A program made the position numbers and the translations under genes. From Actinotalea alkalitolerans (GTDB taxonomy: Bacteria; Actinomycetota; Actinomycetes; Actinomycetales; Cellulomonadaceae): a DNA stretch of 64,000 nucleotides. The stretch lies in the NCBI RefSeq assembly GCF_023369855.1, contig NZ_JAMBPP010000011.1, forward strand, positions 1-64,000, in the 5' to 3' direction. This document shows positions 1 through 64,000 of the stretch, piece by piece. The number at the start of each line of letters is the position of its first letter. Positions within the stretch are counted from its first letter, which is position 1. Under the pieces are notes generated by a model that was not told the DNA's origin, ran no database searches, and worked only from the letters and a program-made list of their open reading frames with translations.

Positions 1-294
1 GTTGGTCTTGCGAACCCCTCGCTCCCAGTCCTTGGCCGTGCGCTCGTGGACTCCGACCTGCTCGGCCGCACGCCGCCGCGACACCCCGGCAGCTCGCAGC
101 CGGTCGAACTCCGCTCGCCCCGGGTGCCCGGCACGACTAGAGCCCAGAGAACGGGTCGAACTACGCCCCGCCTTCCGCGCCCACCCGAACGCCGTGTTCT
201 CGTTGACGCCCACCGCCCGCGCGGCCAACATCACCGACCCCACACCGTCCAGTTCGACGAAGAACCGCTCCTTCAACTCCCCAGAAACGACCAC
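1..294 (-). CDS. IS30-like transposase, N-terminal part (runs off the left edge)
   Basis: The reading frame starts at a GTG at 294 and is open to base 1, giving 98 residues of the N-terminus. Two helix-turn-helix-like segments are visible: one around GVNENTAFGWARK (about residues 30-43) and a second, RRAAEQVGVHERTAKDWERG (about residues 74-93), ending GVRKTN. The second is typical of the DNA-binding head of actinobacterial IS30-family transposases. The DDE catalytic domain would lie outside the window, so activity cannot be judged. The start codon lies inside a 15-bp inverted repeat. An IS481 or IS3 relative is possible, because the HTH alone does not fix the family. Confidence 0.6.
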   Translation of the reverse strand, partial: MVVSGELKERFFVELDGVGSVMLAARAVGVNENTAFGWARKAGRSSTRSLGSSRAGHPGRAEFDRLRAAGVSRRRAAEQVGVHERTAKDWERGVRKTN

Positions 295-336
295 GGTCGC
301 TGCAACTCCTCAGATCGAGATGTTGCAGCGACCGTG
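292..336. repeat. 15-bp inverted repeat over the transposase start
   Basis: CACGGTCGCTGCAAC (292-306) and its exact reverse complement (322-336) flank a 15-base loop. The first three bases of the left arm are the complement of the transposase GTG, so an RNA hairpin could hide the start codon. It may also be, or overlap, the terminal repeat of the element; the other end is outside the window. Confidence 0.7.
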
Positions 337-352
337 TGAACCCGCCACGTGT

Positions 353-388
353 AGGGGCCCTCCGGCGTTGCAGGGGCCTTCGGCGTGC
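353..388. repeat. Imperfect tandem repeat at the likely IS boundary
   Basis: AGGGGCCCTCCGGCGTTGC (353-371) is followed directly by AGGGGCCTTCGGCGTGC (372-388). It lies between the transposase end and the TusA-like gene. It could be flank or target sequence of the insertion; no function can be assigned. Confidence 0.5.
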
Positions 389-437
389 GGGACCTCTGCA
401 CGTCATGACCTTGCGTTGGGGACCGGTCCTGCCCCTG

Positions 438-752
438 TCAGTCGGGGGGAGCCGCGGGAGGACCCTCGACGACCACGGTGGTCGCCCAGGCCTGCGGGCC
501 CGACGGTCCGGTCCGGTCTGCCGGCTGCTCCAGCGGGCAGGTGCCGACCAGCGTGTGGGACCGCATGCGTGCCCAGGCGGGGACGTCGTGCCGTGCCGCG
601 GGATCGGTCCACCACACGGTGACCACCGTCCCGGGGGTCGCTGCTCGTGCCGCTGCGGCCAGCCGGATCACCGGCAGAGGGCAGGCAAGACCGCGCGCAT
701 CGACCACGAGCGTCCGCTCCGGGGGTGGCTGGGCCTGCGGGGAGGTGCTCAC
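438..752 (-). CDS. TusA-like sulfurtransferase
   Basis: This 104-residue protein carries the TusA/SirA hallmark CPLP (Cys24-Pro-Leu-Pro27) inside VDARGLACPLPVIRLA. In this family the cysteine carries a persulfide passed on from a cysteine desulfurase to sulfur acceptors such as tRNA thiolation or cofactor pathways. The GTG start at 752 overlaps the stop of the upstream desulfurase homologue as GTGA, so the two are translationally coupled and probably work together. An N-terminal tail of about 14 residues and a C-terminal tail rich in Pro/Ala extend the usual 75-80 residue fold. The cysteine is intact although the upstream partner has lost its PLP lysine. The acceptor is unknown. Confidence 0.85.
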   Translation of the reverse strand: MSTSPQAQPPPERTLVVDARGLACPLPVIRLAAAARAATPGTVVTVWWTDPAARHDVPAWARMRSHTLVGTCPLEQPADRTGPSGPQAWATTVVVEGPPAAPPD

Positions 753-1921
753 AGGCCGGTGGCCCCGATCATCCGGCGGACCTCGGCCACGGCCTCGGGA
801 AGGTCGTGCAGGAACCGCTCGACGTCGTCGCGGACCGTCCCGCGGGGGAGGACGAGCCGGACGTTGCCGTGGGTGAGCGTCCCCATCGCGCCCAGGACGT
901 GGCTCGGCTCGAGGGTGCCCGAGGTGCAGGCGGAACCCGACCCGACCGCGTAGCCGCGCCGGTCGAGCTCGGTCAGCAGGGCCTCGCCGTCGACGTACAG
1001 GCAGCTGAACGTCACGATGTGGGGCAGCCGGTCGTCGGCGTGGCCGACGACCTCGACGTCGGGAACGGTGCGCGCGACGCTCGAGCGGACGAGGTCGACA
1101 AGGGCTCGTCGATCGGGGTCGGCACGCTCCCTGTCGGCCAGCACGGCTTGCAGGGCAGCGGCTGCGGCGAGCGCCGCGGGCACGCTCACGCCCCCGGGGA
1201 ACCACGGATCCTCGTCCTCGGGCCAGGCACGGACCGCCCGGACCCGCGAGCGGACGGCCAGCACGGCGACCCCGGCCGGCCCGCCCCAGTCGGCCGGGTC
1301 GGCAGCCAGCGCGTCCCACGTGTCCTGGACCGGGACGTGGCCCACGCTCGCCCCGGCGTCCACGACGAGCGGGACGCCGGCTGCGCGCGCGTGGCCGTAG
1401 GCCTCGCCGAGCGGTTGCAGCGTGCCGACCTCGCCGTTCGCGTGCTGCAGCGCGGCCAGGGCGACCCCGCGACGGGACACCGCCTCCTGCCACCTGTCCA
1501 GGTCGACCCTGCCCCACCGGTCCACCCCGACGGTGTCGACACCGTCGGGAAGCCCGGCTGTGCGCCGACCGGCCGGGGTCTCGTCGGCGACGAAGCGCGC
1601 GGCGGCGAGCACCGCCGAGCGCTCGACCGCGGACACCACCACGCGAGCGCCGATGCGCCGTCGGCCCCGTGAGATCGCCAGGACCGCAGCGTGCAGGCTC
1701 GCGGTGTGGTGGGCGGAGAGGTGCACCTCCTCGGTGCGACAACCCAGGGCACCCGCGAGCGACTCTCGTGCCCCGTCGAGGAGCAGGCGGGCTCGACGAC
1801 CCTCGGCGTGCAGACGGCGGGGATCGGCCCACCCCTCGTCGGTCGCAGCGTCGAAGGCCTGGCGGGCACGGGGGTGCAGGGGGGCCCTCCCGCCCGCATC
1901 GAGGTAGGTGCGTGCGCTCAC
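749..1921 (-). CDS. Class V aminotransferase-fold cysteine desulfurase homologue lacking the PLP lysine
   Basis: This 390-residue protein aligns end to end with NifS/IscS-type cysteine desulfurases: YLDAGGRAPLHP at the N-terminus, HANGEVGTLQP (160-170), VVDAGASVG (187-194) and the active-site loop SGSACTSGTLEPSHVL with Cys332. The segment that normally reads SAHKxxGPxG is AADPADWGGPAG (206-217), so the Schiff-base lysine position is Asp211 and the preceding His is Ala210. The PLP-stacking His of the VExH segment is Arg101 and the Gln of DAAQS is Ala191; Asp188 is kept. The frame is intact, so this looks like a pseudo-enzyme rather than decay. It overlaps the TusA-like gene by four bases. The GTG at 1921 puts the start at VSARTYLD; a GTG at 1930 is the alternative. 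Family membership is clear; catalysis is doubtful. Confidence 0.85.
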   Translation of the reverse strand: MSARTYLDAGGRAPLHPRARQAFDAATDEGWADPRRLHAEGRRARLLLDGARESLAGALGCRTEEVHLSAHHTASLHAAVLAISRGRRRIGARVVVSAVERSAVLAAARFVADETPAGRRTAGLPDGVDTVGVDRWGRVDLDRWQEAVSRRGVALAALQHANGEVGTLQPLGEAYGHARAAGVPLVVDAGASVGHVPVQDTWDALAADPADWGGPAGVAVLAVRSRVRAVRAWPEDEDPWFPGGVSVPAALAAAAALQAVLADRERADPDRRALVDLVRSSVARTVPDVEVVGHADDRLPHIVTFSCLYVDGEALLTELDRRGYAVGSGSACTSGTLEPSHVLGAMGTLTHGNVRLVLPRGTVRDDVERFLHDLPEAVAEVRRMIGATGL

Positions 1922-1934
1922 CGGTCCCACGCTA

Positions 1935-1964
1935 GTGCGCTGCCGTGCGCTGCCGTGCGCTGCC
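1935..1964. repeat. Three tandem copies of a 10-bp unit
   Basis: GTGCGCTGCC is repeated three times exactly and is followed by a diverged fourth start (GTGCTGCG). It lies in the 251-bp gap between the divergent desulfurase homologue and ctaC and runs into the hairpin at 1962. Confidence 0.85.
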
Positions 1965-1996
1965 GTGCTGCGTGGGGATGTGCCACGCAGCACGGC
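1962..1996. other. Strong 14-bp inverted repeat in the divergent ctaC promoter region
   Basis: GCCGTGCTGCGTGG (1962-1975) pairs perfectly with CCACGCAGCACGGC (1983-1996) around a 7-base loop. It sits about 40 bases upstream of the desulfurase homologue start and about 90 bases upstream of the ctaC -10 candidate. It could be an operator or a transcript hairpin. No T-run follows on either side, so it is not a classical terminator. Confidence 0.65.
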
Positions 1997-2088
1997 GACG
2001 GGGTCGTGCTGCCGCCACGGGGGAGGTCGGTCGTGCGGGCGCCACTCCCGGGCTCGCCGTCCGGCCCTGCGACCTACGTTCAGCACGC

Positions 2089-2094
2089 TAGGCT
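2089..2094 (+). promoter_or_regulatory. Candidate -10 element for ctaC
   Basis: TAGGCT matches the actinobacterial TANNNT -10 pattern and lies 78 bases before the ctaC start, which would give a short 5' leader. No good -35 hexamer is visible. TACGTT at 2075-2080 is an alternative. Confidence 0.35.
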
Positions 2095-2172
2095 GACGCT
2101 GTCGAGGACGAAAGTCCCGGGGAGCCTGCGCCAGTCGTCGTCCCGCCCCGGGCCGTGACGTGAGAGGCCCTC

Positions 2173-3048
2173 TTGGACGTGCAACACCCCCGCCGCCGCA
2201 CCACGGTGCGGCTGACCGCCCTGGTGGGCTCGGTCGCGCTGCTGGCGAGCGGATGCTCCGCCGAGGCACAGCGCGGCTACCTGCCCGGATACGAGGACGG
2301 CCCGGTCACCAACATGACCGAGCGCATCACGAGCCTGTGGACCGGCTCGTGGATCGCGGCCCTGCTGGTCGGCCTGATCACCTGGGGGCTCATCCTCTGG
2401 TGCGTCGTGGTGTACCGGAAGCGCCGGGACGACGAGACGCTCCCTGTGCAGATCCGGTACCACGTGCCGCTCGAGATCATGTACGTGATCCTCCCGATCC
2501 TGATGATCGGCGTGCTGTTCTTCTACACCGAGCGCGACATGTCCGCGATCGAGGACATCTCCGCCGAGCCCGACCTCACCGTGCAGGTGATCGGCAAGCA
2601 GTGGAGCTGGGACTTCAACTACGTCGACGACGACGTCTACGAGACCGGTGTCCATGTCGACGACATCGGGGTCGAGGGCGTCTCCGAGACGCTGCCCACC
2701 CTGTACCTGCCGGTCGACGAGCGGGTCGAGATCCAGCTCGAGGCGCGCGACGTCATCCACTCCTTCTGGGTCCCCGCCTTCCTGTACAAGAAGGACATGA
2801 TCCCCGGGCGCAGCAACGTCTTCCAGATCGTCCCGCTGCGTGAGGGGACCTATGCGGGCAAGTGCGCCGAGCTCTGCGGCGAGCACCACTCGGGCATGCT
2901 CTTCAACGTCACCGTCCTGCCCCGGGCCGAGTACGACGCGCAGATGGACCTGCTCCGCGAGCGTGGCCAGACCGGCCAGCTCGGCGTCGAGCTGAACCGG
3001 CTGCAGAGCCGCGGCGACGACCAGGCGATCCCCTCCGGAGAAGGTTGA
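2173..3048 (+). CDS. ctaC: Cytochrome c oxidase (aa3) subunit II
   Basis: CtaC receives electrons through its CuA centre in the aa3 oxidase of the bc1-aa3 supercomplex. The N-terminus has a lipoprotein signal with lipobox LASGC (Cys28). Two membrane helices follow (about 57-81 and 99-117). The periplasmic cupredoxin domain carries the CuA ligands His196, Cys231, Glu233, Cys235, His239 and Met242 in [18 protein letters not shown] (143-148) is the aromatic electron-entry patch. The start is a TTG at 2173; a GTG two codons later is possible. The length of 291 is normal for actinobacteria. The stop overlaps the ctaD start by one base, so ctaC-ctaD-ctaF form an operon. This is the M. tuberculosis Rv2200c position. 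Confidence 0.95.
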
Positions 3049-4871
3049 TGAGCACCCAGGCCGAGAAGATCCCGGGGCTCGCTCCCCGCCGCCAGACGTT
3101 GGGGCGGACGGTCATCAAGTGGGCGACGTCCACCGACCACAAGACCATCGGGTACATGTACCTGATCACCTCGTTCATCTTCTTCTGCATCGCAGGGCTG
3201 ATGGCGCTGGTGATCCGGGCCGAGCTCTTCGAGCCGGGTATCCAGTTCGTGCAGAGCAAGGAGCAGTACAACCAGCTCTTCACGATGCACGGCACGATCA
3301 TGCTGCTGCTGTTCGCCACCCCGCTCTTCGCAGGTTTCGCGAACGTGCTCATGCCGCTGCAGATCGGCGCGCCGGATGTCGCCTTCCCGCGGCTGAACAT
3401 GCTCGCCTACTGGCTCTACCTCTTCGGTGGCCTCATCGCCTGCGGTGGCTTCTTCACCCCCCAGGGTGCGGCGTCGTTCGGCTGGTTCGCCTACGCACCC
3501 CTGTCGAGCACCACCTTCTCACCAGGTCTCGGGGGAGATCTCTGGGTCTTCGGTCTGGCGATGACAGGGTTCGGCACCATCCTCGGTGCGGTCAACTTCA
3601 TCACGACGATCATCACCATGCGCGCCCCGGGCATGACGATGTTCAGGATGCCGATCTTCACCTGGAACACCCTGGTGACGAGCCTGCTCGTCCTGATGGC
3701 GTTCCCGCCGCTGGCCGCGGCGCTGTTCGCGCTGGGAGCCGATCGACGACTCGGCGCCCAGGTGTTCAACCCGGAGAACGGCGGAGCCATCCTCTGGCAG
3801 CACCTGTTCTGGTTCTTCGGGCACCCCGAGGTCTACATCATCGCCCTGCCGTTCTTCGGCATCGTCTCGGAGATCTTCCCGGTCTTCAGCCGCAAGCCGC
3901 TGTTCGGGTACAAGGGACTGGTCTACGCGACCATTGCGATCGCCGCTCTGTCGGTGACCGTGTGGGCCCACCACATGTACGTCACAGGGGCCGTGCTGCT
4001 CCCGTTCTTCGCCCTGACGACGATGCTCATCGCGGTCCCCACCGGTGTGAAGTTCTTCAACTGGATCGGGACGATGTGGCGCGGGAAGATCACCTACGAG
4101 ACCCCGATGCTGTGGTCGATCGGGTTCCTGGTGACGTTCCTGTTCGGTGGGTTGACGGGAGTGATCCTGGCGTCGCCGCCGCTCGACTTCCATGTCTCGG
4201 ACACCTATTTCGTGGTGGCCCACTTCCACTACGTCGTCTTCGGCACCGTGGTCTTCGCGATGTTCGCCGGCTTCTACTTCTGGTGGCCCAAGTTCACCGG
4301 GAAGATGCTCGACGAGCGACTGGGCAAGATCCACTTCTGGCTGCTGTTCTTCGGCTTCCACGGGACCTTCCTGATCCAGCACTGGCTGGGCGTGCAGGGG
4401 ATGCCGCGGCGCTATGCCGACTACATGCCCGAGGACGACTTCACGTGGATGAACCAGGTCTCGACGGTCTCCTCCGTGGTGCTCGCCGCCTCGACGCTGC
4501 CATTCCTGTGGAACGTCTTCGTGACCTGGCGCAACGCACCCAAGGTCGCGGTCGACGACCCGTGGGGCTACGGGAACTCGCTCGAGTGGGCGACCAGCTG
4601 CCCGCCGCCGCGGCACAACTTCACGTCGTTGCCGCGCATCCGCTCGGAACGTCCCGCCTTCGACCTCCATCACCCCGAGGTCGCGGCGATGGACCACGTC
4701 GAGCCGGACGCCGGGATCCTGGACTGGGAGGGCGACCGACGCGGTCAGCCCGAGCTCGCCCGCGAGCGTCTGGCCACCGGTGACGCAGAGCCGGAGCAGT
4801 CCTCTGCGACGATCGTCGACGACCCGCCCGCACCGCCGCAGGACGGCGAGCCCGAGGGAGACCAGCGATGA
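3048..4871 (+). CDS. ctaD: Cytochrome c oxidase (aa3) subunit I
   Basis: This is the catalytic subunit, a 12-helix membrane protein that reduces O2 at the heme a3-CuB centre. Metal ligands are visible: HGTIMLLLF carries a low-spin heme a His, GHPEVYI the CuB His and its cross-linked Tyr, AHHMYV the two other CuB histidines, and [10 protein letters not shown] the heme a3 and heme a histidines. At 607 residues it is longer than the 530-570 of many homologues because of an acidic, Pro/Glu-rich cytoplasmic tail after about residue 560. The ATG at 3048 shares one base with the ctaC stop, and its end overlaps ctaF by four bases. Confidence 0.97.
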
Positions 4872-5266
4872 AGTTCGAGACCCGGCTGTTCATCTACCCG
4901 CTGCCGTTCTTCGTCCTGGCGACCACGGTCTACGGCTTCTGGAGCCGATGGGAGCCGGTCGGCACCGCCGCGCTGCTGCTCACCACCGGGCTGATGGCGA
5001 TGATCGGCTTCTACCTGGGGCTCGTGTCCCGTCGCATCGATCCTCGCCCCGAGGACGACCCGTACGCCGAGGTCGAGCAGGGCGCCGGCGAGCAGGGGGT
5101 CTTCAGCCCGTGGAGCTGGTGGCCACTGGTCTGCGGCTTCGCTGCTGCGCTGGTGTTCCTCGGTCTGGCCGTGGGCTGGTGGGTCGTCTACCTCGGCCTC
5201 GCAGTGGCTGTCGTCGGTCTCGTCGGCTGGGTCTTCGAGTTCTCCCGCGGGCAGCACGCGCACTGA
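4868..5266 (+). CDS. ctaF: Actinobacterial cytochrome c oxidase subunit IV
   Basis: This 132-residue protein has four predicted membrane helices (about 9-25, 30-49, 77-97 and 100-122) separated by an acidic loop, [17 protein letters not shown]. It matches the actinobacteria-specific CtaF, a small structural subunit of the aa3 oxidase in the supercomplex. The ATG at 4868 overlaps the ctaD stop as ATGA, so expression is coupled to the catalytic subunit. It is the last gene of the operon and is followed by a long bidirectional terminator. Confidence 0.93.
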
Positions 5267-5354
5267 GCGGAGCAGCAGTACGGCCCGCCCCGCCGGGCGC
5301 GTGCGCCGAAAGGCCTCGTCGATGAGCCCGGGCGAGCGCCCGTGCGGACCTCAG

Positions 5355-5410
5355 GCGGACGCAGGAACGCCGGTGCCCCCCCAGGAGGGCACCGGCGTTC
5401 CTGCGTCCGC
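5355..5410. terminator. Bidirectional terminator between ctaF and sodA
   Basis: A perfect 24-bp GC-rich inverted repeat (5355-5378 and 5387-5410) surrounds an 8-base loop between two convergent genes. No clear T-tract follows, which is usual in actinobacteria. It can serve both strands. Confidence 0.85.
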
Positions 5411-5440
5411 AGAGGGTGCGTCAGGCACCCGAGAGGGCTG

Positions 5441-6067
5441 TCACAGCGGGACGATGAGCCCGGCTGTCTGTGTCCGTGCCCGGGCGAAGCGCTCGGCCGC
5501 GTCGGCCCAGTTCACGATGTTCCACCAGGCCTTGATGTAGTCGGCCTTGACGTTGACGTAGTCGAGGTAGAAGGCGTGCTCCCACATGTCGAGCAGCACG
5601 ATCGGCACCAGGCCGAGAGGGATGTTCCCCTGCTGGTCGTAGAGCTGGACGATCACGAGCTTCTCGCCCAGCGAGTCCCAGGCCAGGATGGACCAGCCCG
5701 AGCCCTGGATGCCGGCGGCGTTGGCCGCGAAGTGCTTCTGGAAGCCGTCGAACGATCCGAAGAACTCGTCGATGGCCGCGCCGAGGTCGCCCGTGGGACG
5801 GTCTCCACCGTCGGGGGAGAGGTTCGCCCAGAAGGCGGTGTGGTTGATGTGCCCGCCGAGGTTGAACGCCAGGTTCTTCTCGAAGAGGTTCACCGCGTCG
5901 AACGTGCCCGTCTCGCGAGCCTCGGCCAGCTTCTCCAGTGCCGTGTTCGCGCCTGCGACGTACGCGGCGTGGTGCTTGTCGTGGTGCAGCTCCATGATGC
6001 GGCCGCTGATGTGCGGCTCGAGAGCGGTGTAGTCGTAGGGAAGGTCGGGCAGGGTGTAGTCAGCCAT
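5441..6067 (-). CDS. sodA: Superoxide dismutase (Mn/Fe family)
   Basis: This 208-residue enzyme dismutates superoxide. Metal ligands are His28 (in MELHHDKHH), His76 (GGHINH), Asp160 and His164 (DMWEHAFY). It has no signal peptide, so it is cytosolic by sequence. In the C-terminal domain [10 protein letters not shown] has Gln at the position where M. tuberculosis FeSOD has a His (YDHQTNFPLG). Gln there is the Mn-type arrangement, so Mn or cambialistic use is likely, but this is inference. A good RBS (AGGAG) lies 8 bases before the ATG. It sits convergently between ctaF and qcrB, inside the respiratory cluster. Confidence 0.96.
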
Positions 6068-6178
6068 TCAGGACTCCTCCAGTCTGGTCGCAGCGGGCTG
6101 CGACGGTGTTCCTGCGTACCGAGGGGAGTCGGGTGCACGCACCCGGCCCTCTCCGGCCTTGTCCACTCTGTCGGTTCG

Positions 6179-7930
6179 TCAGTGATCCTGCGCGTCGGCC
6201 GAGCGGCCGGGACGGCTGCCCGAAGCGCCACCGGCCGGTTCGGCGACCTGCTGACCGACCTGACGCTCCGGCCCAGAGGAGATCTCCGGGGTCTGGTGAC
6301 CCTCGGTGGTGGACCCGATCGCGTCGTGGTCACCGTGGGAGTGCGCGGCGGCGAGCTCCATCGGGGTGACCGGCTCGACGCGGTCCTCGAAGAAGAAGCG
6401 CGAGACCCGGGCGCGCACGGCGTCCCTGCGGTAGCCCTTGCGGCGCACGCCCCGCTCGTCCTCGGCGGGGAGGAGCTCGAGCGGGCGCTGGGGCACGTGC
6501 TGGACCCGCAGCCACCGCTCGTACTCGTCGAGGGGCTTGTGCACCTCGATGTACTCGCCGTGGGAGAACCGCACGATGCGACCGGTCTCGTGCCCGTGCA
6601 GGACGAGTTCGCGGTCCTTGCGCTGCAGCCCGAGGCAGATGCGCTTGGTGATCCAGAAGGCGAGGATCGGTGCGACGAAGATCATCACCCGGAGGAACCG
6701 TGAGATGTCGTTGAGCGACAGCGCGAAGTGGGTGGCGATGATGTCGTTCGAGCCCGCGAGGATCAGCACGAAGAACGCGGTGAGGATCGCCACGCCCACG
6801 GCGGTCCGGGTCGGCACGTTGCGAGGCCGGTCCAGGAGGTGGTGCTCGCGCTTGTCACCCGTGGCGAACGCCTCGATGAAAGGGTAGAGCGCGAGGGCTG
6901 TGAACAGGATCCCGGGGATGATCATCGCGGGGATGATCACGTTGAGCGAGAGGGTGTAGCCCGCGATCACGGGTTCCATCCCGGCCCCGGGCATGAGTCT
7001 GAGCGCCCCTTCGAGGAAGAGCATGTACCAGTCGGGTTGAGCTCCTGCGGTGACCGGTGACGGGTCGTAGGGCCCGTAGTTCCAGACCGGGTTGATCGAC
7101 AGGGTCCCGCCCATCAGGGCCAGCACGCCGAAGACGATGAAGAAGAAGCCGCCCGCCTTGGCGACGTAGACGGGGAACAGCGGGAAACCGACGACGTTGT
7201 GCTCGGTGCGGCCCGGCCCGGGGAAGTGCGTGTGCTTGTGCAGCACGACCATGAACAGGTGCAGGCCCACCAGGGCGAGGATCAGCGCCGGGATCACCAG
7301 GATGTGCAGGGTGAACAGCCGCGGGATGATGTGCTCGCCCGGGAACTCCCCGCCGAAGATCATGAAGGACATGTAGCTGCCGAGGACCGGGATCGCACGG
7401 ACCACACCGTCGGTGATCCGCAGCCCGTTGCCGGACAGGACGTCGTCGGGCAACGAGTAGCCGGTGAAGCCGGCCGCGAGCCCCAGGATCATCAGGACGA
7501 ATCCCACGACCCAGTTCAGCTCGCGCGGCTTGCGGAAGGCGCCGGTGAAGAACACCCGCATCATGTGGGTGACGATGGCGGCCATGAAGACCAGCGCGGC
7601 CCAGTGGTGGATCTGCCGCATGAGCAGCCCACCCGTCACGTCGAAGCTCAGGTGGAGGGTCGAGGCGAACGCCTCGGACATCTCCAGGCCGTTCATCGAG
7701 GCGGGGGCTCCCTGATAGGTGATCAGGCCCATGCTCGGGACGAAGAACATCGTCAGGAAGACGCCCGAGATGATCAGCACGACGAAGGAGTACAGGGCGA
7801 TCTCGCCCAGCATGAAGGACCAGTGGTCGGGGAAGATCTTCCGCGCGAAGCTCTTGACGGCGAGGCCGACGCCGGTGCGCTGGTCGAGATAGTCCGCGGT
7901 ACCGCCTGCTGCTCTCTGCGCTGTGCTCAC
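6179..7930 (-). CDS. qcrB: Cytochrome bc1 complex cytochrome b subunit
   Basis: QcrB holds the quinol oxidation and reduction sites and hemes bL and bH of the cytochrome bc1 complex. Paired heme-ligand histidines are visible in helices carrying HHWAALVFMAAIVTH and HILVIPALILALVGLH. The menaquinol site loop includes a PEWY-like segment written QPDWYMLF. The protein has 583 residues, including a long cytoplasmic C-terminal extension of about 150 residues that is normal in actinobacteria. The GTG at 7930 overlaps the qcrA stop (AAGTGA), so it is translated last in the ctaE-qcrC-qcrA-qcrB run. The helix housing is intact and no truncation was seen. Confidence 0.95.
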   Translation of the reverse strand: MSTAQRAAGGTADYLDQRTGVGLAVKSFARKIFPDHWSFMLGEIALYSFVVLIISGVFLTMFFVPSMGLITYQGAPASMNGLEMSEAFASTLHLSFDVTGGLLMRQIHHWAALVFMAAIVTHMMRVFFTGAFRKPRELNWVVGFVLMILGLAAGFTGYSLPDDVLSGNGLRITDGVVRAIPVLGSYMSFMIFGGEFPGEHIIPRLFTLHILVIPALILALVGLHLFMVVLHKHTHFPGPGRTEHNVVGFPLFPVYVAKAGGFFFIVFGVLALMGGTLSINPVWNYGPYDPSPVTAGAQPDWYMLFLEGALRLMPGAGMEPVIAGYTLSLNVIIPAMIIPGILFTALALYPFIEAFATGDKREHHLLDRPRNVPTRTAVGVAILTAFFVLILAGSNDIIATHFALSLNDISRFLRVMIFVAPILAFWITKRICLGLQRKDRELVLHGHETGRIVRFSHGEYIEVHKPLDEYERWLRVQHVPQRPLELLPAEDERGVRRKGYRRDAVRARVSRFFFEDRVEPVTPMELAAAHSHGDHDAIGSTTEGHQTPEISSGPERQVGQQVAEPAGGASGSRPGRSADAQDH

Positions 7931-8973
7931 TTGAGACGCTCCCAGTAGCTCGGGCCGACCGGTTCGTGGAAGTCGCTCTGCGCGACGAGGTACCCCGCGT
8001 CGTCCACGGTGATCGGCAGCTGCGGCAGGGCGCGGCTGGCCGGCCCGAAGACAACCTTGGCGCCGTCCGCCATGTCGAAGGTCGACTGGTGGCAGGGGCA
8101 CAGGAGGTGGTGCGTCTGCTGCTCGTAGAGGGCCACCGGGCAGCCGACGTGGGTGCAGACCTTGGAGTAGGCGACGATCCCCTCGTGGGACCAGTCACGG
8201 CGCTCGTCGGACTCGACGAGATCCTGGGGGTCGAGGCGTACCAGCAGGACGATGGCCTTGGCCTTCTCCTCGATCCAGTGGTCGGACTCGCGCAGGTCCT
8301 CGGGGATGACGTGGTAGACCGACCCGATCGTCACGTCCGCCGCCCGGATCGGCGTGCCGGAGGGGTCACGCGCCAGGCGCGTGCCGGACCGCCACATCGT
8401 GTGACGGAACTTCGAGACGTCCCAGTCGCCGCCGAGCTGGCCGATCAGGGGAACGGCGATGCTCAGCGGGGCCAGTGCGACGGCGGAGACCACCGCGCCC
8501 TTGAGCAGGCCCCGCCGGCCGATCCCGGAGTCCTGCGCGCCGTCGGACAGGGCCTGGAGGGCTCCTGCCCGGACCTCGGCGTCGCTGCGCTGGGGGTGGC
8601 GGGCCTCAGCCTGCTCGTGGTCGGACATGAGCGTCTTGGCCCAGTGGACCGCCGCGGCACCGATGCCGAACATGCCCAGGAACAGCCCGATGCCCAAGAG
8701 CATGTTGGCCGTGCGCATGCTCTCGATCGACGGGTCGTGCGGGTAGACGAAGTAGGTGACGATGACGCCGATGGTGCCCAGGATCGAGACCCCGAAGAGT
8801 GCGACGACCTGTCGCTCGGCGCGCTTGTCGGCGGCCGGCTCGGAGTCTGCTCGGCGGGGCTGGTGAGGCGGCAGACCCGGGTTCTCGAAGCGCTCGGGGA
8901 CGTCACCTCGTGCGGAGACGGCGCCGGTCGCCGCAGGGACGGTGAGGTCCGACGAGGGGCGGTCGTTGCTCAT
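7927..8973 (-). CDS. qcrA: Rieske iron-sulfur subunit of cytochrome bc1
   Basis: This 348-residue protein carries the [2Fe-2S] cluster that passes electrons from quinol to the diheme cytochrome. Cluster ligands are Cys273 and His275 (CTHVGC, with Cys278) and Cys292 and His295 (CPCHQS, with Cys294); Cys278 and Cys294 form the structural disulfide. The actinobacterial form has three membrane helices, here about 55-77, 89-110 and 155-178, and the third is preceded by a twin-arginine-like GRRGLLKG for Tat export of the folded cluster domain. The start overlaps the qcrC stop by four bases and the stop overlaps the qcrB start. Confidence 0.95.
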   Translation of the reverse strand: MSNDRPSSDLTVPAATGAVSARGDVPERFENPGLPPHQPRRADSEPAADKRAERQVVALFGVSILGTIGVIVTYFVYPHDPSIESMRTANMLLGIGLFLGMFGIGAAAVHWAKTLMSDHEQAEARHPQRSDAEVRAGALQALSDGAQDSGIGRRGLLKGAVVSAVALAPLSIAVPLIGQLGGDWDVSKFRHTMWRSGTRLARDPSGTPIRAADVTIGSVYHVIPEDLRESDHWIEEKAKAIVLLVRLDPQDLVESDERRDWSHEGIVAYSKVCTHVGCPVALYEQQTHHLLCPCHQSTFDMADGAKVVFGPASRALPQLPITVDDAGYLVAQSDFHEPVGPSYWERLK

Positions 8974-9749
8974 GAGGACTTCGCTCCGATCCAGACGGCA
9001 CAGGCGATGAGCAGACCGATCCCGACGACCCAGGCCCACAGGCCCTCGGCGACGGGTCCGATCGAGCCCAGCTCGGCGCCGCCGGCTGCCCCGCGCTCCT
9101 GCTCGGCGAGGAAGGCGATGATGTCGCGCTTCTCCTCGGGGTTGAGGTTGGCGTCGTTGAAGACCGGCATCGACTGCGGGCCCGTGGTCATCGCCTCGTA
9201 GATGTGACGCGGCTCGACGCCCTCGAGGGTCGGGGCGTACTTGCCCTCGGTCAGAGCACCGCCCTTGCCTGCCGCGCCGTGGCACATCGCGCAGTTCGTG
9301 CGGAACAGGACCATGCCGTTGGCCGCGTCCCCGAGCTCCGGGTCCACCTGCTCGGCGGTCGGGATCGCAGGACCGGGGGCGAGGGAGGCGACGTAGGCGG
9401 CGAGCTGACGGACCTGCTCGTCGTCGAACTGCGGGGGCTTGGCCGGGGCCTGCGGGCTGTTCATCTGCATCGGCATGCGGCCGGTGGCTACCTGGAAGTC
9501 GACCGAGGCGGCGCCGACACCGATGAGCGAGGGCGCCTCCGCCCGTCCTGCTGCGTCCGGCCCGTGGCAGGTCGCGCAGTTCGCCTGGAACAGCCGGGAG
9601 CCGATCTCGACGTCGCTGGCGCTCGGGGTCTGCGCGCTGCTCGCGCTCGGGGCGAAGGCGGCGTAGAGCCCGCCCGTCACGAGCAGCGCCAGCGCGAGCA
9701 GGACGACCGGGGCGAACCGGTGGTTCCGGCGGGCGGCGATTGCCTTCAC
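8970..9749 (-). CDS. qcrC: Diheme cytochrome c subunit of cytochrome bc1
   Basis: This 259-residue protein replaces both cytochrome c1 and soluble cytochrome c in actinobacteria, wiring bc1 directly to aa3. It has an N-terminal membrane or signal segment (about 13-32), two c-type heme motifs CATCH (58-62) and CAMCH (153-157), and a C-terminal helix (about 234-255). Met residues in RMPMQM and MPVFND are candidate sixth ligands. Translation starts at a GTG (9749). The ORF ends in an ATGA overlap with qcrA. A 111-bp gap separates it from ctaE upstream, so both may lie on one transcript. Confidence 0.95.
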   Translation of the reverse strand: MKAIAARRNHRFAPVVLLALALLVTGGLYAAFAPSASSAQTPSASDVEIGSRLFQANCATCHGPDAAGRAEAPSLIGVGAASVDFQVATGRMPMQMNSPQAPAKPPQFDDEQVRQLAAYVASLAPGPAIPTAEQVDPELGDAANGMVLFRTNCAMCHGAAGKGGALTEGKYAPTLEGVEPRHIYEAMTTGPQSMPVFNDANLNPEEKRDIIAFLAEQERGAAGGAELGSIGPVAEGLWAWVVGIGLLIACAVWIGAKSS

Positions 9750-9860
9750 GAAGAGGTCCTCATCTCGATGGTGCTGACGTCCGCTGCGGTGCGGGAGGGT
9801 CGGTCTGCCGGCTGCTGCGGCGACTGCGGGTCCGGGGCTCTCACGGGGTGTCCCGGGTGC

Positions 9861-10499
9861 TCACCGGATGAGGTAGATCGCGCCGAAGAGGGCGATCCAC
9901 ACGACGTCGACGAAGTGCCAGTAGTACGAGACGACGATCGCCGTCGTGGCCTCGTGGTGGCCGAAGCGCTTGGCCGAGAAGGAGCGGCCGAGCAGGAAGA
10001 GGAAGGCGAGGAGCCCGCCGACCACGTGCAGGCCGTGGAAGCCGGTGGTCAGGTAGAAGACCGACCCGTAGGGGCTCGAGGAGATCGTCAGGCCGTGCTC
10101 GACGAGCTCGGCGTACTCGAACACCTGGCCGCCGATGAAGATCGAGCCCATGACGAACGTCGTGGTCATCCACTCGTTCATGCCCCAGCGGTTCACCTGC
10201 CACAGCGAGCCGGTCCGTACCGGCTGGAACCGCTCGGCGGCCCACACCCCCATCTGGCAGGTCACCGAGCTCAGCACCAGGATCGTGGTGTTGACCACCG
10301 CGAACGTGAGGTTGAGCTTGGCGGTCTCCTCGGGCCAGATCTCGGGCACCGTCGCCCGGATCGTGAAGTACATGGCGAAGAGCCCGGCGAAGAACATGAG
10401 CTCGCTCGCGAGCCACACGATCGTGCCGACCGACACCGGGTTGGGGCGGTTGACGCTCAGGTGTGGTTGCGTTCTGGGGGCAGCCGTTGCGGTTGACAC
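9861..10499 (-). CDS. ctaE: Cytochrome c oxidase subunit III
   Basis: This 212-residue protein has five membrane helices, the short actinobacterial form of subunit III (the first two helices of the seven-helix type are missing). Family motifs include [17 protein letters not shown] and the C-terminal [15 protein letters not shown]. It stabilises subunit I and the proton pathway. The GTG at 10499 has a CATAAT hexamer six bases upstream (10506-10511 on the minus strand) and no RBS, so the transcript may be leaderless. It heads the reverse-strand run ctaE-qcrC-qcrA-qcrB, as in M. tuberculosis. Confidence 0.94.
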
Positions 10500-10677
10500 C
10501 TTGTCATTATGGCTGAATCTCCGGCGGAATGGGTCCAAGGGCCTAGGTCGAGTCTGTGACATGGGCCGCATCGGCGGGCGGATCGGTCCGCACGGGTCGT
10601 CCGTGCCAAGATGCGTGGTGGCGTACGTGGCCTGGTGCGATGGTCTCCAGGCGTCCCGAAGACTGAGCGAGGCGACG

Positions 10678-11124
10678 ATGAGCACGACCGAAGCGCACGA
10701 CGAGTGGGCCGTCGAGGACGAGGACCGCGCCACCGCGCTGCGGGTCCTGCTCTACAGCAGCCACCTGCGCACCCGCGAGGCCGTGATGCTCGCGGTGGGT
10801 CGTCGGGTCGGCAAGGACCTCCCGCCGGTGGAGTGGGTCGAGGCTGCGACCGCCGATGCCGTCGTGACGATGGTCGACGCAGGGGGCTTCGACCTCCTGG
10901 TGCTGGACGGGGAGGCCGGCAAGGCCGGTGGCATGGGGGTGTGCCGGCAGCTCAAGGACGAGATCTTCGACTGCCCACCGGTGCTCGTGCTGATCGGGCG
11001 TCCGCAGGACGCGTGGCTGGCCTCGTGGTCCCAGGCGGACGCCGTGGTGTCTCACCCCCTCGACCCGGTGGTGCTCCACGAGGCCGTGCTCGGGCTGCTG
11101 CGGACCGCTGCCGCCCGCGGATGA
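10678..11124 (+). CDS. Degenerate response-regulator receiver-like protein
   Basis: This 148-residue protein has the alternating pattern of a CheY-type receiver: LRVLLYSSH, then [31 protein letters not shown] and [10 protein letters not shown]. Asp77 is at the phospho-acceptor position, but the acidic pair of strand 1 is Ser27-Ser28, the Thr/Ser switch is Gly107, and the conserved Lys is His126. It therefore probably cannot be phosphorylated in the usual way and may act as a protein-interaction module. There is no output domain. Its stop overlaps the trpD start as ATGA, so it is co-translated with trpD; it is divergent from ctaE. The role is unknown. Confidence 0.75.
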
Positions 11125-12167
11125 GCGGTCAGTCCTGGCCCGCGCTGCTGACCCGCCTGATCGGCGGGGAGGACCTCGACCTGGAGGCGACCCGCTGGGC
11201 CATGGGGCAGGTCATGCGGGGCGAGGCGAGCCCCGTGCAGCTCGCCGGCTTCCTGGTCGCGCTGCGGGCCAAGGGTGAGACGGTCACCGAGCTCTCAGGG
11301 CTGGTCGAGGAGATGCTCGCGCACGCGCACCGGATCGCGGTACCCGGTCGTTGTGTGGACATCGTGGGAACGGGCGGCGACCGCGCCCACACGGTCAACA
11401 TCTCCACGATGGCCTCGCTCGTGGTGGCAGGTTCGGGGCTGCGCGTGGTCAAGCACGGCAACCGCGCGGCGTCGTCGTCGACCGGCACGGCGGACGTGCT
11501 CGAGGCGCTGGGCCTGCGACTCGACCACGGTCCCGATCGGGTCGCGGAGCTGGCTCAGGAGGTGGGCATCACCTTCTGCTTCGCCCAGGTCTTCCATCCG
11601 GCGATGCGTCACGCCGGTGCCGTCCGGCGCGATCTCGGTGTCGCCACCGCCTTCAACTTCCTGGGCCCGCTGACCAACCCGGCGCAGCCGGCCGCAGCAG
11701 CGATCGGCGTGGCGGACCTGCGGATGGCCCCGCTCATGGCCGGCGTGCTCGCGGCGCGGGGGGTGAGCGCCCTCGTCTTCCGCGGGGAGGACGGGCTCGA
11801 CGAGCTTGCCGCCACGAGCAGGTCGCGGGTGTGGTGGGTGCACGACGGCGTGGTCTCCGAGCACCTGCTCGACGCCGTGACCGACCTCGGGCTCGCGCCG
11901 ATCGCGGTCGAACAGCTCCGCGGCGGGGACGCGGCGACCAACGCCCAGGTGGTGCGCGACCTCCTCGCCGGGACCCCGGGGCCGGTTCGCGAGACGGTGC
12001 TGCTCAACGCAGCGGCCGCCCTCGTGGCGGACGGGACCCTGGACGGCGTGGGTACCGGTGACCTGGTCGCGCGGATGAGCGCAGGCCTGGAGATCGCAGC
12101 AGGCGCTGTGGACTCCGGGGCCGCCGCCGACGTGCTGGACCGCTGGATCGGCGCCTCGCGCAGCTGA
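11121..12167 (+). CDS. trpD: Anthranilate phosphoribosyltransferase
   Basis: TrpD joins anthranilate and PRPP in tryptophan synthesis. The 348-residue protein shows the PRPP and anthranilate sites: [40 protein letters not shown] and [10 protein letters not shown], with [11 protein letters not shown] close by. Start ATG 11121 overlaps the preceding receiver-like gene by four bases. It is away from other trp genes, as in M. tuberculosis (Rv2192c beside ctaE), so this is an inherited arrangement rather than a displaced copy. The length is normal. Confidence 0.95.
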
Positions 12168-12203
12168 CGGCCTGCACGGCCCGTACAGCACCGGCCGGGG
12201 GAG

Positions 12204-12485
12204 TCAGCCTTCCAGGCCCAGGGCGAACGCCTGGTCGAGGTCACCCGAGGAGTAGGCGCGGAAGGCGATGTAGGTCCGGGTGCGCAGCACCCCGTCAACC
12301 TTGCTCACCTGGTCGGCGATGACATCGGCCAGGCGGTCGTGCTCGCGGACGCGCACCATGGCCACGAGGTCGACCTCGCCGGTGACGCTGTAGACCTCGC
12401 TCACGCCGGGGATCTCCGCGACCTGTGCGGCGATCTCAGGGATGCGTGCGGCGTCGGTGTCGATCAGGACGATCGCGGTGATCAT
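12204..12485 (-). CDS. Stand-alone Lrp/AsnC ligand-binding (RAM) domain protein
   Basis: This 93-residue protein matches the C-terminal effector-binding domain of Lrp/AsnC regulators and has no DNA-binding helix-turn-helix. The sequence begins MITAIVLIDTDAARIPEIAAQVAEIPGV, with the typical alternating strands and the GEVDLVAMVRV core. Such stand-alone domains usually form dimers or octamers and may sense amino acids. It has a good RBS (GAGGA, 5-9 bases before ATG 12485). It converges with trpD across 36 bases. A link to tryptophan or other amino acids is possible but not shown. Confidence 0.88.
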   Translation of the reverse strand: MITAIVLIDTDAARIPEIAAQVAEIPGVSEVYSVTGEVDLVAMVRVREHDRLADVIADQVSKVDGVLRTRTYIAFRAYSSGDLDQAFALGLEG

Positions 12486-12519
12486 GAGGATCCTCTCGGT
12501 GCTGTCGGGTCGGTCACCA

Positions 12520-14397
12520 TCATGCCGCGCTGCCTTCGGCAGCCCGCCGCGGTGGGCGCGGATCGGTCGTTGACCTCTGGGCGGCCATCGCGGCTGCGAC
12601 CGCGGACTGCGTCCGATCACCTCCACGAAACGCCTCTGCGCCGCGGACCGGGCAGGCCCACCCCGGCCCGACCTCGATCAGCCGTACCCCGGGCTCCTCG
12701 AGCCAGGTCAGGACGAGGTCGGTCTCCTCGGGGTGGGCAGCGGAGGACGGCAGGCAGGGCGCGGCGACGTGCTCGGCGGTCGCCTGCAGGGACTCCACCA
12801 CGGGGCGCGGGTCGAGCCCGGGCGCGGTGGTCGCGGTCGCAGCGAGCCTGCCGTGCCGCACGACGACGATCTCCCAGCCACCCGATGCCGCACGACGGGC
12901 CGCGACGAGCTCCGGCTGGGCGGCGATCCTGCCCGAGCGCTGGGCCCGGCCCGCCGAGCGCAGGAAGGCCGTGAGCCGGTCACGCCACGCGGCGGCCTCC
13001 TCGAACCTCTCCTGGGCGGTCAGCGCGGCGATGCGGCCGGCGACCTCGTCCACGACGGGTCCAGGGTCTCGGGTCATCACGTCCCGGACGGCTGCGGTCA
13101 CCTCGGCGTAGGAGTCGCGCGACTGCCCACTCACCACGCAGGGCGCCCCGCAGCGGCCGATCCCCGCGAGCGCGCACGCGCCGGAACCCGGGGCAGGGAC
13201 CAGAGGCAGCCGTCGGTTGCACTGCCGTACCCGGAACGTCGCCTCGAGGGCCTCGACGGCCTGCTGGGCCGCGAGCCTGCTCGGGAAAGGACCGAGGTGG
13301 GCGTCCGCCTCGTGCGAGCCCCGCCCGCCGTCGGGCCGAACCTCGCGGACCACCGACAGCCGTGGATAGGGCTCGTGGGTGAGCCTGACCCAGGGCATCC
13401 GCTCGGGGAAGCGTGAGCGCCGGTTGTAGCGGGGGGCGTGCTCGGCGATCAGTCGCAGCTCTCGGACCCGCGCCTCGAGGACCGTGCCGCACACGATGGG
13501 CACGACCTCCTCGGCGAGGCCGACCATCTCGTCCATGCGGCGTCGGTGCTCAGCAGCGGTGAAGTAGCTGCGCACCCTCGTGCGGATCGACGTCGAGGTC
13601 CCGACGTAGAGCACCTCGCCGCGCGCGTCGCGGAACTGGTAGACGCCGGGCGCGTCGGGGAGCCCGTCGGCCAGGTGGCGCTTGCGTCGTCTGGCCGGGG
13701 GTACGGCGTCGGTCGCGGTGGCGAGGTCCTCGAGGTGGGTGATCCCGAGCGGACCCAGACGGCCCAGCAGGGCGTGCAGGACGTCCACCGTCGCGCGCGC
13801 GTCCGAGAGCGCCCGGTGGTCGGGCGTGACCGTGGCGCGGAAGAACGCGGCGAGGGTGCCGAGCTTGTGGTTGGGCACCTCGTCGCGCGTGACCGCACGG
13901 CGGGCCAGGGCGACGGTGTCGAGCACCTGGAACGGGGGCCAGTCGTACCCCTGGGCCGCGGCGGCAGCCTTGAGGAAGCCCACGTCGAACGATGCGTTGT
14001 GCGCCACGAGCACCGAGCCGCGGGCGAACTCGAGAAAGGCGGGCAGGACGACCTCGATCCCGGGGGCGTCACGGACCATCGAGGTGGTGATGCCGGTCAG
14101 GGTCGCGATGAACGCGGGGACGGGGCACCCCGGGTCGACGAGGCTCTGCAGCTCCCCGAGCACCTCGCCGCCGCGGACCTTCACCGCGCCGATCTCGGTG
14201 ATGGCCGAGGTCGCGGGTGACCCGCCCGTGGTCTCCAGGTCGACCACGACGAAGATCACCTCCGAGAGCGGTGTGCCGATCTCGTCGAGGGTGAGCTGGA
14301 TGCCGCGCTCCACGGGTCCGGTGATCACGCCTGCGTGGTCGGCGCTCCCGTCCGCGGCGGGTCGGGCGCCGTGCGTGCTGGCGGTGGGGCGAGGCAT
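12520..14397 (-). CDS. DEDD 3'-5' exonuclease / GIY-YIG endonuclease fusion (Cho/UvrC-N like)
   Basis: This 625-residue protein has an N-terminal DnaQ-type exonuclease (about 47-215): VVDLETTG holds the first Asp/Glu pair, VAHNASFDVGFL the second Asp, and HRALSDARATVDV the final His/Asp. It is joined to a GIY-YIG nuclease like the UvrC N-terminus, starting PGVYQFRD and VLYVGTSTSIRTRV (about 250-275), followed by a UvrC-like region with CALAGIGRCGAPC. No UvrC C-terminal RNase H or HhH domain is seen. It is the Rv2191 type, likely in DNA repair or processing. The ATG at 14397 (MPRPT) is chosen; an in-frame upstream start at 14427 adds ten residues. Confidence 0.88.
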   Translation of the reverse strand: MPRPTASTHGARPAADGSADHAGVITGPVERGIQLTLDEIGTPLSEVIFVVVDLETTGGSPATSAITEIGAVKVRGGEVLGELQSLVDPGCPVPAFIATLTGITTSMVRDAPGIEVVLPAFLEFARGSVLVAHNASFDVGFLKAAAAAQGYDWPPFQVLDTVALARRAVTRDEVPNHKLGTLAAFFRATVTPDHRALSDARATVDVLHALLGRLGPLGITHLEDLATATDAVPPARRRKRHLADGLPDAPGVYQFRDARGEVLYVGTSTSIRTRVRSYFTAAEHRRRMDEMVGLAEEVVPIVCGTVLEARVRELRLIAEHAPRYNRRSRFPERMPWVRLTHEPYPRLSVVREVRPDGGRGSHEADAHLGPFPSRLAAQQAVEALEATFRVRQCNRRLPLVPAPGSGACALAGIGRCGAPCVVSGQSRDSYAEVTAAVRDVMTRDPGPVVDEVAGRIAALTAQERFEEAAAWRDRLTAFLRSAGRAQRSGRIAAQPELVAARRAASGGWEIVVVRHGRLAATATTAPGLDPRPVVESLQATAEHVAAPCLPSSAAHPEETDLVLTWLEEPGVRLIEVGPGWACPVRGAEAFRGGDRTQSAVAAAMAAQRSTTDPRPPRRAAEGSAA

Positions 14398-14534
14398 GGC
14401 GGCGACGGTAGCCCGGACCGCCGACACGAACCGGGAGGCGCGAGGGTCGGGGGCGGCGCCGCTGCGTACCGAGCGAGCCCGACGCCGCGACCGTGCCGGC
14501 GGGCGTGTCGGTGCCCCCGCCTAGCGTGACCGTC

Positions 14535-14750
14535 ATGATGATCGACTGTGGTACCTGCACCGTGCGGGGTGACGCCTGCACCGACTGCGTCGTGACGTTC
14601 CTGACCATCGAGGTCCGCGACCGCTCGGCTCCCGGCAGCCCCGTGGCACCGAGCGCCGCGGTCGACCTCGACGCCGCCGAGCAGGGGGCGATCGACGTGC
14701 TGGCCCGGTCGGGCCTGGTCCCACCCCTGCGGCTGGTGCGCGCCGTCTGA
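14535..14750 (+). CDS. Small conserved Cys-rich protein
   Basis: This 71-residue protein begins MMIDCGTCTVRGDACTDC, giving four cysteines in a Cx2C-x6-Cx2C arrangement that could bind a metal such as zinc. It ends in GLVPPLRLVRAV. Similar short proteins occur in many actinobacteria next to NlpC/DEDD nuclease and FadD15 genes, as far as I recall; no function is known to me. TAGCGT at 14522-14527 lies seven bases before the ATG with no RBS, so the transcript is probably leaderless. It is divergent from the DEDD gene and convergent with the acyl-CoA ligase. Confidence 0.75.
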   Translation: MMIDCGTCTVRGDACTDCVVTFLTIEVRDRSAPGSPVAPSAAVDLDAAEQGAIDVLARSGLVPPLRLVRAV

Positions 14751-14792
14751 CGTGCCGGAAGGCACTGCGACGCGCACCGGGCGCAGCGAGGG

Positions 14793-16613
14793 TCAGGCGT
14801 TGGCGCCCTGCGGGGCAGTCCCTGCGTAGAGGGCCTCGATCTCGGTGTCGAAGTCGTTCAGCACCTTCGAGCGCTTCACCTTCATCGACGGGGTGAGGTA
14901 GTCGTTCTCGATCGCGAAGTCGATGTCGAGCACCGAGAACTTGCGGATGGACTCCGCCCGGGAGACCGCTTTGTTCGTGCGCTCGACAGCGCGGTCGATC
15001 GCGGCCCGCACCTCGGGATGCTTGGCAGCGGTCGCGACGTCCATCTCAGGCAGGCCGTGGGTCGAGAGCCATCCGGGCAGCGCCTCGGCATCGAGGGTGA
15101 TGAGCGCGCCGATGAACGGCTTCTGGTCACCGACGACGACGACCTGGCTGACCACTGGGTGGCCTCGCAGACGGTCCTCGAGCACGGCCGGGGCGACGTT
15201 CTTGCCCCCCGCCGTCACGATGATCTCCTTCTTGCGGCCGGTGATCCGCAGGAAGCCGTCCTCGTCGAGCGACCCCAGGTCGCCGGTGCGGAACCAGCCG
15301 TCCTCGAAGGACTCCGCGGTCGCCTCCGGGTTGTTGTGGTAACCCCGGAAGACGTGCGGGCCCTGGACCAGGATCTCGCCGTCGGCAGCAACCTTGGCAG
15401 CGGTGCCGGGCAGGGGCGGACCGACCGTGCCGATCTTGGTCGCGTCGGGTCGGCTCACGGACGTGGGTGCCGTGGTCTCGGTGAGCCCGTAGCCCTCGAG
15501 GACGTTGAGGCCGACGCCCCGGTAGAAGTGGCCGAGCCGCTCGCCGAGCGGTGCCCCACCGGAGATCGCCCACTCGGCGTGCCCGCCGAGCGCCTTGCGG
15601 ATCTTGGACAGGACCAGGACGTCGGCGACCTTGTGCTGGAGCTTGAGCCAGGGGCTCGGGCCACGGGGCGTGTCCAGCGCCCGCGAGTAGACGATCGCCG
15701 TCTTCGCCGCGCGCTGGAAGATCCCACGCTTGCCGCCCGCGGCGGCCTTCTGCTCCGAGGAGTTGTAGACCTTCTCGAAGACCCGCGGCACCGAGAGGAT
15801 GAACGTGGGCTGGAAGGTGCCCAGGTCGGCCACCAGGTTCTTGGTGTCGGGGGTGTGCCCCAGAACGGCACCGGCCGGCACGATGAGCACCTCGATGAAG
15901 CGTGCGAAGACGTGCGCCAGCGGCATGAAGAGCAGGGTGCGTGAGCCGGGTGGGCACACGACCCCGAGCCCCGCGACGGCCTCGCGGGAGAGCACCACGA
16001 AGTTGCCGTGCGTGAGCTCGGCCCCCTTGGGGCGGCCCGTGGTTCCCGAGGTGTAGATGATCGTCGCGACGTCCTGGAGCGTGGCCAGGCCGCGTCGCCG
16101 GACGATCTCGGCGTCATCGACCCCCGCGCCGGCGGTCACCAGCGCGTCGATCGCACCGTCGTCGAGCCGCAGGACCGTCTCGAGCCGGGGGGCGGCTGCC
16201 CTGACCTCCGCGACGGTGGCCTCGATCTCGGCCGTCTCGACCACCAGGAGGCGGACGTCGGCGTCGGTCAGGATCCACTCGACCTGCTCGGCCGACGACG
16301 TCTCGTACAGCGGGACGGGGATGGCCCCGGCCGCCCAGGCCGCGAAGTCGAGCAGCGTCCACTCGTAGCGGGTCCGGCTCATGATGCCGACGTGGTCCCC
16401 GGGTTCGATGCCCAGGGCGACCAGACCCTTGGCCACGGCCACGACCTCGGCGTCGAAAGCTCGGGCACTGATCGGGATCCAGGGTCCGTCAGGTGTCGTC
16501 TTGTGCTCGATGATCGAGCCGTCGGGATCAGCCGCGACACGCTGCGCGAGCAACGCGTTGAGGTTGTCCGACGGGTCGACGTCGACGAGGGAGGGGGATC
16601 GGAACTCGTCCAT
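14793..16613 (-). CDS. Long-chain fatty-acid--CoA ligase (FadD15 type)
   Basis: This 606-residue AMP-forming enzyme activates fatty acids to acyl-CoA through an acyl-adenylate. The P-loop motif is TIIYTSGTTGRPKGAELTHGN (about 185-205). The adenylate motif is GYGLTETTAPTSV, the hinge is DGWFRTGDLGSLDEDGFLRITGRKKEIIVTAGGKNV, and the late catalytic Lys is near the C-terminus (MKVKRSKVL). There is no signal or membrane segment. Position and length match M. tuberculosis fadD15 (Rv2187). The ATG at 16613 has GGAG upstream. It is divergent from glucokinase across a 176-bp region with TANNNT candidates on both strands (TAGCCT at 16687-16692 region for the plus strand). Confidence 0.92.
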   Translation of the reverse strand: MDEFRSPSLVDVDPSDNLNALLAQRVAADPDGSIIEHKTTPDGPWIPISARAFDAEVVAVAKGLVALGIEPGDHVGIMSRTRYEWTLLDFAAWAAGAIPVPLYETSSAEQVEWILTDADVRLLVVETAEIEATVAEVRAAAPRLETVLRLDDGAIDALVTAGAGVDDAEIVRRRGLATLQDVATIIYTSGTTGRPKGAELTHGNFVVLSREAVAGLGVVCPPGSRTLLFMPLAHVFARFIEVLIVPAGAVLGHTPDTKNLVADLGTFQPTFILSVPRVFEKVYNSSEQKAAAGGKRGIFQRAAKTAIVYSRALDTPRGPSPWLKLQHKVADVLVLSKIRKALGGHAEWAISGGAPLGERLGHFYRGVGLNVLEGYGLTETTAPTSVSRPDATKIGTVGPPLPGTAAKVAADGEILVQGPHVFRGYHNNPEATAESFEDGWFRTGDLGSLDEDGFLRITGRKKEIIVTAGGKNVAPAVLEDRLRGHPVVSQVVVVGDQKPFIGALITLDAEALPGWLSTHGLPEMDVATAAKHPEVRAAIDRAVERTNKAVSRAESIRKFSVLDIDFAIENDYLTPSMKVKRSKVLNDFDTEIEALYAGTAPQGANA

Positions 16614-16789
16614 GCTGGCTCCATTGGCAGACGGATGTTTCCCCCGACCCTACCTACTCCGACCGTCCCGGTCGTGCACGCCCGGAGATCTGTAGCCTGC
16701 ACGGGGACGTCCGTGGCCCGGAACCACGGCTCCCACCCGGGACCTCACCGAGGCCCGGGCACCACCAGCCTCGGTCAGCAAGGACGGAC

Positions 16790-17731
16790 ATGCACACGAT
16801 CGGTGTCGACATCGGCGGGACGAAGATCGCTGCGGGGGTGGTCGACGAGAACGGTGTGATCCTCGCCAAGACGCGTACCCACACGGTCGCGGTGGACTCG
16901 GGATCGGTGGATCGCGCAGTCGTGGCGGTGTGCCGGGAGCTCGCGTCGGAGTACCAGGTGGGTGCGATCGGCCTGGCCGCACCGGGTTTCGTGAGCTCGG
17001 ACCAGGCGACGGTCCTGTTCACCCCGAACCTGCCGTGGCGCGACCACCGACTGCGTGACCGGGTGGCCACCGAGTTCCCCGGCGTGCGGATCGTGGTGGA
17101 GAACGACGCGAACGCAGCCGGCTGGGCCGAGTTCCGGTTCGGTGCCGGACGGGACGTGCACGACATGCTCCTGCTGACCGTCGGGACCGGGCTGGGAGGC
17201 GCGCTGGTGGTCGGCGGTCGCCTGGTCCGGGGTGCCTGGGGTGTGGCGGCCGAGGTCGGGCACCTGCGGGTCGTGCCCGGGGGCCACCTGTGCGGTTGCG
17301 GGCTTCGCGGCTGCTGGGAGCAGTACACCTCGGGATCGGCCCTGGTCCGCGACGCCCGGCTCGCGGCGCAGGACGACCCGGCCGGCGCGGCCCGGCTGCT
17401 CGAGCTGGGTGGCGGTTCGGTCGCGGGGATCGGCGGTCCCCACGTGACGCAGGCCGCCCAGGAGGGGGACCCGCTCGCGATCGCCCTGCTGGCCGAGCTC
17501 GGCCGGTGGATCGGTGAGGGCTGCGCCTCGGTCGCCGCGCTCCTCGACCCCGCGCTCATCGTGATCGGTGGGGGGGTGGGCGCGGCGGGGCCGCTGCTGC
17601 TGGAGCCGGCCCGCACCGCCTTCGGTGCGCAGCTGTCCGGGCAGGGTCACCGTCCCGTGGCCGACTTCGCGCTGGCCTCGATGGGTAACGACGCCGGCAT
17701 CGTCGGTGCCGCCGACCTCGCCCGCCTCTGA
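16790..17731 (+). CDS. glk: ROK-family glucokinase
   Basis: This 313-residue sugar kinase phosphorylates glucose to glucose-6-phosphate. The N-terminal phosphate loop is VDIGGTKIAAGVVD. The sugar-site Asp is in VENDANAAGWAE. The ROK zinc motif is GHLCGCGLRGCWEQY. A C-terminal glycine loop reads LIVIGGGVG. An AAGGA RBS lies before ATG 16790. The ROK fold also includes repressors, but no N-terminal HTH is present, so it is a kinase. Whether ATP or polyphosphate is the donor is not clear. The neighbouring acyltransferase and phosphofructokinase suggest a central carbon role. Confidence 0.9.
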   Translation: MHTIGVDIGGTKIAAGVVDENGVILAKTRTHTVAVDSGSVDRAVVAVCRELASEYQVGAIGLAAPGFVSSDQATVLFTPNLPWRDHRLRDRVATEFPGVRIVVENDANAAGWAEFRFGAGRDVHDMLLLTVGTGLGGALVVGGRLVRGAWGVAAEVGHLRVVPGGHLCGCGLRGCWEQYTSGSALVRDARLAAQDDPAGAARLLELGGGSVAGIGGPHVTQAAQEGDPLAIALLAELGRWIGEGCASVAALLDPALIVIGGGVGAAGPLLLEPARTAFGAQLSGQGHRPVADFALASMGNDAGIVGAADLARL

Positions 17732-17770
17732 TCCTCGCGCAGCCGGTCAGACTGGCCGCAGCCGGTCCGG

Positions 17771-18397
17771 CTAGACGACGGCGCCCGGCCCCTCGTCGTC
17801 GTCGCGGCGGTGCGGCATGCGCCACACGAGGAGCCCGCAGGCCAGCAGGAAGGCTCCTCCTGCGAGCTGCAGGAGGAGGTCGGGTGCGTCCTGCCAGAAG
17901 ACCACGACGAGCAGCAGGAGCAGCGGCACCGCCACCACGACCGACCAGGCCAGGGTGAGCAGCGGCTCGCCCCCCAGGACGGGGCCCGGCTCGGGAGGGG
18001 TGAAGTGGGTCTCGGCCTCCTCGACGTCCTCGTCGGGGGACCACCCGCGAGGCGCCGTGGGACGGGCGGCCACCTCGGGGGTGGTCTCGGTCTGGTCGGC
18101 TGGGGACCGCCGGTCGCTCGGCCTCTCGCGACCGGTCGGCTGCGGCTCGTCGGCGGGACCCTCGGGCACGGACCCTGGATCATCGCCCGTGTCCAGATCG
18201 CCCAGCCGTTCGACGATCGCGGCCCATCGCGCGTCGAAGGTGTCATCCTCGGGACGATCAGGTGAGACGATCTCGTCCTCGGTGGGGGAGCGGTCCGGCT
18301 CTGCGGCGGGTTCGACCTGGTCCGAGGAGTCCTCGGACCGACCGTCGGGTCCGTCGTCGTGATCGGGCGCATCTGCGCCGTGCGGACGTGGCGACAT
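17771..18397 (-). CDS. Hypothetical membrane protein with acidic N-terminal domain
   Basis: This 208-residue protein starts with about 140 low-complexity, Asp/Glu/Pro-rich residues. The segment DDTFDARWAAIVERLGDL resembles a short motif seen in other actinobacterial membrane proteins. Two hydrophobic helices follow (about 150-168 and 172-193), ending in a basic/acidic tail, MPHRRDDDEGP. The long acidic region is probably cytoplasmic. It has no recognised domain. It converges with glk and is divergent from plsC. ATG 18397 is chosen; a GTG three codons upstream (18406) is possible. The function is unknown. Confidence 0.7.
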   Translation of the reverse strand: MSPRPHGADAPDHDDGPDGRSEDSSDQVEPAAEPDRSPTEDEIVSPDRPEDDTFDARWAAIVERLGDLDTGDDPGSVPEGPADEPQPTGRERPSDRRSPADQTETTPEVAARPTAPRGWSPDEDVEEAETHFTPPEPGPVLGGEPLLTLAWSVVVAVPLLLLLVVVFWQDAPDLLLQLAGGAFLLACGLLVWRMPHRRDDDEGPGAVV

Positions 18398-18465
18398 GAT
18401 GAGCACTCTAGAGTCGAAGGGACGCTGCGCGCGGATCGCGTGGGCGCCGCAGCGGAGGTGACGGG

Positions 18466-19266
18466 TTGTTCTACTGGCTGATGAAGCGGGTCCTGGCGGG
18501 CCCGCTGCTGCGCGGGATGTTCCGTCCGTGGGTCCGGGGGATGGAGAACATCCCGACCGAGGGTGCTGCGATCCTGGCGAGCAACCACCTCGCGGTGATC
18601 GACTCGTTCGTGCTGCCGCTCATCCTGTCGCGCAAGATCAGGTTCATCGGCAAGGCCGAGTACTTCACCGGCACCGGGATCAAGGGGCGGCTCACCTCGG
18701 GCTTCATGCGCGGGGTGGGCACCATCCCGGTCGACCGCGGGGGCGGCAAGGCGAGCGAGGGTGCGTTGCGTACCGGGCTGGCCGTCCTGGAGGCAGGTGA
18801 CCTCTTCGGCATCTACCCCGAGGGGACGCGCAGCCCCGACGGGCGTCTCTACCGTGGCAAGACGGGTGTCGCGCGACTGGCCCTCGAGTCGGGGGCCCCG
18901 GTCATCCCCGTCGCCATGATCGGTACCGACGTCGCACAGCCGATCGGCACGGTGATGCCCAAGCCCATGCGCATCGGGATCGTGGTGGGCGCCCCGTTGG
19001 ACTTCAGCCGCTACAAGGGCATGGAGAACGACCGGTTCATCCTGCGGTCGGTCACCGACGAGATCATGTACGCGCTGATGAGCCTGTCCGGTCAGGAGTA
19101 TGTGGACATCTACGCGGCGACCGCCAAGGCCCGCATCGCCGCAGGTCACACACCGGACGAGGTCGCCCCGGTCGACGTGGGACCGACGGCTCCGGGTGGC
19201 CGGCCGGTGCCCTCGGTCCAGGTGCCGGTCCCTGCCGAGGACGAGGGCGAGACGCCAGTAGGATGA
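18466..19266 (+). CDS. plsC: 1-acylglycerol-3-phosphate acyltransferase (PlsC family)
   Basis: This 266-residue membrane-associated enzyme adds the second acyl chain in phosphatidic acid synthesis. The catalytic NHx4D motif is NHLAVID (His41, Asp46). The substrate motif FxIYPEGTRS is at about 115-123. Middle segments GTIPVDRGGG and VIPVAMIGT are typical of the family. An Asp/Glu/Pro tail (about 222-266) follows the fold. The start is a TTG (18466) with AGGTGA about 10 bases upstream. It is followed after 52 bases by the PPi-phosphofructokinase. It could act on other acyl acceptors, as some actinobacterial homologues do. Confidence 0.9.
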   Translation: MFYWLMKRVLAGPLLRGMFRPWVRGMENIPTEGAAILASNHLAVIDSFVLPLILSRKIRFIGKAEYFTGTGIKGRLTSGFMRGVGTIPVDRGGGKASEGALRTGLAVLEAGDLFGIYPEGTRSPDGRLYRGKTGVARLALESGAPVIPVAMIGTDVAQPIGTVMPKPMRIGIVVGAPLDFSRYKGMENDRFILRSVTDEIMYALMSLSGQEYVDIYAATAKARIAAGHTPDEVAPVDVGPTAPGGRPVPSVQVPVPAEDEGETPVG

Positions 19267-19318
19267 GCGCGCCCGCAGGCGCGGGCCAACATCCTGTGTC
19301 TACGGAAGGTGCACTCCC

Positions 19319-20539
19319 ATGTCCGTTCGTCGTGTCGCCCTGCTGACCGCCGGTGGTTTCGCCCCGTGCCTGTCGTCTGCGGTCGGTGGACTGATCGAGC
19401 GGTACACGGAGATCGCCCCGGAGATCGAGATCATCGCCTACCAGCACGGCTACCACGGCCTGCTGACCGGCAACAAGATCGTCGTCGACGGCGAGACCCG
19501 GGCCAAGGCCGGCATCCTGCACCGCTTCGGCGGCAGCCCGATCGGCAACTCGCGGGTCAAGCTCACCAACGCGGCCGACTGCGCACGGCGTGGCCTGGTC
19601 CAGGAGGGCCAGAACCCGCTGCACGTGGCGGCCGAGCAGCTCAAGGCCGACGGCGTGGACGTCCTGCACACGATCGGCGGGGACGACACCAACACCACGG
19701 CGGCCGACCTGGCCGCCTTCCTGCACGAGAACGGCTACGAGCTCACCGTCGTGGGACTGCCCAAGACGATCGACAACGACGTCGTGCCGATCAAGCAGTC
19801 GCTCGGTGCCTGGACCGCGGCCGAGGAGGCCGCAGGCTTCGCCCGCAACGTCATCGGTGAGCACCGGTCGGGCAACCGCATGCTCATCGTCCACGAGGTC
19901 ATGGGTCGGCACTGCGGCTGGCTGACGGCTGCGGCCGCGGCCGAGTACCGGCGGTGGCTCGACACCCAGGAGTGGGTGCCGAGCATCGGCCTGTCCCGTG
20001 AGCGCTGGGACATCCACGCCGTGTTCGTGCCCGAGCTCGCCCTGGACATCCAGGCCGAGGCCGACCGCCTGCGGAGGGTCATGGACGAGATCGGCAACGT
20101 CAACATCTTCCTGTCCGAGGGTGCCGGCATGCACGAGATCGTCGCGCAGCTCGAGAGCGCGGGCGAGACCGTGGAGCGCGACCCGTTCGGGCACGTCAAG
20201 CTCGACACGATCAACCCGGGTCAGTGGTTCGCGAAGCAGTTCGCCGAGCTTCTCGGCGCCGAGAAGACCATGGTCCAGAAGAGCGGCTACTACTCGCGCG
20301 CCGCCGCGGCGAACGCCGAGGACCTCCGCCTGATCAAGTCCATGACGGACCTCGCGGTCGAGTGCGCCCTGCGTGGCGAGGCCGGCGTGATCGGACACGA
20401 CGAGGAGGACGGCGACCGTCTCAAGGCCATCGCGTTCCCGAGGATCGCCGGTGGCAAGGCCTTCGACGTGTCCCAGCCGTGGTTCACCTCGCTGCTCGAC
20501 GGTATCGGGCAGCACGCCGTCCCGGTGAGCACCTCATGA
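19319..20539 (+). CDS. pfp: Pyrophosphate-dependent 6-phosphofructokinase
   Basis: This 406-residue enzyme converts fructose-6-phosphate and PPi to fructose-1,6-bisphosphate, reversibly. The two positions that separate PPi from ATP enzymes both read as PPi type: GGDD (120-123, where ATP enzymes have GGDGS/T) and PKTIDND (148-154, where ATP enzymes have PGTIDND). TAGGFAPCLSSAVGGLI near the N-terminus and GNSRVKLTN match, from memory, the Propionibacterium PPi-PFK. A GGAAGGTG RBS lies 8 bases before ATG 19319. Its stop overlaps the DAHP synthase start by four bases, coupling glycolysis with aromatic synthesis. Fully reversible PPi use could serve gluconeogenesis as well. Confidence 0.93.
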   Translation: MSVRRVALLTAGGFAPCLSSAVGGLIERYTEIAPEIEIIAYQHGYHGLLTGNKIVVDGETRAKAGILHRFGGSPIGNSRVKLTNAADCARRGLVQEGQNPLHVAAEQLKADGVDVLHTIGGDDTNTTAADLAAFLHENGYELTVVGLPKTIDNDVVPIKQSLGAWTAAEEAAGFARNVIGEHRSGNRMLIVHEVMGRHCGWLTAAAAAEYRRWLDTQEWVPSIGLSRERWDIHAVFVPELALDIQAEADRLRRVMDEIGNVNIFLSEGAGMHEIVAQLESAGETVERDPFGHVKLDTINPGQWFAKQFAELLGAEKTMVQKSGYYSRAAAANAEDLRLIKSMTDLAVECALRGEAGVIGHDEEDGDRLKAIAFPRIAGGKAFDVSQPWFTSLLDGIGQHAVPVSTS

Positions 20540-21888
20540 GCGTCGCGCCCGGGCCGGGCGTCGTGGACGGGCTCGACGCCTGGCGTTCGCTGCCGGCCCG
20601 GCAGCAGCCGCTGTGGCCCGATCCGGTTGCCGTCGAGCAGGTCCGCAGCGAGCTCTCCACCTTGCCACCCCTGGTCTTCGCGGGCGAGGCCGACGTGCTG
20701 ACGGCCCGGTTGGCCGCGGCCGGCAGGGGTGAGGCCTTCCTGCTCCAGGGCGGCGACTGCGCCGAGACGTTCGTCGACGCGACTGCCGACAACATCCGCA
20801 ACAAGATCAAGACGATCCTGCAGATGGCCGTCGTGCTCACCTACGGTGCGAGCCTGCCCGTGATCAAGATGGGCCGCATGGCCGGGCAGTACGCCAAGCC
20901 CCGCAGCTCGGACGACGAGACGCGGGACGGCGTCACGCTCCCTGCCTACCGCGGGGACGCGGTCAACGGACACCCCTTCACCCCGGAGGCCCGGATCCCG
21001 GACCCCCGGCGTCTGCTGGATGCGTACCACCGCTCCACGGGGACCCTCAACCTCATCCGGGCCTTCACCACCGGTGGCTTCGCGGACCTGCGGCGGGTGC
21101 ACGAGTGGAACCGTGGCTTCCTGGCGAACAAGGCCTACTCCCGGTACGAGGAGACGGCCGGCCAGATCGACCGCGCGATCCGCTTCATGGCCGCGTGCGG
21201 TGCCGACTTCGACGCCCTGCGCACCGTGGAGTTCTTCTCGAGCCACGAGGCGCTGCTCCTGGACTACGAGCGCGCGCTGACCCGGATCGACTCCCGCACG
21301 GGCAACCCGTACGACTGCTCGGCACACTTCCTGTGGATCGGTGAGCGGACCCGCCAGCTCGACGGTGCGCACGTCGACTTCCTGTCGCGGGTGCGCAACC
21401 CCATCGGGGTCAAGCTCGGTCCGTCCACGACCGCCGACGACGCGCTGGCGCTCATGGATCGCCTCAACCCGTCCGACGTACCGGGCCGCCTGACCTTCAT
21501 CACCCGGATGGGTGCCGGTCGCATCCGTGACGCGCTCCCTGGTCTGGTGGATAAGGTCGCCGCCTCGGGCCGACCCGTGACCTGGGTGTGCGACCCCATG
21601 CACGGGAACACGATCTCCTCGGCCAGCGGGTACAAGACCCGCAGGCTCGGCGACGTGCTCGACGAGGTCCGTGGCTTCTTCGAGGTGCACCGGGCGATCG
21701 GGTCGGTGCCCGGCGGCATCCACGTCGAGCTGACCGGGGACGACGTCACCGAGGTGCTCGGCGGGAGCGAGGAGATCGACGACGCCGGCCTCGCGCGGCG
21801 TTACGAGACGCTCGTCGACCCGCGGCTCAACCACCAGCAGTCGCTGGAGATGGCCTTCCAGGTGGCGGAGATGATCCGGGGGAGCTGA
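20536..21888 (+). CDS. aroG: Class II DAHP synthase
   Basis: This 450-residue enzyme joins phosphoenolpyruvate and erythrose-4-phosphate, the first step of the shikimate pathway. Family markers are LLQGGDCAETF, KMGRMAGQYAKPRS, AVNGHPFTPEAR and WVCDPMHGNT (metal-binding His), and HVELTGDDVTE. It is the plant/mycobacterial (class II) type, not the AroF/G/H type, and corresponds to Rv2178c. The ATG overlaps the pfp stop as ATGA. It converges on the PASTA kinase across 11 bases. It may be feedback controlled by aromatic amino acids as in M. tuberculosis; the allosteric residues were not checked. Confidence 0.95.
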   Translation: MSVAPGPGVVDGLDAWRSLPARQQPLWPDPVAVEQVRSELSTLPPLVFAGEADVLTARLAAAGRGEAFLLQGGDCAETFVDATADNIRNKIKTILQMAVVLTYGASLPVIKMGRMAGQYAKPRSSDDETRDGVTLPAYRGDAVNGHPFTPEARIPDPRRLLDAYHRSTGTLNLIRAFTTGGFADLRRVHEWNRGFLANKAYSRYEETAGQIDRAIRFMAACGADFDALRTVEFFSSHEALLLDYERALTRIDSRTGNPYDCSAHFLWIGERTRQLDGAHVDFLSRVRNPIGVKLGPSTTADDALALMDRLNPSDVPGRLTFITRMGAGRIRDALPGLVDKVAASGRPVTWVCDPMHGNTISSASGYKTRRLGDVLDEVRGFFEVHRAIGSVPGGIHVELTGDDVTEVLGGSEEIDDAGLARRYETLVDPRLNHQQSLEMAFQVAEMIRGS

Positions 21889-21899
21889 TCCTCCGGCCG

Positions 21900-23921
21900 C
21901 TAGCTCACCGTGATCGCGACGGTGCTGCCCAGCGGGACGGTTTCGCCGCTGCTGGGTTCCTGCGAGACGACGCGAGAGCCGAACAACTGACCGAAGAGGC
22001 CGTATCGGACGTCGACCGCAAGGCCAGCGCCCTCGAGAACCTCGACCGCTTGCCCCTCGCCCATCCCTCGCACGTTCGGCACCTCGACGGGCGGGGGGCC
22101 CGACGAGACGACGATGGTCACGGTGTCGCCGCGGAGGCCATCGGTACCGGGTTCGGGCGACTGCGACACCACCAGGCCGGTCGCGACCTCGGTGCTGTGC
22201 TGCTCCTGGACGTCGACGACCAGCCCGTCGGCCTGCAGCTGGGCGACGGCCGTGTCCCGGTCGACGCCGACCACCGTGATGATCCGGACCGGCGCGGGAC
22301 CTCGGGAGACGGTCAGCCGGACCTCGCTGTTCACCGGGAGCTCGGTCCCGGCCTGCTGGGACACGGCGATCACGGCGTCGGCCGCGACGTCGTCGCTGTA
22401 GACCAGCTCGGGTTCGGGCACGAGGAACCCGGCCTCCTCCAGGGCCGTGGTGACGTCAGCCACCGGCTTGCCCAGCAGGTCCGTGGGGATCCTGCGCATG
22501 TCGGGGCCCTGGGAGACCGCGAGCTCGACGGTCCCGTCCCGGGCGATGCGTTCACCCTCACCCGGCGAGACCTCGACGACCAGCCCCTGGGCGATCACGG
22601 GGTCGAAGACCTCCCGGACGTCCCCGTCGAGCTCGGCCGCCGTCAGGGCGTCCTGCGCGGTGGCCAGCTCGGCACCGACGAGTCCGACCGGGACCTGCGT
22701 GTACGCGCCCGGTCCGGCGGTGACGTACCAGCGGGCGCCCAGACCGAGGCCGACCACGGTGGCCAGGAGCAGTGCGATGAGCACCCACAGGCGCCGTCGG
22801 GTGCGGGGCCGTGGGATGGGGGTCGGCTGCTCCTGGTCGGAGTCACCCATGCCGGAGCCGATCTTGAGGGCGACGGTGCGTCCGGGGCGATCGTCGTCAG
22901 GGTCGGTGCGCGGGTGGCGCACACCCAGCGCCGCGGTCGCGTCCGGGTCGTCGGGTCCGTCGGACGTCCCGGTGCCGTCCTCGACCTGGGGCTCGGCCGA
23001 GCCGTTCGTGTCGGTCGCGACGCTCAGCGTGGGTGCGACGTCGGCCCGGCGTGCCAGGGTCGCGGCGTCCAGGGTGGCGCGCGTGCGGCGGACGACCTCC
23101 AGGGCTGACCCCGCGTCGGCCGGCCGGTCGGAGGGGTCGCGCGCTGCGAGGGCACCCACGAGCTCGTCGACCTCGACGGGCAGCCACTCGACCGCCGCGG
23201 ACGCGTCGGGGATGTCGGAGTTCACGTGCTGGTAGGCGACCTGGATCGGGGTCGCCCCGGTGAAGGGCTGCCTCCCGGTGATCATCTCGTAGAGCAGGAT
23301 GCCGACCGCGTACACGTCGGTGCGCGCGTCGCTGGTCCCGTGCGCCACGAGCTCGGGCGACAGGTACGCGACGGTTCCGAGCACGGTGCCGGTGGTCGTC
23401 GAGGTGACCTCGGTGACCGCGCGTGCCAGCCCGAAGTCGGCGACCTTGACCCGGCCGTCGGTCGCGAGCAGGACGTTCTCGGGCTTGACGTCCCGGTGCA
23501 CCAGACCCACGCGGTGGGCGGCCGCCAGGGCGTCGAGGATCGACTCGGCGGTCGAGAACGCCTCTCCGAGGGTCAGCGAACCGCGCTCACCCAGGTGTCG
23601 GCGCAGGTTGACCCCGTCGATGAACTCCATCGTGAGGTAGCTCGTCTCCCCGTCGACCCCCTGGTCGAACACTCCGACCAGACCAGGGTGGGTGAGCCTC
23701 GCCGCCGCGCGTGCCTCGCGCCGGAAGCGGGCGATGAACTCCGATCCGGCACCTCCCTCGGCGAGGTGCGCGTGCATGACCTTGAGGGCCACCTCACGGT
23801 CGAGCCGACGGTCCACGGCCAGGTAGACCGTGGCCATCCCTCCCCGGGCGATGCGTGAGAGCACCTCGTACCGCCCGTCGACCAGGTGGCCGATCAGGGG
23901 GTCGGTCAGAGTGGCTGCCAC
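21900..23921 (-). CDS. pknL: PASTA-domain serine/threonine kinase (PknL type)
   Basis: This 673-residue receptor-like kinase has a cytoplasmic kinase domain (about 18-285): IARGGMATVY loop, VALKVM Lys, HRDVKPEN catalytic loop, DFGLA, and GTVAYLSPE activation segment. An acidic linker of about 85 residues follows, then one membrane helix (about 373-395) and four extracellular PASTA repeats (about 400-670) that sense peptidoglycan fragments. The ORF sits between aroG and a cell-wall transglycosylase gene, with a helix-turn-helix regulator of the Rv2175c type beyond. In M. tuberculosis PknL phosphorylates Rv2175c. The kinase name rests mainly on this synteny. Confidence 0.92.
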   Translation of the reverse strand: MAATLTDPLIGHLVDGRYEVLSRIARGGMATVYLAVDRRLDREVALKVMHAHLAEGGAGSEFIARFRREARAAARLTHPGLVGVFDQGVDGETSYLTMEFIDGVNLRRHLGERGSLTLGEAFSTAESILDALAAAHRVGLVHRDVKPENVLLATDGRVKVADFGLARAVTEVTSTTTGTVLGTVAYLSPELVAHGTSDARTDVYAVGILLYEMITGRQPFTGATPIQVAYQHVNSDIPDASAAVEWLPVEVDELVGALAARDPSDRPADAGSALEVVRRTRATLDAATLARRADVAPTLSVATDTNGSAEPQVEDGTGTSDGPDDPDATAALGVRHPRTDPDDDRPGRTVALKIGSGMGDSDQEQPTPIPRPRTRRRLWVLIALLLATVVGLGLGARWYVTAGPGAYTQVPVGLVGAELATAQDALTAAELDGDVREVFDPVIAQGLVVEVSPGEGERIARDGTVELAVSQGPDMRRIPTDLLGKPVADVTTALEEAGFLVPEPELVYSDDVAADAVIAVSQQAGTELPVNSEVRLTVSRGPAPVRIITVVGVDRDTAVAQLQADGLVVDVQEQHSTEVATGLVVSQSPEPGTDGLRGDTVTIVVSSGPPPVEVPNVRGMGEGQAVEVLEGAGLAVDVRYGLFGQLFGSRVVSQEPSSGETVPLGSTVAITVS

Positions 23922-23957
23922 GGGTCGCAGTCTACGGTCGTCCGACCGTCGAACCCG

Positions 23958-25340
23958 TCAGGCGAAACGCGACATGAGGGTCTGGACGCTCGCCACGTAG
24001 CGGCGGGTGTCGGGGTACATGCCGTGCTTCTTGACCCCCGCCTGCCCCTGGTAGTAGCTCGCGATGGCGGTGGGCAGGTCAGGGCTGGTGTCGACGAGCC
24101 GACGCAGGATCGCGACCCCGGCGGTGACGTTGTCCGTCGGGTCGAGCAGGTTGAGCTGACGTCCGACCAGGTCCGAGGCCCACTGCCCCGAGGACGGGAT
24201 CACCTGCATGGTGCCGATGGCGTTGGCGGGGGAGACCGAGGTGTGGTTGAAGCCCGACTCCTGGAAGGCGATCGCCTGGGCCAGGGCGGGGTCGACCCCC
24301 ATGTCGCGAGCGGTCGAGACCACCAGGGCCTGCATCTGCGCCTTGCTGGGCACACCCATGTCGAGCAGCGTCGCCTTGTTCTGGTTCGCCGAGGACACGG
24401 TCGCCTCGGGGTAGGTGCGTCCGGCGAACGTGTTGCCCACCAGGGTCGTCGGAGCGGGTGTCGCCACCGAGGTGCCGGGGATCGTGAGGTTCTGGCCGAT
24501 GCGGATCATGGCCGAGGCGTTCAGGCCGTTGGCCTGGATGATCGCGCTGGTGGTGGTGCCGTAGGTGATGGCGAGGCCCGAGACGGTCTGGCCGGCGGTG
24601 ACCGTGTGCGTGCGTGCCGCGGCGGCGGGTGCCACCGGTGCGCCGGCGGTGGGTGCTGCGCTCGGCGCGGCCGAGGCGCCGGGGATGGTCAGGCTCTGGC
24701 CGATCCGGATGAGAGCGGCGTCGTTCAGGCCGTTGGCCTGGATGATCGCGCTGGTGGTGGTGCCGTAGGTGGCGGCGAGGCCCGAGACGGTCTGGCCGGC
24801 GGTGACTGCGTGGGTGCGCGGGCCGGCCGGGGCGGTCGCCGCGGGGGACGCGGCGCTGGCTGCCCCCGCCGTCGGGATGGACAGTGCCTGACCGACGCGG
24901 ATCATCGCCGAGGCGTTCAGGCCGTTGGCCTGGATGATGGCCCCGGTCGTGGTGCCGTACCTCAGGGCCAGCGCCGAGACGGTGTCACCCGCGGCGACGG
25001 TGTGGCTCGCGGGGGCGGCTGTCGGTGCGGTCGCGGGCGCCGTCGCGGTGGCCGTCGGGATGGACAGCTTCTGCCCGGCGCGGATGCTCGCGCGCTGGTC
25101 CAGCCCGTTGGCGGCGACGATCTTCTGGACGGTGGTGGAGGTCCGCTGCGCGATGTGGCTCACCGTGTCGCCCGGCTGAACCGTGTAGTCCTGCGCCGCA
25201 GCCGGTGTGGCGCTGCCGGTCACCGACGCGACCGCGAGGGCGAGCCCGACCCCGGTACCCCCGGCTGCGCGGCGGACGTACGGGCGTGCGGGTGTGCGCT
25301 CGGCCACGGAGGGCGTGGTGCGCAGGGCAGCGTCGGTCAT
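23958..25340 (-). CDS. Secreted LysM/transglycosylase-like (SLT) protein
   Basis: This 460-residue exported protein has an N-terminal signal (about 25-50, ending PAAAQ), then four LysM repeats that bind peptidoglycan (each around YTVQPGDTVSHIA / HTVAAGDTVSALA / HAVTAGQTVSGLA / HTVTAGQTVSGLA), joined by Ala/Pro/Thr linkers. The C-terminal lytic transglycosylase-like domain (about 345-460) has the family's ES and GTMQV motifs in FQESGFN and NAIGTMQVIPSS. It probably remodels the cell wall outside the membrane. ATG 25340 (MTDAAL) is chosen. LysM copies 3 and 4 are nearly identical at DNA level. The upstream region has spaced GTRAC motifs. Confidence 0.88.
   Translation of the reverse strand: MTDAALRTTPSVAERTPARPYVRRAAGGTGVGLALAVASVTGSATPAAAQDYTVQPGDTVSHIAQRTSTTVQKIVAANGLDQRASIRAGQKLSIPTATATAPATAPTAAPASHTVAAGDTVSALALRYGTTTGAIIQANGLNASAMIRVGQALSIPTAGAASAASPAATAPAGPRTHAVTAGQTVSGLAATYGTTTSAIIQANGLNDAALIRIGQSLTIPGASAAPSAAPTAGAPVAPAAAARTHTVTAGQTVSGLAITYGTTTSAIIQANGLNASAMIRIGQNLTIPGTSVATPAPTTLVGNTFAGRTYPEATVSSANQNKATLLDMGVPSKAQMQALVVSTARDMGVDPALAQAIAFQESGFNHTSVSPANAIGTMQVIPSSGQWASDLVGRQLNLLDPTDNVTAGVAILRRLVDTSPDLPTAIASYYQGQAGVKKHGMYPDTRRYVASVQTLMSRFA
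24519..24806. repeat. Pair of 84-bp near-identical direct repeats inside the LysM array
   Basis: Bases 24519-24602 and 24723-24806 differ at only two positions (an adjacent AT versus GC). Each encodes the same LysM core. A third, diverged copy begins near 24915. Recombination between the two would delete or add one LysM repeat in frame (204-bp period). Confidence 0.85.
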
Positions 25341-25393
25341 GGTCCGTCCCAGGGTGCTCGTCCGTGCAGGCAAGTGCTCGAGTGTGGCGGGTG

Positions 25394-25426
25394 GTAACAG
25401 TGTGACTGGTGTGACAGAAGTGAAAC
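25394..25426 (+). promoter_or_regulatory. Array of GTRAC-like direct repeats (possible MtrA-type site)
   Basis: GTAAC (25394), GTGAC (25402), GTGAC (25411) and GTGAAAC (25420) follow each other every 8-9 bases, upstream of the divergent SLT and HTH genes. Direct repeats of this shape are known MtrA targets at cell-wall hydrolase genes in actinobacteria. This assignment is an inference from pattern and context. Confidence 0.4.
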
Positions 25427-25541
25427 CTATCGGACCGCCGGTGGCTAGTGGAACCCCTCTGGGGGGCCGTAGCGGGTGAGTTCTCCGACGCAGCGCAGCG
25501 GATCGGTGGGCCCATCGCCGTCAGGGTCCTACGCTTGCCTG

Positions 25542-25937
25542 GTGACTGAACTCGATGCCCTGGTCCCCGAGTGGCTCCCGCTCCCCGACGTCGCCGACCT
25601 GCTCGGCACGGACGTCGGTCGCGTCCGACGCCTCCTTCAGGAGAGCCGGCTGCTGGCCGTCCGGGTGGGTGAGCGGCGGATCCTCAGCGTGCCGCGTGCG
25701 TTCCTGATGCCCGGCACCGACGGCAACCACCAGGTGATCCCCTCGTTGCAGGGCACCATCCAGCTGCTGATGGACGCGGGGTTCGCCCCGGAGGAGGCCA
25801 TCACCTGGTTGTTCACCCCCGACGACTCGCTGCTCTCGCTCGGCACGGGTGAGACCCGACCTGGCACCCCGGTCGAGGCCCTGCAGGCGGGGCACAAGAC
25901 CGAGATCCGGCGAAGGGCGCAGGCTCTGGCGCTCTGA
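25542..25937 (+). CDS. Rv2175c-like winged-helix DNA-binding protein
   Basis: This 131-residue protein matches M. tuberculosis Rv2175c over the whole fold: LPLPDVADLLGTDVGRVRRLLQESRLLAVRVGERRILSVPR... and ITWLFTPDDSLLSL near the end, plus a C-terminal EIRRRAQALAL. Rv2175c is a DNA-binding protein phosphorylated by PknL on an N-terminal tail threonine. Here the tail is very short: the GTG at 25542 gives VTELDALVPEW, with Thr2 as the only threonine ahead of the fold. TACGCT (25530-25535) lies six bases before GTG with no RBS, so the message is probably leaderless. Its regulon is unknown. Confidence 0.88.
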   Translation: MTELDALVPEWLPLPDVADLLGTDVGRVRRLLQESRLLAVRVGERRILSVPRAFLMPGTDGNHQVIPSLQGTIQLLMDAGFAPEEAITWLFTPDDSLLSLGTGETRPGTPVEALQAGHKTEIRRRAQALAL

Positions 25938-25976
25938 TCGCCCGGCACTTCCGCCGTCCGAGCGGCCGCACCCAGG

Positions 25977-27107
25977 TCAGGAGGTGCGCTCGACCGCCGC
26001 GCGTCCCAGCGAGACGAGCATGCCTCGCCCGGGTTCGGCGAGGTCTGCTGTGCGCAGCATCTCCAGTGCGGGCTCCGACAGCTCGCTGATGAGCCGCTCG
26101 ACACCCGCGACGGCGCCGCTGCGCTGGATCGCCTGCCGCAACCTGGAGACGTCCTCCTCGGACAGGTCCAGGCGTCCCAGCGACTCCTGGACGAGCAGGC
26201 GATCGGCCTCGTCGGCGTGCTGCATCACCCGTGCGACCAGCACCGTGCGCTTGCCCTCACGCAGGTCGTCGCCGGCCGGCTTGCCCGTCGTGCGAGGGTC
26301 GCCGAACACCCCGAGCAGGTCGTCGCGGAGCTGGAAGGCCTCGCCGAGGGGCAGGCCCACCGCTCGGCAGACCGCGAGACGTTCGGTGTCGGCGCCGGCC
26401 AGAGCAGCCCCGAGGCTGACCGGGTGCTCGATGCTGTAGCGGGCGGACTTGGAGCGGATGACGGTCCTGGCGCGCGACTCGTCGGCGACCGGGTCGGTGC
26501 CCCAGGGGAGCACCTGGCCCAGGACGTCGAGGAACTGGCCCGCGGTCACCTCGGTACGCATCCGGTCGAAGACCAGCGCAGCGGAGGCCCGGGTCGTGGC
26601 AGGCAGGTCCCGGAGGGCGCGGGAGAACTCCCGCTCGGAGGCGATCAGGGCAAGGTCTCCCAGCAGGATCGCCGCGGACACCCCGAAGTGCGGGGCCTCA
26701 CCCGTCCACCCCTTCTCGGAGTGCAGACGCTCGAAGCGGCGGTGCGCGGTGGGGTGCCCGCGCCGGGTGTCGGAGTTGTCCATGACATCGTCGTGGAACA
26801 GTGCTGCCGCCTGGAACAGCTCGAGCGCGGCGCCGACCCGCAGGACCTCCTGCAGGCCCGTCACAGAACCCTCCGCGGAGGGGGACGGGCTGTGGGCACG
26901 CCAGGACCAGTAGCAGAACGCGGCCCTCAGACGCTTGCCCCCGGACAGCATGCTGCGCATCGCGCGGGTCAGGTGGTCCGCATCGGGACTCAGCGAGGAC
27001 AGCTCGGCCGCGAGCCCGTCGACGTGCTCGGTGAGGAGTGCGTCGACCTGCGCGCGCACCTGCTCGACCTCGACCAGGGGGACCACGGCGTTGTCGGGGC
27101 TGATCAC
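25977..27107 (-). CDS. idsA2: Polyprenyl (geranylgeranyl) diphosphate synthase
   Basis: This 376-residue trans-prenyltransferase extends isoprenoid diphosphates. The first aspartate-rich motif is HDDVMD, the second is FQLRDDLLGVFGD, and the N-terminal GGKRLR site binds IPP. It sits where M. tuberculosis idsA2 (Rv2173) does, but the mannosyltransferase mptA that lies between idsA2 and Rv2175c there is absent here. It probably supplies C15-C20 chains for quinones, polyprenyl phosphates or carotenoids. The chain length cannot be read from the motif alone. The gene converges with the HTH regulator across 39 bases. Confidence 0.9.
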   Translation of the reverse strand: MISPDNAVVPLVEVEQVRAQVDALLTEHVDGLAAELSSLSPDADHLTRAMRSMLSGGKRLRAAFCYWSWRAHSPSPSAEGSVTGLQEVLRVGAALELFQAAALFHDDVMDNSDTRRGHPTAHRRFERLHSEKGWTGEAPHFGVSAAILLGDLALIASEREFSRALRDLPATTRASAALVFDRMRTEVTAGQFLDVLGQVLPWGTDPVADESRARTVIRSKSARYSIEHPVSLGAALAGADTERLAVCRAVGLPLGEAFQLRDDLLGVFGDPRTTGKPAGDDLREGKRTVLVARVMQHADEADRLLVQESLGRLDLSEEDVSRLRQAIQRSGAVAGVERLISELSEPALEMLRTADLAEPGRGMLVSLGRAAVERTS

Positions 27108-27126
27108 GCCCTCACCCTAGACGGAC

Positions 27127-27699
27127 TCAGCCCTGCGACCGGATGCGCCCACCGATGCTCACGGTCCGGCCGCTGTCGGTGTCGAGCACGCCGATCGACA
27201 CGAGCTCGTCCCCACCCGATCGGGTGAAGGTGGACTCGACGGCGAGGTCGCTCTGAGGACTCGTCTCCGGCAGCTCGGCGAAGCCCGCCGCGGTGAGCGC
27301 GTCACGGTACGTGGTGAGGATCTCGTCGCTGCTCATCGCAGTCCGCAGGTTCAGGCTCACCTCCTGGACGTCGGCGTCACCGACCGGGACGGCAGACGTC
27401 ACCAGGATCACCGCGTCCTGGGGCAGCGGGAGCAGATCGACCGGGAACCCCTCGACCAGGCTGCCCACCTCGGAGTGCTGGTCGGGGGTCGGGGCGACGA
27501 GGGTCTCGTCAGGTGCCTGCTCAGCCGGTTCCTGCTCACGCGCGGTCGCGGTGGTCTGCGGTGACTGGTCGACCGGTTCCTCGGGGGTCGCGGCGCATCC
27601 GGTGAGGGCGAGGAGGAGGACGCTCAGACCCGTCACGACAGCCCTCGTCCGCTCCGGGCTGCGGGGGCACCCGGCCGGGATCTGCCGGGCCCTGGCCAT
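27127..27699 (-). CDS. Putative lipoprotein of unknown function
   Basis: This 190-residue protein has a long basic N-terminus, a hydrophobic stretch and a lipobox LALTGC with lipidated Cys35, so it is probably anchored outside the membrane. A Thr/Pro/Glu-rich linker (about 40-75) leads to a folded domain of about 110 residues (SLNLRTAMSSDEILTTYRDALTAAGF onward). That domain's helix-strand pattern is seen in other small actinobacterial lipoproteins, but I do not recognise it. It is 19 bases upstream of the idsA2-like gene in order of transcription, so the two may be co-transcribed. Confidence 0.75.
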   Translation of the reverse strand: MARARQIPAGCPRSPERTRAVVTGLSVLLLALTGCAATPEEPVDQSPQTTATAREQEPAEQAPDETLVAPTPDQHSEVGSLVEGFPVDLLPLPQDAVILVTSAVPVGDADVQEVSLNLRTAMSSDEILTTYRDALTAAGFAELPETSPQSDLAVESTFTRSGGDELVSIGVLDTDSGRTVSIGGRIRSQG

Positions 27700-27812
27700 G
27701 CCTCAACCGTAACCCGTCGACCCGGTGTCCACAGACCTCACACCCCGGGTGAAATCCACAGCATGACGGCCCCCGCCGACCGCGGGGAGCGGCTCCGCGA
27801 TGACATCAGATC

Positions 27813-28997
27813 ATGGAGACCACCACCCTGAGAGTCGGCGAGCCCCGCGAGCTGCTCGCCCTGATCCCCTTCCAGCTCGGATTCGCGCCACGCGACAGCG
27901 CCGTGGTCGTCAGCCTCCGCAGCCCACGGCGTCGTGTGGGACTGGTCGCACGGGTCGACCTGGCGGACCTGACCGATGCGACGGACGGGCCGCAGGTGGC
28001 TCGCTCGTTGGTGACGCACCTGGTCTCGGACGGCGCGCGCAGCGCGGTGGTGGTCGTCTACACCGACGACGACCTCCAGTCCCGCGACCAGGACGAGGTC
28101 GCTCCGCGCGGTACGGCCGTCGACCCGCCCCACGGGGTGCTGGCGGCGTACGCCCTGCGGGAGGCCGGGGAGTACTTCCTGGGCGAGATGGAGTGCTGGG
28201 TCGTGGGACCCCGCGGCTTCTACAACCTCGAGTGCCTCGACCGCGCGTGCTGCCCGCCGGGCGGACGTCCGCTGCACGAGCTCCAGTCCACAGCCGTCGG
28301 GGCTGAGATGGTCCTGCGGGGTGCGACCGTCGCGCCGTCCCGGGCTGACGTGGGGCGGATCGAGATGGCCCCCGCTGCGGCGAGGCGCTCGGCCCGGCGT
28401 TCCGGCTCACGATGGGCCGCCCGCGCCAGGGCCGCGGTCGAGAGCAGCGAGCTGTACCGCTGGCGCTTGGAAGGGCTGCAGCTCTGGCGGCACGAGCTCG
28501 ACGCCGCACGACGAGGGTCGGAGACCTGGACGGTCCCAGGGACCACGGCGCTCGGGCGCCTGCAGGCCGCGCTCGAGGACGTGCTGGTGCGCGACGCGGT
28601 CTTGCTCAGCGTGCTGCCCGGGCCGGCCAGGGTGGGCGAGCGCATCTTGGTCGGTGACGCGGGCGAAGAGGTCGGTGAGGCGTTGCGGGCACTGACCGAC
28701 CCGAGCGACGGCACACCCCCCGAGGAGGACGTGAACCGCGCGGCCCGGCTGGTCCTCGAGCAGGTCGTGGCGCACGGGGTGCGGCGTGGGCACGGTCCGG
28801 CCCTCACCCTGCTGGGTGTCCTCGCGTGGTGGGAGGGGGACGGCGCGCGTGCGGGAGTCCTCGTCGAACGTGCGCTCGCGGCTTCGCCCGGCTACCGGCT
28901 CGCACTCCTGCTCGACGAGGCGCTCAGCGCGGGGATGCCCCCAGGCTGGCTGCGTCCGGGGCGCGAGGAGCCCGCGGGAGGGCCGGGGGGCCTGTGA
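27813..28997 (+). CDS. DUF4192 family protein
   Basis: This 394-residue cytoplasmic protein opens with LRVGEPRELLALIPFQLGFAPRDSAVVVSL, the signature of the actinobacterial DUF4192 family. It has no known catalytic motif or membrane segment. A region with several Cys (LECLDRACCPPGG, about 145-158) is family typical. The C-terminal part contains a helical stretch, LLGVLAWWEGDGARAGVLVERALAASPGYRLALLLDEAL, which looks like TPR-type helices. It is divergent from the lipoprotein gene and followed by a stress protein. The function is unknown; the family is widespread in actinobacteria. Confidence 0.88.
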   Translation: METTTLRVGEPRELLALIPFQLGFAPRDSAVVVSLRSPRRRVGLVARVDLADLTDATDGPQVARSLVTHLVSDGARSAVVVVYTDDDLQSRDQDEVAPRGTAVDPPHGVLAAYALREAGEYFLGEMECWVVGPRGFYNLECLDRACCPPGGRPLHELQSTAVGAEMVLRGATVAPSRADVGRIEMAPAAARRSARRSGSRWAARARAAVESSELYRWRLEGLQLWRHELDAARRGSETWTVPGTTALGRLQAALEDVLVRDAVLLSVLPGPARVGERILVGDAGEEVGEALRALTDPSDGTPPEEDVNRAARLVLEQVVAHGVRRGHGPALTLLGVLAWWEGDGARAGVLVERALAASPGYRLALLLDEALSAGMPPGWLRPGREEPAGGPGGL

Positions 28998-29056
28998 TCC
29001 GGTAGCGTCGACTGACACCGGAGCCGATGTCGGGTCGTGCGCCCAGAGGAGGACAG

Positions 29057-29455
29057 ATGACTGTCGTGGTCGGATACGTCGCCACACCCGAGGGGCGCGC
29101 GGCACTGGCCGCCGGTCGTCAGGAGGCGGCAACCCGCAGCGCGAGGCTGGTCGTCGTCCTGAGCGAGCGGGGTCACCGTTTCGGCTCGGACCAGGTGGAT
29201 CTCGGCACCCAGGAGGACGAGCTGCGTGAGCAGCTCGACAAGGACGACCTCCCGTACGAGATCCGCCAGACCAGCCGGGGTCGTGACGTGGCGGACGACC
29301 TCATCAGCACCGCCACCGACACCGGTGCGCAGCTCATCGTCATCGGGCTGCGCAGACGCAGCCCCGTGGGCAAGCTGATCCTGGGTTCGAACGCTCAGCG
29401 GATCCTTCTCGACGCGCCCTGCGCGGTGCTCGCTGTCAAGCCGCAGCCCACCTGA
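29057..29455 (+). CDS. Universal stress protein family (UspA)
   Basis: This 132-residue single-domain protein has the Usp fold, starting MTVVVGYVATPEGRAALAAG. The ATP-binding motif G-x2-G-x9-G(S/T) appears as GLRRRSPVGKLILGSNAQRILLDAPCAVLAV. Usp proteins bind ATP or AMP and help in stress or dormancy; the target here is not evident. A GGAGGACAG RBS precedes the ATG at 29057. TAGCGT at 29003-29008 is a -10 candidate. It precedes the principal sigma factor gene by 162 bases. Confidence 0.92.
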   Translation: MTVVVGYVATPEGRAALAAGRQEAATRSARLVVVLSERGHRFGSDQVDLGTQEDELREQLDKDDLPYEIRQTSRGRDVADDLISTATDTGAQLIVIGLRRRSPVGKLILGSNAQRILLDAPCAVLAVKPQPT

Positions 29456-29533
29456 CCTGGGCGGTCGCCGGTGCGGGGTGCGTGAGGAGATGCCCGGGCC
29501 CGGCGCGCGAGGAGTGCCGGACCAGCGAATCGG

Positions 29534-29560
29534 GCAACCTTTGGCGGGCCCCGGACGTTA
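29534..29560 (+). promoter_or_regulatory. Candidate ECF-type promoter of the principal sigma factor gene
   Basis: GCAACC (AACC at 29536-29539) and CGTTA (29556-29560) are 16 bases apart, the AAC-N16-CGT layout of ECF sigma promoters. The overlapping TACAAT (29559-29564) is also a fair -10 for housekeeping sigma, but no matching -35 is seen. The start codon is about 54 bases downstream. Confidence 0.4.
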
Positions 29561-29617
29561 CAATGTCCGTCTACTCCCGAACACTCTTCCGAGCCTGGCG
29601 CTGCCGAAAGGTTCTCT

Positions 29618-31147
29618 GTGTCATCCATGCCCCCACGCACTGCGCTTCCCCGTGAGTTCGAGCACCCTGCCCTGCAGGAGCTGATCCGCCGCGGGAGCAC
29701 CCACGGATCCGTCGACGGGGACTCGCTGCGCCACGCCTGCGAGGTCGCCGACGTCGCCACCCCACGGCTCAAGGCCGTGCTGCGCGGCCTCGACGAGGCC
29801 GGCATCACCGTGGTGCAGACGACCGTCCGCTCGACCGTCGCTGCCGCCACCGCACCCCGGTCGGCCACCGCCACCGCCAAGGCCCCTGCCCCCCGGACCG
29901 CGAAGGCCAAGGTCGCTGCACCGGCCGCCGCCGAGGGCCTCGAGGAGGCCCCTGCGGCCCCCAAGCGCCGCCGTGCTGCAGCCCCTGCCGCCGGCGCTGT
30001 CAAGAAGCCGACGGCCAAGGAGGCGCGGGCCGCGCAGGCCAAGGCGGACGCCGAGGCCGGGTCACGGGACACCGAGCCCGTCGAGGAGGACCTCGCGGTC
30101 GAGGTCGACGTGACCACCGGCGACGTCATCGCCGCCGTCGCTGCCGGCGCGAAGCCCGAGGAGACCGAGGACGCGGGGTTCACCTACTCCGACGCCGACG
30201 ACGACGACGCACCTGCGCAGCAGGTCGTCACGGCAGGTGCGACGGCCGACCCGGTCAAGGACTACCTCAAGCAGATCGGGAAGGTCGCGCTGCTCAACGC
30301 CGAGCAGGAGGTCGACCTCGCCAAGCGGATCGAGGCGGGTCTCTTCGCCGACGAGAAGCTCGCTGCACCCGGCAAGCTCGAGCCGAAGATGCGCCGTGAG
30401 CTCGAGTGGATCGCCGGAGACGGGCGACGCGCCAAGAACCACCTGCTCGAGGCCAACCTGCGGCTCGTGGTGTCCCTCGCCAAGCGGTACACCGGTCGCG
30501 GGATGCTCTTCCTGGACCTGATCCAGGAGGGCAACCTCGGGCTCATCCGTGCCGTGGAGAAGTTCGACTACACCAAGGGCTACAAGTTCTCGACGTACGC
30601 CACCTGGTGGATCCGTCAGGCGATCACGCGTGCGATGGCGGATCAGGCGCGCACCATCCGCATCCCGGTCCACATGGTCGAGGTCATCAACAAGCTCGCC
30701 CGTGTCCAGCGGCAGATGCTGCAGGACCTGGGCCGCGAGCCGACACCGGAGGAGCTCGCCAAGGAGCTCGACATGACCCCGGAGAAGGTGGTCGAGGTCC
30801 AGAAGTACGGACGCGAGCCCATCTCGCTCCACACCCCGCTGGGTGAGGACGGGGACTCCGAGTTCGGCGACCTGATCGAGGACTCCGAGGCCGTGGTGCC
30901 CGCCGACGCGGTGAGCTTCACCCTCCTGCAGGAGCAGCTCCACCAGGTCCTCGACACACTCTCCGAGCGTGAGGCAGGGGTCGTCTCGATGCGGTTCGGT
31001 CTGACCGACGGTCAGCCCAAGACGCTCGACGAGATCGGCAAGGTCTACGGGGTCACCCGTGAGCGGATCCGCCAGATCGAGTCCAAGACGATGTCCAAGC
31101 TCCGGCACCCGAGCCGATCCCAGGTCCTGCGTGACTACCTCGACTGA
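29618..31147 (+). CDS. sigA: Principal RNA polymerase sigma factor (SigA/HrdB/RpoD)
   Basis: This 509-residue sigma-70 factor has region 1.2 at about 210-240 ([16 protein letters not shown]), region 2 with the -10 recognition helix [17 protein letters not shown], region 3, and region 4.2 with [25 protein letters not shown]. Before region 1.2 lies a long variable, Ala/Pro/Lys-rich and then acidic segment (about 75-200), typical of actinobacterial principal sigma factors and absent in the Gram-negative form. The start is a GTG at 29618 with GAAAGG upstream. It directs most housekeeping transcription. Downstream genes (membrane protein, DUF456, parE) match the Streptomyces hrdB neighbourhood. 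Confidence 0.96.
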
Positions 31148-31154
31148 GGCGGGG

Positions 31155-31403
31155 ATGCGTCGGTCGACCGGGCGCAGGCTGCGTCTGACCCGGCAGAGCA
31201 GCGGTCTGCTGCTGCTCTGCCTGGCGGTGCTCGCGGCGCTGGCCATCGGTCTCCTCGGCTGGAGCGAGGGCGTGGTCGACCCATGGCTCGCTCTCGTCGG
31301 GGGCGTGGGTGTCGGCGTCGGGATCACCTTCGTCGTCCTCGACGCGAGGTACGCGCGTCGCGTGGCGGCCCTCAGGGCCCAGGAGCCTCGCGACCAGCGC
31401 TGA
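31155..31403 (+). CDS. Small two-helix membrane protein
   Basis: This 82-residue protein has a basic N-terminus (MRRSTGRRLRLTRQ), two hydrophobic helices (about 18-36 and 43-62) and a basic cytoplasmic tail rich in Arg. The ATG at 31155 has GAGGCGGGG just upstream and lies seven bases after the sigma factor stop, so the two are probably co-transcribed. I do not recognise a family. Its size and composition suggest a small accessory membrane protein. Confidence 0.6.
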   Translation: MRRSTGRRLRLTRQSSGLLLLCLAVLAALAIGLLGWSEGVVDPWLALVGGVGVGVGITFVVLDARYARRVAALRAQEPRDQR

Positions 31404-31447
31404 CGGCTCACGTACATGCCGGTGCGCCGGTGAGGGATCGCCTCGGG

Positions 31448-31921
31448 CTAGCTCGCCACGCCGGTGAGCACCACGACGAGCCAGATCCCGGTGGCGGTCA
31501 GGGCGAGAGTCAGCTCGACGAGGAGCCCGAGGGCCGTCGCGCGCAGGGCGACCCCCGCTGTGCGCCGTGCGGCCCGGGCGTCCTTGAGCCGGAGGTGCTC
31601 GGTCAGGTAGAGGGTCGCGGCGAAGAACAGGAACAGCCCGAGCACCGGGATGACGAAGAAGCCGACGATCCCGGCCAGGCCCGACAGGATGAGCGAGCGG
31701 TTCGGGACACCGACCGCCGAGACCTGCTTGCCGGTGATGACATAGGTCGCGGCGACGCCCACCGCCAGCAGGGCGAGCATCACGACCAGGACGGCCCAGC
31801 CGATGCCCGAGCCGGTACCGATCGCCCAGACCACCGTCGAGACCGCGATGAGCATCGATCCGGGCAGGATCGGCACGATGATGCCGACCAGACCCACGAG
31901 CATCGCGAGCCCGCACACCAC
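31448..31921 (-). CDS. DUF456 family membrane protein
   Basis: This 157-residue protein has four or five hydrophobic helices and the family signature LVGLVGIIVPILPGS near the N-terminus. It matches DUF456, a conserved bacterial integral membrane family with no known role. A short basic loop (TEHLRLKDARAARRT) sits between helix pairs. The start is a GTG at 31921 with no clear RBS. It converges with the small membrane gene after sigA across 44 bases. A role in envelope function is plausible only by location in the membrane. Confidence 0.85.
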   Translation of the reverse strand: MVCGLAMLVGLVGIIVPILPGSMLIAVSTVVWAIGTGSGIGWAVLVVMLALLAVGVAATYVITGKQVSAVGVPNRSLILSGLAGIVGFFVIPVLGLFLFFAATLYLTEHLRLKDARAARRTAGVALRATALGLLVELTLALTATGIWLVVVLTGVAS

Positions 31922-31993
31922 CGTCAGGACGTCGATCGACTCAGCCTTCCACGCGAGGGAGCCGCGGGACGTGCGGGAAGCCGCGGCATGACG

Positions 31994-32027
31994 AAGGGCC
32001 CGCGCCGCGGTTCGCGGTCGGGCCCTT
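31994..32027. terminator. Terminator-like hairpin after the small zinc-ribbon gene
   Basis: AAGGGCCCG (31994-32002) pairs with CGGGCCCTT (32019-32027), with an inner CCGCG/CGCGG stem. It lies just past the end of the reverse-strand gene at 32054 and upstream of the DUF456 start, so it probably separates the two. Confidence 0.7.
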
Positions 32028-32053
32028 GGTCATCTGATCGTGCTCGAGCCCGG

Positions 32054-32272
32054 TCAGCGCGCGTTGGCGCCGGCCCCGTGCTCCTCGAGAAGGCGGTCGG
32101 TCTCGTCCTGGACGAGGGTTGCCACGTCTGTGAAGGCCGGCGCGTGGGCGCGGGCGTGATGGGCGCAGAACAGCAGCTCGCCGTTGGCCAGAACCACGCG
32201 GACGTAGGCCTGGGCGCCGCAGCGGTCGCAGCGGTCAGCTGCGGTGAGCGGGGAGGTCGTCGTCGTTGTCAC
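32054..32272 (-). CDS. Small zinc-ribbon-like protein (DUF7455 type)
   Basis: This 72-residue protein has Cx2C-x17-CxxH (CDRCG...LLFCAHH), fitting a treble-clef or zinc-ribbon knuckle, and an acidic end (DETDRLLEEHGAGANAR). It resembles a small actinobacterial protein family found beside sigma and topoisomerase genes; I believe this is DUF7455, but I could not check it. The GTG at 32272 gives VTTTTTSPLTAADRC; no strong RBS is seen. A transcription or topology link is suggested only by the neighbours. Confidence 0.8.
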   Translation of the reverse strand: MTTTTTSPLTAADRCDRCGAQAYVRVVLANGELLFCAHHARAHAPAFTDVATLVQDETDRLLEEHGAGANAR

Positions 32273-32498
32273 CCCCCCATAGAACCACCCCGGGGGACCT
32301 TCGGCCTTCTTGGCGGTGCCAGGTTCGCTCACCGCGTAGCCCGTTCGGCCCAGCCCCGCCGGCCGAGCCCGACACCGCAGGACGGATCCGCCGCCGTCAC
32401 GCCAGGGCGCGCAACGCCTGGGCAGTGGTCCGCGCTCGTCTGCCGGAGCCGGTCGACGGTGTGCGGCATGGCACCCGGACCGCACCGTCGGGACCGTC

Positions 32499-32504
32499 TA
32501 GGCT
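32499..32504 (+). promoter_or_regulatory. Candidate -10 for leaderless parE transcription
   Basis: TAGGCT lies eight bases before the parE GTG at 32513, and no RBS is present. Transcription starting 6-8 bases downstream would place the start codon at or near the 5' end. The 240-bp gap to the zinc-ribbon gene holds no other obvious feature. Confidence 0.5.
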
Positions 32505-32512
32505 CGACCACC

Positions 32513-34639
32513 GTGACCAGCACGCTCCCCGAGTCCTCCTACACCGCCCGGCACCTCTCCGTCCTGGAGGGCCTCGAGGCGGTCCGCAAGCGACCGGGCA
32601 TGTACATCGGGACCACCGACTCGCGCGGGCTCATGCACTGCCTGTGGGAGATCATCGACAACTCGGTCGACGAGGCCCTCGGCGGGCACTGCGACCGGAT
32701 CGAGATCGTGCTCCACGCCGACGAGTCCGTCGAGGTCGGCGACAACGGGCGGGGCATCCCGGTGGACGTCGAGCGCAAGACGGGACTGACCGGTGTCGAG
32801 GTCGTCTTCACCAAGCTGCACGCGGGCGGGAAGTTCGGCGGTGGCTCCTACGCGGCCTCGGGCGGTCTGCACGGAGTGGGCGCGAGCGTGGTCAACGCAC
32901 TCTCCTCACGTCTCGACGTCGAGGTGGACCGTGGTGGCCGGACCCACCGCATGACCTTCCACCGGGGTGAGCCCGGCCAGTTCGACGACAGCGTCCGACG
33001 CGGGCCCGACGCGCCCTTCACCCCTTTCATCGACGGCTCCGAGCTGGCCGTGGTGGGCAAGGTGGCACGTGCCAGGACCGGGACCCGGGTGCGCTACTGG
33101 GCAGACCGCCAGGTCTTCCCCCGGTCTGCCGTCTTCTCCTACGACGAGCTGATCTCCCGCGCACGCCAGACGACCTTCCTGGTGCCCGGCCTGACGGTCT
33201 CGGTGCGCGACGAACGTGGGCTGCCAGGGACCCCGGGTGCCGACGGCCCGCACGAGGAGGTCTTCGTGCATCACGGCGGGACGGTCGACTTCGTCGACTT
33301 CCTCGCGCCGGACGTCCCGCTCACCGAGACCTGGCACCTGACCGGCTCCGGGTCGTTCACGGAGACCGTGCCGGTGCTCGACGACCGGGGCCACCTCACC
33401 TCTCAGGAGGTGACCCGTGAGTGCGAGGTCGATCTCGCGCTGCGATGGGGCAACGGCTATGACACCGAGGTGCGCACCTTCGTCAACATCATCTCGACCC
33501 CCAAGGGGGGGACCCACCTGCAGGGCTTCGAGCAGGCCATGCTCAAGACCATGCGCAAGGCCGTCGAGACCAATGCGCGTCGGCTCAAGGTCTCGACGAA
33601 GGACAACGGCGAGCGGATCGAGAAGGACGACGTCCTGGCGGGCCTGACGGCGGTCCTGACGGTCCGGTTCGCCGAGCCCCAGTTCGAGGGGCAGACCAAG
33701 GAGGTCCTGGGGACCGGCCCGGTGCGCGGCATCGTGGCGAAGGTCGTCGAGTCCGAGCTCAACGCCCTCCTGTCCTCACCCAAGCGTGACCACAAGACCC
33801 AGACCTCCCTGGTGCTGGACAAGATCGTCGCGGAGATGCGCGCCCGGCTCTCGGCGCGCAAGCAGAAGGAGATCTCGCGGCGCAAGAACGCCCTCGAGAC
33901 CTCGGCGCTGCCCTCGAAGCTCGCGGACTGCCGCAGCGACGACGTCGGGCGCAGCGAGCTGTTCATCGTCGAGGGGGACTCGGCCCTGGGGACGGCCAAG
34001 CTGGCCCGCAGCTCGGACTTCCAGGCCCTGCTGCCCATCCGCGGCAAGATCCTCAACGTCCAGAAGGCCTCGATCTCGGACATGCTCAAGAACGCCGAGT
34101 GCGCTGCCATCATCCAGGTGATCGGTGCGGGGTCGGGCCGCAGCTTCGATCTCGAGGCCGCCCGCTACGGGAAGATCGTCCTGATGACCGACGCGGACGT
34201 CGACGGCGCCCACATCCGCACGCTGCTCCTCACGCTGTTCTTCCGCTACATGCGACCCCTGGTCGACGAAGGACGGGTCTACGCGGCGGTGCCGCCCCTG
34301 CACCGCGTCGAGGTGATCGGCGCGGGCTCGCGCAAGAACGAGTACGTCTACACCTACTCCGAGGCCGAGCTCGCCTCGACCCTCAAGAAGCTGCAGCGTT
34401 CCGGCAAGCGGTACAAGGAGGACATCCAGCGCTACAAGGGTCTCGGGGAGATGGATGCCGACCAGCTCGCCGAGACGACGATGGACCCGCGCCACCGCAC
34501 GCTCCGGCGGGTCACCGCCCAGCACGCCGCGGCCGCGGAGAACGTCTTCGAGCTGCTCATGGGATCCGAGGTGGCGCCGCGTCGGGAGTTCATCGTGGCG
34601 GGAGCCGCACAGCTCGACCGTGCGCGCATCGACGCATGA
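32513..34639 (+). CDS. parE: DNA topoisomerase subunit B (ParE/GyrB2 type)
   Basis: This 708-residue ATPase subunit partners the ParC-type A subunit encoded at 35926-38379. The GHKL ATPase motifs are EIIDNSVDEAL, DNGRGIPVD and GGLHGVGASVVNALS. The Toprim domain shows LFIVEGDSALGTAK and DADVDGAHIRTLLLTLFF. The C-terminal RYKGLGEMDADQL is family typical. It resolves linked daughter chromosomes or relaxes supercoils. Because parC lies nearby rather than gyrA next to gyrB at the origin, the parE/parC names are preferred. The GTG start at 32513 appears leaderless. Confidence 0.94.
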   Translation: MTSTLPESSYTARHLSVLEGLEAVRKRPGMYIGTTDSRGLMHCLWEIIDNSVDEALGGHCDRIEIVLHADESVEVGDNGRGIPVDVERKTGLTGVEVVFTKLHAGGKFGGGSYAASGGLHGVGASVVNALSSRLDVEVDRGGRTHRMTFHRGEPGQFDDSVRRGPDAPFTPFIDGSELAVVGKVARARTGTRVRYWADRQVFPRSAVFSYDELISRARQTTFLVPGLTVSVRDERGLPGTPGADGPHEEVFVHHGGTVDFVDFLAPDVPLTETWHLTGSGSFTETVPVLDDRGHLTSQEVTRECEVDLALRWGNGYDTEVRTFVNIISTPKGGTHLQGFEQAMLKTMRKAVETNARRLKVSTKDNGERIEKDDVLAGLTAVLTVRFAEPQFEGQTKEVLGTGPVRGIVAKVVESELNALLSSPKRDHKTQTSLVLDKIVAEMRARLSARKQKEISRRKNALETSALPSKLADCRSDDVGRSELFIVEGDSALGTAKLARSSDFQALLPIRGKILNVQKASISDMLKNAECAAIIQVIGAGSGRSFDLEAARYGKIVLMTDADVDGAHIRTLLLTLFFRYMRPLVDEGRVYAAVPPLHRVEVIGAGSRKNEYVYTYSEAELASTLKKLQRSGKRYKEDIQRYKGLGEMDADQLAETTMDPRHRTLRRVTAQHAAAAENVFELLMGSEVAPRREFIVAGAAQLDRARIDA

Positions 34640-34662
34640 CCCGGATCGCCTAGGTTGGTGCT

Positions 34663-35694
34663 GTGAGCACGTCAGAGCCGATCGCCGTCCGCGCCAACCC
34701 ACCCGCGGTCCTGGATCTGCCACCGGTTCACCTCGAGCTGACCTGGCGACCACTGAGCATCCACGACGCCCCGGCGTTGGCGACGCTGGTCCAAGCGGTC
34801 GAGACCGTCGACCGTTCCCACCGCCGGACCTCGCCCGGTGAGGTCGAGCAGCTCCTGCGGGGTGAGTGGAAGGACCTGTCCCGGGACAGCCTCGGTGGCT
34901 TCGACGACGGCGGTGCCCTGCGGGCTTTCGCGGTCGTCGAGGTCCGGCCTGGTGACGAGAGGACGCTGCGAGCGTTCCTGACCGGGGCCGTGCACCCGCA
35001 GTGGCGTGGGCGGGGCATCGGTCGGGCAGTGCTGTCCTGGATGGAAGGACGCGGCCGGCAGATGCTCGCCGCGTCGGGCAAGGACCTGCCGGCCCGGCTC
35101 GCCGTGTACGTGGACGAGGCCGCCAGGGACCAGCGCAGGCTCTACGCCGCGGCGGGGTTCAGCCCTGTGCGCTGGTACCGCGACATGCGACGGGACCTGC
35201 GAGCCCCGGTCACCCCGCCGTCTGTCCCCGAGGGGCTGCGGATCGTCCCCTGGTGCCCGAGCCTGGACGAGCGGGTCCGACTCGCGCACAACGAGACGTT
35301 CGCCGACCACTGGGGGTCCGAGCCGCAGACACGGGAGACCTGGAAGGCGCACGGTGGGCACTTCGCCCCCGACTGGAGCTTCGTGGTCGTGGACGAGCGG
35401 AGCGGGACCGAGGAGGTCGCCGCCTACCTGCTCTCCGGTCGCTACGAGCAGACGTGGGCCACGCGTGGCTACTCCTACGGCTACACCGAGCTGCTCGGCG
35501 TACGGGAGGCGTGGCGGTCCCAAGGACTGGCCATCGCGCTGCTGGCCAGCGCGATGCTCGCCTACCGGGCCGACGGCATGCAGTACGCGAGCCTGAGCGT
35601 GGACACGGCCAACCCGTCCGGGGCCCACGACCTGTACGCCCGGCTCGGCTACGAGGCCACCCACGGCGAGGTCCTCTACAGCGTCGAGATCTAG
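34663..35694 (+). CDS. Tandem GNAT acetyltransferase
   Basis: This 343-residue protein has two GNAT folds. In the first (about 27-180) the acetyl-CoA loop is VHPQWRGRGIGRAVLSWM. The second (about 190-343) carries VREAWRSQGLAIALLASAM, a degenerate loop, and YAR..GYEATHGE near the end. The layout resembles mycothiol synthase MshD and related twin-GNAT enzymes, but too little is matched to name the substrate. The GTG at 34663 follows TAGGTT by six bases and TCGACG (34629-34634) is a -35-like match at 16 bases, so it is probably leaderless. Confidence 0.85.
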   Translation: MSTSEPIAVRANPPAVLDLPPVHLELTWRPLSIHDAPALATLVQAVETVDRSHRRTSPGEVEQLLRGEWKDLSRDSLGGFDDGGALRAFAVVEVRPGDERTLRAFLTGAVHPQWRGRGIGRAVLSWMEGRGRQMLAASGKDLPARLAVYVDEAARDQRRLYAAAGFSPVRWYRDMRRDLRAPVTPPSVPEGLRIVPWCPSLDERVRLAHNETFADHWGSEPQTRETWKAHGGHFAPDWSFVVVDERSGTEEVAAYLLSGRYEQTWATRGYSYGYTELLGVREAWRSQGLAIALLASAMLAYRADGMQYASLSVDTANPSGAHDLYARLGYEATHGEVLYSVEI

Positions 35695-35846
35695 CGCGTC
35701 GGCTCGAGCAGCCACTCGGCGAGGTCGGGGTGAGCGCTGGGGCCCTGACCGCAGATGCGGACGTGCTTCCCGCGAGCCTTGCAGGAGGTGATGGCGGCGC
35801 TGAGCATGAACGTCACCGCCGGGTGACGCTCGTCGAAGCCGGCAGC
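35691..35846 (-). pseudogene. Remnant of phosphoenolpyruvate synthase (PpsA) C-terminus
   Basis: Read on the minus strand, this stretch encodes GFDERHPAVTFMLSAAITSCK and then HVRICGQGPSAHPDLAEWL, ending LLEPTR and TAG. The ICGQGPSxHPDxAEWL block is a hallmark of pyruvate, water dikinase near its C-terminus. The rest of the protein is gone: the frame is closed by a TGA about ten codons upstream of the match, and the frame ends early compared with the family's usual NPD(T) end. It sits between the GNAT gene and parC, with the stop sharing the GNAT stop. It is a fragment, not a gene. Confidence 0.7.
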
Positions 35847-35925
35847 CAAGCAGCGTCCGGACGAACGCGATCATGCCCTCAGGCACGTGGCCCCGTCGAC
35901 GCCGCCCCGTCCGACTGATCCCAGG

Positions 35926-38379
35926 TCAGCCGACGGTGTGCACCGGTGCCGAGAGGGCGACCCCCGAGCCGTCGCGCCGCGGATCGACGGCTGGAAGGTC
36001 GACGGCCTGACCGGCGGACCCGCTCGCCCGCGCGGGCGAGGGGCCGACCCACGCCAGCACGACGGCGTCCTCGCCACGCAGGAAGCGCTGTGCGCGGACC
36101 CCGCCGGTGGCCCGCCCCTTGGCCGGGTAGACCTCGAGCGGGGTGACCTTGGCCGACCCCGCCTGCATGCCGGGCAGGGTGGCTGAGGCGCCGGCGATCG
36201 TGACGACCACGGCCCCGTCCGTACCGACCTCGGTCGGCGCCACCGCTCCGAAGAAGACGACCTGCTGACCGGCGGTCAGCTTGATGCCGGCCATCCCGCC
36301 GGCGGCGCGGCCCTGGGGTCGGACCGCCGAGGCGGGGAAGTGCAGCAGCTGGGCGTCGGAGCTGACCAGCACGAGCTCGTCCTCGTCGCTCACCGCTGCC
36401 GCGCCGACGACCTCGTCGCCCTCGCGCAGTCCGATCACCTCCCACGCGGCACGGCTCGGCGCAGGCTCTGCGGCGACCCGCTTGACCACACCCTGGGCGG
36501 TGCCCAGCGCCAGGGTCGGTGCGTCAGGGGCGAGGGCGACCAGGGTGAGCGCCCTCTCTCCTGGCGCGAGGTCGAGCACCTCCGAGACCGGCACACCTCC
36601 GGACAACGACGGAGGGCCGTCGGTCGGCGGCAGCCCGGGCAGGTCGAGCACGGGCAGCCGGAGGACCCGTCCCCTCGAGGTCACGGCCCCCACGTCCCCG
36701 CGGGTCGTCGCAGCGACGTGGGAGACCAGGACGTCGTGCGAGGAGCGCCGCCCGTCACGCACGGGCGGGCTGCCGTCGGCCGTGCGGGCCAGCAGCCCGG
36801 TGCCCGAGAGCAGTGCCCAGCACGGCGCGTCGGCGACCTCGAGCGGAGCCGCCGCGGTGGTGACCGAGGAGCCTGCGGACTCCAGGAGGATGGTCCTGCG
36901 CGGCGTGCCGAAGGTCGTGGCAGCAGCGGCCATCTCCGAGCTCACCACCTCGCGCAGCATCGCCTCGTCGGCGAGCACCGCCTCGAGCTCGGCGATCTCA
37001 GCCCGCAGCTGGGTGGCCTCCTTCTCGAGCTCGATCCGGGAGAACTTGGTCAGCCGGCGCAGCCGCAGCTCCAGGATGTACTCCGCCTGGGGCTCGGACA
37101 GGTCGAAGACCCCCCGCAGCCGTTCGCGGGCGACGTCGGCGGTGTCCGAGGTGCGGATGACCTGGATGACCTCGTCGATGTCGAGGATCGCCACCAGGAG
37201 CCCCTCGACGAGGTGCAGCCGCTCGCGCCGCCGGGCCAGCCGGTGGCTCGAGCGTCGTCGCACCACGTCGAGCCGGTGGTCGACCCACACCTCGAGCATC
37301 TCGCGCAGCCCCAGGGTGCGGGGCTGGCCGTCGACGAGGGCGACGTTGTTGATGCCGAAGGAGTCCTCCATCGGCGTGTAGCGGTACAGCTGCTCGAGGA
37401 CTGCCTCGGGGTTGAAGCCGGTCTTGACCTCGATCACCAGCCGCAGCCCGTGCTGGCGGTCGGTCAGGTCGACCACCGAGGTGATCCCGGAGAGCTTCTT
37501 CGCCTGCACGCCCTCCTTGATCTTCTCGATCACCTTCTCGGGGCCCACGAGATAGGGCAGCTCGGTGACGACCAGCCCCTTGCGCTTGGGGGTGACGTTC
37601 TCGACCTTGACCGTGGCACGGGTGCGGAAGCTGCCGCGTCCGGTCCGGTAGGCGTCGCGGATCCCCTCGAGCCCGACGATCTTGCCGCCGGTGGGCAGGT
37701 CCGGCCCGGGGACGAAGCGCATCAGGTCCTCGAGGGAGGCGTGCGGGTGAGCCACGAGGTGCCGGGCAGCCGTGATGACCTCGACCAGGTTGTGCGGGGC
37801 CATGTTGGTGGCCATGCCCACCGCGATGCCCGAGCCTCCGTTGACCAGGAGGTTGGGCAGCGCCGCGGGCAGCACCTCGGGCTGGGTCAGCTTGTTGTCG
37901 TAGTTCGGGACGAAGTCGACCTCGTCCTCGTCCAGACCGGTGACCATCGCCATGGCGGGGGGTGCCAGCCGTGCCTCGGTGTACCGGGGGGCGGCCGGGC
38001 CGTCGTCGAGCGAGCCGAAGTTGCCGTGGCCGTCCACCAGGGGCAGGCGCAACGAGAACGGCTGGGCCATGCGCACCAGCGCGTCGTAGATCGCGGTGTC
38101 ACCGTGCGGGTGGAGCTTGCCCATCACCTCACCCACGACGCGCGCCGACTTCACGTGGCTGCGATCGGGACGCAGGCCCATGTCGGACATCTGGTAGAGG
38201 ATCCGCCGCTGGACCGGCTTGAGCCCGTCGCGCGCGTCGGGCAGCGCACGTGCGTAGATGACCGAGTAGGCGTACTCGAGGAACGAGCCCTCCATCTCCG
38301 CCGCGACGTCGATGTCGACGATCTTCTCCTCGACAGCGTCCAGGGACGGGTCGGGAGGGCCGGCAGGTCGTCGTGCCAT
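35926..38379 (-). CDS. parC: DNA topoisomerase subunit A (ParC/GyrA type)
   Basis: This 817-residue subunit breaks and rejoins DNA. The N-terminal domain begins near [28 protein letters not shown]. The active-site tyrosine is Tyr133 in APRYTEARL, next to Arg132. The quinolone region reads [13 protein letters not shown], with Thr95 at the usual Ser83 position. The C-terminal beta-pinwheel (about 515-805) is present but shows no clear GyrA box. With the ParE-type gene it probably forms topoisomerase IV. ATG 38379 is used, with GGGAG 11 bases upstream. Its start is divergent from the GNAT/acyl-CoA synthetase gene. Confidence 0.92.
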
Positions 38380-38485
38380 CGTCGGGGGTGCTCCCTCGGG
38401 GTCGGGGGTGGGACAGCGCATCCATTGTCCCCGCTCGCCGGGTGCGCTCCGCACCGACGCGCGGACGACCAACTAGCCTGGCGGG

Positions 38486-41293
38486 ATGCCAGCCAGCACC
38501 GACGACGCGCGCGAGCCCGCCGTCACCCCGGGGTACCCGACCCACTGGGAGGCCGACGTCGTGCTGCGCGACGGAGGGACGGCGCACGTCCGACCCATCC
38601 GGCGGGGCGACGCAGCCGCGCTGCAGGCCTTCCACGTGGGGCAGTCCGAGCGCTCGACGTACTTCCGCTTCTTCGCGCCGCTGTCCAGGCTCCCGCAGAG
38701 CGACCTCGACCGGTTCACCCAGGTCGACCACCACGACCGGGTGGCGCTGGTGGCGGTCTCGAGCCAGATGCCCGACGGCGCCGAGGAGATCGAGCCCGGA
38801 CGCGACGTCGACCAGGACGAGCGCATCATCGCGGTGGGCCGGTACGACCGGACCGACGCCGAGACCGCCGAGGTCGCCTTCAACGTGGCGGACGACCACC
38901 ACGGTCGAGGGCTGGGCTCGGTGCTGCTCGAGCACCTCGCCGCCGCGGCCCGAGAGCGGGGCATCAGCCGCTTCACCGCGGAGGTCCTGCCCCAGAACGG
39001 CCAGATGATCGGGGTGTTCCGCGAGGCGGGGTACGTCGTCGCCCAGCACCTCGACGACGGCATCGTGTCGGTGTCCTTCGACATCGACCCGACCGAGCGG
39101 TCGCTCGCGGTGATGGCGGACCGCGAGCACCGCGCCGAGGCGCGCAGCGTGCAGGGGATCCTGGACCCGAGGTCGGTGCTCGTCGTGGCCCGTGCCGACT
39201 CCGCCCGCTCGACAGGTCCAGGGGGTGCTCGGACAGGCCTCGCGCAGGCGGTGCTCGACCACCTGCTGGCCGGTGCCGACGCGCCGCACGTGGACGGTGG
39301 GCCTGCCGTCCACGTGGTCGGGCCGCTCCGAGCACCCGCCCCCGCCGAGCAGTGGGACGAGATCGCACAGGTGCCCGGCCCGGTCGACCTGCTGGTCCTC
39401 GAGGTGCCAGCCGCCTCGGCGGCAGCGACCGTCCGCCAGTGCGCGCGGCTCACCCCGCGCGCCGTGGTGGTGCTGAGCAGCGGCTTCGCCGAGACCGGGC
39501 CCGACGGCCTGGCACACCAGCGTGACCTGGTCAGGGCAGCCCACGCCGCCGGGATGCGCGTGGTCGGTCCGTCCTCGTACGGGTTCCTCCGCCGGTCGCA
39601 GGGCGCCGGGTCCGCGCTCAACCTCTCGCTGCACCCACGGATGCCGTCGGCCGGCACGGTCGGGCTCTTCTGCCAGTCGGCCCCCCTCGCCGTGGGCATG
39701 CTCGGTTCGGCGCGTCGTCGTGGGCTGGGCCTGTCGACCTTCCTCTCGGCGGGCAACCGCGCCGACGTCTCGGGCAACGACCTCATGCAGTTCTGGACCG
39801 AGGACGACCAGACCACGGTGGTGGGCCTGTACCTCGAGTCGATCGGCAACCCGCGCAAGTTCGCCAGGGTCGCCCGGCGACTGGCCTCGACCAAGCCGGT
39901 GGTCGTCCTCACCGCAGGACGCACCGGGCACGTCGTCCCGGCCGGCCATGCCGTGAGGGTCACCAAGGCGCCCCGCCGCACCCTGGAGGAGATGCTCCGG
40001 CAGGCCGGCGTGATCCGGGTGGACAACACCCACCAGCTGCTCGACGTCACACAGCTGCTCGCCCACCAGCCCTTGCCCGCGGGTCGCAGGGTGAGCGTCC
40101 TGGCCTCGTCCGAGCCGCTCGCGGCGCTGGTCGCCGAGGCGGCGGCCTCGGCTGGCCTGATCGTGTCCGACCGCCGCGGGATCCTGGCCGGCCTGGGCGA
40201 CGACGACGCCGATCTCGCCGCGCTGGACGCCGAGCTGGCCCAGGTCTACGCAGACCCGGCCTGCGACGTCGTCGTCGTGGTCCACGTCCCGACGGTGGGT
40301 GCACCCGACCCGCGGATCGCACGCGCGGTCGCCCACGCGGCAGCAGGGTCGGGCCGGACCACCGTCGCCTGCATCCTCGGGCTGACAGGTGTGGGCGCCG
40401 ATCTCTCGGCCCCGGACGCCTCGGGGGCCGTGTGGACCGTGCCGGCCTACGCGGCAGCCGAGGACGGTGTGCTCGCCCTGGCCGCTGCGGCCCGGTACAG
40501 CGCATGGCGCGCGGCCGGCCACGGTCAACCGCTCCATCCCGAGGGGGTCGACCGGCCCCGTGCACGGCGGCTCGTCGAGAGCCACCTCGAGTCCTCCGGC
40601 GGTGACGGGGTGTCACTGGCACCTGAGGCCGCCGCGGAGCTGCTGGCGTGCTACGGGCTCGGGGTGTGGCCGACCCGCGTGGTGCGCACCCCCGCCGAGG
40701 CTGTCGGGGCGGCCGAGGAGCTCGGCTGGCCGGTCGCCCTCAAGAGCACCGCCGCACACCTGCGGCACCGGATCGACCTGGGGGGCGTCCGGCTGGACAT
40801 CGGCGGTCCCGCGGCGCTGGTGGACCACCTCGCACAGATGCAGGCCCACCTGTCCGACCTGGGGGTCGACGCCTCCTCCTTCGAGGTGCAGCGGATGGCC
40901 CCTGCCGGTGCCGCCTGCGTGATCCGCACCAGCGAGGACCCTCTCTACGGCGCCCTGGTCTCCTTCGGGCTCGCGGGCGATGCGGTCGACCTGCTGGGCG
41001 ACGTCAGCTACGGGGTGGCGCCCCTGACCGACGTCGACGTCTCGGCGATGGTCCGTTCGATCCGGGCGGCACCCCGGCTCTTCGGGTACCGCGGGCTTCC
41101 GGCCCTGGACGTCGAGGCGCTCGAGGAGGTCCTGGCCCGGGTCAGCGTGCTGGCCGACGACCTGCCCGAGGTCCGTAGCCTCGAGCTGCACCCGGTGGTG
41201 GTCGCCGAGACCGGTGCTGCTGTGCTCACCGTGCGGGTCGAGCTCGCCGAGGCCGGACGTGCCGACGGCGGACGACGGTCGCTGCCGCAGTGA
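38486..41293 (+). CDS. GNAT acetyltransferase fused to ADP-forming acyl-CoA synthetase-like domains
   Basis: This 935-residue protein has an N-terminal GNAT domain (about 20-205; VADDHHGRGLGSVLLEHL loop) followed by a CoA-binding domain (about 220-340), a succinyl-CoA ligase-like domain (about 360-500; GLFCQSAPLAVGML, TFLSAGNRADVSGNDLMQFW) and an ATP-grasp domain (about 695-925). Related bacterial Pat proteins acetylate acetyl-CoA synthetase and other targets, the synthetase part acting as a sensor. TAGCCT (38474-38479) lies six bases before ATG 38486 with no RBS, so the transcript is probably leaderless. Its substrate and any residual synthetase activity are unknown. Confidence 0.9.
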   Translation: MPASTDDAREPAVTPGYPTHWEADVVLRDGGTAHVRPIRRGDAAALQAFHVGQSERSTYFRFFAPLSRLPQSDLDRFTQVDHHDRVALVAVSSQMPDGAEEIEPGRDVDQDERIIAVGRYDRTDAETAEVAFNVADDHHGRGLGSVLLEHLAAAARERGISRFTAEVLPQNGQMIGVFREAGYVVAQHLDDGIVSVSFDIDPTERSLAVMADREHRAEARSVQGILDPRSVLVVARADSARSTGPGGARTGLAQAVLDHLLAGADAPHVDGGPAVHVVGPLRAPAPAEQWDEIAQVPGPVDLLVLEVPAASAAATVRQCARLTPRAVVVLSSGFAETGPDGLAHQRDLVRAAHAAGMRVVGPSSYGFLRRSQGAGSALNLSLHPRMPSAGTVGLFCQSAPLAVGMLGSARRRGLGLSTFLSAGNRADVSGNDLMQFWTEDDQTTVVGLYLESIGNPRKFARVARRLASTKPVVVLTAGRTGHVVPAGHAVRVTKAPRRTLEEMLRQAGVIRVDNTHQLLDVTQLLAHQPLPAGRRVSVLASSEPLAALVAEAAASAGLIVSDRRGILAGLGDDDADLAALDAELAQVYADPACDVVVVVHVPTVGAPDPRIARAVAHAAAGSGRTTVACILGLTGVGADLSAPDASGAVWTVPAYAAAEDGVLALAAAARYSAWRAAGHGQPLHPEGVDRPRARRLVESHLESSGGDGVSLAPEAAAELLACYGLGVWPTRVVRTPAEAVGAAEELGWPVALKSTAAHLRHRIDLGGVRLDIGGPAALVDHLAQMQAHLSDLGVDASSFEVQRMAPAGAACVIRTSEDPLYGALVSFGLAGDAVDLLGDVSYGVAPLTDVDVSAMVRSIRAAPRLFGYRGLPALDVEALEEVLARVSVLADDLPEVRSLELHPVVVAETGAAVLTVRVELAEAGRADGGRRSLPQ

Positions 41294-41373
41294 GGCGGTG
41301 GCGCAGCCGTCGGGGCCGGGTGGGCGGGGTCCGGGTGGACCGCCCGCAGACCGAAGGGTGGAAGGATGGGGCC

Positions 41374-41949
41374 GTGCCCAAGCTGACCACCGATCTTCGC
41401 CGGAGTCTGCATCACGCCGGCTACTACCCCGAGCTCGTCAGTGACGTGCTCGACGTCGCGCTCGCCGGGGAGGACGTCGTCGCGCACCTGGTCCACGTCG
41501 AGACGACCTTCGACGCCGCCGAGGTGCGCCGCCACGTGACGGTGCTGGTGCTGACCGCCACACGCCTGGTCGTGGCTCACGTCGACGACCACCCGGCCGA
41601 CAGCGAGCACCCCTCGGCCAGTGCCTCCGCGACCACCGAGGCCGTGCCGCTCGGGGAGCTGCGCACCGTCGCCCTGACGCACGTGGTACCGGTGCCCGAG
41701 AAGCACCGCCCGGGCAGCGTGCCCGCCGAGCTGACCCTCGCCCTGGGATGGGGCGCGGTCCGCCGCATCGACCTCGAGCCCGCGACCTGCGCCGATCCCG
41801 CGTGCGAGGCAGACCACGGCCTGACCGGCACGAGCTCCCCGGACGACATCGTCGTGCGGGTCTCCGCCCAGGCCGAGGGGGCCGACGCGGTGCGTGCGGC
41901 AGTCGCCTTCGCGCGTGCCCTGTCGGCGGCGAGCCCGGGGGTTCGGTGA
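41374..41949 (+). CDS. DUF5998 family protein
   Basis: This 191-residue cytoplasmic protein starts VPKLTTDLRRSLHHAGYYPELVSDVLDVAL and contains VETTFDAAEVRRHVTVLVLT and a strand-rich middle with a PEKH turn. It matches the actinobacterial DUF5998 family, which is usually next to the alkaline-phosphatase-like gene that follows here. A GAAGGA RBS lies 8-12 bases before GTG 41374. Its stop overlaps the next start (GTGA), so the pair is translationally coupled. The function is unknown. Confidence 0.85.
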   Translation: MPKLTTDLRRSLHHAGYYPELVSDVLDVALAGEDVVAHLVHVETTFDAAEVRRHVTVLVLTATRLVVAHVDDHPADSEHPSASASATTEAVPLGELRTVALTHVVPVPEKHRPGSVPAELTLALGWGAVRRIDLEPATCADPACEADHGLTGTSSPDDIVVRVSAQAEGADAVRAAVAFARALSAASPGVR

Positions 41950-43109
41950 CCGCACCGGCAGAGGCCTTCGTCGCCGCGGGCTTCCTGGCACCGGACTACG
42001 GGGGTGCCTGCCTCGACGGCGTGCTCCCCGCTGCGGTCGCAGCGCTCGGCGCGCCGCAGGTGCACGAAGGTGCCGAGGGTGCGCGGAGCCGGTTCGGGCT
42101 TCCGCGCACGGACCGGGTGTGCGTGGTGCTGGTCGACGGGCTGGGGCACCGGATGCTCACCGAGCGATCGGGCCACGCCCCCTTCCTGCGGTCCCAGCTG
42201 CCCACCGCCCAGGTGCTCACCGTCGGCTATCCCTCGACCACCGCCGCCTCGATGGGACTGTTCGGGACGGGGCGCCCGGCGGGACGCACCGGCCTGGCCG
42301 GATACACAGTGCGCAACCCGGTCACCGGCCGGCTGGCGAACCTGGTGTCCTGGGAGGGTGCCCCCGCGCCCGCGGACCTCCAGCACGAGCCCTCGCTCTT
42401 CTGCTCGGCCGTGGCCGCCGGGATCGAGGTGTGCTCGGTCGGGCCGGCCCGCTTCGCCGGCTCGGGACTGACCGAGGCGGCCCTGAGCGGTGGACGGTAC
42501 GTCGGTGCCGAGTCGCTGGCCGACCGTGTCGACGCCACCCTCTTCGAGCTCTCAGCCCCCGGGCTGGTCTACCTGTACTGGGGCGACGTGGACAAGACCG
42601 GGCACCAGCACGGCTGGCGATCCCGTGAGTGGGGCGACGCGCTGACCGTCCTGGACGCCGAGCTCGCGCGGCTGGCACGGTCGGTACCCCGGGGGACGCT
42701 CATCCTGATCACCGCGGACCACGGCATGGTCGACATCGACCCCACCGCGCTGCACGACGTCGCCGGGTCGCGCGCGCTGCGGTCCGGTGTCGAGCTGATC
42801 GCCGGCGAACCGCGGGCCACGCACGTCCATGCGCACCCCGGGCGGCTCGACGGGATGGCCGAGCGATGGCGCGAGACCCTCGGCGATGCCGCGGTCGTGG
42901 CAACCAGGGCCGAGGCCCTCGACGCCGGGTGGTTCGGCCCTGTCGCGGACCACGTGGCTCCGATGCTCGGCGATCTCGTCGTCGCCGCGACGGGCCGGTC
43001 CGGGATCGTCGACTCGCGCACCCAGACGCCGCACTCCCTCGCGCTGAGGGGGATGCACGGTTCGTTCACCCCGGACGAGATGCTCGTCCCGTTGATGGTC
43101 GTCGGCTGA
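41946..43109 (+). CDS. Alkaline-phosphatase-fold phosphodiesterase/pyrophosphatase
   Basis: This 387-residue protein belongs to the type I phosphodiesterase/nucleotide pyrophosphatase group. Metal and nucleophile motifs are VVLVDGLGHRML (metal Asp), YPSTTAAS (nucleophile Thr), WGDVDKTGHQHG (metal Asp/His) and LITADHGM (Asp/His). No signal peptide is visible, so it probably acts in the cytoplasm. GTG 41946 overlaps the DUF5998 stop by four bases. The substrate is not evident; nucleotides or phosphonates are possible. Confidence 0.87.
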   Translation: MTAPAEAFVAAGFLAPDYGGACLDGVLPAAVAALGAPQVHEGAEGARSRFGLPRTDRVCVVLVDGLGHRMLTERSGHAPFLRSQLPTAQVLTVGYPSTTAASMGLFGTGRPAGRTGLAGYTVRNPVTGRLANLVSWEGAPAPADLQHEPSLFCSAVAAGIEVCSVGPARFAGSGLTEAALSGGRYVGAESLADRVDATLFELSAPGLVYLYWGDVDKTGHQHGWRSREWGDALTVLDAELARLARSVPRGTLILITADHGMVDIDPTALHDVAGSRALRSGVELIAGEPRATHVHAHPGRLDGMAERWRETLGDAAVVATRAEALDAGWFGPVADHVAPMLGDLVVAATGRSGIVDSRTQTPHSLALRGMHGSFTPDEMLVPLMVVG

Positions 43110-43119
43110 GGGAGTCCCC

Positions 43120-43758
43120 GTGGCAGAGCTCGTCTTCTTCAGCGGCACGATGGACTGCGGCAAGTCCACCCTCGCGCTGCAGCTGGACCACAACCACTCG
43201 GCCCGGGGGCGCGGCGGCGTCGTGTACACCCGCAACGACCGGGCCGGCGTGGACGTGCTGTCGTCGCGGCTCGGCCTGCGCCACCCGGCGGTCGAGGTCA
43301 CGGACGAGATGGACTTCTGGGACGACGTCGTGGTCCGTCGGACCCGTGGGGAGCGGGTCGACTACCTCGTGTGCGACGAGGCGCAGTTCTACTCTCCCGA
43401 CCAGGTCGAGCAGCTCGCCCGGCTGGTCGACGAAATGGGGGTGGACGTCTTCGCGTTCGGCATCACCGCGGACTTCCGCACCCGTCTCTTCCCCGGGTCG
43501 CAGCGACTCACCGAGCTCGCGGACCGTTGCGAGGTGCTCCAGGTGCAGTCGCTGTGCTGGTGCGGAGCACGCGCCACGCACAACGCTCGTACCGTCGGCG
43601 GGGTGATGGTCGTCGAGGGGGAGCAGGTCGTCGTGGGCGACACCGACGCCCACCAGGACGTCGGCTACGAGGTGCTGTGCCGACGTCACCACATGCGCCG
43701 GATGACCTCTGCTGCCGCGCGGGCGGTGTCACCCTCGCCGCAGACACTGGCCTTCTAG
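43120..43758 (+). CDS. tdk: Thymidine kinase
   Basis: This 212-residue type II kinase phosphorylates thymidine in the salvage pathway. The P-loop is SGTMDCGKST, the Mg-binding motif is CDEAQFY, and the lasso/zinc region has CWCGARATHNAR and later CRRHHMRR. ATG-like GTG 43120 has GGGAG six bases upstream, 10 bases after the previous stop, so it is in the same run. It ends convergently with sepH across a hairpin. The length is normal. Confidence 0.95.
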   Translation: MAELVFFSGTMDCGKSTLALQLDHNHSARGRGGVVYTRNDRAGVDVLSSRLGLRHPAVEVTDEMDFWDDVVVRRTRGERVDYLVCDEAQFYSPDQVEQLARLVDEMGVDVFAFGITADFRTRLFPGSQRLTELADRCEVLQVQSLCWCGARATHNARTVGGVMVVEGEQVVVGDTDAHQDVGYEVLCRRHHMRRMTSAAARAVSPSPQTLAF

Positions 43759-43795
43759 GCGAGGGTCTGACGACGGGCGTCCTGAGCGACCGGGT

Positions 43796-43829
43796 GCCGC
43801 GGTGCCCGGCGTGCGGGCGTCACCGCGGC
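43796..43829. terminator. Bidirectional terminator candidate between tdk and sepH
   Basis: GCCGCGGTG (43796-43804) and CACCGCGGC (43821-43829) form a 9-bp stem with a 16-base loop between two convergent genes, eight bases before the sepH stop. Confidence 0.6.
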
Positions 43830-43836
43830 GTGGGCA

Positions 43837-44985
43837 TCACTCCGGTTTGGCGCCGAACACGATCTCGTCCCAGCTCGGGACGCTCGCTCGTCCCTTGCGG
43901 GACCCGCGGGAGCGGGCAGGGGGTGAAGGGGCCGGGGGATCGGCGGTCTCGCCGCTGTCCTCGGTGCCCGTCGAGGCCCGGGCGCCGGTGTCAGCGTCAG
44001 GCGTGCCAGCGTCCTGGGCGGCGGCGGTCGTGGCCTCGACAGCCGCACGCTGCCCCGAGGGGGGCATGGGCAGGACCGTCGCGTCGACCGCGTCCTGGGG
44101 CCGGGAGTGCGGCGGGTGGGCCGCCGGCACCGGGCCGACAGCCAGCTCGGGGTTGTCGAAGTCGAAGGCGTGCTGCGGGCCGAACCCCTCGAACTCCTCG
44201 TGGTCGTCGTCGTGCTCGTCGAGGGCCTGGCGGAACCCGCGGCGGTCGCTCAGGTCGTCGAGCAGGGCGTGGGTGGAGTCGTCGGGCTCGGGCTCGGGCG
44301 ACGAGGGCAGGTCCACCGCGGTGAGCAGCGGACGCAGGGCGTCGTCCACCTCGACGTCGAAGACCGAGCTGCGCACGGCTGCGAGGTGGCGGCGGGGGAT
44401 CGGTTCGTCGGCGAGCTCGGTCTCGGAGAGCCAGCGGGCCTCGTCGTCGACCGCTCGGACCGACCGGGTCCCGGCGTCGTAGACCCAGCGAGCGCTCCGC
44501 TCTGCTGCCGTCGGCCCGCTCACCGTGAACGAGACCTGGACGGTCCACGGCGCGGACGGGGGTCGGAAGGCGTCCCAGGCCAGGGTCGACAGGTCGACAC
44601 CACGGGTCGCCAGACGATCGGTCACGAGATCTCCGAGCACGGGGGCGCTCGCCTCACGGCCGATACGCGTCGCACGCGCCTGCGCGGCGATGAACTCGCG
44701 CTCGGCCAGCACCGGGCCCTCGTAGCGCCGCACCTGCTCGACGGCCATCCCGACGGACTCGGCGACCTCCGCCGCGGTCAGGCCGCTGCGGATGCGGGCC
44801 TGGATCTCCCGAGGGGGCAACGTCCCGGACTGCTCGACGCGCACCTGCTCGAGCTGGGGGCGGTCACGCCGCACCGCAGCGCGCAGCGCCTCGTCGATGG
44901 GCAGGTGGAATCTCTGCCCGTCCGGTCCTTCGAGGACGACGTGCTCACCGTCCTCGTGCAGCCCTACCAGCTTCAGCTCGCTCAT
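43837..44985 (-). CDS. sepH: Septation protein SepH
   Basis: This 382-residue protein has the SepH (DUF3071) N-terminal domain, starting MSELKLVGLHEDGEHVVLEGPDGQRF and containing the helix-turn-helix-like SGLTAAEVAESVGMAVEQVRRYEGPVLAERE (about 70-100). SepH promotes FtsZ assembly and division in actinobacteria. The C-terminal half is long, acidic and disordered (about 215-345), ending in the conserved RGRASVPSWDEIVFGAK. It is monocistronic and convergent with tdk. ATG 44985 (MSELKL) gives the standard start. No frameshift or missing part was seen. Confidence 0.92.
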   Translation of the reverse strand: MSELKLVGLHEDGEHVVLEGPDGQRFHLPIDEALRAAVRRDRPQLEQVRVEQSGTLPPREIQARIRSGLTAAEVAESVGMAVEQVRRYEGPVLAEREFIAAQARATRIGREASAPVLGDLVTDRLATRGVDLSTLAWDAFRPPSAPWTVQVSFTVSGPTAAERSARWVYDAGTRSVRAVDDEARWLSETELADEPIPRRHLAAVRSSVFDVEVDDALRPLLTAVDLPSSPEPEPDDSTHALLDDLSDRRGFRQALDEHDDDHEEFEGFGPQHAFDFDNPELAVGPVPAAHPPHSRPQDAVDATVLPMPPSGQRAAVEATTAAAQDAGTPDADTGARASTGTEDSGETADPPAPSPPARSRGSRKGRASVPSWDEIVFGAKPE

Positions 44986-45127
44986 CCGACCTCCCTGACC
45001 TCCCCCCGAGGGTGCCACCTGTCCTGCCCGTGCGTGGGGAGGTGGCTCGGTGTGCCGCACGTGCCGATCGCTCGCGAGGGGGTGGCGGTCCGGGCGTGTC
45101 CGGCACGACGTCGGGCAGGATGACCGG

Positions 45128-45982
45128 GTGACGAGCCCAGCACCCGGTCCCCTTCCCGCCGACCCCGCCGACGTCGACCTCCTCGTGGATCTCGCCGAGC
45201 ACCTGGCTCGCGAGGCCGGCAGGCTCGTGCTCGAGGGCCGCCCGCACCGCCCGGACGTGGCGTCGACCAAGTCGAGCCCGGTCGACGTGGTGACCCAGAT
45301 GGACCTGGCCTCGGAGGCGCTGCTACGACGGCTCCTGGCCCAGGAGCGTCCCCAGGACGCGATCCTGGGCGAGGAGGAGGGTCTGCTCGTCGGGACCAGC
45401 GGCGTGACGTGGGTGCTGGACCCGATCGACGGCACCGTCAACTACCTCTACGGGATCCCGGCCTACGCGGTCTCGGTCGCTGCCGTGGTCGGTGAGCCCG
45501 ACCCCGCACGGTGGACCGTGGTGGCGGGCTGCGTGCACGCCGTGGCGGACGGACGGACCTGGACGGCCGGCCTGGGACGAGGGGCGTACCTGGACGGGGG
45601 GCGTGTCGCGGTGAACGCGGCACGTCCGTTGGCGGAGTCGCTGGTGGGCACAGGGTTCGGGTACCTGTCGGAGCGACGACGGTCACAGGCGAGGGTCCTG
45701 GCCGAGGTGCTGCCGCAGGTCCGCGACATCCGCCGGATCGGATCGGCCGCCATGGACCTCTGCACGGTGGCGACGGGCGGTCTCGACGCGTACTACGAGC
45801 GGGGTCTGCAGCCGTGGGACCTGGCCGCGGCCTCGTTGGTCGCCCAGGAGGCGGGCGCGTCGGTGGTCGGGTTGCGCGGCGCACCCGCGGGGGAGTCGAT
45901 GGCGGTGGCCGGACCGCCCGCCACGGCACGGGCCCTGGTGGGGATCCTCGAGGCCCTGGACGCCGACACCGACCGTCTCTGA
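45128..45982 (+). CDS. Inositol monophosphatase family phosphatase
   Basis: This 284-residue metal-dependent phosphatase has the family motifs GEEEG (metal Glu), WVLDPIDGTVNYLYG (metal Asp/Ile/Asp plus GT) and QPWDLAAASLVAQEAGA (second motif, metal Asp). Substrates could be inositol-1-phosphate, histidinol-phosphate or fructose-1,6-bisphosphate; the sequence does not decide. Start GTG 45128 leaves sepH divergent across 142 bases. The gene is followed by the DUF4193 gene. Confidence 0.88.
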   Translation: MTSPAPGPLPADPADVDLLVDLAEHLAREAGRLVLEGRPHRPDVASTKSSPVDVVTQMDLASEALLRRLLAQERPQDAILGEEEGLLVGTSGVTWVLDPIDGTVNYLYGIPAYAVSVAAVVGEPDPARWTVVAGCVHAVADGRTWTAGLGRGAYLDGGRVAVNAARPLAESLVGTGFGYLSERRRSQARVLAEVLPQVRDIRRIGSAAMDLCTVATGGLDAYYERGLQPWDLAAASLVAQEAGASVVGLRGAPAGESMAVAGPPATARALVGILEALDADTDRL

Positions 45983-46098
45983 GGCTCGTCGAGGGACGGT
46001 GGACGTGCCGGGTGTGCTTCCGGGCCGCGGATGAGGCACAATCCCCACGCCGACCACTCGGGAACAAGACGCGTGCGCCGTGCATTGACTACGTACCC

Positions 46099-46123
46099 GG
46101 GTGCGCGCGAGCCGCGTGCACCC
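46099..46123 (+). other. 5' leader hairpin upstream of the DUF4193 gene
   Basis: GGGTGCGCGCG (46099-46109), AGC loop, CGCGTGCACCC (46113-46123): 11 pairs with one G-T wobble, 38 bases before the ATG at 46162. There is no T-run, so it is more likely a leader stem than a terminator. Confidence 0.55.
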
Positions 46124-46161
46124 AACGGATATCTACCCCGACACGGAGTGTGAAACGCCTG

Positions 46162-46461
46162 ATGGCAACGGACTACGACGCCCCGCGCAAGACCGAGGAG
46201 GACCTCTCCGAGGACTCCCTGCAGGAGCTCCAGGCGCGGCGCTCTGACAAGAACTCGGGTGTCGTCGACGAGGACGAGACCGAAGCCGCCGAGGGCTTCG
46301 AGCTGCCCGGCGCCGACCTCTCCGGTGAAGAGCTCTCGGTCCGGGTGCTGCCGCGCCAGGCCGACGAGTTCACCTGCTCGAGCTGCTTCCTGGTGCATCA
46401 CCGCAGCCAGCTGGCCTCGGAGAAGAACGGTCAGCCGATCTGCTCGGAGTGCGCTGCCTGA
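46162..46461 (+). CDS. DUF4193 zinc-ribbon protein
   Basis: This 99-residue protein begins MATDYDAPRKTEEDLSEDSLQEL, has an acidic middle, and ends with a zinc ribbon: FTCSSCFLVHHRSQL and ICSECAA, that is Cx2C-x19-Cx2C. It matches the highly conserved actinobacterial DUF4193 family; similar proteins are abundant and proposed to assist transcription, which I cannot confirm. GGAG lies about 12 bases before ATG 46162, and a leader hairpin is upstream. Its 3' end overlaps the convergent DUF3093 gene by 31 bases. Confidence 0.9.
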   Translation: MATDYDAPRKTEEDLSEDSLQELQARRSDKNSGVVDEDETEAAEGFELPGADLSGEELSVRVLPRQADEFTCSSCFLVHHRSQLASEKNGQPICSECAA

Positions 46462-46943
46462 CCTGAGGAAGGGACCCCGATCGCCGCGAGAAGGCGCTCG
46501 GGGTGTCGGGTCGAGACGATCCAGCTGGGGGTGGGGTCCAGCGGGTCGTCCACCCGGACCTCCACGGCGCCCGGGATCCACGCCCGCAGGCAGACGTACG
46601 CGCGGGCGTCCGACCCGGGTCCCAGTGCTGCGCGCAGGCCGTCCTTGTCGAGCACGTCCGCTGCACCCAGCACCCTGACCGGGATGTGCGCGGCACCGGC
46701 CCGCAGCTCGCCGGCCTCCACGGCGACCACCGGGCTCCAGACGACCGCCACGACGACGGCACCGGCGAAGGCTGCCGCGGAGACCACGAGAGCGACGAGC
46801 CGGTCGACCGGCAGCAGGGCGATCAGCACCAGGAGCGCGAAGCCCACCACGAACGACCAGCCGAGCGGTCCGGGCCAGAGGCGCTCCCGGTACGCACGGA
46901 CGGTGGACCCGGGGGAGGTGGGGGCGGCGGACGAGTCGGTCAT
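46431..46943 (-). CDS. DUF3093 family membrane protein
   Basis: This 170-residue protein has an N-terminal acidic/Ser tail, two hydrophobic helices (about 27-45 and 49-69), and a C-terminal domain with the family pattern WIPGAVEVRVDDPLDPTPSWIVSTRHPERLLAAI. It matches DUF3093, found beside dut in many actinobacteria. Its role is not known. It starts at ATG 46943, divergent from dut by 40 bases, and its 3' end overlaps DUF4193 on the other strand. Confidence 0.87.
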   Translation of the reverse strand: MTDSSAAPTSPGSTVRAYRERLWPGPLGWSFVVGFALLVLIALLPVDRLVALVVSAAAFAGAVVVAVVWSPVVAVEAGELRAGAAHIPVRVLGAADVLDKDGLRAALGPGSDARAYVCLRAWIPGAVEVRVDDPLDPTPSWIVSTRHPERLLAAIGVPSSGQAAHSEQIG

Positions 46944-46983
46944 GGGTCAAGCATCCCAGGTCGGGGGGCTAGAGTCTGGGCCC

Positions 46984-47523
46984 GTGGATCACCCCCGTCC
47001 CGGCAGCGCCGGCTCACCCACGCCCGTCGACGTGCTGCTGGTCATGCTCGACGACGGCCTGCCCGAGCCGCGGTACGCCCATCCCGGTGATGCCGGTGCC
47101 GATCTGGTGGCCCGGACGGACGTCGTCCTCGAGCCTCTGGGCCGCGCCACGGTCCCGACCGGGGTCAGCATCGCGCTCCCCGACGGCTATGCCGCCTTCG
47201 TCCACCCCCGTTCAGGTCTGGCGGCTCGTCACGGTCTGACCATCGTCAACGCCCCGGGGACGGTCGATGCGGGCTATCGCGGCGAGATCAAGGTCACCCT
47301 GCTCAACACCGATGCCCACGAGACCCTGCACCTGCGACGAGGCGACCGGATCGCTCAGCTCGTCGTCCAGGAGGTGAGCCGTGCGCGGTTCGTGCGAGCC
47401 GAGCGCCTGCCCGGCTCGCACCGCGGCACCGAGGGCTTCGGTTCGAGCGGTGGCTGGCGGGCCCCGACCGTGCCCGCCGCGGGTCCCGACACCGGGCATG
47501 ACCTGCCGTCCGATGGCGTCTAG
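46984..47523 (+). CDS. dut: dUTP diphosphatase
   Basis: This 179-residue enzyme hydrolyses dUTP to dUMP and keeps uracil out of DNA. All five motifs are visible: HPGDAGADL, PRSGLAARHGL, GTVDAGYRGEIKV, RGDRIAQLVVQ and GTEGFGSSG. The C-terminal tail (about 155-179) is longer than usual. GTG 46984 follows TAGAGT (46970-46975) by eight bases with no RBS, so the transcript is probably leaderless. Downstream DUF3710, OB-fold and DUF3159 genes form the usual actinobacterial dut neighbourhood. Confidence 0.95.
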   Translation: MDHPRPGSAGSPTPVDVLLVMLDDGLPEPRYAHPGDAGADLVARTDVVLEPLGRATVPTGVSIALPDGYAAFVHPRSGLAARHGLTIVNAPGTVDAGYRGEIKVTLLNTDAHETLHLRRGDRIAQLVVQEVSRARFVRAERLPGSHRGTEGFGSSGGWRAPTVPAAGPDTGHDLPSDGV

Positions 47524-47571
47524 GGTCGAAGGGGTGCTTCCGTGCCTGGCACCGTCATCAAGGAGGAAGTC

Positions 47572-48294
47572 GTGAGCCTGTTCCGGCGTGGCAAGAAGTC
47601 TGCCGACGAGCCCGCGGGCGACGCGCCGACCCCATCGGACGAGGGCAGCCCCTCGGTGCCCGAGGGCGGGTCCGTCGTCGCGGGCAGGGAGCGAGGCCCG
47701 TGGGACGTCGAGGAGGTCGCCGACCGGGGTCGCCGTGTCGACCTGGGCGCGATCTGGCTGCCCGGTCGCGAGGGCATGGAGCTCCGGATGGAGATCGAGA
47801 AGTCCACGAAGATCGTGACCGCCGCGGCGATCGCCCTCAACGGGTCGGGTCTGCAGGTCCAGGTGTTCGCCGCGCCGCGCTCCGAGGGCATCTGGGACGA
47901 CATCCGAGCCGAGATCGCCGAGTCGGTGACCAAACAGGGTGGCTCGGTCGACGACCTGCCGGGTCCGTTCGGCCGTGAGCTGCTGGCGCGCCTGCCGGTG
48001 CGGACCAGCGAGGGTCGCACCGGCCACCGACCAGCGCGCTTCATCGGCCACGACGGGCGTCGGTGGTTCCTTCGGGGGGTCCTCACCGGGAAGGCCGCGG
48101 TCGACCCCTCGGCCGCGGCCGAGCTCGAGGCGGTCTTCGCTGACGTCGTCGTCGTGCGGGGCTCGGAGCCCCGGGCGCCCCGCGACCTCCTTCCGCTCCA
48201 GGTCCCCGGTGCGAGGCCCAGCGATGCCGTGGTCGCGCCGTCGGCCGTCGACCCGCTGCTCGCCCGCGGACCCGAGATCACCGAGGTGCGCTGA
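47572..48294 (+). CDS. DUF3710 family protein
   Basis: This 240-residue cytoplasmic protein is DUF3710: acidic/Pro-rich N-terminus, then GPWDVEEVADRGRRVDLGAIWLPGREGMELRME and a strand-rich core (FAAPRSEGIWDDIRAEI). A strong RBS AAGGAGGA (47561-47568) fixes the GTG at 47572, even though the frame is open further upstream. Its stop overlaps the next ATG by one base, so the following OB-fold gene is coupled. The family is confined to actinobacteria, and its role is unknown. Confidence 0.9.
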   Translation: MSLFRRGKKSADEPAGDAPTPSDEGSPSVPEGGSVVAGRERGPWDVEEVADRGRRVDLGAIWLPGREGMELRMEIEKSTKIVTAAAIALNGSGLQVQVFAAPRSEGIWDDIRAEIAESVTKQGGSVDDLPGPFGRELLARLPVRTSEGRTGHRPARFIGHDGRRWFLRGVLTGKAAVDPSAAAELEAVFADVVVVRGSEPRAPRDLLPLQVPGARPSDAVVAPSAVDPLLARGPEITEVR

Positions 48295-48716
48295 TGGGCA
48301 CCCCCGTGAGCATGCCACCGGGCAGCACGGCAGGCGGTGCCCGCCGGACGTCGCGCCTGCGTCGCGCGCTGCACGGCCTGGTGGCCTCGCAGGCCGAGAT
48401 CGAGGCCACGGAGGAGCGCAAGGAGACGCACCGCCGGGGATGCACGGCGGTCTCGGAGCTCGAGGACCGCCGTCGGGCCGAGGTCTCGGGGGTGCTGCGC
48501 AGCGTCACGCTGCGCCCGCGCCAGACCGTCCCCGCTCTCGAGGCCGAGCTGTACGACGGCAGCGGCAGCGTGCAGGTCGTGTGGCTAGGGCGTCGCCAGA
48601 TCGCCGGCATCGAGCCAGGGCGCAGGGCCAGGCTCGAGGGTCTGGTCTGCGTGCAGGACGGCCGACCGACGATGTACAACCCGCGCTACGAGCTCAGCCC
48701 CCAGGCCGGTGAGTGA
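48294..48716 (+). CDS. OB-fold nucleic-acid-binding protein
   Basis: This 140-residue protein has a basic, helical N-terminus (about 14-60) and an OB-fold (about 62-135): VSGVLRSVTLRPRQTVPALEAELYDGSGSVQVVWLGRRQIAGIEPGRRARLEGLV. The pattern matches the tRNA_anti/OB family found in the actinobacterial dut operon. It probably binds RNA or single-stranded DNA. It overlaps the DUF3710 stop by one base and the DUF3159 start by eight bases, so all three are coupled. The exact ligand is unknown. Confidence 0.85.
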   Translation: MGTPVSMPPGSTAGGARRTSRLRRALHGLVASQAEIEATEERKETHRRGCTAVSELEDRRRAEVSGVLRSVTLRPRQTVPALEAELYDGSGSVQVVWLGRRQIAGIEPGRRARLEGLVCVQDGRPTMYNPRYELSPQAGE

Positions 48717-49467
48717 GCCGGTGACAGGACCGCCGCCCGGGGCCGACAGCCCTGGACCCCAGGACCGCGCCGTGGGCGGTGCCGCGCCCGAGCCCGAGGC
48801 GCGTCCGCAGGGCGTGAAGGTGCTCGCCGGAGAGCAGTTCTCGTTCGTCGACGCCGTCGGCGGGGTCCGAGGCATGGTCGAGTCCACCCTGCCCGCACTG
48901 ATCTTCGTGACCGTCTTCGTCGCCACCCGCGACCTGAGGACGGCCCTGATCGCCGCCGTGCTGCCCGCGGTCGTAGCGGTGGTGGTCCGGCTGGTGCAGC
49001 GGACCCCCGTGACCCAGGCCTTCTCGGGGGTGCTGGGCGTGGGGATCGGGGTCTTGTGGGCCTGGCGGACCGGCGAAGCGCAGGACTACTTCGCCTGGGG
49101 ACTGTGGGTCAACGTCATCTGGGGTGCGGGGGCGGTGATCTCGGTCCTGGTGCGCTGGCCGGTCGTGGGCGTGATCGTGAGCCTGCTGCGTGGTCAGGAC
49201 ATGTCCTGGCGAACCGCGGCCGACGCGGCACCGCTGCGCCGGCGCTACGTGTGGGCCACCTGGCTGTGGGTCGCCGTGTTCGGGCTGCGTCTGGTGGTGC
49301 AGGTGCCGCTCTACCTCGAGGGGACCGACGCCGTCGGCTGGCTCGGTACCGCACGGCTGGTGATGGGCCTCCCGCTCTTCGCTCTGGGCCTGTGGATCAC
49401 GTGGCTGCTGGTGTCACCAGGAGGTCGTGCAGCGCATCCAGATCAGCGTCCGAGCCCGCCACGATGA
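48709..49467 (+). CDS. DUF3159 family membrane protein
   Basis: This 252-residue protein has an acidic/Pro-rich cytoplasmic head (about 1-37) and five or six membrane helices, starting SFVDAVGGVRGMVESTLPALIFVTVFV. It matches DUF3159, an actinobacterial family of unknown function, often in the dut cluster. It starts at GTG 48709 overlapping the OB-fold stop. The last 71 bases overlap the convergent TrkA-type gene on the opposite strand, so their transcripts share antisense sequence. Confidence 0.88.
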   Translation: MSEPVTGPPPGADSPGPQDRAVGGAAPEPEARPQGVKVLAGEQFSFVDAVGGVRGMVESTLPALIFVTVFVATRDLRTALIAAVLPAVVAVVVRLVQRTPVTQAFSGVLGVGIGVLWAWRTGEAQDYFAWGLWVNVIWGAGAVISVLVRWPVVGVIVSLLRGQDMSWRTAADAAPLRRRYVWATWLWVAVFGLRLVVQVPLYLEGTDAVGWLGTARLVMGLPLFALGLWITWLLVSPGGRAAHPDQRPSPPR

Positions 49468-50068
49468 GCAGCTCGTCACCAGCCTCGAGGGTGTCGTCCG
49501 GGCTGGGGGCGAGGGGCTTGCGGCCCCGCACCACCGCGGCCAGCACGGTGTCCAGCGGCCACACGACCTGACCGACACGGACCCCGACCAGCGCCGAGTG
49601 CTCGGGCAGGGTCAGCTCGAGGATGTCGGCCTTGGACTGGTGGAAGGTGAAGATCTTCACGAGGTCACCGACGGCCACGGCCTCCTCGACCATCGCCGTC
49701 ATGATCCGGGGCGTCGAGACCGCCACGTCCACACCCCAGGCCTCGTCGAACATCCACTCGTTCTTGGGGTTGTTGACGCGAGCGACGGTGCGCGGAACGC
49801 CGTACTCGGTCTTGGCGAGCAGCGAGACCACGAGGTTGACCTTGTCGTCGCCGGTCGCTGCGACGACGACGTCGCACTCCTCGGTGGCTGCCTGGGTCAG
49901 GGTCGAGAGCTCGCAGGCGTCTCCCAGGAGCCAGTCCGCGTCGGCGACCGAGGCGATGCGCATCGCCGAGGGCTGCTTGTCGATCAGCGTGACCTCGTGG
50001 TCGTTGAGGAGCAGCTCGCGGGCGATCGACCGGCCGACCGAGCCGGCACCGGCGATGACGACGCGCAT
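49397..50068 (-). CDS. TrkA-type potassium regulatory protein, second copy
   Basis: This 223-residue protein has an N-terminal Rossmann (RCK_N) fold with VVIAGAGSVGRSIARELL and the acidic end of strand 2 in VTLIDKQP, and a C-terminal RCK_C domain (about 140-220). It binds NAD(H) and gates potassium transporters as a ring. It overlaps the upstream TrkA by one base (stop TGA and start ATG share a base), so the two are translated together and may form a mixed ring. Its 3' end overlaps DUF3159 by 71 bases. Confidence 0.9.
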   Translation of the reverse strand: MRVVIAGAGSVGRSIARELLLNDHEVTLIDKQPSAMRIASVADADWLLGDACELSTLTQAATEECDVVVAATGDDKVNLVVSLLAKTEYGVPRTVARVNNPKNEWMFDEAWGVDVAVSTPRIMTAMVEEAVAVGDLVKIFTFHQSKADILELTLPEHSALVGVRVGQVVWPLDTVLAAVVRGRKPLAPSPDDTLEAGDELLIVAGSDADLDALHDLLVTPAAT

Positions 50069-50733
50069 CACTTCACCCCTGTCGGCACATGGGTCAGCAC
50101 CCGTTCGACGCGGGCCATGTCCGTGGCCTGCAGCAGCACGTGCAGCACGTCGTTCTCCTGCAGCACCGTGGTGGGCGTGGGGAGCACACCGTCCCCGTAG
50201 CGGGTCACGTACGCGACCCTCGCGCCGGTCGCCTTCTCGATCGAGACGAGGGCATGGCCGATCCACCCGGGATGGGTGTCCATCTGCGCCATGAGGATCT
50301 GGCCCGAGGCGTCCCGGTACTCGTCGGTGGCGCCCATGGGCAGCATGCGCCGCAGCACCTGGTCGGCCGTCCAGCGCACCGTGGCGACGGTCGGGATGCC
50401 CAGGCGCTGGTAGATCTCGGCGCGGTGCGGGTCGTAGATCCTCGCGACGACGTTGCCCACGCCGTAGGTCTCGCGCACCACGCGAGCGGCCAGGATGTTG
50501 GAGTTGTCCCCGTCCGAGACGGCCGCGAAGGCGTAGGCGTCCTCGACGCCGGCCTGGATGAGGGTCTCGCGGTCGAAACCGAGACCGGTGACCCGCTTGC
50601 CGTCGAACGCTGCGTCGAGCCGCCGGAAGGCCTCGGGGTTCTGGTCGATGACCGCGACCGAGTGCCCACGGCTCTCGAGCGACTGCGCGAGGGTGGCTCC
50701 GACCCGGCCGCAACCCATGATGATGAAGTGCAC
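50068..50733 (-). CDS. TrkA-type potassium regulatory protein, first copy
   Basis: This 221-residue RCK protein starts VHFIIMGCGRVGATLAQSLESRGHSVAVIDQNP, with the GxGxxG nucleotide site. The second half carries the RCK_C fold with a stretch GATDEYRDASGQILMAQMDTHPGWIGHALVSIEKATGARVAYV. The GTG at 50733 follows TAGCGT by eight bases on the minus strand and no RBS is seen, so the message is probably leaderless. It is divergent from the KimA-like permease gene across 95 bases, and all three genes probably belong to one potassium system. Confidence 0.9.
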   Translation of the reverse strand: MHFIIMGCGRVGATLAQSLESRGHSVAVIDQNPEAFRRLDAAFDGKRVTGLGFDRETLIQAGVEDAYAFAAVSDGDNSNILAARVVRETYGVGNVVARIYDPHRAEIYQRLGIPTVATVRWTADQVLRRMLPMGATDEYRDASGQILMAQMDTHPGWIGHALVSIEKATGARVAYVTRYGDGVLPTPTTVLQENDVLHVLLQATDMARVERVLTHVPTGVK

Positions 50734-50828
50734 GATCGGCCACGCTATACCGTCCGGGGACCGTTCACGCGGGTCGTCGTCGCAGGCCTGGCGGACGGGG
50801 TCCGCGATGAGGCCTAGCATGGGCTCTC

Positions 50829-52913
50829 GTGTCGGACATCGCTGATGCCGCGAAGCGTCTGCTGCTGGGCCGCCCGGTCCGCAGCGACCGTCTCGGTCAC
50901 ACCCTCCTGCCCAAGCGGCTGGCCCTGCCTGCCTTCGCCTCGGACGCGCTGTCCTCGGTGGCCTACGCCCCTGACGAGATCCTGCTGACCCTGTCGATCG
51001 CCGGGCTGAGCGCCGCCTTCATCTCGCCGTGGGTGGGCCTGGCGGTCGTGCTGGTCATGGCCGTGGTGGTGGCCTCCTACCGGCAGAACGTGCACGCCTA
51101 CCCCTCGGGCGGTGGCGACTACGAGGTGGCCACGGTCAACCTCGGCCCGCGGGCGGGTCTGTCGGTGGCCAGCGCGCTGCTCGTGGACTACGCGCTGACG
51201 GTCGCCGTGTCGATCTCGGCCGGGGCGCAGTACGCGGCGGCCGCGGTCCCGGCGCTGCGCGGCTACGAGGTGCACTTCGCCATCGGCCTCGTCCTGGTCC
51301 TGACCCTGGCCAACCTGCGCGGGGTCAAGGAGTCCGGCCGGCTCTTCGCGCTCCCGGTGTACCTGTTCATGTTCGCGCTCGGGCTGATCGCCGTGGTGGG
51401 CTTCCTGCGCTACGTCACCGGGACGCTGCCGATGGCCGCGAGCTCCGAGCTCGGCGTGGTCCCGGTCTCGGGGTTCGACCAGGGGCTGGTCGGGATCGCT
51501 GGAGGCTTCCTGGTCCTGCGGGCCTTCGCCTCGGGCTGTGCCGCACTCACCGGGGTCGAGGCGATCAGCAACGGGGTGCCGGCCTTCCGGGCGCCCAAGA
51601 GCCGAAACGCCGCGACGACCCTGCTGCTGCTCGGGACGCTCTCGGTCACCTTCATCATGTCGATCCTGCTGCTGGCCCGGGCCACCGGGGTCCACTACGT
51701 GGAGTTCCCGGCCGAGCAGCTGACCCGTGACGGTCAGCTGGTGGGGGAGGACTACGTCCAGAACCCCGTGCTGAGCCAGCTGGCCGAGACGGTCTTCTCG
51801 GGCTTCCCGCCGGCGTTCTTCCTGGTGGCGGTGGTCGCGGGGCTGATCCTCGTGCTCGCCGCCAACACGGCCTTCAACGGCTTCCCGGTGCTCGGGTCGA
51901 TCCTCGCCCGCGACGGCTACCTGCCCCGTCAGCTGCACACGCGCGGCGACCGGCTGGCGTTCTCGAACGGGATCGTCGCCCTGGCCGTGGGCGCGATGGT
52001 GCTCATCTGGGCCTTCGACGCCCAGGTGACCAGGCTGATCCACCTGTACATCGTCGGCGTGTTCGTCTCCTTCACGCTCAGCCAGCTCGGCATGGTCAAG
52101 CACTGGAACCGCCTCCTGCGGACCGAGCACGACCCGGGTGCCCGGACGCGCATGCTCCGTTCGCGCTCGATCAACGCGGTCGGACTGGCCCTGACCGGGA
52201 CGGTGCTGGTCGTGGTGCTGATCACCAAGTTCAGCCGGGGTGCCTGGATCGCGATCGTGGCGATGGGTGTCGCCTACCTGCTGATGCGAGGTATCCGCAA
52301 GCACTACGAGATGGTCGGGGACGAGCTCGCGCTGGGTGAGGACCCGGCCGCCGCCCGGGCCCTGCCGAGCCGCGTGCATGCGATCGTGCTGGTGTCGCGG
52401 CTGCACAAGCCCACGATGCGCGCGCTGTCCTACGCGAGGGCGTCGCGCCCCTCGGTGCTCGAGGCGGTCACGGTGAGCGTCGACCCCGCCGAGATCGCGG
52501 CCCTGCGCGAGCAGTGGGAGGCCCTGGACCTGCCGGTCGCCCTCAAGATCCTCGACTCACCGTTCCGTGACGTGACCCGCCCGATCCTGGGGTACGTCAA
52601 GTCGATCAGGCGTGAGAGCCCGCGGGACCTGGTCGTCGTCTACGTGCCCGAGTACGTCGTGGGGCACTGGTGGGAGCAGCTGCTGCACAACCAGAGCGCG
52701 ATGCGACTCAAGAACCGCCTGCTCTTCACGCCCGGGGTCGTGGTCGCCTCGGTCCCGTGGCAGCTGGCGTCCTCGGCCTCGGCCGCGGGGTCGCGTCCGG
52801 GCGCCCCTGACCCTCGCACCCGGATCCCCCCGGCGGCGGTGGACGAGCGTGCCACGCCCGCCGGGTCGCCCGAGGAGCCGACCGCTCCGCCCTCCCCGGA
52901 GACTCCGCGATGA
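50829..52913 (+). CDS. APC-family permease, KimA-like potassium importer
   Basis: This 694-residue membrane protein has about 12 helices (residues 30-480), beginning LPAFASDALSSVAYAPDEILLTLSIAG, as in the KimA/YdaO group of APC transporters, followed by a large cytoplasmic domain (about 480-640) and an acidic tail. KimA is a high-affinity potassium importer in Bacillus; the substrate here is inferred from homology and two neighbouring TrkA genes. TAGCAT (50815-50820) lies eight bases before GTG 50829 with no RBS. An amino-acid permease is the alternative. The C-terminal domain could bind a regulator such as c-di-AMP. Confidence 0.83.
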   Translation: MSDIADAAKRLLLGRPVRSDRLGHTLLPKRLALPAFASDALSSVAYAPDEILLTLSIAGLSAAFISPWVGLAVVLVMAVVVASYRQNVHAYPSGGGDYEVATVNLGPRAGLSVASALLVDYALTVAVSISAGAQYAAAAVPALRGYEVHFAIGLVLVLTLANLRGVKESGRLFALPVYLFMFALGLIAVVGFLRYVTGTLPMAASSELGVVPVSGFDQGLVGIAGGFLVLRAFASGCAALTGVEAISNGVPAFRAPKSRNAATTLLLLGTLSVTFIMSILLLARATGVHYVEFPAEQLTRDGQLVGEDYVQNPVLSQLAETVFSGFPPAFFLVAVVAGLILVLAANTAFNGFPVLGSILARDGYLPRQLHTRGDRLAFSNGIVALAVGAMVLIWAFDAQVTRLIHLYIVGVFVSFTLSQLGMVKHWNRLLRTEHDPGARTRMLRSRSINAVGLALTGTVLVVVLITKFSRGAWIAIVAMGVAYLLMRGIRKHYEMVGDELALGEDPAAARALPSRVHAIVLVSRLHKPTMRALSYARASRPSVLEAVTVSVDPAEIAALREQWEALDLPVALKILDSPFRDVTRPILGYVKSIRRESPRDLVVVYVPEYVVGHWWEQLLHNQSAMRLKNRLLFTPGVVVASVPWQLASSASAAGSRPGAPDPRTRIPPAAVDERATPAGSPEEPTAPPSPETPR

Positions 52914-54148
52914 GCGTCGCGACCTCCGACGAGGTCCTGACCCTGGAGATCGGGCCGGTGGCACACGGGGGCCACTGCGTCGCGCGGCACGAGGGCCGGG
53001 TCGTCTTCGTGCGGCACGCCCTGCCGGGTGAGCGGGTGCGTGCGCGGGTGACCGGCACCGACCCGGGGGCAAGGTTCTGGCGGGCCGAGGTCGTCGAGGT
53101 GCTCGAGCCGAGCCCCGACCGGGTGGCGGACGCCTGGCCCGAGGCGGGACCGGGCGGGGTCGGGGGAGCCGAGCTGTCGCACGTCTCCCTGCCTGCCCAG
53201 CGCGCCTGGAAGGGCGCGGTCGTGGCGGAGCAGCTCCGCCGCCTCGCCCGCACCGACCTCGACGTGGTGGTCGAGGCGGCCCCCGGGGACGACCAGCGTG
53301 GAGGCCTGGCCTGGCGCACCCGGATCGAGCTGGTGGCCGACGCCCAGGGGCGGCCGGGCATGCACCGTCACCGTTCGCACGAGGTGGTGCCGCTGGACTC
53401 GATGCCTCTGGCGGTCCCCGGCATCACCGAGCTGGGGGTCCTGGGGCGCAGCTGGCCCGCCGGGGCGAGGCTGACCGTCGTGGCGCCGGTCGGGCAGGAC
53501 CGTCCGCTCGTGCTCGTGGACGGGGTGCCGTGGACCGACCGTGGCCCGGACCGGCGTCCCAACGCACGCTCCTCGGTGCGTGAGCGGGCTGTCGTGGACG
53601 GGCGGACGCTGACCTGGAGGGTCGCCGCGGACGGGTTCTGGCAGGTGCACCGGGAGGCTCCGGCGGTGATCGCCGGGGCGGTGGTCGACGCCGTCGGTCC
53701 GCGGCCCGGTGCGACCGTCGTCGACCTGTACTCCGGGGCGGGACTGCTCACGCTGCCGCTGGCCGGGCTGGTGGGCGAGTCGGGCAGGGTCGTCGCGGTC
53801 GAGGGGGATGCCCGGGCCGTCAGGGACGCGCGCCGGAACCTGCACGACCACCCGCAGGCAGAGCTCCACCTGGGTGAGGTCCGCGAGGTCCTGGCCCGCG
53901 ACGTGGTGGGTGCCGCGGACGTCGTCGTCCTCGACCCACCGCGGGTGGGCGCGGGGCGCGCGGTCATCGAGCACGTGGTCCGGCTCGCGCCGCAGCGGGT
54001 GGTCTACGTCGCGTGCGACCCTGCGGCGCTCGCGCGGGATGTCGCGTACCTGGGGGACAGGGGGTACGCCCTGCGCGACCTGCGGGCGCTGGACCTGTTC
54101 CCGATGACGCACCACGTGGAGTGCGTCGCGGTCCTCGATCGTCCCTGA
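52910..54148 (+). CDS. TrmA/RlmCD-family RNA methyltransferase lacking the iron-sulfur cysteines
   Basis: This 412-residue protein has an N-terminal TRAM-like domain (about 5-60), a middle domain, and a class I methyltransferase with VVDLYSGAGLLTLPLA and the catalytic Cys in VVYVACDPAALARD, ending MTHHVECVAVL. It would methylate uridine C5 in rRNA or tRNA. The usual [4Fe-4S] cysteines of the CxxxxxCGGC region are replaced: WPEAGPGGVGGAELSH has none. The ATG overlaps the permease stop by four bases. The substrate is unassigned. Confidence 0.88.
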   Translation: MSVATSDEVLTLEIGPVAHGGHCVARHEGRVVFVRHALPGERVRARVTGTDPGARFWRAEVVEVLEPSPDRVADAWPEAGPGGVGGAELSHVSLPAQRAWKGAVVAEQLRRLARTDLDVVVEAAPGDDQRGGLAWRTRIELVADAQGRPGMHRHRSHEVVPLDSMPLAVPGITELGVLGRSWPAGARLTVVAPVGQDRPLVLVDGVPWTDRGPDRRPNARSSVRERAVVDGRTLTWRVAADGFWQVHREAPAVIAGAVVDAVGPRPGATVVDLYSGAGLLTLPLAGLVGESGRVVAVEGDARAVRDARRNLHDHPQAELHLGEVREVLARDVVGAADVVVLDPPRVGAGRAVIEHVVRLAPQRVVYVACDPAALARDVAYLGDRGYALRDLRALDLFPMTHHVECVAVLDRP

Positions 54149-54196
54149 GGCGCGCGAGGTCAGTCGGCGCCTGCCCGGGCGTTGTCCGGTACGATG

Positions 54197-54214
54197 TATC
54201 TTGACATCGAGATA
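54197..54214. promoter_or_regulatory. Imperfect palindrome at the aconitase promoter
   Basis: TATCTTGACATCGAGATA is symmetrical except for one pair per arm plus the centre (TATCTNGA-NN-TCNAGATA). TACGAT (54190-54195) just before it could be the -10, placing the palindrome over the transcription start like a repressor site. It is 96 bases before the acn start. Confidence 0.5.
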
Positions 54215-54309
54215 TCCGCGGAGACCCGAAGTCGGTAGCCTGCGAGAAGGTCTGCGAGGTCCGGCGGCCCGGTGCCGCCCCAGGACGAGAACCAGGTGAA
54301 GGAGCCACT

Positions 54310-57144
54310 GTGAGCAGCGTCGACACGTTCGGGTCGAAGGGCACCCTGGAGGTCGCAGGGACCTCTTACGAGATCTACCGGCTGGCCTCGGTGCCGGGGC
54401 TCGAGCGCCTGCCGTTCAGCCTCAAGGTGCTTGCCGAGAACCTGCTGCGCACCGAGGACGGCGCGAACATCACCGCCGAGCACGTCCAGGCCCTGGCCGG
54501 GTGGGACGCCACGGCCGAGCCCTCGGTGGAGATCCAGTTCACCCCCGCGCGTGTCGTGATGCAGGACTTCACCGGCGTCCCGTGCGTGGTCGACCTGGCC
54601 ACCATGCGCGAGGCCGTCGCCGATCTCGGCGGGGACCCCGCACGCATCAACCCGCTGGCCCCGGCCGAGCTCGTCATCGACCACTCGGTGCAGATCGACG
54701 TGGCCGGTCGCGCGGATGCCTTCGAACGCAACGTCGAGCTCGAGTACGAACGCAACCACGAGCGCTACCAGTTCCTGCGCTGGGGTCAGACCGCCTTCGA
54801 CGACTTCAAGGTCGTGCCTCCCGGAACCGGGATCGTCCACCAGGTCAACATCGAGTACCTGGCCCGCGGCATCATGACCCGTGAGGTCGAGGTGGACGGG
54901 CAGACGGTCCTGCGCGCCTACCCCGACACCTGCGTGGGCACGGACTCGCACACCACGATGGTCAACGGTCTCGGCGTCCTGGGCTGGGGTGTCGGCGGCA
55001 TCGAGGCCGAGGCGGCGATGCTGGGCCAGCCCGTCTCGATGCTCATCCCGCGGGTGGTGGGCTTCCGGCTGACCGGGAGCATCCCGCCCGGGGTGACCGC
55101 GACCGACGTCGTGCTGACCATCACCGAGCAGCTCCGCGCACACGGGGTCGTGGGCAAGTTCGTCGAGTTCTACGGGGACGGTGTCGCCGAGGTGCCGCTG
55201 GCCAACCGTGCCACCATCGGGAACATGAGCCCCGAGTTCGGCTCGACCTGCGCGATCTTCCCGATCGACGGGGTGACCCTGGACTACCTGCGCCTGACCG
55301 GACGCTCCGACCAGCAGGTCGCGCTGGTCGAGGCCTACGCCAGGGAGCAGGGCCTGTGGCACGACCCGGCCTCGGCGCACTACGTCGAGCCCGCCTTCTC
55401 CGAGTACCTCGAGCTGGACCTCTCGACCGTGGTGCCCTCGATCGCCGGCCCCAAGCGCCCCCAGGACCGCATCGAGCTCACCGCCGCGAAGGAGGCCTTC
55501 GCCGCATCGATCCTGGACTACGTCGGCGCGGACGAGAAGGCACGGTTCACCGGGCTGGACGCCTCGGTCGAGGAGACGTTCCCGGCCTCCGACCCGATCG
55601 CTGCCGGCGAGCACGCCGACACCTCGGACGCACCCGCGCCGGTCGGGCACGGTGACGTCGAGCACCGACCGCACAAGCGGGTTCCCGTGACCCTCGCGGA
55701 CGGGACGCGGACCGAGCTGGACCACGGCTCGGTCGTGATCGCCTCGATCACCTCGTGCACCAACACCTCGAACCCGTCGGTCATGCTCGCAGCCGCCCTC
55801 CTGGCCAAGAACGCCGTGGCCAAGGGACTCGCCGCCAAGCCCTGGGTCAAGACCTCGATGGCGCCCGGCTCCAAGGTCGTCACCGACTACTACGAGAAGG
55901 CCGGGCTGTGGCCCTACCTCGAGAAGCTCGGCTTCCACCTGGTCGGGTACGGCTGCGGCACGTGCATCGGCAACTCGGGCCCGCTGCCTGAGGAGGTCTC
56001 CGCGACGGTCAACGAGCACGACCTGTCGGTCGTCTCGGTGCTCTCGGGCAACCGGAACTTCGAGGGCCGCATCAACCCCGACGTGAAGATGAACTACCTC
56101 GCCTCCCCGCCCCTGGTCATCGCCTACGCGCTCGCCGGGACCATGGACTTCGACTTCGAGAACGAACCCCTCGGGCACACCGAGTCGGGCGACCCCGTCT
56201 TCCTGCGCGACATCTGGCCGGCCCCGGCCGAGGTGCAGTCCACGATGGACTCCTCGATCGACCGTGCCATGTTCACCACCGACTACGCCGACGTCTTCGC
56301 CGGGGACCACCGGTGGCAGGGGCTCTCCACCCCCGAGGGCAGCACCTTCGCCTGGGACGAGTCGTCGACCTACGTGCGCAAGCCCCCGTACTTCGACGGC
56401 ATGTCCGCGACGCCCGAGCCGGTCGTCGACATCTCGGGTGCCCGCGTTCTCGCCAAGCTGGGCGACTCGGTCACCACCGACCACATCAGCCCGGCGGGCT
56501 CGATCAAGGCCGACAGCCCGGCCGGTGCCTACCTCGCCGAGCACGGTGTCGAGCGACGTGACTTCAACTCCTACGGCTCGCGGCGTGGCAACCACGAGGT
56601 CATGATCCGGGGGACCTTCGCCAACATCCGGCTGCGCAACCAGCTCGTGCCCGGTGTCGAGGGGGGATTCACCGTCGACCACCTCACGGGTGAGCAGACG
56701 ACGATCTACGACGCGGCGCAGTCCTACGCCCGGGCGGGAGTGCCCCTGGTGATCCTCGGCGGCAAGGAGTACGGCTCGGGGTCCTCGCGCGACTGGGCCG
56801 CCAAGGGCACCAGCCTGCTGGGGGTGCGCGCGGTGATCACCGAGAGCTTCGAGCGCATCCACCGCTCCAACCTCATCGGGATGGGCGTCCTGCCGTTGCA
56901 GTTCCCGGCGGGCGAGTCCGCGGACTCGCTCGGTCTGGACGGCACGGAGACCTTCGACGTCACCGGGGTCACCGCGCTCAACGACGGACCCGTCCCCGAG
57001 ACCGTCGCTGTCACCGCGACAGCCCCCGACGGGACCGTGGTGACCTTCGACGCCGTCGTGCGGATCGACACGCCGGGCGAGGCGGACTACTACCGCAACG
57101 GCGGCATCCTGCAGTACGTGCTGCGTTCGCTGGTCACGGCCTGA
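54310..57144 (+). CDS. acnA: Aconitate hydratase A
   Basis: This 944-residue enzyme isomerises citrate and isocitrate in the TCA cycle. The [4Fe-4S] ligands are Cys in [10 protein letters not shown] and both cysteines of [11 protein letters not shown]. Substrate motifs include FEYLARG... [11 protein letters not shown] and [12 protein letters not shown]. It has the long AcnA form with the swivel domain last. A GAAGGAG RBS is six bases before GTG 54310. The 5' leader of about 110 bases contains the palindrome above. Bacterial aconitases also act as RNA-binding proteins when the cluster is lost; no evidence for that here. Confidence 0.96.
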
Positions 57145-57222
57145 CCGTGCGCTCCGGGGGCGCCGACCTGGGAAGGCCGCCGGACGCGTGACATCGGCGA
57201 GCCGCTGCGCGACCATCGACGG

Positions 57223-57666
57223 ATGAGCGCGCAGCGGCAGTCGGACAGGTCGGTCGTCAGGACCGTCGAGACGGACGAGGACGTCGAGACCTTCCTGTCC
57301 GGCATCGAGCACGACGTCCGCCGTGCGGACGCCTACGTGCTGGTCGAGATGATGTCCCGTGCCACAGGGCAGCCTCCGAAGCTGTGGGGCTCGTCGATCG
57401 TGGGCTTCGGGCGGTACCACTACGTCTACGCGACGGGTCGCGAGGGTGACGCGGCCGCGGTCGGGTTCTCCCCGCGCAAGGCGAGCACCACGGTCTACCT
57501 CGCGGACGGTTTCGAGGGCTACACCGACCAGCTCGAGCGACTCGGCCCCCACACCACGAGCGTGTCCTGCCTGTACCTCAAGCGTCTCGAGGACGTCGAC
57601 CTCACGGTCCTGGAGGAGATGGTCCGGCGCTCGTACCAGGTCACCACCACCCGCACCTGGCCCTGA
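57223..57666 (+). CDS. DUF1801 family protein
   Basis: This 147-residue protein matches DUF1801 (YdhG-like fold): TDEDVETFLSGIEHDVRRADAYVLVEMM, LWGSSIVGFGRYHYVYATGREGD and VGFSPRKASTTVYLADGFEGY, then YLKRLEDVDLTVLEEMVRRSY. The family is widespread and of unknown biochemical role. ATG 57223 has no strong RBS. It follows aconitase by 78 bases with no terminator seen, so co-transcription is possible. No catalytic motif is known. Confidence 0.87.
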   Translation: MSAQRQSDRSVVRTVETDEDVETFLSGIEHDVRRADAYVLVEMMSRATGQPPKLWGSSIVGFGRYHYVYATGREGDAAAVGFSPRKASTTVYLADGFEGYTDQLERLGPHTTSVSCLYLKRLEDVDLTVLEEMVRRSYQVTTTRTWP

Positions 57667-57739
57667 CCTCGCGATGCCGGGCGCAGGGGTGCCGGGTGCA
57701 GGGTGCCCGGGCACACCGCGTCGGCGAACCGTGGGGGTC

Positions 57740-57991
57740 TCAGCCGCGGAAGGCTCGCCGCGCGGCCTCGACGACCTCGGCCGCCACACGACCCAGGTCG
57801 TCGTGACGTGGTGGGGTCTCGCCGTCCCGGACCGCCGACCAGGCGATCACGAGGGCTGAGCGCGCCTGCGCCGGGTGCGTGCCGTCGCAGCGTTCGAGGA
57901 CCGCGGGAACGAGCCAGTCCACGTCCACGGTCCCGCTCGGCGGGGCGAAGACCCGCTCCCCGGAGGTCCAGTCTGTCGGGCTGCCGCTCAT
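57740..57991 (-). CDS. Small hypothetical protein
   Basis: This 83-residue protein has no recognised domain. It begins MSGSPTDWTSGERVFAPPSGTVDVDWLVPAVLERCDGTHPAQ, and its C-terminal half is alpha-helical and charged. A GAGGA RBS lies about 8 bases before ATG 57991, which supports a real gene. It converges with the DUF1801 gene and sits 34 bases downstream of the NUDIX gene on the same strand, so it may be the last gene of the GuaB1-NUDIX run. The function is unknown. Confidence 0.6.
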   Translation of the reverse strand: MSGSPTDWTSGERVFAPPSGTVDVDWLVPAVLERCDGTHPAQARSALVIAWSAVRDGETPPRHDDLGRVAAEVVEAARRAFRG

Positions 57992-58025
57992 CGTCCGATC
58001 CTCGCACGCGTCGTCACGGCAGGGG

Positions 58026-58712
58026 TCAGAGCGGGACAGGACGGGTCCGCTCCTGGTCCCACGGCTGGGCCCAGCCCAGCTCGTCGAGGAGGCGGTCGAG
58101 CACCAGGGCGGTGAACCCCCAGACGACGTGACCAGCGACGTCGAACGCGGGAGACCGGTGCGACACCCCGGCCCGGCGCAGCACGACGTTCGAGCGGTTG
58201 GCCGGGTCGACGAGGTCGGCGACCGGTGCTCGGAAGACCGTCGCCGACTCAGCCGCGTCGACGACCCCGACGGGTGACGGGCTGGCCCACCACCCGAGGA
58301 CCGGGGTGACGAGGTGGTCGCTCACCGGTACCGGCACGGGGTCCAGCGTGCCGAGCACCTCGATCCCCGTTCGGTCCAGGCCGGTCTCCTCCTCGGCCTC
58401 GCGCAGCGCTGCGGCGACCACGTCCCGGTCCCCGGGGTCGACCCGACCGCCCGGGAAGGCGACCTGGCCGGCGTGATGGTTCAGCGTCGAGGCGCGCCGG
58501 ACCAGCAGGACGTCGAGGTCGGCCGGCACCGCCGCGAGCCGGTGGTGGGCAGGGAGCGCGTCGAGCACACCGAGCAGCACGAGGACAGCCGCGGGCCGGG
58601 CACCGGGATCGAGGAGTCGACCGGGGATGCCCCACGCGACGCCGCGCCCGACGAGGGCGGCGACCTGTGCGCGAGGCCCCTGCCCCCCGCCCGGGTCGGA
58701 CCCCGTCCTCAT
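58026..58712 (-). CDS. NUDIX hydrolase, CoA pyrophosphatase type
   Basis: This 228-residue enzyme has a complete NUDIX box GGRVDPGDRDVVAAALREAEEETGL (about 100-125). Just before it the sequence LLVRRASTLNHHAGQVAFPGGRVD matches the CoA-pyrophosphatase (NudL) group, where the LLxxR and HxGQxxFPGG motifs mark CoA substrates. Such enzymes degrade CoA or oxidised acyl-CoA. ATG 58712 leaves a one-base gap to the GuaB1 stop, so the pair is coupled. The substrate is inferred from motif. Confidence 0.87.
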   Translation of the reverse strand: MRTGSDPGGGQGPRAQVAALVGRGVAWGIPGRLLDPGARPAAVLVLLGVLDALPAHHRLAAVPADLDVLLVRRASTLNHHAGQVAFPGGRVDPGDRDVVAAALREAEEETGLDRTGIEVLGTLDPVPVPVSDHLVTPVLGWWASPSPVGVVDAAESATVFRAPVADLVDPANRSNVVLRRAGVSHRSPAFDVAGHVVWGFTALVLDRLLDELGWAQPWDQERTRPVPL

Positions 58713-58713
58713 G

Positions 58714-60171
<1,458 letters not shown>

Positions 60172-60228
60172 CTAAGGGTGCCGCGCGTCGCCAAGCCCGT
60201 GGAACGCTCGGGCCCGACGACGCGACGG

Positions 60229-61131
60229 TCACTCCTTCACGGCACCGCTGGTCACGTTCATGATCCGCCGCTGGAAGACGAAGAAGAGGACAGCGACGGG
60301 GATCGTCATGATCGCGGCTGCGCCGAGCTTGAGCGGGTACTGGAGTCCTTGGCCCAGTCCGCCGGATGCGAGCTGCGCGACACCCTTGGTGAGGGTGCGC
60401 AGCTCGGGGTCGGACGAGGCGACGATGAAGTGCGACAGCTCGTTCCACGACCCCTGGAACGCCAGGATCACCAGCGTGACCAACGCGGGCGTGGCCATGG
60501 GCAGCACCACCGACCAGTAGATGCGGAAGGGGCCTGCACCGTCGATCCGGGCGGCTTCCTCGACGCTGCGGGGTATGGACTCGAAGAAGTTCTTCATGAT
60601 GAAGATCCCCGCGGCGTCGGCCAGCAGCGGGATGATCATGCCGGCGTAGGTGTTGTAGATGCCGAGCTGGTTGATGACCAGGAACTTCGGGATGAGCAGG
60701 ACGACGCCGGGGACGGCCATGACGGCCACCAGCCCGGCGAAGACGAGGCCGCGCCCACGGAACTCGAGCCGGGCCAGGGCGTAGCCGGCGAGGGAGTTGA
60801 TGAAGACCCGGCCGAGCGTCACGCAGATGGTCACGATCACGGAGTTCTTGAACCACACCGGGTAGTCGGACCGTAGGAAGAGCCGTTCGTACGCGGCGAA
60901 GGTCCAGTGCTGCGGGACCAGGCCCAGGGGCGAGGCCACCGCCTCGGCCTCGGACTTGAAGGACGTCGACACCTGCACCAGGAACGGGTAGATGTAGATG
61001 AGGACGATCATGAGCAGCACCGCGTAGACGAAGAACGTCCCGGTGCGGCGACGTCTCGCGGAGCGGTCCGCGCGCAGCTCACGGGCACGGTTCGCCGAGT
61101 CGCGGGCCGGGTCGAGGGTCGTGGCGCTCAT
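60229..61131 (-). CDS. Carbohydrate ABC transporter permease (MalG type)
   Basis: This 300-residue inner-membrane protein has six helices and the permease EAA loop EEAARIDGAGPFRIYWSVVLPMATPA (about 205-230), the contact site for the ATPase. It is the second permease of a binding-protein-dependent sugar importer. It overlaps the first permease by four bases (ATGA), and together with the binding protein forms one operon. No ATPase gene is in the window; many actinobacterial sugar importers share MsiK, so that is expected. The substrate is not known. Confidence 0.92.
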   Translation of the reverse strand: MSATTLDPARDSANRARELRADRSARRRRTGTFFVYAVLLMIVLIYIYPFLVQVSTSFKSEAEAVASPLGLVPQHWTFAAYERLFLRSDYPVWFKNSVIVTICVTLGRVFINSLAGYALARLEFRGRGLVFAGLVAVMAVPGVVLLIPKFLVINQLGIYNTYAGMIIPLLADAAGIFIMKNFFESIPRSVEEAARIDGAGPFRIYWSVVLPMATPALVTLVILAFQGSWNELSHFIVASSDPELRTLTKGVAQLASGGLGQGLQYPLKLGAAAIMTIPVAVLFFVFQRRIMNVTSGAVKE

Positions 61132-62288
61132 CGCTGGGCTCCTGCTCCGGGGACGGCACCGCTCTCGCCGGTACGGATGGGATGGATGAACCGCTTGCGC
61201 CTGGGGACGGTGTCCCGCTCGCGCAGGATCAGCCGCTGGATGATCGTCAGGACCACGATGATCGCGAAGAGCACGAACGCGATCGCGGCGCCGCGGCCCC
61301 ACTGCTGCTGCTCGAAGGACGACTGGTAGGAGAGGTAGGCGGGAGTGAGCGTCGTCTTCGCGGGTCCGCCCTGCGTGCCGGTGTAGATCTGGTCGAAGAC
61401 CTGCCAGCACCCGATCAGCCCCAGGGTGATGACCGTGAACAGCGTGGGACGGAGCATCGGGACGGTGACGTACCAGAAGCGCTGCCAGGCAGAGGTCCCG
61501 TCCATGAGGGCAGCCTCCTCGACGTCACCGGAGATCTGCTGCAAGGCGGCGATGAACAGCAGCATGAACGTCCCGGACGTCGTGAACACGGCCATGATGA
61601 TGAACACGCTCATGGCCACGCTCGGGCCGCTGATCCAGGACCACCAGGTGATCCCCAGGAAGCCGTTGCCGGTCAGCGCGGCCGGGCCGCTCTGCACGCC
61701 CAGCGCACCGAGGAGCACGTGCACCACGCCGCGCGCGTCCGCGAACCAGTTCGGTCCGGTGATGCTCAGGTAGCTCAGGCCCTTGTTGACGGCGCCCGAG
61801 GCGGAGAAGAGGAAGAGGAAGAGGACGGTGATCGCCACCGAGCTCGTGACGGACGGGAAGTAGAACGCGGTGCGGAACGCGCCACGACCCCGCAGCACCT
61901 TCCGGTTCACCATGACGGCGAGGAACAGCGAGAGCGCCGTCTGGAGCGGCACGACGAGGAACACGTACCAGGCGTTGTTGCGGACGGCGGTGCCGAAGTC
62001 CTGGGTGGCCAGACCGCCGTCGGCGAGGAGTCGGCTGTAGTTCTCACCGCCGACGAACCCGACGGTCGAGGACAGCGGGCTCCCGCGACCGGTCCAGTCC
62101 GAGACGCTCACCCATGCCGCCATCAGGACGGGCACCACCAGGAAGAGCCCGAGGATCACGATCATGGGGGAGATGAAGAGCCACCCGGCCGCCGCCTCGC
62201 GGCCCCGGACACCGGAGCGACGAGACGGCGACCGCCGTGGGCTGCGGGCAGACGCGCTGGTCGCCTCCGCACTGCGTGTCGTGGACAT
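61128..62288 (-). CDS. Carbohydrate ABC transporter permease (MalF type)
   Basis: This 386-residue protein has a basic N-terminal tail (about 1-33) and six or seven helices. The EAA loop is EEAALMDGTSAWQRFWYVTVPMLRPT (about 275-300). It pairs with the downstream permease to form the channel. The ATG shares a base with the stop of the binding-protein gene. The periplasmic loop between helix 3 and helix 4 is longer than in most (FADARGVVHVLLGALGVQSG), which may suit a specific binding protein. The substrate is unknown. Confidence 0.92.
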   Translation of the reverse strand: MSTTRSAEATSASARSPRRSPSRRSGVRGREAAAGWLFISPMIVILGLFLVVPVLMAAWVSVSDWTGRGSPLSSTVGFVGGENYSRLLADGGLATQDFGTAVRNNAWYVFLVVPLQTALSLFLAVMVNRKVLRGRGAFRTAFYFPSVTSSVAITVLFLFLFSASGAVNKGLSYLSITGPNWFADARGVVHVLLGALGVQSGPAALTGNGFLGITWWSWISGPSVAMSVFIIMAVFTTSGTFMLLFIAALQQISGDVEEAALMDGTSAWQRFWYVTVPMLRPTLFTVITLGLIGCWQVFDQIYTGTQGGPAKTTLTPAYLSYQSSFEQQQWGRGAAIAFVLFAIIVVLTIIQRLILRERDTVPRRKRFIHPIRTGESGAVPGAGAQR

Positions 62289-63559
62289 CAGCCTGCGGAG
62301 TCCAGCACGGCCTGCATGTTGGTCTGGACGGACTGCAGCATCGCCTCGACGTCAGCGGTGCGCAGGCCCTCGATCTGGCCGTTGAAGTCGGCGATGACGT
62401 CCGAGGCGCCCTGCACGGTCGGCATCCCGACGGCGAACTCGGCGCTGTCGAGGAACGCGGCCTGCTCCGGGAAGGTGCTGCGGAAGTCGTCACCCGCGGA
62501 CTCGACCGAGGGCATGACACCGAACGCCTCGGCGAACTCCGCCTGCTGCTCGGTCGCCGTCAGGAACTCGACCAGGTCGATCGCGGCCTCCTGGTTCGAG
62601 CTGTCGGCGGCGATCCCCCAGCAGTTGGTGAACTGCAGGGTGCCCTGACCGGCGGGACCGGCGGGCAACGGCGCCACGAGGTAGCTGACGTCCGGGAAGT
62701 CGTTGCGCAGGGCACCGGTGATCCAGTTGCCCTCGATGGTCATCGCGGCGCGCCCGCTGCCGAACGCCTCCCCGCCCCACCCGGTGTCGATGTCGGACGG
62801 GAAGGCCGCGATGCCGTCGGTGAGCATGCTCTGGACGAAGGTCAGGGCCTCGATGTTCTCGGGACTGTCCGCGATGGCCTCGGTGCCGTCCTCGCTGACC
62901 AGTCCGCCTCCGGCCTGGGCCATGAAGGTCCCGACGCGCTGGTACTCGGGCCCGAACGCGAGCCCGACCTGATCGCCGGTGGTGAGCGCCTCAGCCGCTG
63001 ACCGCAGGCTGTCCCAGTCGGTGGGGACGTCGGCCTCGGTGAGACCTGCCTCGGTCCAGGCGTCCTCGTTGATCACGAGGGCGAGGGTCGAGAAGTCCTT
63101 CGGCGCGCAGTAGAACTCACCGTCGACGGTGAAGTTCTCCTGCAGGGACGGGTAGAAGTCGTCTGCCGAGGCGAGCTCGGACGCGTACGGGTGCAGCGAC
63201 CCGTTGGCCACCCAGCCGGCGAGCTGGTCGGTGCTGGCGTAGAAGACGTCGGGCGGGCTGGCGGCCGCGAAGCCCTGGGCGAGCTCCTGGTTGAGGTCCG
63301 AGGCCACGTTGACGCTCGCGGCGATCCCGGACTGCTCGGACCAGGCGGCGACGGCGGCGTTGACGGCGTCCGTCTCGGCGTCGCCGCTCGAGCCGATGAG
63401 CAGCGTCAGTGAGGCCCCGGTGCCGTCCCCGGTGCCGGGCTCAGCCGTCCCCGCGGGTTCGTCGTCGTCGAAGCTCGAGCCTCCGCCGCAGGCGGTCAGG
63501 GCGAGGGCGCCGCCTGCGATCAGGGCGGTGAGGGTGGTGCTGCGTGCGGTGCGACGCAT
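62288..63559 (-). CDS. Extracellular sugar-binding lipoprotein
   Basis: This 423-residue solute-binding protein starts with a lipoprotein signal, lipobox LTAC (Cys24), followed by a GGGSS/acidic linker. The main fold is SBP_bac_1, with NWITGALR, LNQELAQGFAAASPPDVFYASTDQLAGW and YKNCWGIA-like TNCWGIAADSSNQEAAIDLVEFLT. An AAGGAG RBS sits before ATG 63559. It captures a sugar outside the cell and passes it to the permeases downstream. The LacI-type gene upstream probably controls the operon. The substrate cannot be read from the sequence. Confidence 0.93.
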   Translation of the reverse strand: MRRTARSTTLTALIAGGALALTACGGGSSFDDDEPAGTAEPGTGDGTGASLTLLIGSSGDAETDAVNAAVAAWSEQSGIAASVNVASDLNQELAQGFAAASPPDVFYASTDQLAGWVANGSLHPYASELASADDFYPSLQENFTVDGEFYCAPKDFSTLALVINEDAWTEAGLTEADVPTDWDSLRSAAEALTTGDQVGLAFGPEYQRVGTFMAQAGGGLVSEDGTEAIADSPENIEALTFVQSMLTDGIAAFPSDIDTGWGGEAFGSGRAAMTIEGNWITGALRNDFPDVSYLVAPLPAGPAGQGTLQFTNCWGIAADSSNQEAAIDLVEFLTATEQQAEFAEAFGVMPSVESAGDDFRSTFPEQAAFLDSAEFAVGMPTVQGASDVIADFNGQIEGLRTADVEAMLQSVQTNMQAVLDSAG

Positions 63560-63621
63560 GGTGTCTCCTTCGTCGGTGAAGCGAGGGCGTTCGGTCGGTG
63601 GCGTTCGGGCGGTCGTGCGGG

Positions 63622-64000
63622 TCAGGCGGAGGGGGCCGAGGACTCTCGGACCACGAGGCTCGGGCTGAGCAGGACGTGGTGGTCGTTGCCACGGGCTGTG
63701 GTGGTCGAGGGGCCCTGGTGGCGTGCCGAGAGCTGCTCGAGCAGGAGGCTGAGGGACCGGCCGGCCGCCTCGGTGAGTGGCTGTGCGACGCTCGACAGCC
63801 CGACGGCGCGGGCGACGGGCGTGTCGTCGAAGCCGATGACGGCGGGCGACGGAAGGTCTGCGCGGCGGCCGGTCGGGCCGGCGACGGCGGCGGGTGACCG
63901 GGTCACGGCGAGCGCGCCGAGCGCGAGCGAGTCGCTCGCGCAGACGAAGGCGGTCGGCGAGACGTGGGCCAGCAGACGGTGCGCAGCCTGCGCGCCGTTG
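63622..64000 (-). CDS. LacI-family transcriptional regulator, C-terminal part
   Basis: The frame is open from base 64000 to a TGA at 63622, giving the last 125 residues. It carries the sugar-binding core: FVCASDSLALGALAV, then PAVIGFDDTPVARAVGLSSVAQPLTEAAGRSLSLLLEQL, which is the dimer/ligand side of LacI/GalR repressors. The N-terminal helix-turn-helix would lie beyond the right edge. Gene order (regulator, binding protein, permeases) suggests it represses the ABC importer until the sugar binds. The 62-bp gap before the binding-protein gene probably contains the operator; no clear palindrome was assigned. Confidence 0.9.
   Translation of the reverse strand, partial: NGAQAAHRLLAHVSPTAFVCASDSLALGALAVTRSPAAVAGPTGRRADLPSPAVIGFDDTPVARAVGLSSVAQPLTEAAGRSLSLLLEQLSARHQGPSTTTARGNDHHVLLSPSLVVRESSAPSA

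Follow-up and report, generated by a model that had tools for sequence, protein, structure and literature searches.

A lysine-less, cysteine-retaining relative of IscS beside ctaC in Actinotalea alkalitolerans: probably a working non-catalytic protein

Lysine-less IscS-like proteins that keep the loop cysteine are a kind already known from archaea. The IscS of Archaeoglobus fulgidus (AfIscS, IscS 2; PDB 4eb5, 4eb7 and 4hvk, and 4r5f for the D199K mutant) naturally has an Asp at the PLP lysine and, according to excerpts of PMC7585200, is reportedly devoid of desulfurase activity, its loop Cys being a ligand to the [2Fe-2S] cluster on IscU. The same excerpts report that IscS1 of Methanosarcina acetivorans also lacks the catalytic lysine, and according to a figure legend of PMC9769115, the AfIscS complex 4EB5 contains PLP. 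In the E. coli IscS–TusA complex (PDB 3lvj), the Cys loop passes sulfur to TusA (excerpts of PMC2854127). E. coli IscS variants at H104, D180, Q183, K206 and C328 lose activity; K206A retains some PLP, with a very slow residual reaction suggested, and R354K is fully active (excerpts of PMC9978102). No description of the actinobacterial family reported here was found among the open-access literature matches listed, as judged from titles and abstract openings, and neither PMC10853773 nor PMC8300815 concerns it in the parts available.

The window, that is, the whole 64,000-nucleotide stretch analysed (positions 1 to 64,000 of contig NZ_JAMBPP010000011.1 of Actinotalea alkalitolerans), carries the features listed in Table 1. 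A frame check and alignment with E. coli IscS bore out the first-pass annotation of a full-length desulfurase-like frame that keeps Cys332 and Asp188: it begins with GTG and runs to its stop at 749. The overlapping TusA-like protein with its CPLP motif was likewise confirmed, the two frames sharing 4 nt and the smaller product, which has the CPxP signature, scoring 58.8 bits against Pfam TusA (4.8e-16; cut-off 28.6), although it remains under the cut-off of the NCBIfam TusA equivalog (36.3 versus 78 bits).

Table 1. Features of the ctaC-linked locus in the window
Feature	Position	Strand	Basis or remark
TusA-like sulfur carrier, 104 aa, CPLP	438..752	minus	Pfam TusA
Lysine-less NifS/IscS-like pseudo-desulfurase, 390 aa	749..1921	minus	Pfam, NCBIfam, AF2 model, Foldseek
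Mobile-loop motif SGSACTSG, residues 328-335, with Cys332	917..940	minus	family alignment and model
Former PLP-lysine segment ADPADW, residues 207-212	1286..1303	minus	aligned to IscS 202-207
ctaC, aa3 oxidase subunit II, divergent neighbour	2173..3048	plus	NCBIfam aa3_CtaC_Actin; start codon uncertain
ctaD (COX1)	3048..4871	plus	Pfam COX1 2.8e-164

The alignment also upheld the pocket residues that had been proposed, Arg101, Ala191, Ala210 and Asp211, at the sites of IscS H104, Q183, H205 and K206, and it extended the list by a change absent from that annotation, at the phosphate-site S203. Within ADPADW, D208, P209, A210 and D211 stand at S203, G204, H205 and K206. Thus, where an active desulfurase has its PLP-binding lysine there is Asp211, while the Cys on the mobile loop is present as Cys332, aligned to C328; Asp188 and Arg355 match D180 and R354. 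A shifted alignment placing a Lys in the pocket can be ruled out because the whole 390-aa protein is free of lysine. The 104-aa TusA-like protein has none either, and the absence of lysine from both may reflect composition or selection, for example against pupylation. Since the window protein has lost three of the five residues whose variants inactivate IscS, desulfuration is very unlikely.

The fold is that of a class V aminotransferase, as judged from the Pfam Aminotran_5 match (6.7e-22, above the cut-off). Scores against NCBIfam NifS (182.6 versus 530.75 bits) and IscS (101.8 versus 643.2 bits) lie under the cut-offs; this says little by itself, because lysine-bearing relatives from Streptomyces and Nocardioides miss them too. 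An AlphaFold2 model built with 26 family sequences reached a pLDDT of 87.5 and a pTM of 0.89, with values below 50 for residues 331-338 of the Cys loop. In Foldseek, the best 22 rows are all IscS or Nfs1 structures, AfIscS included (TM on the query 0.85-0.88), and the E. coli IscS–TusA complex ranks 24th. Sequence comparison and the predicted fold together show an IscS-type protein without the PLP lysine and the phosphate-site Ser, in which purifying selection has maintained the loop Cys and the equivalents of Asp180 and Arg354.

AfIscS is the nearest solved precedent. A family profile run against the PDB found it best (243 bits, versus 230 for other cysteine desulfurases and 214 for M. tuberculosis IscS), and the window protein shares its defining combination of an Asp at the PLP lysine and a retained loop Cys, as well as an Ala at the Gln183 site. 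AfIscS differs in being archaeal, in having IscU as partner and in keeping the stacking His and the Ser203 site. Moreover, it lacks the Arg354 equivalent in our alignment, whereas the actinobacterial lysine-less family keeps this Arg; consequently, the two are not one design. Descent from AfIscS is unsupported: in a 42-row quick tree without bootstrap, AfIscS falls in the IscS group (SH-aLRT 100) and the window protein in another (99), so that the lysine losses look convergent. M. acetivorans IscS1, also archaeal, can be likened to the window protein by description only. E. coli IscS has the same fold, and its TusA-contact site Asp52 is Asp or Glu in most members of the family; it differs in being an active PLP enzyme, and the actinobacterial proteins do not conserve its contacts Trp45, Glu49 and Arg220.

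The lysine-less state extends well beyond the window. A full-length orthologue occurs in 17 of 19 genomes of the genus, the remaining two having a fragment and only a NifS paralogue, respectively. Of 150 genomes searched in the family, 129 give a best match with E <=1e-45, and one genus (g9) seems to be without the gene. A search of 297 genomes of the order gave orthologue-level matches in 7 of 20 sampled families (f1, f5, f9, f12, f15, f17 and f18), and NifS-level matches or none in the others. All the orthologue loci fetched and read from the order, representing 111 distinct proteins, are without the lysine; named genera include Actinotalea, Cellulomonas, Promicromonospora, Krasilnikoviella, Cellulosimicrobium, Paraoerskovia, Demequina, Phycicoccus, Terrabacter and Knoellia. 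A sequencing error at 1288-1300 is excluded because orthologues across the order share the state. The question of whether the loss is clade-wide can thus be answered positively for this order, whereas most orthologues from other orders of the class (for example, Streptomyces, Kribbella, Nocardioides, Actinomadura and Microbispora) keep the lysine, mostly as SAHKWGG, together with VEHS and SGS(A/S)C. Six orthologues from outside the order are also lysine-less, reading AQAF (L153), AHMW (L154), PESF (L155), ARDW (L158 and L159) and SRTW (L277) where others read AHKW; these sequences suggest repeated loss within the Actinomycetes.

Residue counts were made on 232 loci, after exclusion of NifS paralogues, 21 phylum-level loci (L177-L197), the truncated L076 and eight repeats. 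They represent 216 distinct proteins, of which 117 lack the lysine and 99 bear it. Of the former, 117/117 have the loop Cys and the Arg354 equivalent and 116/117 the Asp180 equivalent; the Ser203 site is Asp in 100/117, the stacking His is retained in 23/117, and 87/117 have no lysine anywhere in the compared stretch, against a median of 3 in lysine-bearing proteins. In the latter, Cys, Asp, Arg, Ser and stacking His are each found in 99/99, and Gln183 in 74/99. Representatives were also counted (112 kept after removal of rows above 72% identity; 23 lysine-bearing rows outside the ctaC-linked family left out). The lysine-less ones retain D180, C328 and R354 in 50/50, S203 in 2/50, H104 in 10/50 and K206 in 0/50.

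The first-pass annotation had seen four linked losses in the pocket. All four sites are indeed changed in the window, but the idea of a single linked event is only partly true: the stacking His persists in part of the lysine-less clade, and Gln183 and H205 are absent in 14/35 and 6/35 of the lysine-bearing representatives. Loss of the Gln alone is therefore not diagnostic, given its retention in only 74 of the 99 proteins. The His before the PLP lysine is replaced by Ala or Arg in the lysine-bearing L141, L161, L181, L183, L184, L186, L187, L211 and L228, among others, so this residue can evidently go without loss of the lysine.

Median pairwise omega is 0.184 for 89 lysine-less pairs and 0.211 for 388 lysine-bearing pairs; these Nei-Gojobori estimates on GC-rich genes are useful only as a comparison, and they indicate purifying selection matching that on lysine-bearing relatives. 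The clade-wide state, the invariant Cys and the low omega thus lend good support to the earlier proposal of a selected pseudo-enzyme. Because relatives in seven families share the lysine loss and the kept Cys, the gene probably encodes a working, non-catalytic protein rather than being a broken gene. A quick tree of 112 rows places the order's lysine-less rows together with L155 and L277 in a single clade (50 rows, SH-aLRT 99). At least three changes of lysine state are needed on this tree and five on the 42-row tree with AfIscS, a rough count since L153, L154, L155, L158 and L277 shift between these quick trees, which are without bootstrap.

The gene neighbourhood links the family to terminal oxidase genes. 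The ctaC product of the window scores 333.1 bits against NCBIfam aa3_CtaC_Actin (cut-off 250), and a divergent ctaC lies at most 1 kb away in 80/80 named loci. Two of 40 fetched stretches are without ctaC, L102 and L105, both 7-kb stretches of one genome (G299) that has two lysine-less copies; L102 has a TusA-like neighbour devoid of CPxP, and its Cys motif reads CGCTCG. In other Actinomycetes, the lysine-bearing desulfurase occupies the same locus (divergent ctaC in 58/58) with tusA, separate or fused as in Streptomyces, and pfkB and erpA nearby. It differs by its lysine, stacking His and phosphate-site Ser (99/99 each) and is expected to be an active enzyme. On the facing strand, erpA, the gene of an Fe-S carrier, is no more than 600 nt away in 18/22 named lysine-less loci versus 1/58 lysine-bearing ones; in the latter it is found within the fetched stretch in 47/58, usually beyond a pfkB gene (present in 50/58). 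In L225, the erpA product passes the NCBIfam ErpA threshold. The erpA gene of the window's own genome lies at the end of contig C30; positions 1-330 of the window (minus strand) carry a transposase-like helix-turn-helix frame, the contig edge being just past tusA; an insertion element probably separates tusA from erpA, which fits the common gene order, broken. The cta genes are followed by an Fe/Mn superoxide dismutase (5441-6067, minus; Pfam Sod_Fe_N and Sod_Fe_C) and, further downstream, by cytochrome b-like (qcr) frames.

By analogy with AfIscS, we consider a retired desulfurase, reused independently as a cysteine-bearing docking protein for persulfide or Fe-S units, to be the leading interpretation, with a chance a little short of even. 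The lysine-less protein would be unable to desulfurate cysteine at a useful rate and would form the usual dimer of the desulfurase family. Cys332 would take a persulfide from an intact desulfurase, or serve as a thiol ligand, and the dimer would act as a docking platform from which partners receive sulfur or a nascent Fe-S unit. At loci that retain tusA, TusA would be one such partner; a more general one could be ErpA, an A-type Fe-S carrier whose gene is an immediate neighbour in most lysine-less relatives. Against an ErpA partnership, the nearness of erpA may be inherited gene order only. The genome also encodes SufS (512.8 bits versus a cut-off of 475.1) and a NifS-like paralogue with its lysine intact, directly upstream of mnmA; a passive carrier would therefore have a possible source of sulfur. 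A second gutted desulfurase–TusA-like pair is present in the same genome (G000:C31, ~186370-187280; L280, 954-1875, minus). Its NifS frame of 201 aa has lost, possibly through an assembly fault, the middle part with the PLP Asp, Gln and Lys and has kept the loop Cys, and the following TusA-like frame is without CPxP (26.9 bits versus 28.6 for Pfam). Genome G009 has a full-length relative with its Lys (L295).

A narrower role as a dedicated persulfide carrier, with Cys332 loaded by a different desulfurase and its sulfur passed on to TusA, is distinctly less probable. It draws on the 4-nt overlap, on the presence of tusA at 95/117 lysine-less loci, with CPxP in 94/95, and on desulfurase–TusA fusions in Streptomyces relatives and at one lysine-less locus, L081. 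However, no TusA-like frame was found within 900 nt downstream at 22/117 lysine-less loci, versus 2/98 lysine-bearing loci (one cut locus excluded; Fisher p 5e-5, with kinship not corrected for), and the loop Cys is kept at all 22. At 17 of these, erpA starts 21-191 nt past the gene, which leaves no space for a hidden tusA; at the other five, it is further off or was not found. On the tree, the presence of tusA changes at least 10 times in the 54 lysine-less rows, compared with 2 in 35. ctaC and erpA are thus steadier neighbours than tusA. Of the relay to TusA suggested in the first-pass annotation, the usual association with a CPxP-bearing TusA stands, and TusA is a likely partner where its gene is present; since the Cys persists where no tusA was found nearby, TusA cannot be the whole reason for the gene.

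Non-covalent binding of PLP, PLP-Cys or some other ligand, by which the protein would be a sensor or a slow enzyme, is unlikely. The nearly invariant Asp180 and Arg354 equivalents could mean that a small ligand is still bound, a point against a docking-only role, and PLP binding is conceivable because IscS K206A holds some PLP (excerpts of PMC9978102) and PLP is drawn in 4EB5 (legend in PMC9769115). The kept Arg need not mean catalysis, as R354K, in the same excerpts of PMC9978102, is fully active. On the other side, the Asp common at the Ser203 site and the scarcity of the stacking His should weaken phosphate and ring binding. Pure scaffolds or regulators are a common fate of pseudoenzymes, and intact NifS and SufS are at hand in the genome; still, a protein without thiol chemistry, such as a decoy of intact NifS or its partner in a heterodimer, would have no need of an invariant loop Cys, and we regard such a role as improbable. 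A decaying gene or sequencing artefact, for which nothing was found, is refuted by the clade-wide state, low omega and conserved synteny, and its probability is close to nil.

The suggestion of a candidate new module has to be tempered, the solved Lys-to-Asp change of AfIscS being a precedent. What is new is a bacterial family found across seven families of one order, repeated loss of the lysine, and the occurrence of an orthologue with the lysine at this locus in sister orders. More speculatively, and with a probability that we would still call low, Actinomycetes may possess mostly lysine-free pseudo-desulfurases of more than one origin, independent of the archaeal ones, that discarded PLP chemistry, kept only the Cys loop and serve a cytochrome bc-aa3-linked, thiol-based hand-over of sulfur or Fe-S units to ErpA, and to TusA where present.

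Desulfurases are viewed primarily as PLP enzymes and only secondarily as persulfide platforms, two roles that evolution seems to have split here. Labelling such genes as cysteine desulfurases would mislead. Sister orders, whose orthologue at this locus bears the lysine, provide a natural control, and the role proposed for AfIscS, as a cysteine ligand rather than a sulfur donor, becomes testable in easily grown bacteria.
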